A stretch of 64,000 nucleotides of DNA, taken from positions 1 to 64,000 of the forward strand of contig JACPFF010000005.1 of the NCBI GenBank assembly GCA_016183065.1, written 5' to 3'. Positions within the stretch are counted from its first letter, which is position 1; every line of letters starts with the position of its first letter. Made by a program: the position numbers and the translations under genes. Source of the stretch: Deltaproteobacteria bacterium (GTDB taxonomy: Bacteria; UBA10199; GCA-002796325; JACPFF01). Below the pieces are notes generated by a model. That model worked only from the letters and a program-made list of their open reading frames with translations, did no database searches and was not told the origin of the DNA. Of this stretch, positions 1-64,000 are shown in pieces.

Positions 1-75
1 GCGATACTTCGTGCTCCACACCACGTGATACTTTAAATCATAGACCGTATGGGCGCCCCGACGATACAGCTGCAT
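1..75 (-). CDS. tnpA: IS200/IS605-family transposase TnpA, N-terminus only (runs off window edge)
   Basis: Reverse complement of 1-75 translates as MQLYRRGAHTVYDLKYHVVWSTKYR, matching the conserved N-terminus of IS200-type Y1 transposases; not in the supplied ORF list because it is truncated. Confidence 0.85.
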   Translation of the reverse strand, partial: MQLYRRGAHTVYDLKYHVVWSTKYR

Positions 76-98
76 GCCCCACTTCTTACCTAAAGGGA

Positions 99-112
99 TC
101 GCCTAAAGGCGA
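99..112. mobile_element. Candidate IS200/IS605 end hairpin
   Basis: TCGCC-TAAA-GGCGA perfect 5-bp stem/4-nt loop about 24 nt upstream of the tnpA start. Confidence 0.5.
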
Positions 113-304
113 GGGCTTTTCTCCCAAAGCTCCGAGAGTAACCTATTAATCAAATTGCCATACTGTTCAGGGGGATGGAAGTTCTTATCCCTGCGGGACT
201 GGATAAGAGCGATTTTATAACCATTCGAAATAGTTAGCAATTATAGCCTTCTTAGGCTTGTTATCCTAGCAGCTTGGATAACAAGCTCCATTTATTGCCG
301 ATAA

Positions 305-1483
305 TTATCCAAAATATTGCCGATATTTTACCGATAACTTATAGGCCCGTTTCCGATTCGATGGATTTGCCACCACCAGCAATGCTTCGGAGACCCAAGC
401 ATTGAGCAATAAACGGGCTGAGCGTTCCGAAAGGCACAATACCTTGGCCACCTGATTTGTGGTCACAATCTCCTGTTTGGCAAACAAGCCCAATACCACC
501 CTGGCTCGCGGATCCAATTTACGTAATCCTGCCGGCTCCACCAAGCCCTTCTTCTTCTGATACTTTTTTGTTTCTTTCTCGGCAGCCGCAAAGACCTCGG
601 CCAGGATTTTAGAAAAATAAGTAAGCCAAGCGGTCAAATCAGCATCGGCACGACCTTCGTAGTAATTGTGATGAGGATGAGTCGCCAATAGTCGGTAATA
701 GGTCTCCAAATCCCTGGCATGATGTTCCTCAAGCGAGAAGAATCCGTTCAATCCATAACCTCCCCGATGGAGAATAAAGGTTGCAAGCAATCTGGCTGTC
801 CGACCGTTCCCATCATAATAAGGATGGATGGTGACAAATTGATAGTGCACCAGAGCAGCAATCAATGGAACGGGCAGATTCTCTCGTTCAGCTTTACGAG
901 CCCAAGCCACCATGGCCTTCATTAATCCGGACACATCGTGGGCTTGCGGCGGCAAATAAACCATCGCGCCCGATGCGGAATCTCGAATAACATTCTGTCC
1001 ATCCCGATAATCGCTGGGTTTGCTATGGGGGCCCTTCATCACAATTGAATGGAGCCGGTTTATCATGATTTCAGTTAATTCCATCTCTTTGACAGCCCAC
1101 TCTTCAATCCGTAGCAGGGCTGTCCAATAATTACGGACTTCACTCACGTCCCTTTCACGACCATGAAAGCGAACGGGTTTGTTCTCGATCACCTTTTTGG
1201 CTTCGCCCAAGGTGAGGCGGTTGCCCTCGATTTGCGTGGAGTAATGCGATGATCTCACGCGCGCCTTGTGACGCAATTCCGCCGCCGCCACAGGAGATAA
1301 GGGAGTATGTTCCACCACCGCTTTGGCCGCTTCGATGTCCATCAATTGGCGAGCAATGAATGCCGTGAGCGTATAGCGAGGCTCCCAAGCGATGATGTTT
1401 ACTTTCTTTGGCAATTTCTCAGACATGAATTCCAATCTTTCTTTTTTAAAAGCTTCAACTGCGGCATTTCTGTCTCCGCCCAC
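305..1483 (-). CDS. Fic family protein (Fic/DOC adenylyltransferase-type) with C-terminal winged-HTH-like region; start may be 1426
   Basis: Fic core motif HPYYDGNGRTAR (HPFx[D/E]GNGRxxR); C-terminal VVTTNQVAKVLCLSERSARLLLNAW HTH-like. Confidence 0.92.
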   Translation of the reverse strand: MGGDRNAAVEAFKKERLEFMSEKLPKKVNIIAWEPRYTLTAFIARQLMDIEAAKAVVEHTPLSPVAAAELRHKARVRSSHYSTQIEGNRLTLGEAKKVIENKPVRFHGRERDVSEVRNYWTALLRIEEWAVKEMELTEIMINRLHSIVMKGPHSKPSDYRDGQNVIRDSASGAMVYLPPQAHDVSGLMKAMVAWARKAERENLPVPLIAALVHYQFVTIHPYYDGNGRTARLLATFILHRGGYGLNGFFSLEEHHARDLETYYRLLATHPHHNYYEGRADADLTAWLTYFSKILAEVFAAAEKETKKYQKKKGLVEPAGLRKLDPRARVVLGLFAKQEIVTTNQVAKVLCLSERSARLLLNAWVSEALLVVANPSNRKRAYKLSVKYRQYFG

Positions 1484-1758
1484 GAATCCTTTGACTCTGC
1501 CAATTCAATCAACGTCGGTGCCACGTTCCAGTGCCCGCCGTTGTCGGTGATGACTGTGACCGACTTCCGGTTGAAACGGGTGAGTGTCCCCGTTTGAGGT
1601 TCATGCCCAGACGGATGAAACGTCACCCGGTCGCCAATTTTGAATTTGAACATCTCCTTGTGCGAACGGATCTGGCGCATGAGGCGCAACCGTTCCACGA
1701 TCTTGTGGTTGAGTTCTATGAGTTCGGCTTCGGTCAGGTGGTCGATGTTGAGTTTCAT
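1399..1758 (-). CDS. Conserved hypothetical small protein between mrr and fic
   Basis: MKLNIDHLTEAELIELNHKIVERL...FKIGDRVTFHPSG...SVTVITDNGGHWNVAPTL; tightly packed between mrr and fic on the same strand. Confidence 0.6.
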   Translation of the reverse strand: MKLNIDHLTEAELIELNHKIVERLRLMRQIRSHKEMFKFKIGDRVTFHPSGHEPQTGTLTRFNRKSVTVITDNGGHWNVAPTLIELAESKDSWAETEMPQLKLLKKKDWNSCLRNCQRK

Positions 1759-1762
1759 AATT

Positions 1763-2665
1763 TCATTCCTCCACAAAGTAGTCTGTATCCAACCGGTTCA
1801 CATTATAAGTAGCTACTGAAACGACACCAACATTGTGATCAATCATCAGTTCAGCCATCTCTTCGCCATCAAGAAGGACGAGCTTTGTATCAATGTTAGC
1901 GGCATATTGTCTGGCTTCTGTTGAAAAGGATGAGGTGGTAATAAAAATTCCCTTCTTGGCCCGCTTACCCTGCAATGCTCCGGCAAACTTCTGAATTTCT
2001 GGTCGCCCAACCGGATTCTCCCATCTCTTGGCTTGAATATAGATGATATCCAGCCCAAGCCTGTCCTCCTTAATGATACCATCGATACCTTCGTCACCAC
2101 TTTTTCCAATAGCTTGTCCCGCATCTTTCTTGCTGCCGCCATAGCCCATCTTTAGAAGCAGATCGACGACGATCTTCTCAAACATACTGGGAGGCGTAGA
2201 TTTGAGTTGATAAAGCAAGTCGGTCACAAGACCTGATCGGAGGCTTGCGTAGGCACGCTCCAGTGATTCTTCCGGTGTAGCATCGAAGGTATTGTTAACC
2301 TCGTTGTCATCCTTCTTTTTCTTTAGGGATTGGAACTCGATAAATTCCGGAAACTGTAGCAAAAGCTTTCTGTCGATCCTTTCAGGATTGCGAGAGAGAA
2401 CATCTATGCCCCGTTCCGTAATCTTGAGATATCCCCGACGAGTCGATTCCAGGAGTCCGGCTTTTTTCATGTATGTTCGTGACCATGCAACTCGATTTTC
2501 AAAAATAGACTGCTGGCCGCTTGGCAATAGCTGCCGTCTTTCCGGATCTGTGAGACTAAACTTTTTCGTCAATGCTTCAATGCTCTCCCCAAGAGAATGC
2601 TCCTGCTTATCACTGATATGCAGGAGCAAGGGAAGCATGATTGTTTGATAATCGGGAATTGGCAT
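1763..2665 (-). CDS. mrr: Mrr-type restriction endonuclease
   Basis: N-terminal Mrr_N-like winged helix (AWSRTYMKKAGLLESTRRGYLKITERG) and Mrr_cat core (GGSKKDAGQAIGKSGDEGIDGIIKEDRLGLDIIYIQAKRW...GRPEIQKFAGALQG). Confidence 0.92.
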   Translation of the reverse strand: MPIPDYQTIMLPLLLHISDKQEHSLGESIEALTKKFSLTDPERRQLLPSGQQSIFENRVAWSRTYMKKAGLLESTRRGYLKITERGIDVLSRNPERIDRKLLLQFPEFIEFQSLKKKKDDNEVNNTFDATPEESLERAYASLRSGLVTDLLYQLKSTPPSMFEKIVVDLLLKMGYGGSKKDAGQAIGKSGDEGIDGIIKEDRLGLDIIYIQAKRWENPVGRPEIQKFAGALQGKRAKKGIFITTSSFSTEARQYAANIDTKLVLLDGEEMAELMIDHNVGVVSVATYNVNRLDTDYFVEE

Positions 2666-2731
2666 ATGGGACTCCTATGTCAGACATCAAAATTTTGAGA
2701 GCCGCGATCGTACAATTTTACGGGAGAAAAT

Positions 2732-3841
2732 TCAATTCAAAGATTCCCGAATGTGACGCATCATCTGGACCTTTGGGCTATCCAAAATCGGACAACTTTC
2801 GAGATTCTTTTTGAGCCGGTGCCACGTTCGATTCGAGGTCTTCCCGGTGAGAGAGCGAAGGCCCCGGATTCCGACGGATTGGATTAGGGACAGCCCGCCT
2901 AAAACCTGAAGGGCCTTTGCCGGTTTTATCCCACTGCTGGTTAGGAGCCGGAAAAGCTCCTCCGGCTTATGTTGTGACAGTGATACGATGTTCAGTTCCC
3001 GCCCGATCAGTCCCCAAAAGTGAAGAAGGATTGTTTGGGCGATATCCCGGCACAAGGCATCGTGTAGTGTTTGTGGTGGCGACAACCCAAGTTTCTCGCA
3101 CAGGCTTCTGATCTTGCGCCGTGTATTGAGGCGCACTTCCATCCGCAGGACTTCCAGCCCTTTCGGCAAGCCACCACCCTTGAGCATTCCCAATTGGACC
3201 CAGTTGTCGTTTTCAATGGCACGCCGCTCACTGATGCGAGCCTGTTCCAGATCCTTGATCTTGTCGTAAAACACCACCTCGTAACTGTTGGCATGGAATC
3301 GCACCGCATGACTTTCGTTGCGGTAATCAGTTTTATTGAGATCAAGCCGCTTGGTCAGATACAGCTTCCCCAGCTCCGAAATCACCATCGAAGAGGTGAT
3401 GTGCTTGGGCAGGATGATGTTTTTGAAATAGTGGATGGCGGAGGGAACAGAATTTTCCGGAGAATGGGCAAAAAACAGACCCATAGTTTCAGCTAACTGA
3501 TTGCCGAATAAGGAGCTGTCGCCAGTCCTGATTTGCAGCTGGTCTTCAGGGGTAATCTCGGTGAAATTATTCCCGTATAAAAGCTTCAGGATGGAACATT
3601 CAATACGCAGTGATGTTGATGGCCTCCCACTCATCATCCGCCTGGTCAGGGTGAGTCTGGGCCGGTAACGACCATAGTACTTGTCCTCGGTGGTGGAGTT
3701 TTGAATGCAACGGATGACGCCACCTCTTCCGAGCTTGTAAAACGGCGGTTCAAAGAGACCACGAGCGGAGGGAGTGCATTTATCGTAATCCCGCACCTGA
3801 AATTGGTCTTCAGGTAATGTCAGAACAATCGTGTCGATCAT
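2732..3841 (-). CDS. Probable phage/plasmid replication initiation protein (gene II/X-like)
   Basis: 369 aa; YEVVFYDKIKDLEQA and RMEVRLNTRRKI features typical of filamentous-phage/plasmid Rep families; next to SpoVG-like gene. Confidence 0.5.
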   Translation of the reverse strand: MIDTIVLTLPEDQFQVRDYDKCTPSARGLFEPPFYKLGRGGVIRCIQNSTTEDKYYGRYRPRLTLTRRMMSGRPSTSLRIECSILKLLYGNNFTEITPEDQLQIRTGDSSLFGNQLAETMGLFFAHSPENSVPSAIHYFKNIILPKHITSSMVISELGKLYLTKRLDLNKTDYRNESHAVRFHANSYEVVFYDKIKDLEQARISERRAIENDNWVQLGMLKGGGLPKGLEVLRMEVRLNTRRKIRSLCEKLGLSPPQTLHDALCRDIAQTILLHFWGLIGRELNIVSLSQHKPEELFRLLTSSGIKPAKALQVLGGLSLIQSVGIRGLRSLTGKTSNRTWHRLKKNLESCPILDSPKVQMMRHIRESLN

Positions 3842-3868
3842 AGGCTTTGCTCATTACGTTCTTCAGTT

Positions 3869-4108
3869 TCATGAAAATGGCCTGCTCAATGGTTTGGTCG
3901 GATGGCCCGATTGATCGGATGAGAAGATCGGGCGATTATTCAGCGGGCTTTTCTTGGTGGGATAGGTCGGGCGGTAGCCGGTGCCGTCGAGCCTTTGGTG
4001 AACCCCGATGGAACCCAAATAAAATGCGTCATCAATGACGCCGCTGGAAAAACCGATCAGCCCATCAGCGGGCTTGATGAATTGAATGTTCACTTCGGAG
4101 ATTTTCAT
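3869..4108 (-). pseudogene. SpoVG-like protein, frameshifted near the C-terminus
   Basis: MKISEVNIQFIKPADGLIGFSSGVIDDAFYLGSIGVHQRLDGTGYRPTYPTKK is SpoVG-like; the expected C-terminus (TIEQAIFMKLKNVMSKAYD) is in another frame. Confidence 0.65.
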
Positions 4109-4256
4109 GACGTCGATCCTTTCGTTCTTTATCGATTTGGAGAAGCAGTTCGAAAAAACCGAGCAGGCTGAGGGCGCTCTCATTCAGCTCTTGGTCGGAA
4201 TCATTCTGGGCATGATTCCTGATGGACTCCCGAATTTCGGCAAAACTGTCCCCCAT
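4065..4256 (-). CDS. Small hypothetical protein upstream of SpoVG-like gene
   Basis: ORF with ESALSLLGFFELLLQIDKE; overlaps the SpoVG start. Confidence 0.35.
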   Translation of the reverse strand: MGDSFAEIRESIRNHAQNDSDQELNESALSLLGFFELLLQIDKERKDRRHENLRSEHSIHQAR

Positions 4257-4757
4257 GCCCCAGATTACGGGATGGCCGAAAACTGCGGGGTGTTTCCGAT
4301 CCGGAAAGGTTTTTCAGGATGGTGAGATCTGGGGGGGTAGCTCCCAGTTGGATGGGCATCGCGCCACGTGGGCCAAATTAGGCGGCCTGTGGGGCCAACA
4401 GCTCGCGAATGGCGGGGACAAAGGGCGTGAAGGCCATAATCTCCTTGAAATGTTCAGTTCGAAATGTGTTTATGAATAGGCGCAAAAATTTGGCTTGAGA
4501 CAAATTTCCCCCGAAGAACGAAAAACGTGAACGAATTACGGTATTTGTTTTTCGGGTCATCGTGATATCGAATGGGTAAATTGAGGGGTTGAAATGCCTG
4601 TAAACCTTACTGAAAGCGGACAATGAAAGGATTGAAGGGTTTAAAAACCTGTAGGAACGAAGGATGCAAATCGGTTTCCCGGATTTTATCCTAAGTCAGG
4701 TGTTCAGGGGATTTTTGGAGATCCGATGCCAATGCTGATTTCTAGGACGGTCACAAC

Positions 4758-5222
4758 ATGAGCACGCTCAAAAAAATTCTCTCAGGTGGTCAGACGGGCG
4801 TTGATCGCGCGGTTTTGGATGTCGCTTTGGCACGGCACATCCCTTGTGGCGGATGGTGCCCAAGAGGAAGACGGGCCGAGGATGGCACGATTGCACTCAC
4901 CTATCCGCTTCAAGAGACTCCGCTGGATGATTATGTGCAGCGTACGGAATGGAATGTGCGCGACGCAGATGGATTATTAATTGTACATTATGGAAAACCT
5001 ACGGGCGGTACAGCGCTGGCCGTGGCGTTCGCTCAACAATATTGCAGGCCGTATTTCTTGATCGACTTAACGAAGAGACCAGACAAACGCGCCTTTCATC
5101 GCTGGTTGGAGGAAAATGCCATTGAAACGTTAAGTGTGGGCGGCCCCAGGGAGAGTCATGCACCTGGGTTTATTTATGCGAAGGCGAAGATGGTTTTCAA
5201 AAAATTATTGGATTGCCCGTAG
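4758..5222 (+). CDS. Putative molybdenum carrier-like (SLOG/LOG-like) protein
   Basis: KILSGGQTGVDRAVLDVALARHIPCGGWCPRGRRAEDG...GGTALAVAFAQ. Confidence 0.85.
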   Translation: MSTLKKILSGGQTGVDRAVLDVALARHIPCGGWCPRGRRAEDGTIALTYPLQETPLDDYVQRTEWNVRDADGLLIVHYGKPTGGTALAVAFAQQYCRPYFLIDLTKRPDKRAFHRWLEENAIETLSVGGPRESHAPGFIYAKAKMVFKKLLDCP

Positions 5223-5276
5223 CGCTCGGCCTCAGTACTCTTTTCGGAAGACCCAGTAGCATAACGGGGGCATTCC

Positions 5277-5651
5277 ATGTGGACGCTGTGCATATTGGCC
5301 ATCGCAGGCGCCGCAGGTACACTCGCCCGCTACACCCTCGGCGGATGGGCACACCAGTGGCTGGGGTCACAGTTTCCCTATGGCACACTGGTCGTCAATC
5401 TCGCTGGGTGCCTGACTATCGGCTTTCTTGGCACCCTGTCGGATGAACGATCCCTCTTCTCTTCTGAGGTACGCATTGCCCTTTTTATCGGCTTTCTTGG
5501 CGCATTGACCACCTACTCCAGCGTTGCCTATGAAACCTGGGCCATGTTGAAGGATGGCGAAGTCCTTGTTGCGTTGCTCAACGTTTTCGGTGGTTTTGCG
5601 GCCTGTTTTGCCGGCCTCTTCCTCGGGGTGTTACTCGCGAGGCTCACGTAG
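5277..5651 (+). CDS. crcB: Fluoride efflux transporter CrcB/Fluc
   Basis: GAAGTLARYTLGGW...FPYGTLVVNLAGCLTIGFLGTL...GFLGALTTYSSVAYETW. Confidence 0.93.
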   Translation: MWTLCILAIAGAAGTLARYTLGGWAHQWLGSQFPYGTLVVNLAGCLTIGFLGTLSDERSLFSSEVRIALFIGFLGALTTYSSVAYETWAMLKDGEVLVALLNVFGGFAACFAGLFLGVLLARLT

Positions 5652-5661
5652 AAGGAGAGAG

Positions 5662-6033
5662 ATGATGAAAATCCCGGTCACTGGAAAACTTTTGCGCATT
5701 TTCATCGGGGAATCCGATCGATACGATGGCAAACCACTGTATGAAGCCATTCTGCTGCGCGCACGGGGAGAGGGATTGGCCGGCTGCACGGTGATCCGCG
5801 GCCTCGCAGGATTTGGCGCCTCCAGCCGCGTGCATACCACGAAGATTCTCCGCCTCTCCGAAGATCTCCCCATGGTCATTGAAATCGTCGATGCTGAAGC
5901 AAAGATCGATCAATTTGTGAAAGAGATTGACGGGATGATTCAGGAAGGCCTCGTCACCGTCGAACAGGTCCAGGTTATAGTCTATCGACATCACGAGGCA
6001 AATGTATCCGCGGATATCACGGATCGGTTCTGA
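5662..6033 (+). CDS. DUF190 family protein
   Basis: LLRIFIGESDRYDGKPLYEAILLRARGEGLAGCTVIRGLAGFGASSRVHTTKILRLSEDLPMVIEIVD; GAAGGAGAGAG RBS; adjacent to crcB, a common pairing. Confidence 0.9.
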   Translation: MMKIPVTGKLLRIFIGESDRYDGKPLYEAILLRARGEGLAGCTVIRGLAGFGASSRVHTTKILRLSEDLPMVIEIVDAEAKIDQFVKEIDGMIQEGLVTVEQVQVIVYRHHEANVSADITDRF

Positions 6034-6187
6034 CAGGCTTGATGCCACCACGGATCCTCTGCCCTCAGACCTGACTCTCTCCTGGGCCTGACTGGACCTG
6101 ACCGCAACTTCTTTCTGCGACTGCCGATACCGTACTGGAGTGGGTGGAGGTCTGTTCCATCAGGCGATAGGGCAAGGAGATCAGAAC

Positions 6188-7132
6188 ATGGCCGGCGCAC
6201 AACTGTCGCTTGTGGCTCAAACCGCTCGACAATATATCCGAGCTTTTCAGCAGACACCAATACCCCGGGCACCGACGCGCCGATTCTTTCGAACCGATCC
6301 CGATGCGGGTCGCCTGCTGGAAAACTGCGTGGCACATCCCCGGCTCACTGGCGCACTGTACCGCCACATGCAGGATTCCCAATTGCAAGGCGAAATCCTC
6401 CGTGCTGGTGTGGAGGCGAGCAATAACTATGAGGGAGGCCTCTCTCTCGGATTTCTTGATCCCGATATTCTCTGCACCGTCGGATCCGAGGAATTTCGCA
6501 AGGGATTTACGATGGGACAAGTCCTCTATTTGAAATTGCGCCCAGTCTCGGAAAAGCGATGGAAGCGATTCGGCACTCTGATGACCGGGGTTTCTTTACT
6601 CTATCTTCATGCGACACACCTGCCAGTCTATGACGCCCGATATCGGGACCTGATCGAATTCCTGACGGGTTCATCCGCGAAAATTGCGAGCGCGCTCTCG
6701 CTGGGATCCCTGATGGCCTATGGGACCACGACCATGCTCGTGACACGACTCCTTGGCAATGATGCAGAACCCTCTCACCGTTTGATCATCAGGGGTCCAT
6801 TCCGGTATCATCGGAATCCGTTTTACGCATCAGTGGGGATGGGGACAACACTCGGTGCGGCCTATCTGGCCCTCATGAATCTCCTGACGGTTTCGCCAAA
6901 CTACCCCGTCTGTGGCGCGCTCGGTCTTGGCATGGCCGTGTTGTTCCGCGGGTATCATCTCGGCACCTTGCGGGATGAACGGGCCCTGGAAAAACAGTTT
7001 GGATCGGAATACCGCACGTATCAGGCCGCGACACCGCGCTACCTTCCCTCGCTGCGTGCACTCTGTTCCGATGCGTGGGGGTGGCTTGCCGGACATTGGC
7101 GGACGGCGGGGTCACGCAAAGAGCATGACTGA
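6188..7132 (+). CDS. Membrane protein with C-terminal isoprenylcysteine methyltransferase/PEMT-like domain
   Basis: RGPFRYHRNPFYASVGMGTTLGAAY...RDERALEKQFGSEYRTYQAATPRYLP; start at 6188 preceded by AAGGAG. Confidence 0.75.
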   Translation: MAGAQLSLVAQTARQYIRAFQQTPIPRAPTRRFFRTDPDAGRLLENCVAHPRLTGALYRHMQDSQLQGEILRAGVEASNNYEGGLSLGFLDPDILCTVGSEEFRKGFTMGQVLYLKLRPVSEKRWKRFGTLMTGVSLLYLHATHLPVYDARYRDLIEFLTGSSAKIASALSLGSLMAYGTTTMLVTRLLGNDAEPSHRLIIRGPFRYHRNPFYASVGMGTTLGAAYLALMNLLTVSPNYPVCGALGLGMAVLFRGYHLGTLRDERALEKQFGSEYRTYQAATPRYLPSLRALCSDAWGWLAGHWRTAGSRKEHD

Positions 7133-7144
7133 CACGAGTGCCTC

Positions 7145-7735
7145 TCACTCAATCCACAACCGCAGTCCCAACGCCTTGAGAATTTTCAGCACATTCGAGA
7201 GGCGGATATCCTGGCCTCCCTTGAATTTGCTCAATGCCACTTGTGTAAGGCCGGTTTTTTCGGCGAGGGTGCGGATGGTCATCCGTTGTTGTGCCACATG
7301 CGCAAAGACCACTGCCGCGGCCTCTTGCGGGCGCTCGACGATGACGGTCTTGGAGGTCCAGGCCTTTCCGAAAAGTTGTTCCACACATGGTCGGTATTTG
7401 GCATCGAGCCGTGCCAAATGGAGCATGTGCTCCTTGCTCAGACGCGACAGCATGAGAAAGCTGACAATGGGCGTCTGCAAGAGCTGGTTGATATTGTCGA
7501 TCATCAATCCCGAACGTTTTGCATCCCATCGTCCACGTGTCAGCTGTTGAAAATACGCGAAGTGCTCATCGCCTCGCGGATCACGATCGAACACCAGTTG
7601 CAACATATGCGAGCCTGACGCATGACCCGAAATGTTTAGCTGATCCCAGATGACGCGCTTGATCGCCGTCTGGAGGCACAACTGGGCAGCATTCACGAAC
7701 AAATCGATCTGCACTTTGTCTACCGGCATTGTCAT
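7145..7735 (-). CDS. XRE-like HTH protein, probable antitoxin/regulator of the upstream kinase
   Basis: C-terminal MTIRTLAEKTGLTQVALSKFKGGQDIRLSNVLKILKALGLRLWIE; ATGA overlap with 7732..8460. Confidence 0.75.
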   Translation of the reverse strand: MTMPVDKVQIDLFVNAAQLCLQTAIKRVIWDQLNISGHASGSHMLQLVFDRDPRGDEHFAYFQQLTRGRWDAKRSGLMIDNINQLLQTPIVSFLMLSRLSKEHMLHLARLDAKYRPCVEQLFGKAWTSKTVIVERPQEAAAVVFAHVAQQRMTIRTLAEKTGLTQVALSKFKGGQDIRLSNVLKILKALGLRLWIE

Positions 7736-8460
7736 TGTGATTTCCGATACAACGCAAAAACATCCTGCAATGTTGCCACGGTCCGCATCTGCTGGAGACG
7801 GCGCTGTAATGCTTCTTGTTCGCCCCCGTCCCGCAGGGGGACGAGCTCCGGCAATCGCTGCTGCAGTTGCGCAATACGCTGTACCATATCACTTTTTGGT
7901 TTCTTGTGCAGCGCAGTACGGCACGCAATCTCAAAGAGCTGGAGGTAGTGGGGCAGGCTGCCATCATATCGAAGAAAACCGTGTGCGGAATCGATCAAAA
8001 TGATCCGGCGTTGCACAAAGTCATACAAATAATTTGCATCATGACGATCGATTTGTCCGGTCAACCAATCAAAACAGGCGCACTCAAAGACATTGTCGAG
8101 ATCCAACGCGAGCGGACCCTGGTCAGTGATGAAATGATGGGCATCCGGCAGATCCAACCACAGCTGCACGGTGGTCATGCGACCAAGGAGAACCAGCGGC
8201 GGGTTTTCAAGACCGAGCGCCTTCGCGACTCGATAGGCCCACCATTCACGCTCTGCAAGTGAACCACTCTTTACGGGAATCTGGCACTCACGGTGATTGC
8301 GTTCAGAGACCCGTTTCCAAAACAGCTTGCCGATTTTTGTCTGGTACAATCGCTGAATCGCGGTCTGACCTCGGGAAGGATAGTGCTCAAGGGCCAGTGG
8401 CACCATCTTCCCATGGGCCAGCGCCGATTGAATGCGCTTGAGAGTGAAGTCGCTCAACAT
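7732..8460 (-). CDS. HipA/PI3-4-kinase-like atypical kinase
   Basis: Catalytic-like GQIDRHDANYLYDF (HxxN) and metal-binding-like RIILIDSAHGFL; AEREWWAYRVAKALGL N-lobe-like helix. Confidence 0.6.
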   Translation of the reverse strand: MLSDFTLKRIQSALAHGKMVPLALEHYPSRGQTAIQRLYQTKIGKLFWKRVSERNHRECQIPVKSGSLAEREWWAYRVAKALGLENPPLVLLGRMTTVQLWLDLPDAHHFITDQGPLALDLDNVFECACFDWLTGQIDRHDANYLYDFVQRRIILIDSAHGFLRYDGSLPHYLQLFEIACRTALHKKPKSDMVQRIAQLQQRLPELVPLRDGGEQEALQRRLQQMRTVATLQDVFALYRKSQ

Positions 8461-8466
8461 GGAATA

Positions 8467-8476
8467 AAGTATACTT
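8467..8476. promoter_or_regulatory. Palindrome AAGTATACTT upstream of kinase-XRE operon
   Basis: Perfect 10-bp palindrome 6 nt upstream of the ATG at 8460. Confidence 0.3.
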
Positions 8477-8527
8477 AATAAATTATAGTTTATCAATAAT
8501 AGTTTTCTTTCTTGTTTTCTTTCTCCC

Positions 8528-8864
8528 TTAATGGTGAGAAGCGGCCAACGGTCCATCCGGGCGGACATGAGGTGCCAGCACGGCGTACGGGATCACCATT
8601 TCTTGGGGCCCGACCGCATAGGGGGCCACCTGGTAGAGATCAAAGGTGCTCCGCAATCCCTCTGGCGTGACACTCCATCGCACAAAATTTTCTCGGGTCG
8701 GTGCCACCCCTTCGTCGAACAACCTGCCGTTCGACCACCGATACCTTGTCGGGCACTGCCGGCACCGTGGATGTCGCCGGTGACACGGCCGCGCCGGGCG
8801 GCGCGCTATGGCACACACTGGCGCAGAGCATGCCGACGGAACCGCACATCATGAATAATCGCAC
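8528..8864 (-). pseudogene. DUF3298-like exported protein, frameshifted remnant
   Basis: Signal peptide MRLFMMCGSVGMLCASVCHS in one frame; LRSTFDLYQVAPYAVGPQEMVIPYAVL (DUF3298-type C-terminus) in another overlapping frame. Confidence 0.55.
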
Positions 8865-8992
8865 ACGTATAATACCGCCTCTCTCAGCGCTTTCACCCGT
8901 ATTTTTCGCCAGGCGCCATCATTATCTGTTGCGCGACTTTCAGCTGGTCAGCGACCAGATTTTCCTTTATGGAGCGGCGGAAGGAGCGTGGG

Positions 8993-9181
8993 ATGGGAAA
9001 AATCGGATGGACAGAGATCCTGGTGTTGTTGGCGGTGGTGCTGATCTTTTTTGGGGCCAAGCGGCTCCCTGAGATTGCGCGGTCCTTTGGGAAGAGCATC
9101 CAGGAATTCAAGAAAGGCTTCAGCGAAAAAGACCAGAATGGGCCTGATAAGGGCTCGCACAACCCGCCGCACAACCAATGA
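8993..9181 (+). CDS. tatA: Sec-independent translocase TatA/E
   Basis: MGKIGWTEILVLLAVVLIFFGAKRLPEIARSFGKSIQEFKKGF. Confidence 0.93.
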   Translation: MGKIGWTEILVLLAVVLIFFGAKRLPEIARSFGKSIQEFKKGFSEKDQNGPDKGSHNPPHNQ

Positions 9182-9969
9182 TGCACGACAAGCCGGAGCC
9201 GATCGGAAAACACCTGACCGATCTGCGGGCCATGCTCATCCGCATGCTGGTTGTCGTTGCGCTGGCGGCTGGCAGCGCTTTTGCCTTTGCCCCGGCGCTG
9301 TTCCGCCTCCTGCAACGCCCCTATCTGCGGATCCTGGAAAGTGCCGGCCGCGAGAGGGCTTCGGTTTTTTTACAGACCTTGGAGCCGTCGGAAACCTTTA
9401 AAATCAGCTTCACGGTCGCCCTGATCCTTGGCAGTGCTGTCGTTCTCCCGTATCTCCTCTACGAGCTCTGGCGGTTCATTCGCACGGGCCTCTTCCCCAA
9501 GGAACGGCGATTCGCACTGCCGATTGTGGTCAGTGGAACGCTCCTCTTTTTTGGCGGGGCCCTCTTTGCCTATTTCATGGTCGTCCCGCTCGTGCTGGCC
9601 TTTTTCTGGGACTACAGCTTGCGCCTTGGCGTCACACCGGCATGGTCGATCAGCCAGTATATCGATTTTGTCCTTGGCCTGCTGGTCGCCTTTGGGCTCT
9701 CGTTTGAACTCCCGGTGGTCGCATCGATCCTTGCCGCCGCCGGCATCGTCTCTGCCCAGATGATGCGCAAGATACGGGGCTATGCGATCTTTGCCATCTG
9801 CCTGGTCTCCGCACTCCTCACGCCCTCTGATGTGGCCAGCATGCTCCTCATGGCCATCCCGCTGGTGGCCCTGTATGAAATTTCGATTCTGATTGCGACA
9901 GTGATTGGACGGAAGCAACAGATGGCGGTCGACACACATCGCACGCAAGACGGAGAGATCGCACCATGA
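9178..9969 (+). CDS. tatC: Sec-independent translocase TatC
   Basis: KHLTDLRAMLIRM...LWRFIRTGLFPKERR...GLSFELPV; overlaps tatA stop. Confidence 0.95.
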   Translation: MMHDKPEPIGKHLTDLRAMLIRMLVVVALAAGSAFAFAPALFRLLQRPYLRILESAGRERASVFLQTLEPSETFKISFTVALILGSAVVLPYLLYELWRFIRTGLFPKERRFALPIVVSGTLLFFGGALFAYFMVVPLVLAFFWDYSLRLGVTPAWSISQYIDFVLGLLVAFGLSFELPVVASILAAAGIVSAQMMRKIRGYAIFAICLVSALLTPSDVASMLLMAIPLVALYEISILIATVIGRKQQMAVDTHRTQDGEIAP

Positions 9970-10943
9970 CCCATCGTTACGATGTATACGGTATCGGCAA
10001 TGCGCTCGTCGACATCCAGGCCCGTGTCGAAGACGCCATGATCGCCGACATTTCTTCAGAACACTTTCCCGGCGTCATCACGAAAGGGACGATGCACCTC
10101 GTGAATACGTCCTTTCAGGGCCATCTGCTCCGTGTGCTGGAGCGCGAGACGCTGCACACGGTCGCGGGCGGCAGCGCCTGCAATACGATCCTCGGCGTCG
10201 CCTATGCCGGCTGTCGCGCGAAATACGCGGGCAAGGTCGGCGATGACGTCCATGGCGCGTTCTTTGTCGATGACCTGCACAGCCTGGGAGTCGATTTTGA
10301 TGTACCGATGGGTCACGATGATACCGGTACCTGCGTCATTCTCGTCACGCCCGACGCGCAGCGCACCATGTTCACGCATCTCGGTATCAGCACGGCACTC
10401 ACACCGGATGACATCAACGAGGACGATATCCGCCAGAGCCGCTGGATCTATATCGAAGGCTATCTCTGGGATGCCGATGGCCCAAAGGCTGCATCGATCA
10501 AGGCCATGGAGATCGCCAAGAGACACGGCGTCCGCGTGGCATATACCTTTTCCGACCGCTTCTGTGTCGAGCGCGCCCGGGAGGATTTTTTGGCGTTTAC
10601 GAAACACTATGTCGACCTGGTCTTCTGCAACCGGGACGAGGCCTATGCCTTTGCGTGTGAACACGGTCTTGAAAAGACCGTCCAGATGATCACGGGCCTC
10701 GGCACTGGTGTGGCAATCACCGATGGGGTCAACGGCTCGGTCATTGCGTGGAATGGCGAGCGTCTGCAGGTCCCCTCCGTCAAGACCACAGCCATCGATA
10801 CCACGGGCGCCGGGGACCTCTACGCTGCCGGCGTACTCGCAGGCATTTGCCAGGGGAAGTCGATGCATGACGCCGGCGCCCTCGGCGCCAAACTCGCCGC
10901 CCAAGTCATTGCCGTCCAGGGCGCACGATTGCAAGTGGCGTAG
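9966..10943 (+). CDS. PfkB-family sugar/adenosine kinase
   Basis: GIGNALVDI...GGSACNTILGVA...TTGAGDLYAAGVL. Confidence 0.92.
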   Translation: MTHRYDVYGIGNALVDIQARVEDAMIADISSEHFPGVITKGTMHLVNTSFQGHLLRVLERETLHTVAGGSACNTILGVAYAGCRAKYAGKVGDDVHGAFFVDDLHSLGVDFDVPMGHDDTGTCVILVTPDAQRTMFTHLGISTALTPDDINEDDIRQSRWIYIEGYLWDADGPKAASIKAMEIAKRHGVRVAYTFSDRFCVERAREDFLAFTKHYVDLVFCNRDEAYAFACEHGLEKTVQMITGLGTGVAITDGVNGSVIAWNGERLQVPSVKTTAIDTTGAGDLYAAGVLAGICQGKSMHDAGALGAKLAAQVIAVQGARLQVA

Positions 10944-10982
10944 GATGTCATTGAGAGGCTCCTAAGCCATAGCCGTCATTTT

Positions 10983-11444
10983 TCACTTTTCCGAGAGACT
11001 CTCGTCCGAAAGCTGTTCCAAATCGGCAAGGTCTTTATGTCTCCCTGTTACTGCCTTATTGTGTTTCAAGGTTTCTTTGTCGATAAAAAATACTGTCACG
11101 TTGCCATACGCCCCAGGTAAACGCGTTTGCCAAGCGGCATCAAACTCGATGCCGCTCGCATCGTTGATCAGATCGACCCGATTTGGAGGTTGTCCGAGTT
11201 GTACGACCATCCCTTGCGTCAACAAATCACTATCGGAAATGGCGAGACTGCCAAACCCAAAATCGTGCAGAGCCGAGAGAATGGACCGAGCATTTTCTGA
11301 ACTACGCCGATAATAGAGATCTAAGTCCTGCGTATAGCGGGGTGCGCCATGAAATGCCACCGCATAGCCCCCGATCACCAGATATTCAACGTGATGGTCG
11401 TTGAAATACGCGAGCAGTTCTTCGAAATCCTTGTTGGTCTCCAT
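10983..11444 (-). CDS. Nucleotidyltransferase (MNT/DUF6036-like)
   Basis: YLVIGGYAVAFHGAPRYTQDLDLYYR NTase motif; HKDLADLEQL. Confidence 0.85.
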   Translation of the reverse strand: METNKDFEELLAYFNDHHVEYLVIGGYAVAFHGAPRYTQDLDLYYRRSSENARSILSALHDFGFGSLAISDSDLLTQGMVVQLGQPPNRVDLINDASGIEFDAAWQTRLPGAYGNVTVFFIDKETLKHNKAVTGRHKDLADLEQLSDESLSEK

Positions 11445-11580
11445 GGCACACCTTATGATAGCGGCGTCGTAGTATTTCCACTAGAGTGAGCCGGTCTTGC
11501 GAGTTCAACGAACGATACAGGCGCTGCTCCTTTTTTCGCGCCTCTTCATGCGACCGATATTTTTGAATCACGCGCTCCAT
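11386..11580 (-). CDS. Small partner protein of the nucleotidyltransferase
   Basis: MERVIQKYRSHEEARKKEQRLYRSLNSQDRLTLVEILRRRYHK; overlaps the NTase start. Confidence 0.6.
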   Translation of the reverse strand: MERVIQKYRSHEEARKKEQRLYRSLNSQDRLTLVEILRRRYHKVCHGDQQGFRRTARVFQRPSR

Positions 11581-11658
11581 GTCTAGGGACCGATTGTATC
11601 CTAAAATTTCAATTAAACCAAGATGATAACAAAACCTCATGCCCGCTCTTCCTGACGG

Positions 11659-13587
11659 CTACTCACATTTCAACGCCCTGAGCGCCATCGCGGTGTCCCG
11701 CAGCAGGGGTTCGACGGAAATGGGGGCACCGACGGCGTGCTCCATCCAGGCGTCGGGATAGACGGCGCCCACGGAACAGATGCGCGGCATCTCTTTGCCC
11801 AGGACCTTCCCTTTGAGGAAGCGACGGATCTGGTAGGCGCAGAGGTAACCGATCGGATAGTCCGCCAGGTAGAGATCGCACCACAACATGTGGGAATATG
11901 CCGCCAATAGGCCGTAACTCTCTGGACCAAAGATGGGGCGATGGTAACGCGCCCACATCCGGTCGTTGATCTCCCGAAGCGCATGCTGCATCTGTGCGGC
12001 CGTGGCCTGTGGATGCTGGTAGAGCCAATGGAAGAAGTCGATCTCGACCAGCGCGGGTCCGGCAATCTCAAAGACCTCCCAGAAGCGTTGCAACATGACG
12101 ACGTGGGGATCGCTGCGTCGTGCACGGCCGAGAATGTCCTCGGCCCGATCCTGAAATGTAAAGGCAAAGGCCTCGGTAATCGCCGAATTGGGCACGCCCC
12201 AGAGCGATTGATAGTCCATCCGATATGACGACAAGACGCCTTCTACACAGTGCCCCAACTCATGCATGAAGGTGCTAAATTCGATTTCGCTGATCCCGTC
12301 TTTAGGGACGCGCACGCGGAGCAACTGCAGATCATGCGCAGTCCCCGGCGACCAGGCATGACCGGCGCTGCGGCCATTATCGACCCGAATACGCGGCGCG
12401 ACAGAGTCGGCGGTCTTGGCGTCAAACCCGAGCTGGCGCATGATCTTCGGAATGGCCCGCTGCAGATCGGCGCTCGTGCGATATTGCCTGTTGAGTGCCA
12501 CTTTCAATGGGGATTTCTTCGCATCCCCGAGAAAATTTTTGAAATAGATATCAAAGGGCTCCAAGGGCCGTTCAAACCGTTGCGCCAGATACTGGCCGAC
12601 ACGCGGCGCCACGGCAGCACCCAACACCTCAGTCAACATTTTTCGCACACGCGCCTCGGGGATTTCGCGCTCCTCCAAAAACTTTTGGTCGATCATGTTG
12701 CCAAAACGTGTGTGCGGATCGATGGCCCGCGCAGCATGGAAGAGCGAGCGAAAGTGTTGCCAGCGCAGCGCCCCATGTCCCCTGGCCTTCCGCGTTTTCC
12801 CCCGGACATGAATGGTCCCGTCTGGCACCGACCACCCGACCAGCGGTTGATCAAGGATCTCCGCAGGGATTTCGCCATCGACGACCCGCCGGAGCAGTTC
12901 GAGAAGGGCCCGTTGTTTTTTGAGGCCATGCGGCGCGCCGTAGAGTTGCATCATGTAATCGCGAAGGCCCCAATGTGAAATCAGACGTGTCCCCTTGGGG
13001 AAACGGATGTCGGGATCGCCAAAGTCGATTTGATCCACATAGAGATTGTAACTCGAGACAAATTGATCGACCTGTGCATGGATGGCCGTGGCCCGCACCT
13101 TGAGCTTCGCGGGAATCACCTCGCGGCCCCAGGCGGCCAGCCGCCGTGCTGCCCATCCCGCGCGGGTCTTTGGCGGATCGAGACGCTCGGTCCCGAAATT
13201 GAGTTGCACCAAGGCCGCAATCTTTCCCTGCCGATAATCCTCCTCCAGATGACTGCTGACCGAAAAGGCCCCCAACAACCCTTCCGCAGGCGTCAGCGGG
13301 AGATCGGCAATGTCGAGTCCTGCACGGGTCTCCTTGCGAATCACGGTCATGCTCCCCGTAATCAGGCGCCAGATGCGGTCGAGACGGTGCAACAACTGCC
13401 GCTTTGCCCTCCCCGGCGGCAGATAGTGTTGCAGGGCAAACTCGGCAAACCGCTGCGGGCCCTCTTTGCGAAAGTCCCAGACACGGGCACAGGCGGTCAC
13501 ACCGGAAAGGATATCTGCGCGCGCGCGAACACCATGTCGTTTGACCAATGCCGCCGTCGCAGTACGAATCACTGTTGTTTGTGTCAT
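11659..13587 (-). CDS. M3-like (oligopeptidase F-type) metallopeptidase
   Basis: FSTFMHELGHCVEGVLS (HExxH) followed by ITEAFAFTFQD. Confidence 0.75.
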   Translation of the reverse strand: MTQTTVIRTATAALVKRHGVRARADILSGVTACARVWDFRKEGPQRFAEFALQHYLPPGRAKRQLLHRLDRIWRLITGSMTVIRKETRAGLDIADLPLTPAEGLLGAFSVSSHLEEDYRQGKIAALVQLNFGTERLDPPKTRAGWAARRLAAWGREVIPAKLKVRATAIHAQVDQFVSSYNLYVDQIDFGDPDIRFPKGTRLISHWGLRDYMMQLYGAPHGLKKQRALLELLRRVVDGEIPAEILDQPLVGWSVPDGTIHVRGKTRKARGHGALRWQHFRSLFHAARAIDPHTRFGNMIDQKFLEEREIPEARVRKMLTEVLGAAVAPRVGQYLAQRFERPLEPFDIYFKNFLGDAKKSPLKVALNRQYRTSADLQRAIPKIMRQLGFDAKTADSVAPRIRVDNGRSAGHAWSPGTAHDLQLLRVRVPKDGISEIEFSTFMHELGHCVEGVLSSYRMDYQSLWGVPNSAITEAFAFTFQDRAEDILGRARRSDPHVVMLQRFWEVFEIAGPALVEIDFFHWLYQHPQATAAQMQHALREINDRMWARYHRPIFGPESYGLLAAYSHMLWCDLYLADYPIGYLCAYQIRRFLKGKVLGKEMPRICSVGAVYPDAWMEHAVGAPISVEPLLRDTAMALRALKCE

Positions 13588-13630
13588 GAGCAGTATATAT
13601 GCAGCGAGATTGTCTGATGCAAGTGACATA

Positions 13631-13646
13631 TTGCGCTCGAGCGCAA
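13631..13646. promoter_or_regulatory. 16-bp perfect palindrome TTGCGCTCGAGCGCAA in divergent intergenic region
   Basis: TTGCGCTC/GAGCGCAA, just upstream of the AAAGGAGG of the SDR gene. Confidence 0.5.
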
Positions 13647-13658
13647 AGGAGGTCTTCG

Positions 13659-14513
13659 ATGTTTGCCCCAACGCTGTTCAAGAATCGCACGATCCTGATC
13701 ACTGGCGGCGGTACCGGACTCGGACTGGCCATGGGCAAGGCACTCGCACAGTATGGGGCGCACCTCATCCTCGTCAGCCGCAATGCCGAGCACCTTGAAC
13801 ACGCAGCCGCCGCATTGCGTACGTCGAAAGCGGAGGTGGTCACTCTCCCCTGCGACATCCGTGATCACACGCAAGTCGCGACCATGCTCGACACCGCGTT
13901 TGCCACATGCGGCACGATCGACGGATTGATCAACAATGCCGCGGGGAACATTGCCGCACCAACGGAGTCGCTCTCGCCCAATGCCTTTCTCTCCGTGGTC
14001 GGCACGGTCCTGCATGGATCCTACTTCTGCACGCAACAACTCGGTCGACGGTGGATTGCGGCGGGTGCGCGCGGTACCGTGCTCTCCATCGTCACGACCT
14101 ATGCCTGGAGCGGTTCCGCATTCGTCGTGCCATCCGCGTGCGCCAAGGCCGGCGTCCTGGCCATGACCCGTTCGCTCGCGGTCGAGTGGGGCCGCCACGG
14201 CATCCGCCTCAACGCCATCGCACCCGGGCCCTTTCCCACGGCTGGTGCATGGCAACGGTTGATGCCTCCGGGACTCGAACAGGCAATGGTTGCACGCAAT
14301 CCACTGGGGCGCGTAGGGCGTCCGGAAGAACTCGCGCACCTCGCACTCTTCTTACTGAGTGATGCCGCCGACTATATCAATGGTGAATGCATCACGATCG
14401 ACGGCGGCGAATGGCTCGCCGGGGCTGGTCAATTCAACGCTCTCTCGCGCCTCACGCGCGAAGAGTGGGAGGCGCTGCGCGCACAAGCTGCGGGAAATAA
14501 CTACGGTCAGTGA
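13659..14513 (+). CDS. SDR-family oxidoreductase (2,4-dienoyl-CoA reductase-like)
   Basis: TILITGGGTGLGLAMGKAL...INNAAGN...SACAKAGVLAMTRSLAVEWGRHGIRLNAIAPGP; AAAGGAGG RBS. Confidence 0.92.
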   Translation: MFAPTLFKNRTILITGGGTGLGLAMGKALAQYGAHLILVSRNAEHLEHAAAALRTSKAEVVTLPCDIRDHTQVATMLDTAFATCGTIDGLINNAAGNIAAPTESLSPNAFLSVVGTVLHGSYFCTQQLGRRWIAAGARGTVLSIVTTYAWSGSAFVVPSACAKAGVLAMTRSLAVEWGRHGIRLNAIAPGPFPTAGAWQRLMPPGLEQAMVARNPLGRVGRPEELAHLALFLLSDAADYINGECITIDGGEWLAGAGQFNALSRLTREEWEALRAQAAGNNYGQ

Positions 14514-15694
14514 TTGACGACACCACCGTCATCACACCCCCCGGGCGTCAGACAATCGTTTGGAGCTTCGAGCTGGCACGTACCGCTGCATCCATCGCCA
14601 TTCTTGAGATTCCCATCGTCACACTGTTCGCCAAATTCCGTCTCGCCATTGCCACACACCGGCATTCCCGGTGTCACCGTGATGGCCCTCGGAGGTGTAA
14701 CGGTAAAGATGATCGGCTTTGACACCTTCAACGGTTCATACATGCAGCCCTTTGAACACCCATCGCCATTGATTTGATTGCCGTCGTCGCACTGTTCCTG
14801 ATAGGGTTTGCACGATGTTGCCCCGGCGACACAGAGCACATGCTCGACATGGCCATTGCCGCACATCGGTTCCCAGATGCAGTGTGCCGAGCAGCCATCG
14901 CCATTCTTCGTGTTGCCGTCATCACATTGCTCGAATTTCTTGGGCTCCACCAGGCCGTTGCCACATTTCAGCGCCTGCGGTTCCGGCTGGCACGTCGCTG
15001 AACAGCCGTCGCCGCTGAGACCATTCCCGTCATCGCACTGTTCACCGGCGTCGAGCGTTTTATTGCCGCAGAGGGCACAATGAGCCATCTGCCGGTACGT
15101 ATCTGTGCACCCGCCGGCATTGCACGATTCATCCCAAGCAATGGTCTCCACACAAACGGAGCCTGGCACACTCTGCGCACAGGGAATGATCGTCGAGGTG
15201 AGCGCCCCCTCGGGACAGTCCTTGGTCACATAGGATGGATCTCCCCCCCAGCATTCCCCTTCATGGGGGACTTTCGCATCAATGAACTGTGGGTCTTCAT
15301 AGTAGGTGTAACAGTCGGTTTTTTTCGGTGGCGCAGTGCCGGCAACACAGGCATTCTGCTGGGGATCGCAGATTTCCCCCTCTGCGCAATCATGCACAAA
15401 ATAGCCGAACTTGCATGAAGCAACATGCAGTTCCCATTCCCCCGTGACCGGATTCTGCGCACAATAGGGCGAGAGTGTTTTTGTTTCTCCAGAAGAGGTT
15501 GTGACGGTGACCGTATTTGAATTATAAAATTTTATCCCGCCATTCACATGCACAGGCGGATACGTCTCCTGACAGTTCGCATAGCTCTCCTGAAATGTTG
15601 ATGCCATCACGACATGCGGCATGCCACACGTCACAATGACGGCCAGGAAATGGATGATGCCTGTGTGACGAACGCCACGGGAATTTGTTCGCAT
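14507..15694 (-). CDS. Secreted Cys-rich DUF4215-repeat protein
   Basis: Signal peptide; four repeats of CGN-x-EQCDDGN-x-GDGCS-x-C. Confidence 0.88.
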   Translation of the reverse strand: MRTNSRGVRHTGIIHFLAVIVTCGMPHVVMASTFQESYANCQETYPPVHVNGGIKFYNSNTVTVTTSSGETKTLSPYCAQNPVTGEWELHVASCKFGYFVHDCAEGEICDPQQNACVAGTAPPKKTDCYTYYEDPQFIDAKVPHEGECWGGDPSYVTKDCPEGALTSTIIPCAQSVPGSVCVETIAWDESCNAGGCTDTYRQMAHCALCGNKTLDAGEQCDDGNGLSGDGCSATCQPEPQALKCGNGLVEPKKFEQCDDGNTKNGDGCSAHCIWEPMCGNGHVEHVLCVAGATSCKPYQEQCDDGNQINGDGCSKGCMYEPLKVSKPIIFTVTPPRAITVTPGMPVCGNGETEFGEQCDDGNLKNGDGCSGTCQLEAPNDCLTPGGCDDGGVVNH

Positions 15695-15814
15695 GGGCCA
15701 CTCCTTCCGTAAAGAATATGTTATTTGTATGAATTTTTTTCCAGAATGGTCAATGCCATTTTTCGGCATACGACGTGGCTTGAAAGCCCTGCCTGAAGCT
15801 GATACGAGGCCGCC

Positions 15815-17467
15815 ATGCGCATATGGTGGATGATCGGCGTTCTCGTCGGTGCCCTCGTGGTGGCCAACCCGGCACACTCCTCCGTGCGGTCAGAGCTGGT
15901 GCCGGGGGAGATCACCGAGCATCTGCTCGCTCTCCTGGATGCGGCGGGCCTCCTCGACACCTACATGACCGGCCAGCGCCCCCTCTCGCGTGTGGAGGTC
16001 GCGCGCCTCATCCGCGAAGCTGATGCACACTATGCACACTGGACACCGCGGCAGCTCGATTCTGCGCGCGGGCTCACGGCCACCAATCGCCAGCTGCTGC
16101 TCCTCAACCAGGTGGACGCCGGTCTCGCATGGCTCCACGAGACCTATGCCACAGAGTTACGGGCCACGCATGATCCGTCGACCCTGCGCGGGGTCCATGT
16201 GACTCCCTGGCAGCAGCTGGCGATGACGCAAACCGCGCTGGATCAGGATCCTCGCGTCATTCCTGGCGACGTCGGTCTGGGGATTGGCATCGAGGCCGGA
16301 ACAACGCCTCTCACGGATCATGAAGAAGGTCGTCAGTATCGGGATGGCCCAACCACGGCGTTTGAGTCGTGGCATGCTGTGCAACTCTCGCCCTATCTGC
16401 ATTTCACCGCGCAACCCCGTTTTTCCGCAACCGTTGGCACGGAGGGCGATTGGGCCAATCCCTTTCCGCAACGCCTCTACCTCACTGCGGGGAGCCGGGC
16501 CGTGGCGGCCCTGGTCGGACGCACGGCCGTGTTGTGGGGACCCGGCGACCATGGCGGTCTTGCGCTCTCCGATAACGTACGACCGTTGGACCAGCTGCGG
16601 ATCGGGACACCGACACCGTTTCAACTTCCCGGCATTTTTCGCCATCTGGGTCACTGGAAAGTGAGTGTCTTGGGCGTGCATTTGGGGAACGACCGCACTA
16701 TCCCCAATGCCGTGCTGACCGGCTATCGGGTGGACTGGTTGCCACACCGCACGTTCACGTTCGGCACCGAACACCTCGTGATGCTCGGCGGACGCGGGGC
16801 CCGTGCACCCAATGTTGGCGAGGCCATGGCCTCGTTCTTCGGACTCCCCTTTGGCTCGCACCGCAGCGTGGACGCAAATCACATGTTCGCCATTGACCTG
16901 CACGCGCGCATTCCTGCGTGGCGCGGCACCAGCCTCTATCTCCAATGGCTACTGGATAACCCATCGACACAGGCTCGACTCCTCTTTGATCACGATGCGG
17001 GATGGTTGATCGGCGCCCACATCCCCCGGCTCAGTCATGATGGTCTCTGGACCCTGCGCGCCGAATTCGCACGGATTGGCCGACGCGTCTATCGCCACGA
17101 GATCTACACCAGCGGGTGGACACTCAACGGACGGGTCATGGGAGCACCGGCAGGCCCCGATAGTCACCGGCTGGAGGTGCAGCTCGGGCATACCCTCATT
17201 CCCCACAGTCACACCGCGGCGATCGTGCGGGTGACACAGCGGCGCGGGGATCAATATCGCGTGGCCGGTGGAGAGATTGATACCGAGCGCGATCTTCCCG
17301 ATGAATGGTCGACCGCGCTCCTCCTCGATTTTCGTCACACCATGACGCGACACCCGCTGACATGGCGGCTGTGCGGCGGCTACGAGCATGTCTGGAACGC
17401 GAATTTTGTCGGCGGGGAACGGGAAAAAAACGTGCGCGGTGAAATCGGTCTCACGTTGGCGTTGTAG
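15815..17467 (+). CDS. Capsule assembly Wzi-like outer membrane protein
   Basis: Signal peptide; TYMTGQRPLSRVEVARLI; GPGDHGGLALSDNVRPLDQLRIGTP Wzi-like segment; ends in LTLAL. Confidence 0.7.
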   Translation: MRIWWMIGVLVGALVVANPAHSSVRSELVPGEITEHLLALLDAAGLLDTYMTGQRPLSRVEVARLIREADAHYAHWTPRQLDSARGLTATNRQLLLLNQVDAGLAWLHETYATELRATHDPSTLRGVHVTPWQQLAMTQTALDQDPRVIPGDVGLGIGIEAGTTPLTDHEEGRQYRDGPTTAFESWHAVQLSPYLHFTAQPRFSATVGTEGDWANPFPQRLYLTAGSRAVAALVGRTAVLWGPGDHGGLALSDNVRPLDQLRIGTPTPFQLPGIFRHLGHWKVSVLGVHLGNDRTIPNAVLTGYRVDWLPHRTFTFGTEHLVMLGGRGARAPNVGEAMASFFGLPFGSHRSVDANHMFAIDLHARIPAWRGTSLYLQWLLDNPSTQARLLFDHDAGWLIGAHIPRLSHDGLWTLRAEFARIGRRVYRHEIYTSGWTLNGRVMGAPAGPDSHRLEVQLGHTLIPHSHTAAIVRVTQRRGDQYRVAGGEIDTERDLPDEWSTALLLDFRHTMTRHPLTWRLCGGYEHVWNANFVGGEREKNVRGEIGLTLAL

Positions 17468-17497
17468 CACTCATGAAAAAACCTCGCACTCCCTGAG

Positions 17498-17633
17498 GCG
17501 TGGGGCCCCACGCCCCAGCCGCACCGCAGCGCTGAGGGGGATGTGGCGACGACCGAGTCCGGGCACCCGCGAAGCGGGTGGACGAGGAAGTACCCGGAGA
17601 CGGAGCCGGAGGGTACGTGAGCCCCTCCAATAG
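17498..17633. repeat. Dispersed intergenic hairpin element, copy R1
   Basis: GCGTGGGGCCCCACGC palindrome; CACCCGC-GAA-GCGGGTG hairpin; CGTGAGCCCCTCCAATAG end. Confidence 0.75.
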
Positions 17634-17645
17634 TTGTCCGCGTCT

Positions 17646-18938
17646 CTACAACAACATCCCCGCGATCGTGCCGGTCATGCAGGTCGCGATGGCGCCGCCC
17701 AGCATGGCGCGGAAGGCGAGGCGCGCCAGGTCCGCACGACGATTCGGCGCCAGCGCCGAGAGCCCGCCGATCTGGATGCCGATCGAGCTGAAATTGGCAA
17801 AGCCGCACAGGGCAAATGTCGCAATGGTCTCCCCCTTGTGGGACAGGAGACCGGCAGCTGTCAGTTTGGTCAGTTCTGCATAGCCGATAAATTCATTCAC
17901 GCTCAGTTTGATCCCGATCAGATGACCCACGGCGGTCGCATCGGCGCTGGGCACGCCCATCAAGACCGCGAGCGGTCGGAGCAACGTGCCGAACAGGGTC
18001 TTGAGACTCCCCGGCACCACACTCCCATACCACGTGGCGGCACGGTATTCGCCATCGACCAGCGGCGCGCCGATGAACCGGCCGTCGACCATCGTGTCGA
18101 TCCACCCGAGCACGAGATTCACAAAGGCAATGAGCGCAATAAAGGCAAGGAGCATCGCGCCTACATTGAGCGCGAGATGCAGGCCATCGGTGGTCCCGCG
18201 CGCAATCGCATCGAGGAGATTCGAGCCGACATCGAGTTTCGGGAGTTTTGCATCGCCGGCGGTCTCCGAATGTTCCGTCTCCGGCTGCACGATTTTCCCG
18301 ATCATCAGGGCGGCCGGCACGGCCATGCAGCTTCCGACGATCAAATGGGCCGGATTCACGCCCATCTTGACATAGGCACCGAGCACACTCCCGGCGATCG
18401 TGGCAAATCCGCCGACCATGACCGTGAGCAATTCCGACGATGTCAGGCGCGCGAGAAAGGGGCGAATCAGGAGCGGGGCCTCCGTCTGTCCGACAAAAAT
18501 ATTCGCCGTACAGGACAACGTCTCTGCCCCGGACGTCCCCATGATGCGGCGCATGCCGATGGCCATGATTTCGATGATCCATTGCATAATGCCGAAATAA
18601 TAGAGCACCGCCATAAAAGCGGAAAAAAAGATGATGATCGGCAGGACGCCAAAGGCAAACTGAAACCCGAAAGTGTCGATCATCTCGGAATTGACGATAT
18701 TGCCGAATAGAAACCGGGTCCCCTCGTCCGTGAGTTGGAGGAACGCGCTGACCTTGCCCGCGAACCACTCAATGGCCATGGCCCCGCCGCGCCAGCGTAA
18801 CAGCATGAATCCGAGGACAAATTGCATGGCCAGGCCCGTGATAATCATCCGCGGTCTGATCAGGCGCCGATTGGATGAGAGGAGATAGGCACAACCGAGC
18901 AAGACAGCAAGGCCAAGCAGCCCGATCATCCGTTCCAT
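17646..18938 (-). CDS. Concentrative nucleoside transporter (CNT/NupC family)
   Basis: FNxG-rich CNT features: GTSGAETLSCTANIFVGQTEAPLLIRPFL...GGFATIAGSVLGAYV...CGFANFSSIGIQIGG. Confidence 0.93.
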   Translation of the reverse strand: MERMIGLLGLAVLLGCAYLLSSNRRLIRPRMIITGLAMQFVLGFMLLRWRGGAMAIEWFAGKVSAFLQLTDEGTRFLFGNIVNSEMIDTFGFQFAFGVLPIIIFFSAFMAVLYYFGIMQWIIEIMAIGMRRIMGTSGAETLSCTANIFVGQTEAPLLIRPFLARLTSSELLTVMVGGFATIAGSVLGAYVKMGVNPAHLIVGSCMAVPAALMIGKIVQPETEHSETAGDAKLPKLDVGSNLLDAIARGTTDGLHLALNVGAMLLAFIALIAFVNLVLGWIDTMVDGRFIGAPLVDGEYRAATWYGSVVPGSLKTLFGTLLRPLAVLMGVPSADATAVGHLIGIKLSVNEFIGYAELTKLTAAGLLSHKGETIATFALCGFANFSSIGIQIGGLSALAPNRRADLARLAFRAMLGGAIATCMTGTIAGMLL

Positions 18939-19070
18939 TGATGCCCCTTTCGCCACGAACGTGCCGTATCGATGCTACACGCGCCCCCTATCATCTCCCG
19001 TAAACGGCTGTCACGAAAGAAAGGGGGAGCGCGATTGACAGCCGTTGACGGATCAGATTATGGACGGCGA

Positions 19071-19457
19071 ATGACCCTTCCCGCATCCGAGAAACGGAAA
19101 TTTGCACGGCTCGATCTGGCGCTCTCTGTCAGTTATGTGCCGCTCGGCGCCCATCAACCCCCGCAGGATCCGCGGGAGGCGCTGAGTAGCGACATCAGCC
19201 AAGGGGGCCTCCGACTCATGACCCCCACGGCGCTCCCCGTGGGGACAGAGCTTGAGCTCCAGATCACGCTGGAAGGGAACGAACATGCGCCGATCGTGGC
19301 GACCGGCGAGGTCGTGTGGCAGAACAAACTGAGCCCGACGAGCTTCGAAACCGGCGTGACCATTCAAACCATGCCCACGGCGGACCGCTCCCGCTTCATG
19401 CAATTTGTCTTCGATCAGATGAGCAAGCTGGTCGGTTCCACGGCCGTTCCCGTATAA
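19071..19457 (+). CDS. PilZ domain protein
   Basis: KRKFARLDLALSVSY (RxxxR) and SSDISQGGLRL (DxSxxG). Confidence 0.85.
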   Translation: MTLPASEKRKFARLDLALSVSYVPLGAHQPPQDPREALSSDISQGGLRLMTPTALPVGTELELQITLEGNEHAPIVATGEVVWQNKLSPTSFETGVTIQTMPTADRSRFMQFVFDQMSKLVGSTAVPV

Positions 19458-19468
19458 GGGATCTTCAT

Positions 19469-20314
19469 TCAACGCATGGACGGAAACTCTGCAGCCTCGA
19501 ACAACCGTTCGCAGGTATGTTTGAATCGGTGCCACCAGGAAGAGGCCGGGTCAGGAACCCGCCCTTGTGCCAAGAGGGTCGCAAAGGATTCATACGAGAC
19601 CGTCAGGGGATCCCGCGTATCATAGGGATGGAACCGCACGCGCACGGCAACGGGTGTGTCGTAAATCTGTTGCACCCGCTCTGCATCGCTCCCCGCTGGC
19701 AGAGAACGCAGCATATTGCCATCGACGCAATAGACCCGCACGGTCTCGTCGCGCATGGTCCGTCCCATCATGAAGTTGCCCAATAAAAGATCTTCCGAGG
19801 TCAATCCGGCAGCAGCCATGCGACGCACAACAATATCCACCAATGCCTCAACCTCCATATCTATCGCACGAGACCTCGCAAGCGCTGCCAGCGTCACGCC
19901 ATAGACACGTTCTTTCACCAGGAGAAAATCTGGACCCAGGCGATGCAGTCCAAAGGAGCGCGGTCCCACATCCAAGCCGGCCAATCGTCCACTGACGATG
20001 GCATCCTCCTCAATCGTCGCTTCGCGAGATTGGCCATCACCCATCATCAACATGCCGAATGAATGTATCGCCAACTTGATCACCGCGGAGGGGGCATGGG
20101 GATGTTCAAACACCTTCCCCAATGAGCCGGCCCCGAGACACCGTAATCGCCTGCCGTTCCACGTCAGGCGCCTCCCGCGCACCTGAATGCCCGACACGTT
20201 GTCGGGCTGGCCCGGGGCACCACTCGGTATCACACAGTGTCGGCGCCAGCCATCCTGTCGGCCACATCGCATGCCCACATTTATATTATCGGCAGATCGG
20301 GAAAAAAGTTGCAT
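19469..20314 (-). CDS. Protein-kinase-like protein
   Basis: GAGSLGKVF glycine loop, AVIKL lysine, SEDLLLGNFMMG (D+5=N), VYCVDGN (DFG-like). Confidence 0.55.
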   Translation of the reverse strand: MQLFSRSADNINVGMRCGRQDGWRRHCVIPSGAPGQPDNVSGIQVRGRRLTWNGRRLRCLGAGSLGKVFEHPHAPSAVIKLAIHSFGMLMMGDGQSREATIEEDAIVSGRLAGLDVGPRSFGLHRLGPDFLLVKERVYGVTLAALARSRAIDMEVEALVDIVVRRMAAAGLTSEDLLLGNFMMGRTMRDETVRVYCVDGNMLRSLPAGSDAERVQQIYDTPVAVRVRFHPYDTRDPLTVSYESFATLLAQGRVPDPASSWWHRFKHTCERLFEAAEFPSMR

Positions 20315-20414
20315 GACAGCCGTCAGGGGTGCTTGCGGTCGGGTCTGTTGTCACATAATCATAGGGTTACCAATGGTTCTCCCCCCCTATTTATTATTCT
20401 TTGAATTTATGTTT

Positions 20415-20445
20415 TGGTATTGCTATCTATTTAATAGTAATACCA
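20415..20445. promoter_or_regulatory. Inverted repeat immediately upstream of abiEi, candidate autoregulatory operator
   Basis: TGGTATTGCTAT-CTATTTA-ATAGTAATACCA, 11/12 complementary arms, 2 nt before ATG 20448. Confidence 0.6.
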
Positions 20446-20447
20446 CA

Positions 20448-21099
20448 ATGAAACAAACTGACCTTACACTCTTGAAAGACTTGCCCTTCTTCTCACTTGC
20501 CGCGCTCAAGGGGCTAGAACGTATTTCCACAAAAGCCCTCTATGGAGAATATCCAGCGTTGGATACGAAAAAACCATCTCATACGGCTAAAAAATGGCCT
20601 TTATGTCACCCGGTGCTATCTTGATCGCGCCGGCAATGATCCGCATTATCGAGAACTCGTGGCCAATACGCTCCTATTTCCCTCCTATCTCAGCACCGAG
20701 TACGTGCTGCAAAAGCACAACCTGTTGACAGACATCTCATGGCCCCTCACCTCGATGACCCTGAAAACACCACGGCGCTTTACCAATCCGTTCGGGAGTT
20801 TCATCTACCATCACTTACAGCCTCGACTCTATTTTGGTTTCGAAAAACATGGCTATGGTCAGCATCCCATTTACGAAGCCACCATACCGAAAGCCCTCTT
20901 CGATCTTTTTTATCTGCGCCTCCCCCAGCTGGAGACGACCAATGTGGCCACCATTGAGGAACTCCGATTGACCTGGTCTGAATTGCCACGAAAAGCCTTT
21001 GCCGTGTTCTGTCGGCTGATCACGCAAAGCGGTATTAAGAAAATGGAGCAGATGATTCCGCAGCTCATGGAGGTCTATGATGCCAACGCTCGTCGATGA
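20448..21099 (+). pseudogene. abiEi: AbiEi-type antitoxin/transcriptional regulator, apparently split by a +1 frameshift (second part ORF 20542..21099)
   Basis: MKQTDLTLLKDLPFFSLAALKGLERISTKALYG in frame 3; ENIQRWIRKNHLIRLKNGLYVTRC... in frame 1; together a standard AbiEi N-terminal wHTH. Confidence 0.75.
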
Positions 21100-22270
21100 A
21101 CTGGCACAGGTAGCCCATGAGGCGAAACACCAGGGGATTTCGAGTGAAGCGATTCGCACAAAACTGAAAGAAACACTGCAGTTCTATGTCCTCGACTTCA
21201 TCTACAACAGTCCAAAGTATCAGCACTTGGTGTTTTACGGTGGCACGTGTCTACGCATCTGTTTTCGTTTGAACCGGATGTCAGAGGAGATTGATTTTGA
21301 AACGACAACACCTTTTGACAAAAAACAATTTGCGCACGACGTCTCCCAACACTTTCAACAAAAAATTCAATATCGCAACATGTGCGCTGTCACTCCAGGC
21401 GCCAGCCTCCAGCGGATCGAATTGAAATTTCCTCTGTTACACACCTTGGGTCTCTCTCAACACGAAGCCGCAAATTTGATCGTCAAAGTGGAGGTCAATC
21501 AAACCCAACACGTCTATCCTACGGCGGTCAAAACCGTCTCACAAGATCGGCTGAGCTTCATCATCCGACATTACGATCTCCCCACGTTGATGGCGGGGAA
21601 AATGTGTGCCTGCCTGCATCGCGTATGGGAAAAACGGGGTGTCATCGTCAAGGGCCGCGACTATTACGATTTAGTGTGGTACATGCAAAAGGCTATTCTG
21701 CCAAATCGCGAACGGCTCGCGGCGTCCGGCACACAGACTATTGGTGGTGCGTTTGAGGAGATTCGCGCAAAGGTACACACGATCAAGCCGGCCCATCTCG
21801 TGGCCGACTTGGAGATTCTTTTTGAAAACTCCGTCTTTCCTCGACGCTGGGCTGCAACATTTTCGGAGGAATTTGAACAATTGTATCAGCAGTATGCAGC
21901 CGCTCCATTTGTTGATGAATGCGATGAAAAAAGCTGGAGCGATTTCGTCAGAGATACGTTTATCGTGCAACTCAAGTACCGCAATCTGAAGGGCCGCTCG
22001 CTCACTTTCCGGTTTCATTTTTCAAAGGAATGGATCGCCAACGAGGCAAGGGAGGAGATGGATACGTTATTAGGCTTATTAAAGCAGAAGATCGGGCGAT
22101 TCATCGACCACGAAGATTACCGCAACCTCATTCCGGGAGAATGGCCAGTCAAAATGATGGTGACACACGGAACAAGAAAATTTGACGCAACCTCGATGGT
22201 CGCGTTGCGCTTCCAAGAATTGCAAAACTGTTCATTGCAAGACCTATTAGCGAAACGCGAAACCCTATGA
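21077..22270 (+). CDS. abiEii: AbiEii-type nucleotidyltransferase toxin
   Basis: HLVFYGGTCLRICFRLNRMSEEIDFE; overlaps abiEi end. Confidence 0.85.
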   Translation: MMPTLVDELAQVAHEAKHQGISSEAIRTKLKETLQFYVLDFIYNSPKYQHLVFYGGTCLRICFRLNRMSEEIDFETTTPFDKKQFAHDVSQHFQQKIQYRNMCAVTPGASLQRIELKFPLLHTLGLSQHEAANLIVKVEVNQTQHVYPTAVKTVSQDRLSFIIRHYDLPTLMAGKMCACLHRVWEKRGVIVKGRDYYDLVWYMQKAILPNRERLAASGTQTIGGAFEEIRAKVHTIKPAHLVADLEILFENSVFPRRWAATFSEEFEQLYQQYAAAPFVDECDEKSWSDFVRDTFIVQLKYRNLKGRSLTFRFHFSKEWIANEAREEMDTLLGLLKQKIGRFIDHEDYRNLIPGEWPVKMMVTHGTRKFDATSMVALRFQELQNCSLQDLLAKRETL

Positions 22271-22318
22271 TTCCCCAACAGCGCAAACCCCGCACAGCGA
22301 CGCACGTGCCGACAGACC

Positions 22319-23167
22319 CTATGACCTCGTCTTTGACGAGGGACGCTCTTCGGCAATCGCTCTCTGGCTGAGGGGATAATCCGTGACGACCTCATACGAC
22401 CTACCGTTGTCCCTCTCGTTATCCATGTAGGGGATATCCCCGATGAGCGTCCCGGTGGATGGGTCGCGTCGCAGAGTCCCGGTGGAGAACTCCGTCCGGG
22501 CCGTTCCGGGATCGCGAAATGTGTAAGTCTCCGTGGCCGGGTCATATCCGTCAATGAGAATGAGGTGATCGAAGGGATTGGGGCCGCCCCCCTCTTCCGG
22601 CCTAAACCGGTGCACCACCACTGCCACAGGGAGATGATGCTCCGCGACCATCTTGGTAATTCTCGCGACAGTCTCTCTGGCGTTGTCGGGATTCACCACC
22701 AGGCGCCCTTTGGCAATGGTCGGTCCCTCCAGATTCAGCACCGAGGACGTTTTCCGCAAAGTATCGTTCCCAGGGATCTCGAGTTGCCATTCCGGGGCAT
22801 GCACCCGGAGGTACTCCCTGACCATCTGCCAGACCGCATGCCGGCAATAATAGGTCCCACCATCGGGCAATCTCTTCGGAACCGCCCCCCCCGCCACCCA
22901 TTTGTATTGGCTGATAAACCGGACCGGCAATTGCACCCGTTTTTCCGGGCGGAGCCAGGTCACCCACTGTGCGGCGGTATCTGCGAAACGACCCGCCTGA
23001 GACACCACCGCATCGGCCGTCGTCTCTACCGCAATTCGGGCAGCAGAGAGCACAATGGTCGCCGGATCCGGAACCCATCGCGCGAGCGAGGCGACGGCGA
23101 CCCGCACACCTTCCCGAATGCCGTGCATTGCCTGACGGACCGCTCCGACCCCATCCTCGACCCGCAC
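22319..23167 (-). CDS. C39-like (papain-fold) cysteine peptidase-like protein
   Basis: GGTYYCRHAVWQMV (Cys) and NPFDHLILIDGYDPATETYTFRDPG (His/Asp), Peptidase_C39_2-like. Confidence 0.5.
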   Translation of the reverse strand: MRVEDGVGAVRQAMHGIREGVRVAVASLARWVPDPATIVLSAARIAVETTADAVVSQAGRFADTAAQWVTWLRPEKRVQLPVRFISQYKWVAGGAVPKRLPDGGTYYCRHAVWQMVREYLRVHAPEWQLEIPGNDTLRKTSSVLNLEGPTIAKGRLVVNPDNARETVARITKMVAEHHLPVAVVVHRFRPEEGGGPNPFDHLILIDGYDPATETYTFRDPGTARTEFSTGTLRRDPSTGTLIGDIPYMDNERDNGRSYEVVTDYPLSQRAIAEERPSSKTRS

Positions 23168-23315
23168 GAGGAGACCTTTCTCCCCTTATCTCTTAAGGTA
23201 TCGGCCAATCAGATCTCTGGAGTTGCTACGGACTTGGGGCTACGCCAGGAGTGACGCAAAAATACGCAACCCTGCAGCGCCCAGTCGGCGCTCGATTTGG
23301 CACCAGGCCATCTCT

Positions 23316-23390
23316 TGGTGGGTGCGACAGGATTTGAACCTGTGACTTCCACCGTGTGAAGGTGACACTCTACCGCTGAGTTACGCACCC
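23316..23390 (-). tRNA. tRNA-Val(CAC), CCA encoded
   Basis: GGGTGCGTAACTCAGCGGTAGAGTGTCACCTTCACACGGTGGAAGTCACAGGTTCAAATCCTGTCGCACCCACCA; all four stems fold; anticodon CAC. Confidence 0.95.
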
Positions 23391-23392
23391 AT

Positions 23393-23526
23393 TACTTTCG
23401 CGGGCCCGTCCGGTGCTCGCCGCCTCCGGCGCCTCCGCTCCTGAAGATACCCCCGGACCCCTCGCTCGCGGCCGGCACAGCCGCCGCTCGCTTCCCCCAT
23501 CTTCGGTACTTTCGGGGGCCCGTTCG
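23393..23526. repeat. Direct repeat pair flanking about 94 bp next to the tRNA 5' end
   Basis: TACTTTCGCGGGCCCGTCCG (23393-23412) and TACTTTCGGGGGCCCGTTCG (23507-23526), 18/20 identical. Confidence 0.55.
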
Positions 23527-23607
23527 TAGCGCAGGCGCCACCGGAATGCAAGGGCCCCCTTTTCCCCCTTGATCCGCCCCTTCCTGCTTGGTAGGGCTCA
23601 TGCCGCG

Positions 23608-24204
23608 ATGACAGAGAACATCCTCGTGCTCGATCTCGAGACGAAGACCATCTTTGGTGATCACAGTGACCGTCGACCGGAATCGCTCGGCGTCAGCGTG
23701 GTCGGAACCTATTGTTATCGCAGTGACACCTACCGGATTTATGACGAGGCCGAAATCGGGGCTCTGGAACATCGCTTATCCGACAAGCCATTGGTCGTGG
23801 GGTTCAATATCCGCCGCTTTGACATGCCCGTGTTGAAACCGTACCTCCATTTTGATCCGGCCGCGCTCCCCATGCTCGACATATTGGAAATCATCCATGG
23901 CATCCTCGGCCATCGCGTCAGCCTGGAGAGCATTGCCCAGGCCACACTTGGCGCGGGAAAATCGGGGACGGGATTGGATGCTGTCGAATATTATCGCACC
24001 GGAGCCATGGACAAATTACGGCAGTATTGTCTTGATGATGTCAAAGTCACGCGTCAAATCTTTGAATATGGTGCGGAGCACCACGAACTCTTCTATCTGA
24101 AAAAGTTCGACCGCTCAAAGGCGCGTGTCCCCGTGGCATGGGAGGTTGCGCACCCCGATGCCACCAGTGCCGAGGCCGCACAAATCGGCCTCTTTACCGT
24201 GTGA
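23608..24204 (+). CDS. RNase H-like DEDDy-type 3'-5' exonuclease-like protein
   Basis: ILVLDLET (DxE), VGFNIRRFDMPVL, YCLDDVKVTRQIF (YxxxD). Confidence 0.75.
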   Translation: MTENILVLDLETKTIFGDHSDRRPESLGVSVVGTYCYRSDTYRIYDEAEIGALEHRLSDKPLVVGFNIRRFDMPVLKPYLHFDPAALPMLDILEIIHGILGHRVSLESIAQATLGAGKSGTGLDAVEYYRTGAMDKLRQYCLDDVKVTRQIFEYGAEHHELFYLKKFDRSKARVPVAWEVAHPDATSAEAAQIGLFTV

Positions 24205-24220
24205 AGAAGGAACAGCCCCC

Positions 24221-25096
24221 ATGACCCGGAAACAACAGATCACGATTGCCCACTCGCCCGATGCCGACGATGCCTTTATGTTTTATGGATTGGCCGCCGG
24301 TCATGTGGGGCATCCAGATATCGCATATACCCATGTCCTGCGCGATATTCAAACGCTGAACGAATCGGCCCGCGAGGGGCGCTATGCCGTCACCGCCCTT
24401 TCGGTGCATGCCTATGCCTATGTCAGCGACCGCTATGCCCTGCTCCGCAGCGGGGCGAGCATGGGGGAAGCCGACTATGGCCCCATGGTGGTCGCCCGTT
24501 CGCCGATGAAGCGCGAGGTGCTCCGCAAGACGGTCATTGCGATTCCGGGCTCCCTCACCACGGCGACGCTCCTCCTGCACCTGGCCTTCGCACACTCCGA
24601 AGACGGCGCGGGGCCCTCCGGCCCGCCGCTTGAAACCATCCCCCTCCCGTTTGATCAGATTCTGCCGGCCGTGGTTGCGGGAAAAGTGGCGGCCGGACTC
24701 CTCATTCATGAAGGCCAATTGACGTATGCACAATCCGGTCTGGTCAATGTCCTCCCGCTCTACACGTGGTGGCACGAGACCTATCACCTCCCGATGCCAC
24801 TCGGGGTGAACGGGATCCGGCGGGATCTCGATCCCCTGTTGCAACAGCAGATTGCGCGGGACCTGCGGGCCTCGATCGAGTACGGTCTGGCGCATCGGGA
24901 GGCCGCGTTGACCCATGCCGCACGCTATGCCGACGGTATGGCCCCCGCGCTGATCGATCGCTTCGTCGGCATGTATGTCAATCACCGGACCGTGGCCATG
25001 GGCGATGCAGAGGCAACGGCGATTGCCACGCTCCTCGATGTCGCGAACGGGCACGGGTTGATTCCCGCGCGCCCATCGCTGGCATGGGTGGGATAA
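24221..25096 (+). CDS. mqnD: MqnD-like 1,4-dihydroxy-6-naphthoate synthase (MqnA/MqnD family)
   Basis: ITIAHSPDADDAFMFYGLAAG...DIQTLNESAREGRYAVTALSVHAYAYVSDRYALLRSGASMGEADYGPMVVAR. Confidence 0.75.
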   Translation: MTRKQQITIAHSPDADDAFMFYGLAAGHVGHPDIAYTHVLRDIQTLNESAREGRYAVTALSVHAYAYVSDRYALLRSGASMGEADYGPMVVARSPMKREVLRKTVIAIPGSLTTATLLLHLAFAHSEDGAGPSGPPLETIPLPFDQILPAVVAGKVAAGLLIHEGQLTYAQSGLVNVLPLYTWWHETYHLPMPLGVNGIRRDLDPLLQQQIARDLRASIEYGLAHREAALTHAARYADGMAPALIDRFVGMYVNHRTVAMGDAEATAIATLLDVANGHGLIPARPSLAWVG

Positions 25097-25120
25097 CGGC
25101 AAGAGAGCGATGGAAGAACT

Positions 25121-26068
25121 ATGGGAAAACCTTTTGATGCACTCGTAATCGGCGCGGGACCTGCCGGGACTGCTGCGGCCCTCTATGTGGCACGAAGCGG
25201 ATGGCGCACGTTGGTCATCGACCAGGGCCTGGCAGATGGCGCACTGGGGCAGATGCGGCAGATCATCGATTTTCCCGGGGTCGGCGATAAACCCTCGGGC
25301 GAGGCCCTGATCAAGCGAATGCGGTGGCAGGCCAAGGATGCCGGTGCGGATATCCGCGAGGGGACCGTCACCGGTGTGGCCCTGGGAGAAAGCGGCCGCC
25401 TGGTCATGATGCACGATCACCGTGGCGAACAGCAATTCGAGGCGGAGACCGTGGTGCTGGCGACCGGATGCAGTGACATGGGCGAGGGACTCCCGGGGGA
25501 AGTCGCGCTCCGCGGCAAGGGGGTCTGCTACAGCGTCCTGCGGGATGGCTATGCCTATAAACAACAATCCGTGGCCATTTTCGGCAAAACGGTGAAGGCC
25601 ATCGAGGCCGCGGTCCATCTGGCGCGCATGGCCCGCGATGTCACGTTTATTGTCCCCGGCAACCGCCTCGATGCCCCCGATCCCCTGAAAGAGCAGCTCC
25701 AGAACGCCACCAATGTGCAGGTCCTGTATAGCGCGAGCGTGAAAGAGATCACCGGCAATGGCACGGTCCAGGGGGCCGTTGTCATGAGCGGTGGCCAGGA
25801 AAAGACTGTGGCGATTTCCGCCATCTTTCTCTGTCATCATGAAGGGCGCATCCGCGCGGAATATCTCGGTACCACGATCGAGCGCGGTCCGAATGGCGTG
25901 GTCCTCGTCGACGAGCAGCTCGCCACGAGCGCACCGGGTGTTTTTGCATGCGGCGATATCCTGACGGGGACGCCGCAGATCCCGTTGGTGGTCGCGGCCC
26001 AGGGGATCATGGTGGCCACGAATATCCACCGCCGGCTCCTTGCGGCGCCGGCGCGTCCCCGGGGATAA
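25121..26068 (+). CDS. Thioredoxin-reductase-like FAD/NAD(P) oxidoreductase lacking the CxxC motif
   Basis: VIGAGPAGTAAALYVARSGW; GVCYSVLRDG where TrxB has GVSYCATCDG; FACGDILTG. Confidence 0.85.
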   Translation: MGKPFDALVIGAGPAGTAAALYVARSGWRTLVIDQGLADGALGQMRQIIDFPGVGDKPSGEALIKRMRWQAKDAGADIREGTVTGVALGESGRLVMMHDHRGEQQFEAETVVLATGCSDMGEGLPGEVALRGKGVCYSVLRDGYAYKQQSVAIFGKTVKAIEAAVHLARMARDVTFIVPGNRLDAPDPLKEQLQNATNVQVLYSASVKEITGNGTVQGAVVMSGGQEKTVAISAIFLCHHEGRIRAEYLGTTIERGPNGVVLVDEQLATSAPGVFACGDILTGTPQIPLVVAAQGIMVATNIHRRLLAAPARPRG

Positions 26069-26072
26069 TCAG

Positions 26073-26702
26073 ATGACACCACACATCGTACAACTGGCCA
26101 TCGGCCCAATGCAGAATTTTGCGTATCTCCTGGCCGATCTGCAGCACCATGTCGCTGCCGTGATCGATCCGGGATGGGAAGCGGAGCAGTTACATCGGGC
26201 AGCGACCGGGATCGCGTGTACGGTGACGCAGATCCTCCTCACCCACACCCACTTTGATCATATGGATGCCGTGACGGCCCTCCAGGAGCTCACCCATGCG
26301 CCGGTTTTTGTGCACGAAACCGAGCGTTTCCGTGTGAACACCGCGGGGCCGTGTCACGCCCTGCACGATGGCCAGCAATTCCAGATCGGCACGCTCTCCG
26401 TGGAAGTGCTGCACACGCCGGGACACAGCCCTGGCGGGGTCTCTTTTCTCACAGCCAATACCTGTTTCACGGGGGACACCCTCTTCGTCGATGGCTGCGG
26501 TCGGGTGGACCTCCCCGGATCGGACCCCCATGCGATGTTCCGGTCGCTTCGCCGACTCGCCGCACTCCCCGCGGGGACCATCATCTATCCGGGCCATGAC
26601 TACGGGCCCACGCCGACCAGCACGATCGGGGCACAAAAAGAGAGAAACCCCTATTTGCGTGCCGAGACCGAAGCAGAGTTTTTTCACAATCGAGTGGAGT
26701 AA
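26073..26702 (+). CDS. MBL-fold (glyoxalase II-like) hydrolase
   Basis: LTHTHFDHMDAV; HTPGHSPGGVSF; FTGDTLFVDGCGRVDLPGSD; YPGHDYGPT. Confidence 0.93.
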   Translation: MTPHIVQLAIGPMQNFAYLLADLQHHVAAVIDPGWEAEQLHRAATGIACTVTQILLTHTHFDHMDAVTALQELTHAPVFVHETERFRVNTAGPCHALHDGQQFQIGTLSVEVLHTPGHSPGGVSFLTANTCFTGDTLFVDGCGRVDLPGSDPHAMFRSLRRLAALPAGTIIYPGHDYGPTPTSTIGAQKERNPYLRAETEAEFFHNRVE

Positions 26703-26707
26703 ACGCA

Positions 26708-27766
26708 CTAAAGGGTCCCCGACCTTCCCGCGACACGTGCGAGGGGACCGCGCTTCATTGGCGTCATTCCCATGCTGCGCACCCAGCCGAGGACCGTGTT
26801 GATATTGTTTTCGATGATCGCCCCGGCGAGTTGGGTCACCTGATCTTCCAGTGGAATATCGAAATCGTGCGCACCGGCGAGCAGTGCCCGTGCGCCATCG
26901 CGGTGCTGCGTCAACATGGAAGTCCGGATCATCGGGAGATTGTCGAGATAGAGCCGGGAGATGGCGACCGTCCGCAGATAATCCTCCTGCGTCGTGCGCG
27001 CCCCGCCCAGCGCGGTATTGTCGCTCTGGTACGTCCAGAGGAGAAAACTCGCGAATCCCCCGGTCTCGTCCTGCAAGGCACGGATATGCCGCAGATGCTC
27101 CACGCGCGCCTCGCACTCCTCGCCAAAGCCGATCACCATGGTCGCGGTCGTCCCAAAACCGAGGCGCTGTGCCATCCGCATGGCATCGAGATATTCGGCC
27201 ACTGTATATTTTTTTGGCGACAGGCGGCGACGCCAGACATCCGTCAGGATCTCCGCACCACCGCCGGGAATCCAACGAAGGCCGGCGTCATAGAGACGTC
27301 GCAGGGCGACTTCGAGCGAAATTTTCGAGATCCGCGCGATGAAGAGCACCTCGACAATGGTCGGACCGTAGATTTCGATCACGTCTCCGTACCGATCGCG
27401 GACCGCGCGAAACATCGCCTCATAGTGTTCCACATGGAGATGGGGATTGAATCCGCCTTCCATGGCCACCAAGGTCCCGCCGGCGGCCACGAGTTCGTCG
27501 AGTTTTGCAAAGATCGCGTCGTGCGTGAGGACATAGCCCTCCGGATGCTTTGGACGCCGATAAAAGGCGCAATAGAGACAATCCGCGACGCAGATATTGG
27601 TGTAACTCACAATCCGCATGATCGTGTAGCTGGCGGCATGTGCCGGATAGAATGTCCCGCGCACGGCATGGGCCCGTGCGCAGAGTTCATCCAGCGGCGC
27701 ACGATGAAAGAGCTCCAGCGCGTCGGCATCGGTCAATCGCATGGCATTCGCCGTGTCCGATGGCAT
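26708..27766 (-). CDS. mqnC: Dehypoxanthine futalosine cyclase MqnC (radical SAM)
   Basis: CVADCLYCAFYRRP (CxxxCxxC), GGFNPHLHVEHYEAMFRAV, RWIPGGGAEILTDVWR. Confidence 0.88.
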   Translation of the reverse strand: MPSDTANAMRLTDADALELFHRAPLDELCARAHAVRGTFYPAHAASYTIMRIVSYTNICVADCLYCAFYRRPKHPEGYVLTHDAIFAKLDELVAAGGTLVAMEGGFNPHLHVEHYEAMFRAVRDRYGDVIEIYGPTIVEVLFIARISKISLEVALRRLYDAGLRWIPGGGAEILTDVWRRRLSPKKYTVAEYLDAMRMAQRLGFGTTATMVIGFGEECEARVEHLRHIRALQDETGGFASFLLWTYQSDNTALGGARTTQEDYLRTVAISRLYLDNLPMIRTSMLTQHRDGARALLAGAHDFDIPLEDQVTQLAGAIIENNINTVLGWVRSMGMTPMKRGPLARVAGRSGTL

Positions 27767-27832
27767 ATTCCACTTATACCGTCAAGCAGGGGAGGATTGA
27801 CACGTTTGTGGCGACTCCAGTAAAGTATATCG

Positions 27833-28105
27833 ATGGCCAAGGCAAAATCTCCACAGAGGCCTTCCGGGCCATCCCCTGAGACCAATGCCATGGAGATCAG
27901 CATCTCAGAAGATGAATTGATCCGTGGCCTGCTCGATGCCCAAGGGAAGAGCGTCGAGATCATCGCCTTTGGGATTGCCTATTCCGGGCTGCTGACCCGC
28001 GTCGATGTCCGCGGCGGCTCTGTCGTCATCGTCGATGGTGAAACCGAGGCAACCCTGGAATTTGAACGGATCGAGGCTTTTCGGCTCCTCAACCCAGCAC
28101 GATAG
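27833..28105 (+). CDS. Small conserved hypothetical (start 27833 or 27890)
   Basis: MEISISEDELIRGLLDAQGKSVEIIAFGIAYSGLLTRVDVRGGSVVIVDGE; directly upstream of 28120 gene. Confidence 0.5.
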   Translation: MAKAKSPQRPSGPSPETNAMEISISEDELIRGLLDAQGKSVEIIAFGIAYSGLLTRVDVRGGSVVIVDGETEATLEFERIEAFRLLNPAR

Positions 28106-28119
28106 TAATAGGAGGAGAC

Positions 28120-28899
28120 GTGGCAGTCATTACCCTCACCAGCGACTTCGGGTATCGCGATGGCTATGTGGGTGCGATGAAGGGCGTCATTGCGACGATC
28201 GCGCCCGAGGCCCGGATCATGGACATTGCCCACGATGTGCCCATGCAGGATGTTGTCCACGGCGCCTTTGTCCTGGCCCAGGCGGTCCCCTTTTTTCCCG
28301 CCGGTACGATCCATGTGGGAGTCATCGATCCCGGTGTGGGCGGGAACCGCAAACCGATCTGTGTCTGTGCCGATGGGCAATTGTTTGTCGGACCCGACAA
28401 TGGACTCTTCGCGGTCTGTGCGCATCAATCGAAAAAATGGGCCGCGCATCAGCTGACCCACGCGGAATACTTCCGCCCCGACGTGAGCCGCACATTTCAT
28501 GGTCGCGATATTTTTGCCGCAGTCGCGGCCCACCTGGCTCGCGGTGTCCCGCTGGAAGCTCTGGGGCCCTCTTTTCCCAATCCGTTGCCGCTCGAACTGC
28601 CGCAACTCACCACGGATGACACCTCGATTGTCGGTGAAGTCATCTACATCGATCATTTTGGCAACGCGATCACGAACATCCGACGCGAAAACCTCCCCTC
28701 TGCGAAACCTCGGATTCTCAGACTTCTGGCCGGTGGACGGGAAATCGCCGGCGTGGTCGAGACCTATGAAGATGTCGCACATGGCGCCGCGTTGGCCCTG
28801 ATCGATAGTGCCGGCCTGCTCGAAATCGCCATTCGCGATGGACGCGCCGCCCGCGAACTCGATCTCCACCGTGGCAGTCCCGTGGTGGTCCATCCATGA
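28120..28899 (+). CDS. SAM hydroxide adenosyltransferase (DUF62/chlorinase-fluorinase-like family)
   Basis: MAVITLTSDFGYRDGYVGAMKGVI...DIAHDVP...HVGVIDPGVGG...GPDNGLF. Confidence 0.92.
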   Translation: MAVITLTSDFGYRDGYVGAMKGVIATIAPEARIMDIAHDVPMQDVVHGAFVLAQAVPFFPAGTIHVGVIDPGVGGNRKPICVCADGQLFVGPDNGLFAVCAHQSKKWAAHQLTHAEYFRPDVSRTFHGRDIFAAVAAHLARGVPLEALGPSFPNPLPLELPQLTTDDTSIVGEVIYIDHFGNAITNIRRENLPSAKPRILRLLAGGREIAGVVETYEDVAHGAALALIDSAGLLEIAIRDGRAARELDLHRGSPVVVHP

Positions 28900-29816
28900 A
28901 GCTCGTCATTGCCGGCGGCACAGGATTTATCGGGCGCGCACTTGTGGCGCGACTCACGGCCTGCGGAGAAACGTGCACCCTCCTCACCCGCCGCGAGCTC
29001 CCGGACCGACATCCCCTCCATTATGTGCAATGGGATGCACAGCATGGCGGCACGTGGCACACTCCCCTTGATGGCGCCGATGCGGTGATCAACCTTGTCG
29101 GCGAATCCGTGGCGATGCATCGGTGGACGGCCGCACAGAAGCTGAAGATGCTGCGCAGTCGCATCGATGCGACCACGGCGCTCGTGGAGGCCTTCGGAGA
29201 GACCAGACGCCATCCATCGGTACTGATCAATGCCTCGGCGATCGGCTATTACGGCGATCGCGGAGACGAGACATTGAGTGAAACCGCCCCGCCTGGCCGC
29301 GATTTTCTCGCGCATGTGGCCGTCGCATGGGAGACGGCGGCCACCCGGGTCGTCACACACGGCGCGCGCCTGGTCTTGCTCCGGACCGGTCTCGTGCTGG
29401 GCCATTCCGGTGGCGCGCTGGCCCGCATGGTCCCCGTGTTCCGGCGCGGTTTGGGCGGACGTATCGGGAGCGGACACCAATGGATGAGCTGGATCCATCT
29501 CGACGATGTGGTCGGACTGATCCTCTTTCTCCTGCAACATCCCGCGGCCAGTGGACCCTTCAACCTGGTGAGCCCGACCCCCTGCCGCAATCGCGAATTT
29601 GCCACCATACTGGGCAAGCAACTCCATCGCTCCACCAGAGTGCCCGTCCCCGCCTGGCTCCTGCGCATGGCCATGGGCGAACGCGCCTCATTACTCCTGC
29701 AGAGTCAGCGCGTCCTCCCGACGCGTGTGCAACAGCTTGGCTATCGTTTTCGTTATAGCACGTGTGAGGCGGCCCTCCAGGCGGCACTTGCACCGAACGC
29801 GGATCTTTCGCAGTGA
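28896..29816 (+). CDS. TIGR01777-family NAD-dependent epimerase
   Basis: KLVIAGGTGFIGRALVARL...INLVGESVAMHRWTAAQK...SRIDATTALVEA...SASAIGYYG. Confidence 0.93.
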   Translation: MKLVIAGGTGFIGRALVARLTACGETCTLLTRRELPDRHPLHYVQWDAQHGGTWHTPLDGADAVINLVGESVAMHRWTAAQKLKMLRSRIDATTALVEAFGETRRHPSVLINASAIGYYGDRGDETLSETAPPGRDFLAHVAVAWETAATRVVTHGARLVLLRTGLVLGHSGGALARMVPVFRRGLGGRIGSGHQWMSWIHLDDVVGLILFLLQHPAASGPFNLVSPTPCRNREFATILGKQLHRSTRVPVPAWLLRMAMGERASLLLQSQRVLPTRVQQLGYRFRYSTCEAALQAALAPNADLSQ

Positions 29817-29829
29817 GTGTCCCGTGACC

Positions 29830-31164
29830 ATGGATCGGCGCGCCTATCTCCATCGCACCTTTTCCTGCACCTGCGGAGAGACCCACCATGTCCCGGTCCG
29901 TCGGATCGACATTGGCGCGGGCCTCCTCCCGCGACTCCCCGCACTGTTGCACGATGTCGGATGCCACGGCCGTGGGGTGCTCGTTGCCGACGAGACCACC
30001 TGGGAGGTCGCGGGCCAGCGCATCGAGGCACTGCACATCACGGCACTGCACACGCACGTTATTCCCTCGGCACATCCCCATGCCGATCGCGTCACCGCGG
30101 ACATGGTCACCGCAGCGGTGGCCAATGCGCAGTATCTGATCAGCTGCGGATCGGGGACGGTCACAGACCTCGTGAAATATGCCGCGCACCGGCACCAGAT
30201 CCCGTTTGTCGCCGTGGCCACGGCACCGTCCATGAATGGCTATATGTCGGGGATCGTCGCGCTGACCGACAAGGGATTGAAAACGACGGTCCCGGTGACT
30301 CCCGCCGTGGCACTGCTCGCCGACACCGACATTGTGTGTCATGCCCCACTCCCCATGCTCCAGGCCGGGCTCGGCGATCTAGTCTCCAAGCCGGTCTGCA
30401 ATGCCGACTGGCGGCTTGCGAGCCTTGTACGCGGTGAACCGTTTTGCGCGCTTCCGTTCCAGATGATCGCCGATCTCGAAGCGATCTATCTCCCGCAGGC
30501 GGGCGCCATCCCCTCGCGATCTCCCGCGGTGATTGCGGCATTGATCGAGGCCATTGCCTACTCCGGGATCTCCATGGTCATGGCCGGGAGTTCTGCACCC
30601 GCCTCGGGCGGCGAACACCTCATTTCGCACGTGCTCGACATGGACGCCGAACGCGCGCACCAGCCATTGCGTGACTTTCACGGCACACAGGTCGGTGTGG
30701 CGACCCTGTTGACCGCGCGTCTGTACGACGCCTTCCTGACAACACCGCGCGACCGCATCGATTGGGGCCACGCACGGCACAACTGGCAGCCACTCGAAGC
30801 CCATGCCAGTGCGCTGCGCGCTCGCTGGGGACGCGCGGGTGACAGTGTGGTCGCGGCATTTGCCAGGAAACACCCGACGAGCCACGTCGCACACGCGGCG
30901 GAAATCGCCCTGCTCGAATCACAGTGGGAGACACTCCAGGCCGCGGTGACTCCATTTGTGGTCAACACACCCGCCATCGCCGTTGCCCTCGCAGCAGCCG
31001 GCGCCAAAACGCGTTATGAAGCGCTTGGCCTCACGCGCGAGGCATTCACCCGGACCATCCTCGACGCCCGCTTCATCCGCGATCGCTACACCATCCTCGA
31101 TCTGCTCGACACCGTCGGGCTGTTGAACTCGACTGTTGCGGCCGTATTGCAGGGGAGAGGTTGA
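29830..31164 (+). CDS. sn-glycerol-1-phosphate dehydrogenase-like (EgsA/AraM family)
   Basis: ISCGSGTVTDLVKYAAHRHQIPFVAVATAPSMNGYMSGIVAL...AGLGDLVSKPVCNADWRL...GGEHLISHVLDM. Confidence 0.88.
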   Translation: MDRRAYLHRTFSCTCGETHHVPVRRIDIGAGLLPRLPALLHDVGCHGRGVLVADETTWEVAGQRIEALHITALHTHVIPSAHPHADRVTADMVTAAVANAQYLISCGSGTVTDLVKYAAHRHQIPFVAVATAPSMNGYMSGIVALTDKGLKTTVPVTPAVALLADTDIVCHAPLPMLQAGLGDLVSKPVCNADWRLASLVRGEPFCALPFQMIADLEAIYLPQAGAIPSRSPAVIAALIEAIAYSGISMVMAGSSAPASGGEHLISHVLDMDAERAHQPLRDFHGTQVGVATLLTARLYDAFLTTPRDRIDWGHARHNWQPLEAHASALRARWGRAGDSVVAAFARKHPTSHVAHAAEIALLESQWETLQAAVTPFVVNTPAIAVALAAAGAKTRYEALGLTREAFTRTILDARFIRDRYTILDLLDTVGLLNSTVAAVLQGRG

Positions 31165-31201
31165 ACCAGCGACAATTGAACCAGCGACAATTGAACCAGC
31201 G
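31161..31201 (+). repeat. 15-bp tandem repeat TTGAACCAGCGACAA, about 2.7 units
   Basis: TTGAACCAGCGACAA x2 plus TTGAACCAGCG; first unit contains the stop codon of the upstream gene. Confidence 0.9.
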
Positions 31202-31212
31202 TTGAGCAACTT

Positions 31213-32130
31213 TTGCCTCAACCAACCGATACCATACTTATGGGGAATCCAATCAGACGGGGAGTACGGCCCTATGGGGTCGGAATAACAGCGTATCAGG
31301 CAGACCGCCAAGCCTGGTGCGAAAAGCTCGCACAACGCCCGGGCTCGGGAGATTATGAGGTACTCCCTGCGAATGCGCGATATCAGCCGCCATCATCGAG
31401 GGAGAGATCGATCTCTGGCTTGGTGGCCACCATCCGCGCGATCACGCCGCATTACCTTCAACCGGCAGAGCGGCGGACGCACGGTTTGCCATTACCACTT
31501 GCGATTGATACCGTCTTGACACACGATCTTTTTGCCCCTCAGCATCAGCATCCTGACACACGATTCACACCATTCGATCAGGCCATGGCGTTTCCGTATC
31601 CCAGATTTGACGCCTTTCTCCGCGCGCTGCAACTGTGGCGCGGCTATCCTGCACAACAGGAGACCTTCATCGAGAACGCCACGGGGCCCGTGTTGTATAC
31701 GCTGGCGGCCGCTTGTCGCGCCGGATACGGTGACGTCGTGAGTGTCGATACTCCCCAAACGGTGGCACGGCTCAACTTTCAATCGCGCAGAGTTGGCTCG
31801 TCGCACCTCTCTTTCAGACCCTCTACGGACCCTCTCACCGGTCACGTGGTCGTCTGGACCCACCCTGCCCCCTGGGGAGAGGGCGGTGGAGAAAAGAGGG
31901 AGCACGACCTGAGATGGCTTTCTCCGGCCTACCTGACGCGTCACGTTGTCATCGGCGGGGATTTGATCATTCAGACGGAAAGTTCGGGGAGCATATTTGA
32001 CATCCACGATGTCAGTCGTGCGCCGGGGCGTTGGGGGTTGGTCGATTTTTCCCTCGGTCAACCGCTCGTCCCGGGCGGCACGAGTTTGGGGTTTTATACC
32101 CTGTGGACCTGGTGGCACCGATTGGCATGA
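31213..32130 (+). CDS. Orphan protein, methyltransferase-like pattern (TTG start in ORF track; alternative ATG downstream)
   Basis: GPVLYTLAAACRAGYGDVVSVDTPQTVARLNF; VVVWTHPAP; LTRHVVIGGDLIIQTE. Confidence 0.5.
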   Translation: MPQPTDTILMGNPIRRGVRPYGVGITAYQADRQAWCEKLAQRPGSGDYEVLPANARYQPPSSRERSISGLVATIRAITPHYLQPAERRTHGLPLPLAIDTVLTHDLFAPQHQHPDTRFTPFDQAMAFPYPRFDAFLRALQLWRGYPAQQETFIENATGPVLYTLAAACRAGYGDVVSVDTPQTVARLNFQSRRVGSSHLSFRPSTDPLTGHVVVWTHPAPWGEGGGEKREHDLRWLSPAYLTRHVVIGGDLIIQTESSGSIFDIHDVSRAPGRWGLVDFSLGQPLVPGGTSLGFYTLWTWWHRLA

Positions 32131-32172
32131 GGCTGTTCTGACACTCCCCAAGATCTCGCACGCACGCAACCT

Positions 32173-33495
32173 TTGTCAATACGCACCGATACTCAAAACA
32201 TGATGGGATTGCCTCGTCTTGTCTCCAGCGTTCGCACCTCGCCCCTCTTTCGTGCAGCACCTGTGGCTGGCATGGCAACGCTGGTTGGCGGGTGTAAGGA
32301 TCCGCGAGAGCTCTACGTGATGGCAGGAATTGTCGGTAGCGTAGCTCTGTGGCAAGGCATCAGCCGCTTTCGCGCACGTGCATCGGCGCACGCCAATGCA
32401 CCACAACCGGCATATCCCCTCAGCAGCTTTCTTGGCCCCGAAGTCCCACCGGAAAAAAACTGGGCGCGCGGCGATCTTGCAAACACCATTGCCGAGCAAG
32501 CCGCACGTACGGGTATCGCTATGGTCTGTGGGTTCCTTCGAAGCGGCAAGACATCGCTTGTCCATGGCGTACGAACGACCTTGGCTAAACAAGGATACGT
32601 CGATCTAGGCTCTATCGACTTTCGAGGCGATAAAAATCCCATGCAACAATTGTGCAGAGGCATACGCAGTAGTCTCTGGCATCTGCCGCGAGAATTTCTC
32701 GAAGAGGTGCGACGCACCTTGCCGAATGATGGGGCAACCCTGCAACGACTGGACGCCTTGCTTGAAACGCTTGCATTACGCGGCGTCATTAGTTTGGCGG
32801 AGCTTGGCGCAATTGAGCGTGCAGAGACACTGACATGGCTTCGTTCAGCAGCCACAGGACTTGCACATCTCGTTGTGATCTTGGACGCGCCCTACCGGCC
32901 AGATATTGCAACAGCCTTTCACGATGTCCCGACGTATTGGACGCGCAATCTTACGCGGGCCGAAATGGGCCAATTTCTTCGCGCTATCGCTCAGCGCGAT
33001 ACCAGAGGGACGTCCCTCTGGACTTCAGCGCGCATGGATCGGATCTGGGAACTTACCGGCGGACATTTGTATCTGACCAATATCCTCCTGACCACCTTCT
33101 ACAAACGTGTACCTCCCAAGACCCAGAAGCAACGTCGCTTGGACGCCGCACTCGCAGCGGCAGCCGACGATGTGCTCACCCTCAATACCGCCGACGATCG
33201 TTGGTTGCCATTAGCCGTCGCGTGTGTCTTAAGCGGTCTCACAGTCGCACATTGCAGGCTCTTGCAACAACTCAGTCAGCAACCCGGAACGCTCGATGAC
33301 GCTCAAGTGGCAACATTATATCCGTTTCTCCAAATGGGTTGGATCGAACGCGACTCGCAGGGCCATCGTATTTGCGGTGAAATTGTCCGGCAGGTCTTCG
33401 CCCATATGGACATCGCACACTTCTCTCCCACCGAAGATTGGCTCTCCGAGCATCACCGGCAACAGTTTCCCCAAAGACCAGCTCGCCCCTCTTGA
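32173..33495 (+). CDS. P-loop ATPase-like orphan protein (TTG start or ATG 32200)
   Basis: AMVCGFLRSGKTSLVHGVR Walker A-like; LVVILDAP Walker B-like; LTGGHLYLTNILL. Confidence 0.6.
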   Translation: MSIRTDTQNMMGLPRLVSSVRTSPLFRAAPVAGMATLVGGCKDPRELYVMAGIVGSVALWQGISRFRARASAHANAPQPAYPLSSFLGPEVPPEKNWARGDLANTIAEQAARTGIAMVCGFLRSGKTSLVHGVRTTLAKQGYVDLGSIDFRGDKNPMQQLCRGIRSSLWHLPREFLEEVRRTLPNDGATLQRLDALLETLALRGVISLAELGAIERAETLTWLRSAATGLAHLVVILDAPYRPDIATAFHDVPTYWTRNLTRAEMGQFLRAIAQRDTRGTSLWTSARMDRIWELTGGHLYLTNILLTTFYKRVPPKTQKQRRLDAALAAAADDVLTLNTADDRWLPLAVACVLSGLTVAHCRLLQQLSQQPGTLDDAQVATLYPFLQMGWIERDSQGHRICGEIVRQVFAHMDIAHFSPTEDWLSEHHRQQFPQRPARPS

Positions 33496-33594
33496 AGCAT
33501 ACATCCGCACATCCTTTCATTGCGTGCTGCTCGCAACTTTTTCCGCCATCGCCCGATAATAGGGATAAGGGGGGTGTACCGGACATTATAACCT

Positions 33595-35214
33595 ATGGGA
33601 AAGACTGGCTCCATACCGCCCGGCACGCACGCACGCGCAAGGCCTGTCCACGCCGAGGTCATGCCAAACACGCCCGTCGCAGGTGACGCAACCGCCGCGG
33701 CCACTGTTTTAGGCCACTCCACGGCAGAAACACCTCCCCCGCTGGGCCCTCTCGGCGCACAAACCGCGGCAAGCGCCGCCCGGTGGGGCATGACACCTGG
33801 GCCGCGCATCGCCGCCGACATGCAGCGGGCAGATGCACTATATCGCCACTATGTCACCGAAGTGCCGTGGCGGTTTCTCCCGATTCAAGACGGTCTGACG
33901 ATGTTGGATACGGCAGTCACAGAAGACACCCCGCGGGTCGATGCCAGCTACGATGGCCCGCTGGCGAGTGATGATCCGGCGGCCCTTTTCGCGATCGACA
34001 TTTCACAGTACCATCGCACGCGTGAGGCCATTGTGATCAACAAAATCCTCTCTGACTTTGACAGGGCTTCTCGTGCCAGTGAAACATACCTGACTATCGT
34101 GGCCGAAGCGGTCTTTGATCGATTGGTGCAAAGCGAATCGGGCTCGGTCGAGTGGAAATTTCTGGCGGAGATGGACCGGAGCGCCATGGCAATGGCTGAC
34201 GAGGCAGGCGTCGAGATTGCGCGTTATAGGAAAATCCTCTGCTGCATGGTCATCAAGGCCCACCTGCGGGCACTCGGGAGGATCCGCGACGTGTTCGAAC
34301 AGATGTGCGCCATACGGGAAGCGCCGTGGTTCTTTGCTCTGTTGATTGAAATCTGCCTCGGTCCACTCAAAGACGCTATCGCCCACGACGCACGCCGATG
34401 GGAGGCGTTTTGGGGGACGACGAAGACGTTTGCCGCATTTGTGGAGCTGCTCGACCGACTTCCCAATGACCTGTTGCGTCCAATCGACAAAGGCATCGTG
34501 AATCAATTACGGACCCTCTATCCCAATATCCCCTATGTGCTGCGAGGATACCGGATCTTGGAGCCCTCCTTCCTCCCGTTTCCCTTCAATGCCGCCTTGC
34601 GGCACAAGAATGATCCGGACAATTTTGGGTCCTATTGCAAGTTTCCCGTTTTTATCGTCCGTGATGCATCTGATCGCACAGCAGAGGAGAAACGACGGAC
34701 CATCCGTCATGAGGCGATTCATTCTCTCGTCGGTACGGCACGCATTGCGCACCTGCTGACCGCATTGTACATCCGAAATCACAACCTTGAGCGACTGTTT
34801 GCCGAAGGGATCACCGAGCTGCTCACGCGCCATGCGGGTGAAGTCCTCGATGCCGAGGCCACAGAGGCCCGTGCCGTCACTCCCGAGGCGCTCATCCAAC
34901 AGCGCCACTCAGACTTTGCACACACGCTCCAGGCCGTTCAGCAGATCCCCGGTGACTTTTATTCCGTGGCCGTCACGCTCGCCATTGGTCTGGCGCGCCG
35001 ACTCGGGTTTCCAAGGTTTCTGGCACTCTTCACAGCGGCGCAGTATCAGGCGGGCTATGCACTGACACCTGAAGAGATTGCCGCCCTTCAGCCCATTTTT
35101 CAACAGTTGGGCACGCGTATCGACCAGGCCGTGACGAATTCTTCGGAGGCGCCCTTCCTCCCACACGACGTGGCAGAGGAGGTGTTTACCATGTTGCAGG
35201 GGGACGGGAGCTGA
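33595..35214 (+). CDS. Predicted HEXXH zinc metallopeptidase with Pro/Ala-rich N-terminus
   Basis: TIRHEAIHSLVG...NLERLFAEGITELLT gluzincin-like; N-terminal LGAQTAASAARWGMTPGP. Confidence 0.6.
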   Translation: MGKTGSIPPGTHARARPVHAEVMPNTPVAGDATAAATVLGHSTAETPPPLGPLGAQTAASAARWGMTPGPRIAADMQRADALYRHYVTEVPWRFLPIQDGLTMLDTAVTEDTPRVDASYDGPLASDDPAALFAIDISQYHRTREAIVINKILSDFDRASRASETYLTIVAEAVFDRLVQSESGSVEWKFLAEMDRSAMAMADEAGVEIARYRKILCCMVIKAHLRALGRIRDVFEQMCAIREAPWFFALLIEICLGPLKDAIAHDARRWEAFWGTTKTFAAFVELLDRLPNDLLRPIDKGIVNQLRTLYPNIPYVLRGYRILEPSFLPFPFNAALRHKNDPDNFGSYCKFPVFIVRDASDRTAEEKRRTIRHEAIHSLVGTARIAHLLTALYIRNHNLERLFAEGITELLTRHAGEVLDAEATEARAVTPEALIQQRHSDFAHTLQAVQQIPGDFYSVAVTLAIGLARRLGFPRFLALFTAAQYQAGYALTPEEIAALQPIFQQLGTRIDQAVTNSSEAPFLPHDVAEEVFTMLQGDGS

Positions 35215-35215
35215 C

Positions 35216-37414
35216 ATGCCACGGGTACGACCGCCAACGACTGTTCGCGCGGGGTTGAATTTCAGAGGCACCACGGGAAAAGCCGCTGCCGTTTCTTCTG
35301 GACCAGGGCTTCCTGCAGCAGTGGGCGACATCGCCATTGCCGCCCTCGGCGCCCAATCCGCGGCAAGTGCTGCCCGGTGGGGCGCAACGCCGGGCCCAAT
35401 GCTCGCGAGCCAACTGCGACAGGCCGGTGAGCCCGCTCATCTGGTCGCCGCTCGCGAAGTTGAGTGCCTCATGGTTGAGATTCGTCACCGCACCGGATTT
35501 GGTGATCCGGCACACCAGATCATCTTGGACTCTCCTCATCTTCCTCATCAACACCTCACCCTCTGGCATGGACTCACAGACCCTGGCGAAGCAACGTGGG
35601 CCGCATGGGTGGAACATGGGAAAAGACTCGATAACGCACTACAACAGGGACCGGAGCCTCAAGGGATCGACCCCCTCCTGGAGGCCCTGTACGAATTAGG
35701 GGTCCGCTTTGAGTATACCACACCTCTCAGCCACATCGAGATGATGAACGATGCGGAGATGCTGGCCCTAATGCAACAGATGATCCAAGACGGGCTCCCA
35801 GAACCGATGGCCCGCACCCCCGGGGCCCATGTGGCACAGGGAGCGCCTCGGCAATGGATCGCATCCGCGGCACTGACCATGTTCCGGCTGATTGTCGTTC
35901 GCGGCCGTGATGATCGGCTGTATGCATTTCCACCGCAACTCGCTCGTCTGGATGCCCTCGTCCGTCTCTTGATCCGAAAAGCCGGCCTCGAGATTGAGTC
36001 CGCGTTCGAACAGATGACGGAGCTGATCTGCGGCCATATGGAGAACGCACGCGTGAATCGCCTCGAAACAGTCCCGGAAAGCTATGTTTCAGCGTTTACC
36101 CTCACTGTACGACACGCGCTGACCGATGGAGTGATTGACGGGCGAACAATTATGAAATTACTCGAAAAACGACATGGCTTTCGGACGATTGCTGAGTGGG
36201 CCGTGAAGTTCACTACACTGCAGGGGCACGTCTATTATTACGTCGATCCGTGCCGTTTTGCCAAATCAGTTGGCACACACGTGATGACCTCCCTGAGCAG
36301 CATGCAGGACCTCGTCGCCGCACTCAAATCACCGGTGGTGGAGGCTCGATTAGCCGCAATCGCCGGTCCTTCGAGATATTATGCCGTCAGTGGATACGGG
36401 GGATATGGGAAATCATGCAGAATCTCTGGCATCGAGGTTTCGCCGATATCCGCGGACCGCAATGAGTGGATGAGGGAGTTTCGAAAGAAACACCACCAGT
36501 GTGCTATTATCGATACGAGAGAGAGAGGCCCTGATCGCCTTGCCCGTGTCAAAAGTCTCCTCATGGCTGCTGTATGGGATAACATCGATCTCACCAACAT
36601 TGGCGCACCGGAAGCGATGAGCAGGCTCGAAGCGCACATTTGGACGACCGGGCGTGGTCTAGAGTACAGCCTTGCACAATATCAAGGAGAGAACAGATCA
36701 CGAATTGGACAATATGGCCCTGCAACATTTGTCGCTGATCTGAAAAATGGAGGGCATCTTCGATCGGCCTGGCACCGTATGTTCCCTCTGAAGCCCATAC
36801 CTGCCATGGTCCGGATTGAATTCGTCGATAAGAGTCGGCGTATTGGCGCAATCAGGATTGTTGCCGGCAGTGTCCAACCGCTTGCAATGCCGGCAGGTCG
36901 GGGACAGATCACCCTACAGATCGATGAGGGGAGTCGTGCACCGACACTACTCCATCATTCTGCGAGGGTAGATACTATCGCCATCTGGGATGAAATCGAT
37001 CTCCATTCTGTCGGGCAGGCGAAAGGCATTTCTCGGCTCGCGGCCCAAATATGGGCAACACGACGCGACGTTGTTCAAGGATTGACGCAATATAAACAGC
37101 AGTACGAAACGGTCATCGGTTCCTATCTGGTGCACTCCTTTGTCGCCGATCTGCAGGAAGCGGCCCAACTCGCAACCGCCTGGGCGATGGCGTTTCCCGG
37201 CATCTCGATCCCCTCCGCCATTCGAGTACAATGGACGAATGCGCCTCTTCAGATGATCGGCAAGATTCGCTTTTCTGATGCCACAACACTCGGTTCCCCG
37301 TTGAAAAAGCATGAAGGCGAGCTCTCGGTGCAACGGACGGACGGTCGATATGTGATACCGCCATCCACGGTCAGCGGCTACGGCCGCGAAGAGATCCTTG
37401 CGGCATTGTCATAG
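35216..37414 (+). CDS. Orphan 732-aa protein with duplicated C-terminal domain
   Basis: N-terminal LGAQSAASAARWGATPGP; two copies of a roughly 100-aa [IV]WD-x-IDL...SRL-x-A-x-IW...FVADL module. Confidence 0.7.
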   Translation: MPRVRPPTTVRAGLNFRGTTGKAAAVSSGPGLPAAVGDIAIAALGAQSAASAARWGATPGPMLASQLRQAGEPAHLVAAREVECLMVEIRHRTGFGDPAHQIILDSPHLPHQHLTLWHGLTDPGEATWAAWVEHGKRLDNALQQGPEPQGIDPLLEALYELGVRFEYTTPLSHIEMMNDAEMLALMQQMIQDGLPEPMARTPGAHVAQGAPRQWIASAALTMFRLIVVRGRDDRLYAFPPQLARLDALVRLLIRKAGLEIESAFEQMTELICGHMENARVNRLETVPESYVSAFTLTVRHALTDGVIDGRTIMKLLEKRHGFRTIAEWAVKFTTLQGHVYYYVDPCRFAKSVGTHVMTSLSSMQDLVAALKSPVVEARLAAIAGPSRYYAVSGYGGYGKSCRISGIEVSPISADRNEWMREFRKKHHQCAIIDTRERGPDRLARVKSLLMAAVWDNIDLTNIGAPEAMSRLEAHIWTTGRGLEYSLAQYQGENRSRIGQYGPATFVADLKNGGHLRSAWHRMFPLKPIPAMVRIEFVDKSRRIGAIRIVAGSVQPLAMPAGRGQITLQIDEGSRAPTLLHHSARVDTIAIWDEIDLHSVGQAKGISRLAAQIWATRRDVVQGLTQYKQQYETVIGSYLVHSFVADLQEAAQLATAWAMAFPGISIPSAIRVQWTNAPLQMIGKIRFSDATTLGSPLKKHEGELSVQRTDGRYVIPPSTVSGYGREEILAALS

Positions 37415-37442
37415 ATTCCCACGCGTAAGCGCATGGTCCTCG

Positions 37443-37548
37443 GCAGCTCGCGTCGCCCGTAGGAAGCTATCCAGCGAGCACGGCGAGCGTGAGGGGGAGG
37501 CTCCACCGGCTTTGCCGGTGGAGGGGGCGACGTGAGCCCCTCCAATAG
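37443..37548. repeat. Dispersed intergenic hairpin element, copy R2
   Basis: CTCCACCGGC-TTT-GCCGGTGGAG (37501-37523), then CGTGAGCCCCTCCAATAG (37531-37548). Confidence 0.75.
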
Positions 37549-37614
37549 AAGAGACGCAACCTTTCCTGAATGTTGCCGATAATACGTATTGAGGGGATCA
37601 CCGAAGGAACCCAC

Positions 37615-38139
37615 ATGTTACGCAAATCACGTCGCCGGACGTTTGGACTCGCCATCATCGCGGTGGTCGTGATCCTTGGCGCGCTCTGGTATCGGACACA
37701 TCCACAAGATATTGTTTTTGCTGGTGAAAATTCAACTCGTTTGATCGATCGATATGCCGATCGGATGGCAAAATACGCCGATCCCAATTTCTATGAAGGG
37801 CATTTTCAGCAGCGCCCGCGAACCGAGGGAGAATGCGCATATTTCGGCCTCCAACGACACGGGGCGGTCACGATTGCGATGGTCTCGGCACAACATCTGG
37901 CACTGACGATCAACGACCTCCCGTTTACCCTTACGGGAAGTGATCCGTCGCAGTTTGACATGTATTACTACACTGGCGAGCTCAGCTCGATCCGCTACGA
38001 AGTCGCGATCTCGACGCAGCGACGCGCGGAAACTGGCGATGACCTGCTGGCACTCTTCCTGACTGGCGCCGGACATCACTGCACCGCGCTCTTTGATCGG
38101 ACCGCGGTGTTTGACCTTCAGTCGACAAAAATTAATTAG
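37615..38139 (+). CDS. Single-TM hypothetical protein
   Basis: MLRKSRRRTFGLAIIAVVVILGALWYR N-terminal anchor. Confidence 0.55.
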   Translation: MLRKSRRRTFGLAIIAVVVILGALWYRTHPQDIVFAGENSTRLIDRYADRMAKYADPNFYEGHFQQRPRTEGECAYFGLQRHGAVTIAMVSAQHLALTINDLPFTLTGSDPSQFDMYYYTGELSSIRYEVAISTQRRAETGDDLLALFLTGAGHHCTALFDRTAVFDLQSTKIN

Positions 38140-38379
38140 TTGGAATTCCTCAATACCATTGATTTTACTTATTTTTTATACATTTTCGTCCCGACATGGA
38201 AAATTCCGCTTGCGTAAATCATCAATGCGTCGCATAGTCTGAAAAGATTACGTTTGAGGATGTGCAGTTAATGAAGTCGGAGTCCAAAAGGGTACCACTC
38301 ACGAAACATTCGGTGCGTTCCAAATGTAGGGGCTACAATATCTGTTCCCCAAATAGCAGACAGTAAAAGGAGGGTCTCA

Positions 38380-38589
38380 ATGTCGAGACAACGTGGAACC
38401 GTAAAATGGTTCAATGAAAGTAAAGGGTTCGGGTTCATCACCCCCGAGAATGGTGGCAAGGATCTCTTTGTCCACTTTTCGAATATCGTCGGTGACGGCT
38501 TCAAATCCCTCGAAGAAAACCAAAAGGTGGAATTCGAGGTCGAGGTCGGACCGAAGGGTGAGTTCGCGGCAAAAGTTGAAAAGGTCTAA
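38380..38589 (+). CDS. csp: Cold shock protein
   Basis: [44 protein letters not shown]. Confidence 0.96.
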
Positions 38590-38613
38590 GACCGTCAACA
38601 TTCCTTACGACAC

Positions 38614-38643
38614 ACCGCCGTTCAGCACATGCTGAACGGCGGT
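38614..38643. terminator. Strong hairpin shared by convergent csp and GIY-YIG genes
   Basis: ACCGCCGTTCAGCA-CA-TGCTGAACGGCGGT 14-bp perfect stem followed by TGTGTTT. Confidence 0.75.
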
Positions 38644-38918
38644 TGTGTTTCTGGACGAGGGCCGCAAATGCCCACACGATCGATCAAGGCCAGTTTCTCC
38701 CGCCGCGACCAGTGTTTGATTTCGACCTCTCGCTTGAGCGCCGCCGATTTGGTCTCGAAAGTCTCATGATACCGGAGGGCCGCAAAGCCGAAACCGCGCA
38801 CGAATTTGGCCCCACGACCATCACGGTGTTGGGCCATCCGCCGCTCGAGGTCGGTCGTATAGCCCACATAGAGCCGCCCGTCCGCCGCTTCGAGGATGTA
38901 GACAAAATGTGAGGCCAT
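38622..38918 (-). CDS. GIY-YIG nuclease family protein
   Basis: HFVYILEAADGRLYVGYTTDLERRMAQHRDGRGAKFVRGFG...REVEIKHWSRREKLALI. Confidence 0.93.
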   Translation of the reverse strand: MASHFVYILEAADGRLYVGYTTDLERRMAQHRDGRGAKFVRGFGFAALRYHETFETKSAALKREVEIKHWSRREKLALIDRVGICGPRPETQPPFSMC

Positions 38919-38994
38919 GAGGGGAGTATAGTCTCTCGCGAGGCAGACGCAATCTTTGTCTGTCGCCCGCATTTTGCACTGCAACGAATCCGTT

Positions 38995-39411
38995 TTACGC
39001 GGTGGTGTATGCCCGAAAACCCGCGATGGCAAAGTGGTGGTCAAAGGTAAAGGCGGTTTCCAATTTCCGTGCCGTCATTACGGCAAACGAGACGGCATCC
39101 GTCATCGAAAACGCTTGGTCGGCAAAGCGCTCCAGCCATTCCAATGCCGAAATTTCGATCTCTCGTGTCACCGAAAACACGTCAAGGCGGTGCGAGCCGT
39201 AGATTTCCCGCGCCACCTGCAGCCCTCCCTTGGCATTGATCCGGTACGAAAGCAGCGTAATGAGCTCGGCAACGACGAAGTTGGTGGTCAGACACGCTAC
39301 GCCACGCGTGGCAATCTCCCGCCACGTCTTCACCGCCCCTGCATGATGCGCATCCCGAGCCACATATCGGGCATAAAAGGCCCCGGTGTCGATAAACAGG
39401 CTCTGTGTCAA
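38995..39411 (-). CDS. PIN-domain toxin, VapC-like
   Basis: LFIDTGAFYARY...TNFVVAELITLL...SMTDAVSFAVM...TFDHHFAIAGF. Confidence 0.9.
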   Translation of the reverse strand: MTQSLFIDTGAFYARYVARDAHHAGAVKTWREIATRGVACLTTNFVVAELITLLSYRINAKGGLQVAREIYGSHRLDVFSVTREIEISALEWLERFADQAFSMTDAVSFAVMTARKLETAFTFDHHFAIAGFRAYTTA

Positions 39412-39650
39412 TGCGGTCCCCGCTGCAGCAAATAGTGGTCGTGATGCTGCGCCTCATCGGTCGGACCATGCTCCTGAAAGATCGTCTGACTGGCAAAAAA
39501 GGAATCCTGGCCGGTTTTACCGCGAAGGATCAGGAGGTATTTTTCCAGGACCTGACGCACCATTTCCCCGAACGAAATCCCCTTTTTGTGTGCTGCACGC
39601 TCTAAGGCTGATTTGACCGTCTCAGGCAGCATGATCGTTGTTCTGTGCAT
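39408..39650 (-). CDS. RHH antitoxin, VapB-like
   Basis: RTTIMLPETVKSALERAAHKKGISFGEMVRQVLEKYL; overlaps VapC-like start. Confidence 0.85.
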   Translation of the reverse strand: MHRTTIMLPETVKSALERAAHKKGISFGEMVRQVLEKYLLILRGKTGQDSFFASQTIFQEHGPTDEAQHHDHYLLQRGPH

Positions 39651-39651
39651 A

Positions 39652-39679
39652 TATATTATTATAATTATGACATAATATA
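39652..39679. promoter_or_regulatory. Inverted repeat upstream of vapB-like gene
   Basis: TATATTAT-N12-ATAATATA. Confidence 0.4.
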
Positions 39680-39799
39680 ATGCAAGAGGAATCTTGTGTG
39701 GTCAGATGCAGCATCGCCTCTGGCTGATGGGGGCCCTGATGGGGATGAGGTACATACCTTGCAAAAAAAACGCGGAAAGAGGTGTCCGCATCACTCCGT

Positions 39800-40405
39800 C
39801 TATGGCCACAAGAACGAGAACCCGCCGGTAAAGGTGGTGTCGACATCAAACCGCGCGCCTTGCGGGCGCGGAGTCATGTGGGCGTAATTGTTGACATCGA
39901 TCACCACGGCATACCATGAGGCCCGTGGATAGAGTTTGACCCCGCCGCCGAGGACGCCCATCGGCTCCCATACGGCATTGAGCTGCATGCTGCCGGCCCC
40001 CACGGTCAGATAAAAATCCATTTCGACCATCCTGCGCCCAAGGCGGAGCGCGGCATCGTTGGAGATCAACACCTCGCCACTCACCATGTGAATGTCGCGC
40101 GTCGTGAGACTCTGGCCATAAGCCCCGCTGGCATCGGCTCTGTTGCGGACATAACCGTAGTGCGCGCCCAGCGCCCATGTCTCATTGACATGGTATCGGC
40201 CCCTGGCGCCGGCCGTCCACGTCTGGCCGAGATGGCGCCCCAGATAACTCCCGCCATAGGGATTCAATTCCCATTGATGACATGCCCGGTGGCGCATGGC
40301 GGGATCGAGTGCCATCGAGAGAGAAGTCGTTGCCTCGGCGCCCTGGAGTGACATCGCGAGGCACCCGATGAACGTCAACAGGAAGAGCGATGGGCCATGG
40401 CGCAT
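39800..40405 (-). CDS. Putative outer-membrane beta-barrel protein
   Basis: Signal peptide MRHGPSLFLLTFIGCLAMSLQGAEA; alternating aromatic pattern; C-terminal FSFLWP. Confidence 0.55.
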   Translation of the reverse strand: MRHGPSLFLLTFIGCLAMSLQGAEATTSLSMALDPAMRHRACHQWELNPYGGSYLGRHLGQTWTAGARGRYHVNETWALGAHYGYVRNRADASGAYGQSLTTRDIHMVSGEVLISNDAALRLGRRMVEMDFYLTVGAGSMQLNAVWEPMGVLGGGVKLYPRASWYAVVIDVNNYAHMTPRPQGARFDVDTTFTGGFSFLWP

Positions 40406-40429
40406 GGCCGCTCTCTATACAGAAATCCT

Positions 40430-42385
40430 CTATGCCGCAATCCCTTCTCGTGATGCGGCACTGGCAAAGGCTCGGCACACAGCCTCAACGGAATCGATGC
40501 CACCCTGCAGGACCCGCGAGGCCACATGCCGCAGCGTGGTTGATTGAATCGGCAGTGGGAGGAACGAGAGCAATCGACGCATCTGTTGATTGTCCACCGC
40601 ATCCTGGCTGATCACCACGCGGAGGACCATCCATGCTTCCTCATCGGTCCCAGGCCGCCATGTCGTGATCCGGCGCCCAATGTCCTGTTCGAGCTTCGCG
40701 GCACCGTGGGCGCGAAGCGTCTCCAGCTGCTGCAACGAGGCGATCCCCCTGGCGGCCGTGCCGTTGCCAGGAAGATGGCTCCTCCCGTCCGCTGTCACAC
40801 CAAGTGCATCGCAGGCACTTTGAAACAACTCCTGCTCCCATCGAAGCCTACGCCCGTGCGGGATATATTCGGGAATCGTCGCCAGCGGATTCGTCTCAAC
40901 AAAGAGCAAACTCGCCGTCGCAAAGTCGCTGGCCGCCCAGCCGCGGAGCATGGCCATCCGGTATTCCATGCCAATCGTTTGCGATCGGAGATATCGTTGC
41001 CACATGGCATAGAGTACCAACCAATCGATCACCACCGGCACCCCACTCGGCAGGGAAGGGTCTCCCTCCATTCTCTTCTCAAACGCCGCCACGTCCGTGG
41101 ATGTCGCATGGACACTCCGTAACCAATCAGATAACTGCGCCACCCGTGACGGCCGCAAAGATCGGTGTTCGTCTTCCGACCCGGCAGGCCGTGCAGTAGT
41201 GAACGGTGACGGCGATTGCGCGGTGCGGATGGAGGGGTGGTCAATACGGTCAAAAGAGATCTCCAGAGAAAATGTGGAATCGTTCAGCACGCTCCGCAGC
41301 ACCCCTTCGAGCATCTGCAAACACTCTGGCGACGTCCCCGAGAGCGGCGCGTGGCTGATACGCTCTGTCCCCTCCGGAGTATCCTGCCACTGTTTTGTTC
41401 GCTCTGCGGTAATCGCGGCACGCCATGCACTGAGGATCTGTGGGATGAGGACCTTGCGATGCTGGTGTTCCCCCTTTGGGATGTCGATCAACCCCTGATG
41501 GTTCAGATGCCGGTCAATCACCCAGCGGAGGGCTGTCACGACATGAAAGGCCCGCAATCGTTCCAACAACACGCCGATAGCCTGCAGCCCACCCGATCCA
41601 AATGCATAACTGAAGATCGCCATGATATCTCGGGCATCGCGTTGGGTCCGTTTCACTGACGGGCCAAATAAAAGCTGGCCCAAGGCCGTGACCCGATTGC
41701 AGGCCGTGCTGGCCCTGGCCGCAACCCACTGTTCGACGAAGGCCTCTATCGGTCCCTGCCAGTGCGATGTGACGGGACCCGCTGGCCCGACCTGGGCGTG
41801 GCCCGCGCGTTCGAGGGCCGCCATGACAAATCGAACCCCTTCTGCGGCAAGTTGCGCATCAAAAATGTGCCCCTCGCGTTGCGCCGCTTCACGGAGGGCC
41901 GCGGCCAATTGATCGGGAAACTCCGTCACCGCGAGTTTCTGCAAAAAAGCGAGGACCATCATTCGCAGGTGCCGTAGCTGCCGGGTCTGCGTCTGTGGCA
42001 CGACATGGAGCACGGCGTCGGCGATACGCCCTGCAGGAACGTCTGCCGCGCGCCGATGGACGGTGGCAGAGAGGGCCCGAAAAAGGAGTCGTCCGTGGTG
42101 GACGCGATGCTGTTTTGTCGTATCGGCGCGGGCGGCCCACTGGGCCAGGGCCTGCGAGGCACGATCGATGAGCCCCTCTTCGGATGTAGGACCATGGGGC
42201 GCGCGTGCGCCGAGTCTGCGCACGGGTCCATGCCAGAGTCGCAAGGCCTGCGGCGGAACAATACGGGGAGCGTGCCCCCCTGCCAACACCGTCCGGCCTG
42301 TTGACACCGTTCTCCGGGCCGCGAAAGATGCAGAACGTCCTGCAACCCCCGAGAATCCTACGTTCGCAGCGCCTTTTATCGTCAT
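40430..42385 (-). CDS. Large orphan hypothetical protein
   Basis: Long ORF (651 aa from MTIKGAANVGF); Ala/Gly-rich N-terminus. Confidence 0.6.
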   Translation of the reverse strand: MTIKGAANVGFSGVAGRSASFAARRTVSTGRTVLAGGHAPRIVPPQALRLWHGPVRRLGARAPHGPTSEEGLIDRASQALAQWAARADTTKQHRVHHGRLLFRALSATVHRRAADVPAGRIADAVLHVVPQTQTRQLRHLRMMVLAFLQKLAVTEFPDQLAAALREAAQREGHIFDAQLAAEGVRFVMAALERAGHAQVGPAGPVTSHWQGPIEAFVEQWVAARASTACNRVTALGQLLFGPSVKRTQRDARDIMAIFSYAFGSGGLQAIGVLLERLRAFHVVTALRWVIDRHLNHQGLIDIPKGEHQHRKVLIPQILSAWRAAITAERTKQWQDTPEGTERISHAPLSGTSPECLQMLEGVLRSVLNDSTFSLEISFDRIDHPSIRTAQSPSPFTTARPAGSEDEHRSLRPSRVAQLSDWLRSVHATSTDVAAFEKRMEGDPSLPSGVPVVIDWLVLYAMWQRYLRSQTIGMEYRMAMLRGWAASDFATASLLFVETNPLATIPEYIPHGRRLRWEQELFQSACDALGVTADGRSHLPGNGTAARGIASLQQLETLRAHGAAKLEQDIGRRITTWRPGTDEEAWMVLRVVISQDAVDNQQMRRLLSFLPLPIQSTTLRHVASRVLQGGIDSVEAVCRAFASAASREGIAA

Positions 42386-42596
42386 CAATCCTCCACGGCA
42401 GCCCCTAGCAAGAGCTTCGGCCCCCCGCAAGGATAGTTGCGTCGGTCGAAGACGAGAGCATGGCGCAGATGCACTGCAATGGCTCGTGGCTCGTTATTGG
42501 TGGACATGCGCCGCTTTTCCATTAGACTGGTCGCATCGAATACACTCCATCACCACATGATCCTATCGGCATGGCGGATCAGTGTCTGCCTCATGT

Positions 42597-42632
42597 GTGG
42601 GGCTCCACGGCCCAGCGCGCACGGCGCACGAG
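42597..42632. repeat. Dispersed intergenic element, 5' half only (R4)
   Basis: GTGGGGCTCCACGGCCCAGCGCGCACGGCGCACGAG vs R3 GTGGGGCCCCACGACCCAGCGCGCACCGCGCGCGAG. Confidence 0.65.
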
Positions 42633-42639
42633 AAATTTC

Positions 42640-44469
42640 ATGACCAGAGCAACGAACACGAGCATCCGAAACATTGCCATTATTGCCCACGTCGATCACG
42701 GAAAAACGACGTTGGTCGATGCCCTTTTCCGACAGTGCGGCTCCCTGAGCAATCTGAGTCAGATGATGCAGCAGGAGCGCGTGATGGACAACCTGGACCT
42801 GGAACGGGAGCGCGGCATCACCATTGCCGCAAAAAATTGCTCGGTCGAGTACCAGGGAATCAAGATCAACATCATCGATACGCCGGGCCACGCGGACTTT
42901 GGCGGCGAGGTGGAACGCGCCCTCACCATGGCCGACGGCGCCATCCTTCTCGTCGATGCCGCCGAAGGGCCCCTTCCGCAGACGCGATTTGTGCTGGAAA
43001 AGGCGCTGCAGGCGGGGCTCACCATGATGGTCATCATCAACAAGATCGACCGGCGCGATGCGCGACCGGAAGAGGTCCTTGACGAGATCTACGGGCTCTT
43101 TATCGATCTGGGCGCGCATGATGCGCAGATCGACTTTCCCGTCTATTACGCCATCGGACGTGACGGCATTGTCAGGCGTTCTCTGGAGGGGACGGAAACG
43201 GACCTCTCCGCACTCTTTGCGGGGATCATCGAACATGTTCCACCGCCACAGTATGACACGGAGGAACCGTTCCAGATGCTCGTTTGCAACATCGGGTATT
43301 CCGACTACACTGGTCGCCTCGCGATCGGGCGAGTCTTTCACGGGACCGTCAGGAAAAATGACCGTCTCGTCTGCATGACAAAAGGTGGCGCGATTGTGCC
43401 GCTCACCGTCACCACGTTGCAGGTCTACGACGGGACCAGGATCATCAATGTGGATCAAGCGGTGCCCGGCGAAATCGTTGTGCTGGCTGGCGCCAATGAT
43501 GTGACGATCGGCGACACGATCTGCCATGCCGAACGCCCAAAGGCCCTCCCCCGCGTGCGCGTCGACGAACCGACCGTGGCCATGCAGTTCATGGGGAACT
43601 CCTCGCCGCTCGCCGGACGCGAGGGGGCGTGGGTGCAAACCCGCCGCATCTTCGAACGACTGCAGAAAGAGGCGCTCTTTAACGTGGCCATCGAGGTCGA
43701 TACGGTCTGTCAGGGCGATCGCTTTTCGGTCAAAGGACGCGGGGAATTCCAGCTGGCCGTGATCATCGAAACCATGCGACGCGAGGGGTACGAACTGTGC
43801 GTCGGGCGCCCGCAGATCCTCTTCCACCAGGAAGAGGGGATCCAGAAAGAACCGATCGAACATCTCGTGATCGATTGCGAGGAATGCTACACCGGTGTCA
43901 TCACGGAAAAGCTCGCTCTGCGCAAGGGCCGCATGGTCAACATGCGGCCGTTTGGGACAGGACGTGTGCGGCTTGAGTTCTCGATCCCCACACGCGGGCT
44001 GATCGGTTACCGGAGCGAGTTTCTCACGGATACCAAAGGGAACGGGATTATGAGTGCGTTTGTGGAGGGCTATGAACCGCATCGTGGACCGATCGTCTCC
44101 CGCACCACGGGCTCACTGGTGGCGGATCGCGCGGGAAGCGCAGTCCCCTACGCCCTCTTCAATCTGGAGCCCCGCGGACGACTCTTTGTCGTCCCCGGTG
44201 ATCCGGTCTACGAAGGGATGGTCATCGGTGAACATACGCGCGACAACGATCTGAATGTGAATCCGACAAAAGAAAAGAAGCTCACCAATATGCGCGCCGC
44301 GGGCCGCGACGAAAACGTCATCCTGACGCCCGTGCTCTCCCTCACCCTGGAACAGGCGATTGAATTCATCAAGGACGATGAACTCGTCGAGGTGACGCCA
44401 AAATCGATCCGCCTCCGCAAGATGCATCTGGATCCCTTTGAGCGGAAAACCCGCGCAAGAAGTGCCTAG
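42640..44469 (+). CDS. typA: Translational GTPase TypA/BipA
   Basis: IRNIAIIAHVDHGKTTLVDALF...RERGITIAAKN...DTPGHADFGGEVER...NKIDR. Confidence 0.97.
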   Translation: MTRATNTSIRNIAIIAHVDHGKTTLVDALFRQCGSLSNLSQMMQQERVMDNLDLERERGITIAAKNCSVEYQGIKINIIDTPGHADFGGEVERALTMADGAILLVDAAEGPLPQTRFVLEKALQAGLTMMVIINKIDRRDARPEEVLDEIYGLFIDLGAHDAQIDFPVYYAIGRDGIVRRSLEGTETDLSALFAGIIEHVPPPQYDTEEPFQMLVCNIGYSDYTGRLAIGRVFHGTVRKNDRLVCMTKGGAIVPLTVTTLQVYDGTRIINVDQAVPGEIVVLAGANDVTIGDTICHAERPKALPRVRVDEPTVAMQFMGNSSPLAGREGAWVQTRRIFERLQKEALFNVAIEVDTVCQGDRFSVKGRGEFQLAVIIETMRREGYELCVGRPQILFHQEEGIQKEPIEHLVIDCEECYTGVITEKLALRKGRMVNMRPFGTGRVRLEFSIPTRGLIGYRSEFLTDTKGNGIMSAFVEGYEPHRGPIVSRTTGSLVADRAGSAVPYALFNLEPRGRLFVVPGDPVYEGMVIGEHTRDNDLNVNPTKEKKLTNMRAAGRDENVILTPVLSLTLEQAIEFIKDDELVEVTPKSIRLRKMHLDPFERKTRARSA

Positions 44470-44472
44470 GAC

Positions 44473-45294
44473 TCAGTCACGCTTGCGGAGAAATTTCGCA
44501 ACGACGTCAACGAAGTCCGTTGGGGCCTCGAGAAAGGGGAAGTGGCCGGTCTGTGGAAGCTCCACGTAGGCCATCTGTGGCACGTATGTGCGCCATGCGG
44601 TGGCGAGCGCCTTGGGGACGCGATAATCGTGCGATCCATGGATCGCCAGGACCGGTCGTGTGAACCCGCGCAGCGCCTCACCGCAGTGGATCCTGGTCGC
44701 ACTCCCGGTCGATTCCAGATAGGGACGCACCCGGTAGATCACGCGGGAAAACGGCGTACAATCGGCATGGCAAGGATCGGCAAAAAAAAGCGGTGCAATT
44801 TTCAAAAAAGCCTCGCGATAGTCGGCATCGTTTGTCAACCCCGCGAGAAACATCTCGACGCCGCTGTTGATCTCCGGATCGTCCAGTTCACGGATCTTGG
44901 CAAACCATTCGGGGGCCTCGAAGGGATAGTACGGAAAACTACTGACCACGATCAGCGATTGGCATTGCCCGGGGTAGCGGCTCGCGTAGGCTGCGGCGAG
45001 AAGCCCCCCGCCGGAGTGGCCCAGAAGCGACCAGCGGTCCCAACCGTACTCGCGACGAATGGCCTCGAGGTCTTCCACCAGCGTCTCGAGTGAAAAGGTC
45101 CATGCCGCATCAATGGGGGAACGCCCCTGTCCGCGCAGATCGAGATAGAGGAGCTGGGCAGCGCACGCCAAGGGATCGAGGGCTGGACGGAAATAGGTAT
45201 GATCGAGCCCAAACCCACCGTGAAGACAGACGAGTGGCGGACCTTCCCCGAGCCGGACTCCATAATAGTGTGTATCGCGGCAGGGGATCAGCAT
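44473..45294 (-). CDS. Alpha/beta hydrolase (start uncertain; ORF open to 45582)
   Basis: PPLVCLHGGFGLDHTYF...DLRGQGRS...LLGHSGGGLLAAAYA...AIHGSHDYRVP. Confidence 0.9.
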   Translation of the reverse strand: MLIPCRDTHYYGVRLGEGPPLVCLHGGFGLDHTYFRPALDPLACAAQLLYLDLRGQGRSPIDAAWTFSLETLVEDLEAIRREYGWDRWSLLGHSGGGLLAAAYASRYPGQCQSLIVVSSFPYYPFEAPEWFAKIRELDDPEINSGVEMFLAGLTNDADYREAFLKIAPLFFADPCHADCTPFSRVIYRVRPYLESTGSATRIHCGEALRGFTRPVLAIHGSHDYRVPKALATAWRTYVPQMAYVELPQTGHFPFLEAPTDFVDVVAKFLRKRD

Positions 45295-45437
45295 GCCGGG
45301 AGGTGTAATGGAAGCAATGGGGAATTGCCAGTGGCGTGTCCCCATCCCCCTCCTACGCAAGACCCACGGGCCATTCCGCTTGACGCGCAGGTTGGGTAAC
45401 GATAGGCGTCTGTCACCAGACGGGAAATGGAGGCACC

Positions 45438-46682
45438 ATGCGGGCATCAGGGCATATAACACAAGGACTACCACCATTGTTGGCCACACGCGCCTGGAAT
45501 GCTGGCGTGGTGCGACAATGGGAGGCGCGACATCTGATAACTGCATCACGGTATTTCTGGAATCGACGTGGAGGTGCCGCACGGCTGGCGGCCCGGGATA
45601 CGCCGTTTACGACTGACTCTCTTGGCCGAGCACTCTCGAGTCTTCCTCTAGAAAATCCCGCACGACGATATTATGAACGATTGAATCCCGGTCTACCGAC
45701 TCTCTCGCGGAAATTGGCTGCTGCGGCGCCAGGGAGCAAATTTGCGTGGTATGCGCATGAGGTCGATGCCGCCGATGGGGTGAACACCGGTTCCTGGTTC
45801 TTTGGCACGCCATATCCACAACTCACGGTGACCAGAGCCGCTCGGGCGCTCGCTTATCTGATGGCCGGTCACGTCGAGTTGGATTATCCCGGAGATTATT
45901 GTACCAGAGCAAAGAGCTATTGTGTCGACCTCTCGCAACCGCCAGATCTCGGGCTCACGGCGACACTTCGTGACCCGGAGCGCTCACCGCTGACGGCGTA
46001 CGTGAATAATCGGGGCGTGCTGACAGGCGATGCGCTGTGGCATGCCGAGCGGGTGGCCGTGCATCTTTGGGACCAGGCCTACCAACTTTTTGATCTTCAG
46101 GACGTGGCATGGCAGCATTATGATCTGCGCGTATCGAGCGACCTTTTTGCCGCCACGCTGGCCGACATGGTCCGCGTCTGGAGCGACGGCGTCCGGGAGA
46201 GAGGCGGACCGCTCCTCGCCACAGGGGTCGACACCCTGCTCGCGCGTCTGGCTGAAACCCCGGGCGCGGCGCTGCGTAACTGGCAAGAGAGGCAACTGCA
46301 AGCGGCCGTCGCCAAATTGACAGCCGATGAAGCGGCGCAGCGAACGATAGTCTCTGCAGTGATGGCCTATTGGGATCCCTTGACGCTGAATGGAGACGCC
46401 CCGTACATGGCAAGGGCAAAGGCAATCGACGCCATTGGCTGGAGTGGAACGATTCCCCTTGCACTGCTGAAATCGAACGCACCAATGACTTATGCCCGAT
46501 TTCTGGCCTGGAATGCGGAGCATCCGAGGGAGACGCTCACTGGTAGGGATTTTTACAACGGCTGCATTGCAGACACCGTCCGCGACCGGTGGTCGGTCGA
46601 CCGTCTCAAGGCATCGGCCCAGAGACTGGTCAATGCCTGGTATGCCCGATACGAACGGCAGCACGAGCGCCTTGAGGGATAG
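45438..46682 (+). CDS. Hypothetical protein
   Basis: 414-aa ORF, no recognised motif. Confidence 0.5.
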   Translation: MRASGHITQGLPPLLATRAWNAGVVRQWEARHLITASRYFWNRRGGAARLAARDTPFTTDSLGRALSSLPLENPARRYYERLNPGLPTLSRKLAAAAPGSKFAWYAHEVDAADGVNTGSWFFGTPYPQLTVTRAARALAYLMAGHVELDYPGDYCTRAKSYCVDLSQPPDLGLTATLRDPERSPLTAYVNNRGVLTGDALWHAERVAVHLWDQAYQLFDLQDVAWQHYDLRVSSDLFAATLADMVRVWSDGVRERGGPLLATGVDTLLARLAETPGAALRNWQERQLQAAVAKLTADEAAQRTIVSAVMAYWDPLTLNGDAPYMARAKAIDAIGWSGTIPLALLKSNAPMTYARFLAWNAEHPRETLTGRDFYNGCIADTVRDRWSVDRLKASAQRLVNAWYARYERQHERLEG

Positions 46683-46961
46683 CCTGATCTCCATCACACC
46701 GCCGAGGCCCGCTGCGCGCAATATCCCGTGGGGCGCAGTGTGACTGTTTACCATGATCCATTCAGACCGGAAGAAGCATGTCTTGAGCAAAACAGCGAGG
46801 TCTCTACCTTGGGATACGCTGTTGGCGTGGCATTTTTCGGTGCTGGCCTGTGGGTTTTTAACGTCGTATAAATCAATAACTGTTTACTGAAAAAAACGTT
46901 TTTTGATCAATTTTTCAACTTCCTCGTTGCCTTGCCCTGCAAAGCGGCTATCCGTCCGCAG

Positions 46962-47792
46962 ATGCAAAGCGTCTACACCTATGATGATTACCGGGCATAT
47001 CTCCGCGATGTCATTGCGACAAAAAAGCGGACATCGCGGACGTTTTCTTATCGACAATTCAACCAGCGGGCGGGACTCAAATCCTCGGGACATCTGAAGT
47101 TGATCATCGATGGCGCCCGAAACTTGAGCCAGGAAACCATCTACCGTCTCACACGCGGCCTCGGTCTCTCGGAACCGGAATCCCGTTTCTTTGAGAGCCT
47201 CGTCCATTTCAATCAATCGAAGACGCACGACGAGAAGGATTTTCACTATCAGCAGCTCCTGACCAAATACCCGCCGCGCCATGCGCAATTGCTGGATGCC
47301 GATTATTACCACCTCTTCTCGCACTGGTACACCATTGCCATTCTGGAACTCATCCGCATTGAGGCCTGCGCAGCCAATGCAGCCCGCATTGCCAAACACC
47401 TCAAACCGAACGTCCCTGCCAACAAGATCCGCCAGTCGCTCAAGTTGCTCGAACAGAGCGGGATGATTCGTTGTGTCGGCGCTCGTTATGAGCGGACAGA
47501 GAAGATGCTGACCACGTCGGATGCCGTGCGGAGCCTCGCGGTCACGAAATTTCATGAACAGGTCACCGAGCTCGCCCTGCAGGCCTTGAAGCACGACCCG
47601 GTCCCGGAGAAGGAGTTTTCCTCGTTGACCATCGCAATTGCCCGGGAGGATCTGCCGCAGCTCAAGCAGCGGATCCAGGAGTTTCGTCGGTACATCCATG
47701 CGTTGATTGAACATTCAGAGCGCCCCCGCACCGATGTGGCGCAACTCAATATCCACCTCTTTACCATGACCTCACAGGGAGATGACGTATGA
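46962..47792 (+). CDS. TIGR02147-family regulator-like protein
   Basis: YDDYRAYLRDVIATKKRTSRTFSYRQFNQRAGLKSSGHLKLIIDGARNLSQETIYRLTRGLGLSEPESRFFESLVHFNQSKT. Confidence 0.92.
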   Translation: MQSVYTYDDYRAYLRDVIATKKRTSRTFSYRQFNQRAGLKSSGHLKLIIDGARNLSQETIYRLTRGLGLSEPESRFFESLVHFNQSKTHDEKDFHYQQLLTKYPPRHAQLLDADYYHLFSHWYTIAILELIRIEACAANAARIAKHLKPNVPANKIRQSLKLLEQSGMIRCVGARYERTEKMLTTSDAVRSLAVTKFHEQVTELALQALKHDPVPEKEFSSLTIAIAREDLPQLKQRIQEFRRYIHALIEHSERPRTDVAQLNIHLFTMTSQGDDV

Positions 47793-49588
47793 CATCGCAT
47801 CGCTCAATCCGCCGCACCCTTCTCCTCGCACTCACGGTCGTTCTGCAGCAGGCCTGCGGTGGCGCCTTCACGGGTATCGAGACCGGCACACCCGAACCCC
47901 TCGGCAATGCCGCGCTGGAACTCTCGACCGTCGGTGGGGAAAAATATCTCCTCGTCACCGATGCCGACGGCAACGGGGTCTTGCGGCGTGTCAACGAGTC
48001 CGGAGAAGTCCTCGAAGAAGTGAGCGTCTTCGTCGCAGTCAATGCCGACAGCAGTTTTTCGCTCACGGTCACCTTTGCCGACGGCACGGTCGTGGCCATC
48101 GAGGGGACGATCGATGAGAGCGGGAGTGTCGTGAGCATTAATGTTGCGGTCAACGGGACCAATGTCTCAATCGTCGTCAGTACCCTGAATGAGGATGGGA
48201 CAACAACACCGGCCCCGTCGCTCACGAACCTGACGTCGCTGGAGACCATCCCGGTGGCGGGGGAGGATGCGATCGAGACCGGGGATGATCATGGCGCGAC
48301 CTCGGGCGAAGATTCCCCCGAGGATATCGCGGAAAACAGTGCCGTCGATCCCAATTGCGTGCCGCAGGAGATCGCGCAAGCCCCCGTCCCCCTCCTGAAC
48401 GTGGGCTACCAGTCGCTATCGGAGATGGTGTGGAATGGCTCCTCCTTCGGACTCTTTTGGATGGAGGGAGAGACCGTCTATTTCCAGAAAATCGCCAAAG
48501 ACGGGACCGGCCTGACGGCGAAAATTCCCCTCCTGACCATCAAATTTCCCTCTGTCGGTCTCAATGTCGCGTGGAATGGCGCGTATTACGGACTGGTCTG
48601 GACCCAAAAAACCAAGGCCGATAACTACGTCTATCACCCGACATTTCTGCGGGTAAACCCCAGTGGGGCCGTCGTGGGCACCCCGCAACCCCTGGACATG
48701 AACGTCCCCTGGCAATCGCCGACTGGCGCAGCATGCAAGGCCCATGGCGGTTTGGCCATGGCCGGTGGCAATGGCACATTCGGAATCGTATGGGCAGATT
48801 CGCGTGCCGACGGTGAGGGGTGTACGACGCAGCTTTATTACACGTTTATCGACAGTAACGGCACAGCCGATCCCGATGTGCAGCAGGTCACCTCCGATAC
48901 GGTCATCGCCCCGTGGAGCGGTGTGTATTCGATTCCGAATATCAGCTATCCACACATCCAGTGGAACGGCGCCCGATTTGGCATTGCGTGGTCTCATTAC
49001 TATACGTACGCAGAAAAGCAGGTCGATCCTGACCTCAAGGGGATCACGGTCTATTTTTCCTCCGTCGCCGAAGGTGGAGAGGCACTGAGCCCCATTGTCG
49101 TCGGTCAGACCACGGATGATTTTACACGGCGGGTCACCATCACAGCAGATGGCGCGAACGGCTTCGCGATCCTCTGGGCATACACATACTCATATTTCCG
49201 GAAGGTCTCGAATAGCGGCGTACTCTCCGAGGGAGCAGTGCCCATTTTCACGTCAGGCATGTCGTGGTGGTCGATGAAAGACAAGCTCGACGGCACCAAC
49301 CTCGTCACGACGGGTGATGGGTTCCGGTTGTTTCAATACTCCTATACCCACTATTTCGGTATCCGCGGCATCAGCGACGACGGGGTGGTGAGCGATTCGT
49401 GGATGCCGATGCTCCTTGGGCAGGTTTCCGGCGAATATGACGAACTGAAAAATTATGGGTACCTGATCGTCCCGCTCACGAACGATGAATACGCCCTTCT
49501 GTGGAATCATCATCCTTCGGTCATTGGGCTCACCGGATCCGGCCGCTGGTCGTACACTTTGGTACGGTATGTCGGGTGCGACGAATAG
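47789..49588 (+). CDS. Lipoprotein with propeller-like WNG-x-G-x-W repeats
   Basis: Lipobox-like LQQACGG, FTGIETGTP; MVWNGSSFGLFW, VAWNGAYYGLVW, IQWNGARFGIAW; ATGA overlap with TIGR02147 gene. Confidence 0.75.
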   Translation: MTSHRSIRRTLLLALTVVLQQACGGAFTGIETGTPEPLGNAALELSTVGGEKYLLVTDADGNGVLRRVNESGEVLEEVSVFVAVNADSSFSLTVTFADGTVVAIEGTIDESGSVVSINVAVNGTNVSIVVSTLNEDGTTTPAPSLTNLTSLETIPVAGEDAIETGDDHGATSGEDSPEDIAENSAVDPNCVPQEIAQAPVPLLNVGYQSLSEMVWNGSSFGLFWMEGETVYFQKIAKDGTGLTAKIPLLTIKFPSVGLNVAWNGAYYGLVWTQKTKADNYVYHPTFLRVNPSGAVVGTPQPLDMNVPWQSPTGAACKAHGGLAMAGGNGTFGIVWADSRADGEGCTTQLYYTFIDSNGTADPDVQQVTSDTVIAPWSGVYSIPNISYPHIQWNGARFGIAWSHYYTYAEKQVDPDLKGITVYFSSVAEGGEALSPIVVGQTTDDFTRRVTITADGANGFAILWAYTYSYFRKVSNSGVLSEGAVPIFTSGMSWWSMKDKLDGTNLVTTGDGFRLFQYSYTHYFGIRGISDDGVVSDSWMPMLLGQVSGEYDELKNYGYLIVPLTNDEYALLWNHHPSVIGLTGSGRWSYTLVRYVGCDE

Positions 49589-49629
49589 CAATCGTTGATA
49601 TCAGGACCAAAATGTGCCACACTCGGCGT

Positions 49630-49851
49630 ATGGACAAAAAGCCGTTACATGGCTATGCGGCACGTTGGGATGCAGTGGCCAAAAGAGAGGCGTTATTACT
49701 TCAACAAACCTCCTTGAAAACCAGGTTTCAGCAACTACTCTCCATTTTTAAACTCGGGAGAGAATTGGGATTGGGCGGCAAAGATGATGATGACACCCAA
49801 TCCGTTCGTTTAAGATGGGCTTTGTTAAAGAGGGAGAAGTCATGTGGTTGA
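49630..49851 (+). CDS. Small partner protein of the nucleotidyltransferase
   Basis: MDKKPLHGYAARWDAVAKREALLLQQTSLKTRFQQLLSIFKLGRELG; overlaps next gene. Confidence 0.6.
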   Translation: MDKKPLHGYAARWDAVAKREALLLQQTSLKTRFQQLLSIFKLGRELGLGGKDDDDTQSVRLRWALLKREKSCG

Positions 49852-50422
49852 TCTGAGTCATCCCTTTTTATCTCCCCTGAAAGAGTTATCCAATCTATTA
49901 AGCAAAACAAAGACGGAGGGAGTTGTCATTGGAGGTATTTCCGTCGGATTGATTGGCAAACCCCGCTTTACGGCTGACATCGATGCCGTCATTCTGCTGA
50001 ATTTTGAACAGATTGAGGCCTTCGTCAAAACGGCAACAGCATTTGGCTTTGAGCCACGCATAAGTGATGTGGGGGAATTTGCCCGCAAGACACATGTCAT
50101 TCTGCTGGTTCATAAAAAGACAGGGATTAATATTGATTTGTCGATTGGTCTTTTGCCCTTTGAACATGAAATTGTCCAGCGGGCGAAAAAATTTGAATCA
50201 GCGGGCGTCTCTTTTTATATTCCAACGCCTGAAGATTTGATTATCATGAAGGCCGTTGCTCATCGTCCAAAGGACTTGGAAGATATCAGGATGATCGTTC
50301 AGGCCAATCCTGAATTGGATCGTCAACGTATCAAAAGGTGGGTTGAGGACTTTGCACAGACACTTGAAATGCCGGAGATATGGAAAGATGTTGAAAAACT
50401 CTTGATCCCTGTGGACCATTAA
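49844..50422 (+). CDS. Nucleotidyltransferase-fold protein (AbiEii/MNT-like), GTG start
   Basis: GVVIGGISVGLIGKPRFTADIDAVIL; PEDLIIMKAVAHRPKDLEDI. Confidence 0.85.
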   Translation: MVDLSHPFLSPLKELSNLLSKTKTEGVVIGGISVGLIGKPRFTADIDAVILLNFEQIEAFVKTATAFGFEPRISDVGEFARKTHVILLVHKKTGINIDLSIGLLPFEHEIVQRAKKFESAGVSFYIPTPEDLIIMKAVAHRPKDLEDIRMIVQANPELDRQRIKRWVEDFAQTLEMPEIWKDVEKLLIPVDH

Positions 50423-50462
50423 GGAGTTCCACTCGAACACCTTTTTCGAAAGGAAAAGACGC

Positions 50463-52928
50463 ATGAAGAAGATCGAACGGTTGTTCTTCACCCTCTTGGC
50501 GCTGTTGCCGAGTCTGCCGGCGTTTGCCGGCGAGGCCGACATCCAGCTCCCGGATCTTGGCACCAGCCATTTTACCGTGGGGGGCCTCTCCATCACCGGC
50601 CTGCAATGCATGCATGGCGGTCTCGTGGTCTGCCTCATCGGGATGCTCTTCGGCATCCTGCAATATCGCAAGGTGAAACGTCTTCCCGTTCACAAGGCCA
50701 TGCGGGACGTCTCCACCATGATCTGGGAGACCTGCAAGACGTATCTGATTCAGCAGGGAAAATTTCTGGCCGCATTATGGGTCCTGATTGCCGCCTGCAT
50801 GGTCTACTATTTCGGCATTCTGCAATCCAAGGCGGTGTCGGATCTCTGCATCATCCTGGCAGCCTCGGTCCTGGGGATCCTCGGCTCGTATGGTGTGGCG
50901 TGGTTCGGGATTCGGATCAACACGGAGGCCAATTCCCGCACGGCGTTTGCCTCACTCTACCGGAATCCGCTTGCGACATTTGCCATTCCGCTCGAATCGG
51001 GGATGAGTGTCGGGCTCCTGTTGGTCAGCGTCGAACTCTTTTTCATGATTTCGATCCTGATCTTTCTCCCTTCGCACCTTGCCGGTCCCTCATTTATCGG
51101 TTTTGCCATTGGCGAATCCCTCGGCGCCAGTGTGCTCAGAATCTGCGGCGGGATTTTTACGAAAATTGCGGATATTGGGTCCGACTTGATGAAAATCGTC
51201 TTTCATCTCCCGGAAGACGATCCGAAAAATCCTGGCGTCATTGCCGATTGCACGGGGGACAATGCCGGCGACAGTGTCGGCCCGACCGCGGATGGTTTTG
51301 AGACCTATGGCGTCACCGGCGTTGCCCTGATTGCCTTCCTGGCCCTGGTCCTGGTCACGGCACCTGTGGTGGCCGGCCAACTGATTATCTGGATCTTTGT
51401 CATGCGAATTCTCATGATCCTGACCTCGCTCGTCTCGTACACATTGAACGATTGGCTGTCAAAACGGCGCTACGGGCACCTCGCAGATTTCAATCTTGAG
51501 GCCCCGCTCACGAGTCTCGTCTGGCTGACCTCCGGTGTGTCGATTGTGGTCACTTTTGTGGCCAGTGATTATTTGTTGCAAGACTATGGCGCCCTCTGGT
51601 GGGTGTTGTCGACGATCATCAGTTGCGGGACCATCGCTGGCGCACTCATCCCCGAATTCACGAAAATCTTCACGAGCACCGAATCGCGTCATGTCCGTGA
51701 AGTGGTCAATGCCTCGGAGCATGGGGGCGCCTCGCTCAATATCCTCTCGGGACTGGTGGCGGGCAATTTTTCGGCCTTCTGGCAGGGCTTGCTGATCCTG
51801 GGGCTCATGCTGATTTCGTATGTCGCATCGACGCACGGGGCGCTGATGACCATCATGCCCCCGGAGTTTGCCTTTGCCGCGCCGATTTTTGCGTTCGGTC
51901 TCGTTGCGTTCGGATTTTTGGGGATGGGCCCGGTGACCATCGCCGTGGACAGTTTTGGCCCCGTGACCGACAATGCCCAGTCGGTCTACGAATTATCGAT
52001 GATCGAAAAAATCCCCGGCATCAAGGAGGAGATCGCACGGGACTTCGGCGTCTCCGTCAATTTTGACAAGGCCAAACACTCGCTGGAAAAAGGGGACGGC
52101 GCCGGAAACACCTTCAAGGCCACGGCCAAACCGATGCTCATCGGTACGGCCGTGGTTGGCGCCACCACCATGGTCTTTGGTATCATCCTCCTTCTGGAGC
52201 ATCTTTTCGGGAATGTCGTGAGCCGATTAAGCCTGGTGGAGCCGGAAATCATCCTCGGGCTACTCGCCGGCGGTGCGGTCGTTCACTGGTTTGTTGGCGC
52301 CTCGATGCAGGCCGTGGTCACCGGTGCATATGGTGCGGTCGTCTACATTAAAAAGAACATGCAGCTCGACGCGGTCACGGCATCAATCAAGGATAGCAAA
52401 CGTGTTGTCGAAATTTGCACGGTCTATGCCCAAAAAGGGATGATCAACATCTTTGTCGTCATTTTTTGCATGGCATTGTCGCTCGCCTTTTTTAATCCCT
52501 ACTTCTTCATTGGATATCTCGTGGCCATGGCCTTTTTCGGCCTCTATCAGGCGATCTTCATGGCCAACGCCGGTGGGGCGTGGGACAATGCCAAGAAGGT
52601 GGTGGAAGTGGTCTTGCGGAGGAAAAACTCCCCCCTCCACGAAGCCTCGGTCGTCGGGGATACCGTGGGTGATCCCTTCAAGGATACCTCTTCGGTGGCC
52701 CTCAACCCGGTGATCAAATTCACGACTCTCTTTGGTCTGCTGGCCGTGGAAATTGCCGTCACCATGGAGTCTGCGGGCCTACGGCTCGGCATCGGCATTG
52801 TCTTTTTCCTGATCGCGCTCGCCTTTGTCTATCGGTCATTCTACAGCATGCGCATTCCCGAAGAGGTCGTCACCACGGCCTTCGAGACCGCGGAGTCGAA
52901 GCCATTGCCTGATGCGCGCGTGGGATAG
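50463..52928 (+). CDS. hppA: Membrane-bound ion-translocating pyrophosphatase
   Basis: DVGSDLM-like DIGSDLMKIVFHLPEDDPKNPGVIADCTGDNAGDSVGPTADGFE; GGAWDNAKKVVE; GDTVGDPFKDTS. Confidence 0.96.
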   Translation: MKKIERLFFTLLALLPSLPAFAGEADIQLPDLGTSHFTVGGLSITGLQCMHGGLVVCLIGMLFGILQYRKVKRLPVHKAMRDVSTMIWETCKTYLIQQGKFLAALWVLIAACMVYYFGILQSKAVSDLCIILAASVLGILGSYGVAWFGIRINTEANSRTAFASLYRNPLATFAIPLESGMSVGLLLVSVELFFMISILIFLPSHLAGPSFIGFAIGESLGASVLRICGGIFTKIADIGSDLMKIVFHLPEDDPKNPGVIADCTGDNAGDSVGPTADGFETYGVTGVALIAFLALVLVTAPVVAGQLIIWIFVMRILMILTSLVSYTLNDWLSKRRYGHLADFNLEAPLTSLVWLTSGVSIVVTFVASDYLLQDYGALWWVLSTIISCGTIAGALIPEFTKIFTSTESRHVREVVNASEHGGASLNILSGLVAGNFSAFWQGLLILGLMLISYVASTHGALMTIMPPEFAFAAPIFAFGLVAFGFLGMGPVTIAVDSFGPVTDNAQSVYELSMIEKIPGIKEEIARDFGVSVNFDKAKHSLEKGDGAGNTFKATAKPMLIGTAVVGATTMVFGIILLLEHLFGNVVSRLSLVEPEIILGLLAGGAVVHWFVGASMQAVVTGAYGAVVYIKKNMQLDAVTASIKDSKRVVEICTVYAQKGMINIFVVIFCMALSLAFFNPYFFIGYLVAMAFFGLYQAIFMANAGGAWDNAKKVVEVVLRRKNSPLHEASVVGDTVGDPFKDTSSVALNPVIKFTTLFGLLAVEIAVTMESAGLRLGIGIVFFLIALAFVYRSFYSMRIPEEVVTTAFETAESKPLPDARVG

Positions 52929-52971
52929 ACGTGCCCCGCCGCGGGGACGTCCCGGTGCGAAGCCCCATACT

Positions 52972-54165
52972 TCACTGCCGTGACTGTGCACACAGTCCCT
53001 CGCTCTCCGCGAGTGCGGCTATCGCTGCGATGCCGCGTTGCAAGCTCTCTTCCGATGTCAAGAGCGAGACCACACAATGGAGACCGTGCTCATGGTCATA
53101 GAAATAGCCCGGATGGACAAAAAACCCTCTCTCTTCCATTAACCGCATCACAAACGCGTCGTCCTCCCATGACGATGTACACACCTCCAGCATGACATAG
53201 AAACCGCCCCGCGGCGGCGCACAGTGCAACACGGGATGCTGCCCAATCGTTGCCAAGGCCACGTGACGCCGACGGGCGACTGTCCGGCGGTACTCCGCAA
53301 GAAACGAACGCCCGTGTTCGAACAGCGCGGGCAACGCCATCTGGATCGGCTGATGGCAGCTCAAGAAGGCATCGGCCATGGTCTCCAGATGTTCGAGGAC
53401 CGCGTCCCGCAGGGACGGCTCCCCCGTCACCGCAATCCAGCTCAACTTGAGCGCGGGGAGCGCCAGCATCTTGGAGATCCCGTTGAGCGTGCAACAGAGA
53501 CGGGGCTCTCCAATCGCCATGGGTCGCGGGAATTGACCGGATCCAAAATAAAACTCCGAAAAGACCTCGTCACAAATCAGCGGCAGATTTTTTTGGTTCG
53601 CCCAGTCCACCACCGCGGCAATGTCTTGCGCTGACAGCACCGCACCTGTCGGGTTATTGGGCGAGACAAGGACGAGACCGCGCACACCGGGGTGATAGGA
53701 TGCCTTCAGGGCATCCGTCGAGAGTCGCCAGGCACACGCGGCGTCGAGTTGATACGGCACCAGTGCAACATGCGCCAGCCGCGCAATCTCGTGAAAGAGG
53801 GGATAGGAGGGTTGCGGCACCAAGAAGGCCTCGCCGGGGCTCGCCAGGAGTGAAAAGAGATAGAAGAGCGACTCGCTCGTTCCGGAAGTGAGGATCAGAT
53901 GTTCCGGCGAGAGCACAAGGCCGGCCTCCCCATAATATTGCGCGATCGCCTCCCGTGCCACGAGTAGCCCCTTCGGATGGGGCTGGTAGGTCGGATGCGC
54001 AACATACGGTGCATAGGCCGCACGGAGCAGATCAGAGGGGAAATGGATCCCGTGCTCGTTCGGATTCCCCGAAAAAAGGCGCACCGGCGGACGCCCTGCG
54101 GCACACAACCGGCGGTAACACTGTTCAATGGCGTTCGGCGTCGCCGTATTCGGCAGTTCGATCAC
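52972..54165 (-). CDS. Class I/II PLP-dependent aminotransferase
   Basis: LTSGTSESLFYLF...SPNNPTGAVLS...ICDEVFSEFYFG...NGISKMLALPALKLSWI. Confidence 0.93.
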   Translation of the reverse strand: MIELPNTATPNAIEQCYRRLCAAGRPPVRLFSGNPNEHGIHFPSDLLRAAYAPYVAHPTYQPHPKGLLVAREAIAQYYGEAGLVLSPEHLILTSGTSESLFYLFSLLASPGEAFLVPQPSYPLFHEIARLAHVALVPYQLDAACAWRLSTDALKASYHPGVRGLVLVSPNNPTGAVLSAQDIAAVVDWANQKNLPLICDEVFSEFYFGSGQFPRPMAIGEPRLCCTLNGISKMLALPALKLSWIAVTGEPSLRDAVLEHLETMADAFLSCHQPIQMALPALFEHGRSFLAEYRRTVARRRHVALATIGQHPVLHCAPPRGGFYVMLEVCTSSWEDDAFVMRLMEERGFFVHPGYFYDHEHGLHCVVSLLTSEESLQRGIAAIAALAESEGLCAQSRQ

Positions 54166-54184
54166 AGCGTCACCTCATCCCCTT

Positions 54185-54278
54185 GTGGGGCCCCACGACC
54201 CAGCGCGCACCGCGCGCGAGAGAGGGGGACCCAACGGGCTTTGCCCGTTGGGGGGGGCAACGTGAGCCCCTGTAATGA
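54185..54278. repeat. Dispersed intergenic hairpin element, copy R3
   Basis: GTGGGGCCCCAC; CCCAACGGGC-TTT-GCCCGTTGGG (54230-54252); CGTGAGCCCCTGTAATGA. Confidence 0.75.
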
Positions 54279-54524
54279 TCGCGAAGGCGGTCACAAGCAT
54301 CCCGTCGCTTCTATGGACGGTCGTCGGCAATAGGCAAGGGAAATCCCGTCCATGACAGGGGCATCCCGTTCGCGCATGTGCATACGTTCTGTGCGACAAG
54401 TTTTGTTGTCGAGAGGCCCGATTTGCGCTATGAGCCGTTCCAATGAACGCAATCCACTCAGGAGTGCTTCATCCACGATACAGATGACACAGGATGATGA
54501 ACTACTGAGTAAAGGAGGGGGAAA

Positions 54525-54938
54525 ATGAAACGGACTGCCTTGGCCATTTTGGCCGTCTATGCCGCGTGGAGTCTGCTGGATATGCTCGTTCATGGCGTGC
54601 TCCTGGATCAGGCCTATCACGCCACGGCCCACCTGTGGCGACCGATGCCGGAGATGAAGATGGGGCTTATGCAGGCGGTCTGCTTCGGCATCGCCATCAT
54701 TTTTGTCTCGGTCTATGCCACCATGGTGGGGCACCACTCGCTCCGTCGCGGTTTGGCGTATGGCACACTCTGGGGCACGGCACTCGGCCTCTCGATGGGC
54801 TATGGGTCCTACTCGTTTATGCCGATCTCCAGCAGCCTGGCGTTTGCCTGGTTTGCCACCTCCGTCTTCGAAGGCGTGGTCGCCGGCTTGATCGTTGGGA
54901 GCGTGGTCAAATCGTGCCAGTGCACACACCCGGTGTAA
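54525..54938 (+). CDS. Small integral membrane protein
   Basis: 137 aa, multiple hydrophobic segments. Confidence 0.65.
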   Translation: MKRTALAILAVYAAWSLLDMLVHGVLLDQAYHATAHLWRPMPEMKMGLMQAVCFGIAIIFVSVYATMVGHHSLRRGLAYGTLWGTALGLSMGYGSYSFMPISSSLAFAWFATSVFEGVVAGLIVGSVVKSCQCTHPV

Positions 54939-54974
54939 TCACTCCTTTACATTCTTCGGGAAACTTTTAAACAT

Positions 54975-55000
54975 GTCGTCCCCGCGCATGCGGGGGTGAC
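54975..55000. repeat. REP-like palindrome directly upstream of tolC-like start
   Basis: GTCGTCCCCGC-GCAT-GCGGGGGTGAC, 11-bp stem with two wobble pairs. Confidence 0.7.
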
Positions 55001-55004
55001 GTAT

Positions 55005-56267
55005 ATGCGACCTCTTCTTGCCATACTGGTGTACGCCCTACTGGCCTCCGCGCACGCGGCGCCATCGGTGGCCCTCTCGTTGCAGGAGTGTTACCGCCGC
55101 GCGCTCTCCCACGTGGAATCGATTGCCATGCAGGGAGCAGATATTCAGGCCGCCGAGGGTCGTTATCGACAGGCGCGCGGGGAAATGCTCCCGCAGATCA
55201 CCGCGCGTGCCTCGGAGTTTCTCCAGGACACCTCCGGTCTCAACGCGGCGGACAGTGCCTTCTCGAGCAGTTTCACCCGCCAGAGCCGGCCCGAGGTGGC
55301 CCTCAATCTCACGCAGCCCCTCTTTCGCGGATTGCGGGAGTTCCACGCCCTGGCGGCGTCGCGCGCGGAACGGACGAAATATGAGCAGCTCTATGCCCGC
55401 GCGCAACAGCTCCTCTTCCTTGATGTGGCCGATGCCTACCTCTCCGTGATCGCCCACGAGGACGACCTCGCGGTCCTCCGGTCACAACGGAACGTCTTGC
55501 AGGAACGGATCACGGAATTGGCACACCGGGTGACGCTCGGACAATCGCGCACCAGTGAGATTGCCGCCACCGAGGCGCAATTACGGATGCTCGACGGCGA
55601 CATGGCGCGCATTGAGGGGTTGCAGAACGTGGCGCGTTCGACGCTCGGGTTCCTGACAGGCGTTGATACAGCTCACCCGCTGCAGACCCCGCCGCAGCCG
55701 ACAGTGGCCCCACTCGAGACGTACGTGGCACAGGCATATCATCGTCCGGATGTCATTGCTGCCACGCAGGATCACCTCCTTGCGGGGGCGCAACAGAAGG
55801 CCACCAGCAGTGAACTCCTCCCCGAGGTCTATCTCGAGACCAACTATTATCCCTACCGGGTCGGTTACCAGCAGGAAAGCGACTGGGATGTGCGTTTCAC
55901 ATTGGAGGTGCCGATTTTTCGCGGCGGTATCACACGGGGCCGCGTGCAGGAGGCCAAGGCGAAACTGAGGCGCGCGGCCCTTGCACAGGCCGAGCAGGGG
56001 CGGCGCGCCGTGCAGGAGGTCCGCGAAGAGTACGACACGTTCCGAGCCGCACAACGCGAGGCCGTGGCCCTGCAGCGGGCAGCACGCGCCGCGCATGATG
56101 CCTATGCCCTCCAGCGCGTGGAATACCAGCATGGGCTGGTCAGCAATCTTGAGGTCCTGCAGGCCCTCCGCGATTATTATGAGATGAAACGTCGTGCCAC
56201 GGCAACCACTGTGGCCACAACGCGCCATGCGTACGACGTCATGGTCGCCGCCGGGACGCTCCCGTGA
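55005..56267 (+). CDS. TolC-family outer membrane efflux protein (GTG 54996 also possible)
   Basis: Signal peptide; LSLQECYRRALSH...ALNLTQPLFRG...EVPIFRGGITRGRVQEAKAKLRRA. Confidence 0.9.
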   Translation: MRPLLAILVYALLASAHAAPSVALSLQECYRRALSHVESIAMQGADIQAAEGRYRQARGEMLPQITARASEFLQDTSGLNAADSAFSSSFTRQSRPEVALNLTQPLFRGLREFHALAASRAERTKYEQLYARAQQLLFLDVADAYLSVIAHEDDLAVLRSQRNVLQERITELAHRVTLGQSRTSEIAATEAQLRMLDGDMARIEGLQNVARSTLGFLTGVDTAHPLQTPPQPTVAPLETYVAQAYHRPDVIAATQDHLLAGAQQKATSSELLPEVYLETNYYPYRVGYQQESDWDVRFTLEVPIFRGGITRGRVQEAKAKLRRAALAQAEQGRRAVQEVREEYDTFRAAQREAVALQRAARAAHDAYALQRVEYQHGLVSNLEVLQALRDYYEMKRRATATTVATTRHAYDVMVAAGTLP

Positions 56268-59200
56268 TCCTCTCCGATCTCTCGATCAAGAAACCGGTCT
56301 TTGCCTGGATGCTGATGGCAGCGCTCATTCTCTTCGGCGCCATCGGGTTTTTACGAATGGGTATCTCGCAGATGCCCGATATCGATATGCCCGTGGTCAG
56401 CATCCATCTCAACTGGGAGGGAGCTGCGCCTGAAGTCATGGAGACCGAGGTGGTCGACCCGCTCGAAGAAGCGTTGATGAGCGTCAGCGAGATCGAGGAG
56501 ATCTATTCCACCGCCCACTTCGGGAGCGCCAACATCACGGCAGAATTTGCCCTCAGTAAAGATATCGATGTGGCCGTGCAGGAGATCCAGACGAAAATCG
56601 CGCAGGTGCAGCGGCTCCTCCCGCCGGAACTGGACCCGCCGATTATCGCAAAATCCAATCCCGAGGATCAACCGATCATCTGGATCGGCCTCTCAGGGGA
56701 TGCATCGCCGCGGGAGTTGGTGGAATATCTCCGCAATCATGTGAAAGACCGTTTTCAGACCATTCCGGGCGTCGGGGAACTGATGCTCGGCGGGTTTGCC
56801 GAACCGAACCTGCGCGTCTGGCTCGATACGGCTCGGATGGCGGCACTGGCACTGACCGTCGAGGATGTCACGGAGGCGATTGAAAACCAGCACGTGGAAC
56901 TCCCCGCGGGCCGTCTGCAAACGGATGAGCAGGAACAGAACATCCGGATCATCGGCGAAGCCCTCTCGGCAGAGGAACTTTCCGATATCACGATTCCACA
57001 GCGCGTCCGCGGCGGATTTGTCTGGCGGCCGATCCGCCTGGGCGACATTGCCCGGATCGAGGATGGCCTGGAAGATGTGCGGCGGATTTCGCGTGTCAAT
57101 GGCAAGCCCTCGATCGGCATGGGGATCAAGAAACAGCGGGGCGCCAACGCCGTTGACGTGGGGCGGCGCGTAAAGGAGCGGATGGCGGAGGTCGCGAAAG
57201 ACCTTCCCCAGGGGATGCGGCTGACGTTGAATTTTGACGGCACGGTGAATACGGAGGAAAATGTGGCCGAACTCAACGCGACCCTCATCCTGGCGATTGC
57301 GCTCACCTCGGTGGTCTGCTGGTTTTTTCTGGGGTCGATCAGCTCGACCGTCAATGTGGTCCTCGCCATCCCCACGGCAATTGGCGGGGCCTTCATGGTG
57401 ATGTATTTCGCCGGATTTACGCTCAACATCGTCACGCTCATGGCCCTCTCGCTCGTCATCGGCATTGTCGTGGATGATGCGATTGTCGTCCTGGAGAACA
57501 TCGTCCGGCATCGTGAAATGGGGAAATCGAGGATTCGCGCGGCCTTGGAAGGAACGCGCGAAATCACCTTTTCGGTCGTCGTCATGTCGGCGGCCATCAT
57601 CGCCATTTTTCTCCCGGTCGCCTTCATGAAGGGGATGATCGGCAATTTTTTCTTCCAATTCGGGGTGGTCATCTCCATCGCCGTGGCTTTCTCGCTTCTC
57701 GAGGCGATCACGTTGACCCCCATGCGCTGCAGTCAATTTCTCCGCACGGGCCATACGACTGCTGTGGGTGGCATAGCGGAACGGCTCTTTGCGCGTGTCA
57801 GCGCCCTGTATCGTCGGAGCCTTGCGTGGTCGCTCCACCATCGATGGCTGGTCCTCCTCTCCGCGACCCTCCTCTTTTGCGGGTCCCTGCTGATGGTCGG
57901 AGGGCTGCGCAAGGAAATGGCGCCCTCGTATGACATCAGCCGGTATATGATCAATCTCCAGACGGCACCGGGCTCCTCACTCCCCTTCACGGACCAGGTC
58001 TTTCGCAGGGCCGAGGCCATCATCATGGCCCGCCCCGAGATCGACGTCTACTTCGGCGCCATTGGGGGCTTTGGCGGCGGTGACACCAACAGTGGCGTGA
58101 TGTTCGTCACCATGAAGCCCCCGAGGAAGCGTCCCGTCGATCCGGCCACGGGACATCGTCTGACCATGCGCGAGAGCATGGAACTGATCCGGAAGGAGTT
58201 CAATGCCATTCCCGGGGTCATGCGGGCCACGGTGCGCGATCTCACGCAGAATCAGATCGGGCAAACAGGCGCCGGTGCGCAATTTCCCGTCAGCCTCTCG
58301 TTGCGCGGACCCGATTGGGACCGGCTGGGCACACTCGCCGAGACCTTCATGCAGCGACTGAACGCGACCGGCCTCGTCACCGATGTCGATACCGATTACA
58401 AATTGGGCGTACCGGAAATCCGGGTCCTTCCGAATCGCGAGGCCGCCACACGGCATGGCGTCTCCGTGGCGGCGATTGCCCGGACCATCCGCAGTGCCAT
58501 TGGCGGTGAACGGGTGGCGAAATATTCCAAGGGGGCGCGGCGCTACGATGTCCGCGTAAGCCTTCCGGACGATGAACGCCAATATCCGAGCGACATCGTC
58601 AGGCTCCTGGTCCGCAACGAGCGCGGGGAGATCGTGCGACTTGGCGACGTTGTCACGATCACCCCGCGGCCATCGCTCCTGACGATTCAGCGTCAGAATC
58701 GTGAGCGGGCCGTGCAGATTTTTGCCAATGTCGCACAGGGCCAGTCCCAGAGCGAGGCCCTGGCTGCCGCAGAACAACTGGCGACGGCCCTGCTCCCCGA
58801 GGGATACCGCCTCGTCGTCTCCGGAAGCGCCCAGGTCTTTCGCGATTCGTTTCGTGAATTGCTCTTTGCCTTTGGACTCGGGGTCCTGATTGCCTACATG
58901 ATTCTGGCCGCACAGTACGACAGCTTTATCCACCCGGTGACGGTCCTACTCGCCCTCCCCTTTAGCGTGTCCGGCGCCATTGTTGCGCTCTGGCTCCGCG
59001 ACCAGTCCCTCAATATGCTTTCCATGATCGGGATCCTCCTCCTCATGGGGATCGTGAAAAAAAACTCGATCCTCCTGGTCGATTTTGCCAACATCCGGCG
59101 GCGCGCGGGCCTTGACGTACACGCCGCGCTCCTGGAGGCCGCGCCCCTGCGGTTACGGCCCATTTTCATGACCTCGCTCGCTATCATTGCCGGCGCACTG

Positions 59201-59407
59201 CCGGCAGCGCTTCATTTGGGGCCAGGGGCCGAGCAGCGGTCATCGATGGCCACCGTCACGATCGGCGGCGTGTTGATTTCGACGTTCTTTACGTTGTATG
59301 TGGTCCCCTGCGCGTACAGCGTGCTGTCGCGCCTCGAATCCCCGCGGAAATGGCGCCGCATTGAAGAGGTAACCGCGGTCCTCGGAACTGATGCAACGGC
59401 TCGTTAA
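56264..59407 (+). CDS. RND-family (HAE1/AcrB-like) efflux permease
   Basis: DLSIKKPVFAWMLM...GFLRMGISQMPDIDMPVV...GIVVDDAIVVLENIVRH; 1047 aa; start overlaps tolC stop. Confidence 0.96.
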   Translation: MILSDLSIKKPVFAWMLMAALILFGAIGFLRMGISQMPDIDMPVVSIHLNWEGAAPEVMETEVVDPLEEALMSVSEIEEIYSTAHFGSANITAEFALSKDIDVAVQEIQTKIAQVQRLLPPELDPPIIAKSNPEDQPIIWIGLSGDASPRELVEYLRNHVKDRFQTIPGVGELMLGGFAEPNLRVWLDTARMAALALTVEDVTEAIENQHVELPAGRLQTDEQEQNIRIIGEALSAEELSDITIPQRVRGGFVWRPIRLGDIARIEDGLEDVRRISRVNGKPSIGMGIKKQRGANAVDVGRRVKERMAEVAKDLPQGMRLTLNFDGTVNTEENVAELNATLILAIALTSVVCWFFLGSISSTVNVVLAIPTAIGGAFMVMYFAGFTLNIVTLMALSLVIGIVVDDAIVVLENIVRHREMGKSRIRAALEGTREITFSVVVMSAAIIAIFLPVAFMKGMIGNFFFQFGVVISIAVAFSLLEAITLTPMRCSQFLRTGHTTAVGGIAERLFARVSALYRRSLAWSLHHRWLVLLSATLLFCGSLLMVGGLRKEMAPSYDISRYMINLQTAPGSSLPFTDQVFRRAEAIIMARPEIDVYFGAIGGFGGGDTNSGVMFVTMKPPRKRPVDPATGHRLTMRESMELIRKEFNAIPGVMRATVRDLTQNQIGQTGAGAQFPVSLSLRGPDWDRLGTLAETFMQRLNATGLVTDVDTDYKLGVPEIRVLPNREAATRHGVSVAAIARTIRSAIGGERVAKYSKGARRYDVRVSLPDDERQYPSDIVRLLVRNERGEIVRLGDVVTITPRPSLLTIQRQNRERAVQIFANVAQGQSQSEALAAAEQLATALLPEGYRLVVSGSAQVFRDSFRELLFAFGLGVLIAYMILAAQYDSFIHPVTVLLALPFSVSGAIVALWLRDQSLNMLSMIGILLLMGIVKKNSILLVDFANIRRRAGLDVHAALLEAAPLRLRPIFMTSLAIIAGALPAALHLGPGAEQRSSMATVTIGGVLISTFFTLYVVPCAYSVLSRLESPRKWRRIEEVTAVLGTDATAR

Positions 59408-59411
59408 CGGT

Positions 59412-61796
59412 TCACGAGCACGGCGGCAACCGTTCCGGGACCTTCCAGGCAAGGATTCCATCCGCCTCGGCACATTGTGCATCTGCCGCGAGCGCGTGCG
59501 CGGTCTCACCGGAGGCGACGTAGACTTTTTTTACGCCAGCCGCTTTGAGATGACGGATCACCTGATCGACCCGCCACACGCTATCGGGAATATGTTTATC
59601 GACAAAGGCAAAATCGTACACCACATAATCGGGGCCTGCGGCCTCGCATTCCTCCATCGAGGCAAACGTCGTCAGTCGGGCAATGTCCAGCCTCTGCTGC
59701 TGCAGCTCCCATGCCAGCCTGATCCCTTCATCATCATCGATCACGAGCACCGCGGGTTGCGTGATCGATCTCTCGTGGCACACGCGCGGCACCACCTTCA
59801 GCGGCACAAAGCCCGCCAAGCCCTTGGGGATCAGGCGCACCCCCATGGCCGCACATCGTGCCCGAAGCGAGCCCTCTTCATAGTGGCTGGTCACCAGCAC
59901 GGCCTGCGACTCCGCCCCCAGCTGTCCGATCAAGTCGAGGCCATTGCAGGACTCGCCGAGCAGTTCATAATCGCAGAGGAAGAGGACATGCGGTTCAGGG
60001 CCATACCACTCGCGAACGGCTGCACCCGAGGAAAAGTGCCGCAGGACAATGCCGTGCTTCGCGCAATCGATCGTGTCAAACCGCTCCTGCCACACCTGGT
60101 GGATCGAGGTGTCGTCATCGACGATGATCACTAGACTCCCTTCCGGAATCACCAGCTCCGGCACAAACCACGCCGGCGCCGGCGCACGCGGCAATGACAC
60201 GATCGCCGTCGTCCCCGTTCCCACGGTGGAGTTCAGCGTCAGCGAGCCCCCCCACGATTCCACAATGCTCCGCGCGTGACAGAGGCCGAGCCCTGAACCA
60301 TCGGGCTTGCCAAAGGTCGTTCCCCGTTGCATCAACTGCGTGAGGACCTCGGGCGGAATGCCCGTCCCGGTATCGCGCACATCGATGTGGACGACCTCCG
60401 CCGTATGCCGCAGCTCCACGAGTACCGTGCCATGGGAGTCCATGGCCTCGATGGCGTTGTTCACGAGATTCGAGAGGACGCGCTTGAACTCTGCCGGCTG
60501 CACCGCGGCAAAGATCCCATAGGCATCCGCGTGCAAAGTCGACAGGATTTCGATCCCCAGGTGGGCCCGGCACTGGATCCGCTTCTCGGAGACCAGCGGT
60601 TCGATCAGGCTCGACAACAATTGCACCGAGACGGCACCGGACTCTGCCGTCGCTTGTCGTTCCCCGTGCGACGACCGTTTCCGTTCTGCCAGGTCGTTCG
60701 CGATATCCTCGATCCGCTGCACCGCATTCCGGATCATGATCCGCTTCTCCTCGGGCAATTCCTCCAGCTGGCCTGACACGACCCGCAAGGCCGTCAACGG
60801 CGACCGGATGTCGTGTGCCACCTGGGAGGCGATGTGACCGACGGCTGCCTGCACAGCCAACAGGTTCTTTTCCGTTTCGAGTTGTAAAATGGTCGTTCTT
60901 GACTGATCTACAGCGTCTGCCAACTGTCCAAATTCATCATTCCGTAATTTCAGATTATGCAGCAAATGTTCATACTGTTGTGCCATGTGCGGTCCATTAT
61001 GACGAATCAGTTCCACTAACTGACCCACTGGTTTTTGTAACCTTTTTGCCCCCACCCAGGCAAGAAAGATGGCCGCCCCAAGGCTCCCGACGAACACAAA
61101 GACTATGAGTCTTATCAATCCACTTGGCCGTACTGCCAACACACTCCACACATCATAATTGGTACAGAACTGAATCGGATATTCATGGGGATAATAGGTG
61201 AGTGTCTGTGCTGAGCAATACGATTTCTTTTCGCCTTTTTGTAAGCTCTCCGACGTCTGCAGAGACAGTTTCAACGATTCCTTCTGAATCCTCTTGATAT
61301 CCACAATGCCGGAAATGTACCCGATGATCGTGCCGGAATCATTAATGACTTGTTCGTGCAGCACAATACGCTCGCTCGCATCATCGATGAACATGTCAGG
61401 CACATGAATCGGACGCTCTTCCTCAGACAACATATCAGACGGAACATCTCTCGTTGCTCCAATCATCGCAAGGTTTCGGTCACGCAGAATAATGCCGGAC
61501 ATACTTCTTTCATGATATTTCAGTACATCATAATCTAATTGAATGTTGTCTATCGATTTTTTTTCAATCGCTGTCACAGGGGACAGCGAGTTCGCAAACA
61601 ACGAAAACGTCGTAATCATTTCTGACAAATTGCGAGAAAGTTTTTCTGCATGCTGATCAACACGCTGTCGATGTGTCTCTATGATTTGTTCGGACATTGT
61701 GTCGATCTTTGCCTTGCTGACGAAAAATACTAGCGAGGCCATTGGCACAAGGAGAACAAGAAAAATGACTACAAAAAACCGTTTAAATGTCTTCAT
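59412..61796 (-). CDS. Hybrid sensor histidine kinase with two C-terminal receiver domains
   Basis: IASQVAHDIRSPLTALR (H box), VLSNLVNNAIEAM (N box), GTGIPPEVL, GKPDGSGLGL; REC1 LVIIVDDD/LFLCDYE/IPKG; REC2 VLVIDDD/VVYDF/ILAWK. Confidence 0.93.
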   Translation of the reverse strand: MKTFKRFFVVIFLVLLVPMASLVFFVSKAKIDTMSEQIIETHRQRVDQHAEKLSRNLSEMITTFSLFANSLSPVTAIEKKSIDNIQLDYDVLKYHERSMSGIILRDRNLAMIGATRDVPSDMLSEEERPIHVPDMFIDDASERIVLHEQVINDSGTIIGYISGIVDIKRIQKESLKLSLQTSESLQKGEKKSYCSAQTLTYYPHEYPIQFCTNYDVWSVLAVRPSGLIRLIVFVFVGSLGAAIFLAWVGAKRLQKPVGQLVELIRHNGPHMAQQYEHLLHNLKLRNDEFGQLADAVDQSRTTILQLETEKNLLAVQAAVGHIASQVAHDIRSPLTALRVVSGQLEELPEEKRIMIRNAVQRIEDIANDLAERKRSSHGERQATAESGAVSVQLLSSLIEPLVSEKRIQCRAHLGIEILSTLHADAYGIFAAVQPAEFKRVLSNLVNNAIEAMDSHGTVLVELRHTAEVVHIDVRDTGTGIPPEVLTQLMQRGTTFGKPDGSGLGLCHARSIVESWGGSLTLNSTVGTGTTAIVSLPRAPAPAWFVPELVIPEGSLVIIVDDDTSIHQVWQERFDTIDCAKHGIVLRHFSSGAAVREWYGPEPHVLFLCDYELLGESCNGLDLIGQLGAESQAVLVTSHYEEGSLRARCAAMGVRLIPKGLAGFVPLKVVPRVCHERSITQPAVLVIDDDEGIRLAWELQQQRLDIARLTTFASMEECEAAGPDYVVYDFAFVDKHIPDSVWRVDQVIRHLKAAGVKKVYVASGETAHALAADAQCAEADGILAWKVPERLPPCS

Positions 61797-61802
61797 AGAT
61801 GC

Positions 61803-63014
61803 CTATTCCGAAAAATACCGGCTAAAGACTGGTCTCACAGAGGCCAACTCCCGCGGCCAAACGGTTCTTTGTTTTCCATGTTGAATCTGCGTAATAATTG
61901 GCATGGCTGCGTTGTTGCCCTTGGCATCGAATATGACCCGACCCATCGGCAAAATAGTGGCAGGACCACCATGCACATGCAATGTAGCCAATGCTGTACG
62001 AAGCGTTTCGCCATCAGTCGATGCGCATTTTTCAATGGCCTCTTTCAGAATCCATATTCCAACATAGCTGACCGCGGCGATGCCATTCATATCTTCACCA
62101 AACCGTCTTCGGAACCGCTCATTCAACCGTTGCGTTCCTGCACGCTGCATATCTCCACTCCATTCATTCACGACCATCCAGTTTTGCGCATCACGTCCCA
62201 GGCTATTCGCGAATTCGGGATCTTTCGATCCGGCGCCTGTACCAATAATCGCCTTTGGCCGCACACCCACTTTCTTGAACGACCGCGCAAGTTTCACGGA
62301 ATCATGCAGATATGAACTATGCAGAATCACATCTGGCATCACCCGGCGGATTTGTTTGGCAATGTGCATCGCTGTGAGAGAGAGATTCTTGAGCTGGTAC
62401 GGATATGCTATATCACCGACATTCGTATATCCTTTGGCTTTGGCGACGTCGCGCTGAACCTTCGCAGTTGACTGTCCCCACAACGTATTTTCATACAGCA
62501 GGACGATCCGTGTCGAATGGTCAAATCCGCTCTCCCTCAAGAATTGAAATTGTGCCAATACAAACTGCGATTGAGAAGGCTCCGTCCGAAATGTGTATTT
62601 GTGCCCGCGCTCCGTCAATATGTCCGCAAGTGCCGTAGAAATAAGAAATGGCACATGATATTGTTCCGCAATTTCTGTGGCGGTAAATGTGGTTACACTT
62701 TGATAGGCTCCGACTAGCGCAACGACCCCCTCCTCGATGAGTCGAATGGTCTCATTGCGTGCACGTGCCGGATCGCCTCGTGTGTCGGCGATGAGTAGTC
62801 GTATTGCTGCACTATTCAACGACTGAATTCCACCAAAATCATTGATCTCTTCCGCCGCGAATTGGTGTCCGCGCAAGTTCATCGTTCCCTCATCTTGCAA
62901 AGGTCCCGACAATGGCAAGAGCACGCCAATCGACACCGGATCCTGTGCGAAAACATGACACGCAACACTCATCGTACAAAATACCATCGCGATGGTCGGC
63001 AACAGACGGCACAT
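61803..63014 (-). CDS. Leu/Ile/Val-binding-like periplasmic binding protein
   Basis: Signal peptide; DPVSIGVLLPLSGPLQDEGTMNLRGHQFAAEEINDFGG...VALVGAYQSVTTFTATEIAEQYHVPFLI. Confidence 0.93.
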   Translation of the reverse strand: MCRLLPTIAMVFCTMSVACHVFAQDPVSIGVLLPLSGPLQDEGTMNLRGHQFAAEEINDFGGIQSLNSAAIRLLIADTRGDPARARNETIRLIEEGVVALVGAYQSVTTFTATEIAEQYHVPFLISTALADILTERGHKYTFRTEPSQSQFVLAQFQFLRESGFDHSTRIVLLYENTLWGQSTAKVQRDVAKAKGYTNVGDIAYPYQLKNLSLTAMHIAKQIRRVMPDVILHSSYLHDSVKLARSFKKVGVRPKAIIGTGAGSKDPEFANSLGRDAQNWMVVNEWSGDMQRAGTQRLNERFRRRFGEDMNGIAAVSYVGIWILKEAIEKCASTDGETLRTALATLHVHGGPATILPMGRVIFDAKGNNAAMPIITQIQHGKQRTVWPRELASVRPVFSRYFSE

Positions 63015-63018
63015 ATGG

Positions 63019-63894
63019 CTATCGCTTTCTCAACACCGTACCAATAAATGTCCACCCGAGTGATCCGTCCTCGTTGATGATCAATGCCGCTTCGCCACGT
63101 TTATGTTGCCGGAGCAAATGCGGCTTGAGATGGGGATCTTCTGTGTAAATGCCCCGATCGATATCGTTTGCCTGCACATGGACCACATCGAACCCTTGTT
63201 CAATGAGCGCAATGACTCGCTCTGGATGGCTCAATGAACACCATTCCAGGGCAAGATACGTCCCGATTGGCATCGGGTGTTGAAGGATATGCGCAAGATA
63301 TTTTGTGCCATCTTCACCCCCATCGACAGGAGCATAACGGGGATCCGTCGTCCCGGATGGAACGGGAAGATATGGGGGATTTGCCACTACCCCGGTATAT
63401 CTCTCAAGGCTCTGCGTTGAGAGCCATGCGATCATCTCTGCATGGATGAATTCATATCGATCACTCAACCCAGAGGCCTCGACGTTCGACCGGCTGACAC
63501 CCAAGGCCGCTTCATCGGTATCGATGGCCTGAACGCGCACGTGGCATCCCTCCGTGCACAAGAGGGCATAAATGGTGGGGATACTACTCCCCGCACCGAG
63601 ATCAATGATCGTGCGAATCGGGGGCTCCCCTTGACGCAACATGGCGTGGACAAGACGGGAAAACTGCCATGTATCATGCAACGCGGAAAATGGTGTTACG
63701 CGGGGCTCGAGATGGGGTTGTGGCAACAGATCGCGCGCTGTTATGGAACCGGAAACAATACGTCCCCGCTCGACCTGATATTGCGAAAAAAAATCTGTGA
63801 CGGCCGTTCCGGCAGCCCTTTTCGCTCGGCATGCAGACTCACTGGCCCGTGTATATGGCGGTGGTTTTTTCCCAGAGATTGCTCTCATCTCCAT
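63019..63894 (-). CDS. NPPY-type (HemK/PrmC-like) methyltransferase
   Basis: TIIDLGAGSSIPTIYAL (motif I) and GVVANPPYLPVP (NPPY). Confidence 0.85.
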   Translation of the reverse strand: MEMRAISGKKPPPYTRASESACRAKRAAGTAVTDFFSQYQVERGRIVSGSITARDLLPQPHLEPRVTPFSALHDTWQFSRLVHAMLRQGEPPIRTIIDLGAGSSIPTIYALLCTEGCHVRVQAIDTDEAALGVSRSNVEASGLSDRYEFIHAEMIAWLSTQSLERYTGVVANPPYLPVPSGTTDPRYAPVDGGEDGTKYLAHILQHPMPIGTYLALEWCSLSHPERVIALIEQGFDVVHVQANDIDRGIYTEDPHLKPHLLRQHKRGEAALIINEDGSLGWTFIGTVLRKR

Positions 63895-63906
63895 AGTCTT
63901 CCCCTT

Positions 63907-64000
63907 TCAGCACCGTTGCAGGATGGTCCCGAGAAACATATAGGCGTGTTCTCCGGCCTTATTGGTCGAAAAAACCGCGCGCCCCTCCCGTCGCTGTTGT
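63907..64000 (-). CDS. C-terminal end of an upstream gene (partial)
   Basis: Reverse complement reads QQRREGRAVFSTNKAGEHAYMFLGTILQRC*, open to the window edge. Confidence 0.5.
   Translation of the reverse strand, partial: QQRREGRAVFSTNKAGEHAYMFLGTILQRC

What the first reader, a model, noticed from the sequence alone, without database searches (positions are those of the whole stretch)
7145..8460. Atypical kinase + XRE-like pair resembling HipBA in reversed order
The kinase carries PI3/4K- or HipA-like signatures (RHDAN and LIDSAHGF) but is far shorter than HipA. It precedes and overlaps by ATGA a protein with a C-terminal HTH and about 130 extra N-terminal residues. Toxin-first order with a large N-terminal antitoxin domain is unlike classical hipBA.
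Basis: partly seen in the sequence, partly recalled or inferred. Interest (0 to 1): 0.62.

Follow-up and report, generated by a model that had tools for sequence, protein, structure and literature searches.

The report
Compact HipA-like kinase toxin–antitoxin module
This two-gene module pairs a very small HipA-like protein kinase with a DNA-binding partner and its own dedicated DNA switch; it recurs in unrelated places in at least 13 related bacterial species and looks like an undescribed variety of kinase toxin–antitoxin system, untested at the bench.

Summary
On the minus strand a 242-aa kinase-like gene (K, 7732-8460) overlaps by ATGA a 196-aa protein with a C-terminal Cro/C1 HTH (H, 7145-7735). 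Thirteen full-length K homologues (46-67% identical) occur in 13 of 46 genomes of the phylum; all have H directly downstream, and neighbouring genes differ from locus to locus. Lys49, Glu72, Asp138-Arg-His-x-x-Asn143 and Asp157 are invariant. Profile comparison and a bridging phage family place K remotely in the HipA clan, but no member reaches the HipA_C cut-off, the HipA N-terminal domain is absent, and H's N-terminal ~130 aa match no known domain, including HipS. I also found a conserved promoter-operator: overlapping 16-bp palindromes (ATAAAnTATAnTTTAT, 14-bp period) covering -35 and -10, usually 6-9 nt before K's ATG. In 46 genomes it occurs only at K/H loci or a relic. Decay is asymmetric: K-truncated/H-intact and H-only remnants exist; K without H was not seen. 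Best reading: an autoregulated, mobile kinase toxin–antitoxin module working like HipBA but a separate family. Toxin-first order is not novel in itself (hipAB, hipEB, hipIN, hipJS are published). Toxicity, neutralisation and substrate are untested; structure predictions failed.

The parts
7732..8460 (-). K: compact HipA-clan kinase, 242 aa, putative toxin
7145..7735 (-). H: putative antitoxin/autorepressor, 196 aa, ATGA overlap with K
7346..7735 (-). H N-terminal domain (residues 1-130), no Pfam/NCBIfam family; not HipS-like by profile comparison
7160..7294 (-). H C-terminal Cro/C1-type HTH (residues 148-192); best solved relatives are HipB antitoxins at profile level
8362..8382 (-). YPSRGQT (K residues 27-33), conserved; proposed nucleotide-binding loop with invariant Ser29 (inferred equivalence to the HipA Gly-rich loop)
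   Evidence: equivalence inferred
8314..8316 (-). Lys49, invariant, proposed ATP-binding Lys
   Evidence: role inferred
8245..8247 (-). Glu72 in the LAEREYWA helix, invariant; aligned with the HipA helix before LG(I/L)xxP
8032..8049 (-). Catalytic loop DRHDAN (Asp138-Asn143)
7975..7998 (-). Metal-binding motif LIDSAHGF (Asp157 invariant)
   Evidence: role inferred
8464..8496 (-). Promoter-operator TTGATAAACTATAATTTATTAAGTATACTTTAT: two overlapping 16-bp palindromes (8478-8493 and 8464-8479), 14-bp period
8491..8496 (-). -35 hexamer TTGATA, inside the operator
8468..8473 (-). -10 hexamer TATACT, 17-bp spacer, ending 7 nt before K's ATG (leaderless or near-leaderless mRNA predicted)
   Evidence: start site inferred

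Best explanation
K-H is a self-contained, horizontally mobile, autoregulated type II-like toxin-antitoxin module. K is a minimal HipA-clan Ser/Thr protein kinase; free K most likely arrests growth by phosphorylating an essential translation component (an aminoacyl-tRNA synthetase, by analogy with HipA and HipT; this last step is inferred). H binds K through its N-terminal domain and, through its C-terminal HTH, binds paired palindromes over K's promoter, so that H or the K-H complex represses the operon. K is translated first, probably from a leaderless or near-leaderless mRNA, with H made by translational coupling. Shown: sequence conservation, strict pairing, mobility, operator conservation and specificity, asymmetric decay. 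Inferred: toxicity, neutralisation, H-operator binding, substrate.
For: 13/13 intact K have H directly downstream; 8 of 13 show exact ATGA overlap as listed, one more on re-reading H's start, the rest lie within a few tens of nt; flanking genes are not shared. Kinase residues invariant in 13/13. HipA-clan kinship: all 13 members match phrog_3162 (best 1.3e-6), a family that also matches true short HipA kinases (3e-10); hhalign to short HipA kinases P=2.7e-5, score 42.4, versus at most 18.6 in 20 column-shuffled controls; 12/13 touch HipA_C weakly. H's HTH profile hits HipB first in the PDB (1.5e-5). Operator at every locus with upstream sequence; once in the own genome; 26 hits in 12 of 46 genomes, all at K/H loci except one genome where an H remnant lies beside it, reversed-pattern control 0. 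K cut to 76 aa with H intact in L028. K and H trees share the same supported three-member clade joining different taxonomic families.
Against: No experiment; no toxin homologue close enough for transfer of function; no K member passes the HipA_C cut-off; no usable structure (pLDDT 38.6 and 41.5). Strict pairing plus autoregulation could also describe a signalling kinase with its own repressor. Correlation of K and H divergence is moderate (r=0.44, 9/10,000 permutations). Only three decayed loci were seen.
Confidence: 0.72

Rival explanations
1. A mobile regulatory pair: K phosphorylates H or another regulator to switch transcription, without being toxic.
For: Kinase-plus-HTH pairing and a dedicated operator would look the same; H has invariant Thr153 and Arg155 next to the HTH.
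Against: The operator occurs only at the module itself, so there is no visible regulon; locations are unrelated; K is lost while H is kept, K without H never seen.
Confidence: 0.15
2. An abortive-infection defence module: K is a growth-arrest effector released when a phage product disturbs H, as proposed for the Stl-type HipR/HipF-G pairs. This is a refinement compatible with the best explanation.
For: Patchy presence, horizontal movement, large unassigned N-domain on H; the idea is published for hipRF/hipRG (PMC8262856).
Against: No PADLOC family match of weight; no consistent defence-island neighbourhood seen.
Confidence: 0.3
3. K is a small-molecule kinase (for example a lipid or metabolite phosphotransferase) with a repressor; the HipA/Fam20/PI3K resemblance is only fold-level.
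For: Pfam matches split between HipA_C, Fam20C and PI3_PI4_kinase, all sub-threshold; best PDB hits are Fam20.
Against: Closest profile links are HipA kinases and phrog_3162; HipB-like HTH partner; TA-like mobility and decay.
Confidence: 0.1

Closest known systems
HipBA (E. coli, Shewanella) and reversed hipAB / hipEB
   Same: Kinase with DxHxxN catalytic motif paired with a Cro/C1 HTH partner, HTH closest to HipB; palindromic operators upstream; kinase-first order already known for hipAB and hipEB (PMC8262856).
   Different: K is 242 aa against about 405-440; no HipA N-subdomain-1 (PF13657); PF07804 below cut-off; H carries about 130-145 extra N-terminal residues; operator is AT-rich ATAAAnTATAnTTTAT, not TATCCN8GGATA (PMC3376134).
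HipBST and core-kinase Hip families (HipG, HipM, HipI, HipJ)
   Same: Kinase lacking N-subdomain-1, glycine-rich-loop region near the N terminus; hipIN, hipJS and hipMP place the antitoxin downstream.
   Different: Published range 279-321 aa for G/M/I/J; their antitoxins carry HipS, HIRAN, Stl or resolvase-like domains, whereas H's N-domain shows no profile similarity to HipS.
Short HipA_C kinase plus fused HipS(Couple_hipA)-HTH antitoxin found in the same phylum (L136, L137, L138)
   Same: Kinase-first pair, partner about 200-210 aa with an N-terminal inhibitory-type domain and, in two of three by Pfam, a C-terminal HTH.
   Different: Kinase passes HipA_C (about 1e-18 to 1e-22) and partner passes Couple_hipA; K and H pass neither.
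phrog_3162 (phage proteins of unknown function, 247 positions)
   Same: All 13 K members match; similar length; also matches HipA-like kinases.
   Different: Weak matches (best 1.3e-6); no phage or viral locus with a real K or H relative found.
Fam20 secretory-pathway kinases
   Same: Catalytic region G(N/Q)(M/I)DRH aligned over about 100 residues.
   Different: E about 0.01 only; eukaryotic, secreted, no HTH partner.

Membership tests
HipA (hipBA toxin) | HipA_C domain (PF07804) above curated cut-off | tested here: not met
   12/13 members match weakly, best E 0.00099; window protein 14.7 bits against 30.5; K loci absent from the PF07804 genome hits
HipA (hipBA toxin) | HipA N-terminal domain / N-subdomain-1 (PF13657) | tested here: not met
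   no match in any of 13 members, whereas true HipAs here match at 1e-22 to 1e-24
HipA clan (broad) | remote homology over the kinase core | tested here: met
   hhalign to short HipA kinases P=2.7e-5, score 42.4, versus shuffled controls at most 18.6; phrog_3162 bridge
HipA clan (broad) | catalytic Asp-x-His-x-x-Asn loop, metal-binding Asp, ATP Lys conserved | tested here: met
   invariant in 13/13; assignment of Lys49 and Asp157 to these roles is inferred
HipBST | separate HipS (Couple_hipA-like) antitoxin between HipB and HipT | tested here: not met
   no such gene; H N-domain not HipS-like by profile
Type II toxin-antitoxin module | strict adjacent co-directional pairing with overlapping or near-overlapping genes | tested here: met
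   13/13
Type II toxin-antitoxin module | autoregulatory operator at own promoter | tested here: inconclusive
   conserved locus-specific palindromic operator; binding by H not testable here
Type II toxin-antitoxin module | toxicity of one partner neutralised by the other | not testable with these tools
   needs expression assay
Type II toxin-antitoxin module | mobility / patchy distribution in unrelated genomic sites | tested here: met
   14 of 46 genomes with intact or truncated K, no shared neighbours, tree mixing of families

The most novel reading that the evidence does not exclude
K-H founds a new Hip-clan toxin-antitoxin family: the smallest core-kinase toxin of the clan described so far, neutralised by a new N-terminal antitoxin domain unrelated to HipS, controlled by a tandem palindromic operator built into a promoter that makes a leaderless toxin mRNA.
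Probability: 0.55. Interest if true: 0.62.

Novelty: new variant of a known kind. Interest (0 to 1): 0.52.

Why it matters
It would extend the Hip kinase toxins below the size thought typical, supply an inhibitor domain of a new kind for asking how Hip kinases are held in check without HipS or N-subdomain-1, and offer a compact, independently recurring system whose operator is so well conserved that DNA binding and autoregulation can be tested directly.

Tried and rejected
Viral contigs, phages and plasmids gave no relatives (the phage and plasmid hits at E 2-10 were chance or HTH-only). H N-domain as HipS: rejected. H-profile hits beside full-length HipAs in four genomes were essentially HTH matches; the partner there, where Pfam was run, is HTH plus DUF1488. 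The G005 'K' hit (E 0.004) is probably chance: it lacks most of the motif. Comparison with YjjJ-type kinases gave nothing. The genome-contig scan used one sequence and found only one relative although others exist in the phylum, so absence outside this phylum is not shown.

Full report
The described genes are present. K occupies 7732-8460 and H 7145-7735, both on the minus strand, overlapping as ATGA. A longer ORF for K starts at 8568, but the alignment of homologues and the conserved promoter immediately upstream favour the ATG at 8460. From single sequences the kinase call is marginal (Fam20C 0.01, HipA_C 0.025, both below cut-off), while the HTH of H is clear.

Homologues settle that the pair is real. 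Fourteen of 46 genomes of the phylum match K; 13 are full length, the window's included (pairwise 46-67% identity), and one is truncated. Every full-length K has H directly downstream on the same strand. All 14 full-length H lie at these loci; one further genome, G004, has a solitary decayed H fragment. Except for scattered matches among more distant genes, neighbouring genes are not shared between loci. The K and H trees share a supported three-member clade (G000, G002, G044) drawn from three taxonomic families, while G043, of the same family as G044, is among the least similar to it (47%, rank 77 of 78 pairs), so the pair appears to move together horizontally.

Kinase identity. Lys49, Glu72, Asp138, Arg139, His140, Asn143 and Asp157 are invariant, as is YPSRGQ. 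Profile-profile comparison with short HipA kinases of the same phylum aligns the Glu72 helix and the DRHDAN loop (P 2.7e-5, score 42.4); 20 column-shuffled controls reached at most 18.6 and the reversed one 8.5. All 13 members match phrog_3162 (best 1.3e-6), which also matches HipA-like kinases. The match to full-length HipA was weaker (P 0.0013). So K is a remote HipA-clan kinase, not a HipA: PF07804 is not passed and PF13657 is absent. Equating Ser29 with HipA Ser150 or HipT Ser57/59 (PMC10627512) is my inference.

H. Its HTH profile has HipB as best solved relatives (1.5e-5). The preceding 130-145 residues match no Pfam or NCBIfam family convincingly and show no profile similarity to HipA N-subdomain-1/HipS. 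In the same phylum a second kinase-first pair exists in which the partner has a Couple_hipA (HipS-like) domain, in two of three with a Pfam HTH behind it. By analogy H's N-domain is likely the part that holds the kinase; this is inferred.

Promoter-operator. Upstream of each K lies a sequence like TTGATAAAgTATAgTTTATaAAgTATAcTTTAT, two or more 16-bp palindromes ATAAAnTATAnTTTAT with 14-bp period; L027 starts at a contig end and could not be checked. It contains -35 TTGATA, a 17-bp spacer and a -10 such as TATACT (in L022 the -35 is degenerate); in ten of 13 loci the -10 ends 6-9 nt before the ATG, predicting leaderless or near-leaderless mRNA; in three it lies 33-53 nt upstream. In the window the 16-mer occurs twice at up to 2 mismatches, against 0.02 expected. 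In the own genome the 33-mer at up to 3 mismatches occurs once. In 46 genomes there are 26 hits in 12 genomes; 11 of these are K/H loci, and the twelfth, G033, has the operator with a 19-residue H remnant 224 nt downstream and no K; the reversed-pattern control has none. The motif was derived from these loci, so the shuffle test is descriptive; the genome-wide count with its control is the better test.

Decay. In L028 K is cut to 76 aa, losing the catalytic core, while operator and H are intact; G033 and G004 keep only H remnants. K without H was not seen. This is the asymmetry expected if K is harmful without H, though the numbers are small (three decayed loci).

Comparison with the literature. 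Gerdes et al. (PMC8262856) describe ten Hip gene organisations, including kinase-first ones, so order alone is not new; their short kinases are 279-321 aa. The E. coli HipB operator is TATCCN8GGATA with four sites (PMC3376134). I found no published description of this family in the searches made, which cover open-licence papers only.

Limits. No structure, no experiment, and distribution outside this phylum is unresolved: the phylum itself is unnamed here, one relative being deposited as 'Nitrospira sp.'.

Noticed in passing
L136:1022-2429, L137:1273-2800, L138:591-2127: A second kinase-first pair in the same phylum: short HipA_C kinase overlapped by a partner with an N-terminal HipS-like (Couple_hipA) domain, fused in two cases to a recognisable HTH; a HipS-HTH fusion was not among the organisations I read in PMC8262856.
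   Followed up: partly
L043:1105-2747 (own genome, contig C29): Reversed-order hipAB: a full HipA followed by an overlapping HTH protein with a C-terminal DUF1488 domain; the same arrangement by eye in L081, L084 and L076.
   Followed up: partly
L020:1658-4669: A classical hipBA lies immediately upstream of a K-H module on the same strand.
   Followed up: partly
L133:4846-5158 (G033): Relic: operator plus a 19-residue H start fragment, kinase gene gone.
   Followed up: yes
window 8528-8864: Remnant of a DUF3298 protein split between frames (C-terminal half of the domain in 8531-8818, signal-peptide-like start in 8643-8864), apparently broken, just upstream of the module.
   Followed up: partly
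window 10983-11444 (-): DUF6036-type nucleotidyltransferase, possibly part of another toxin-antitoxin pair.
   Followed up: no
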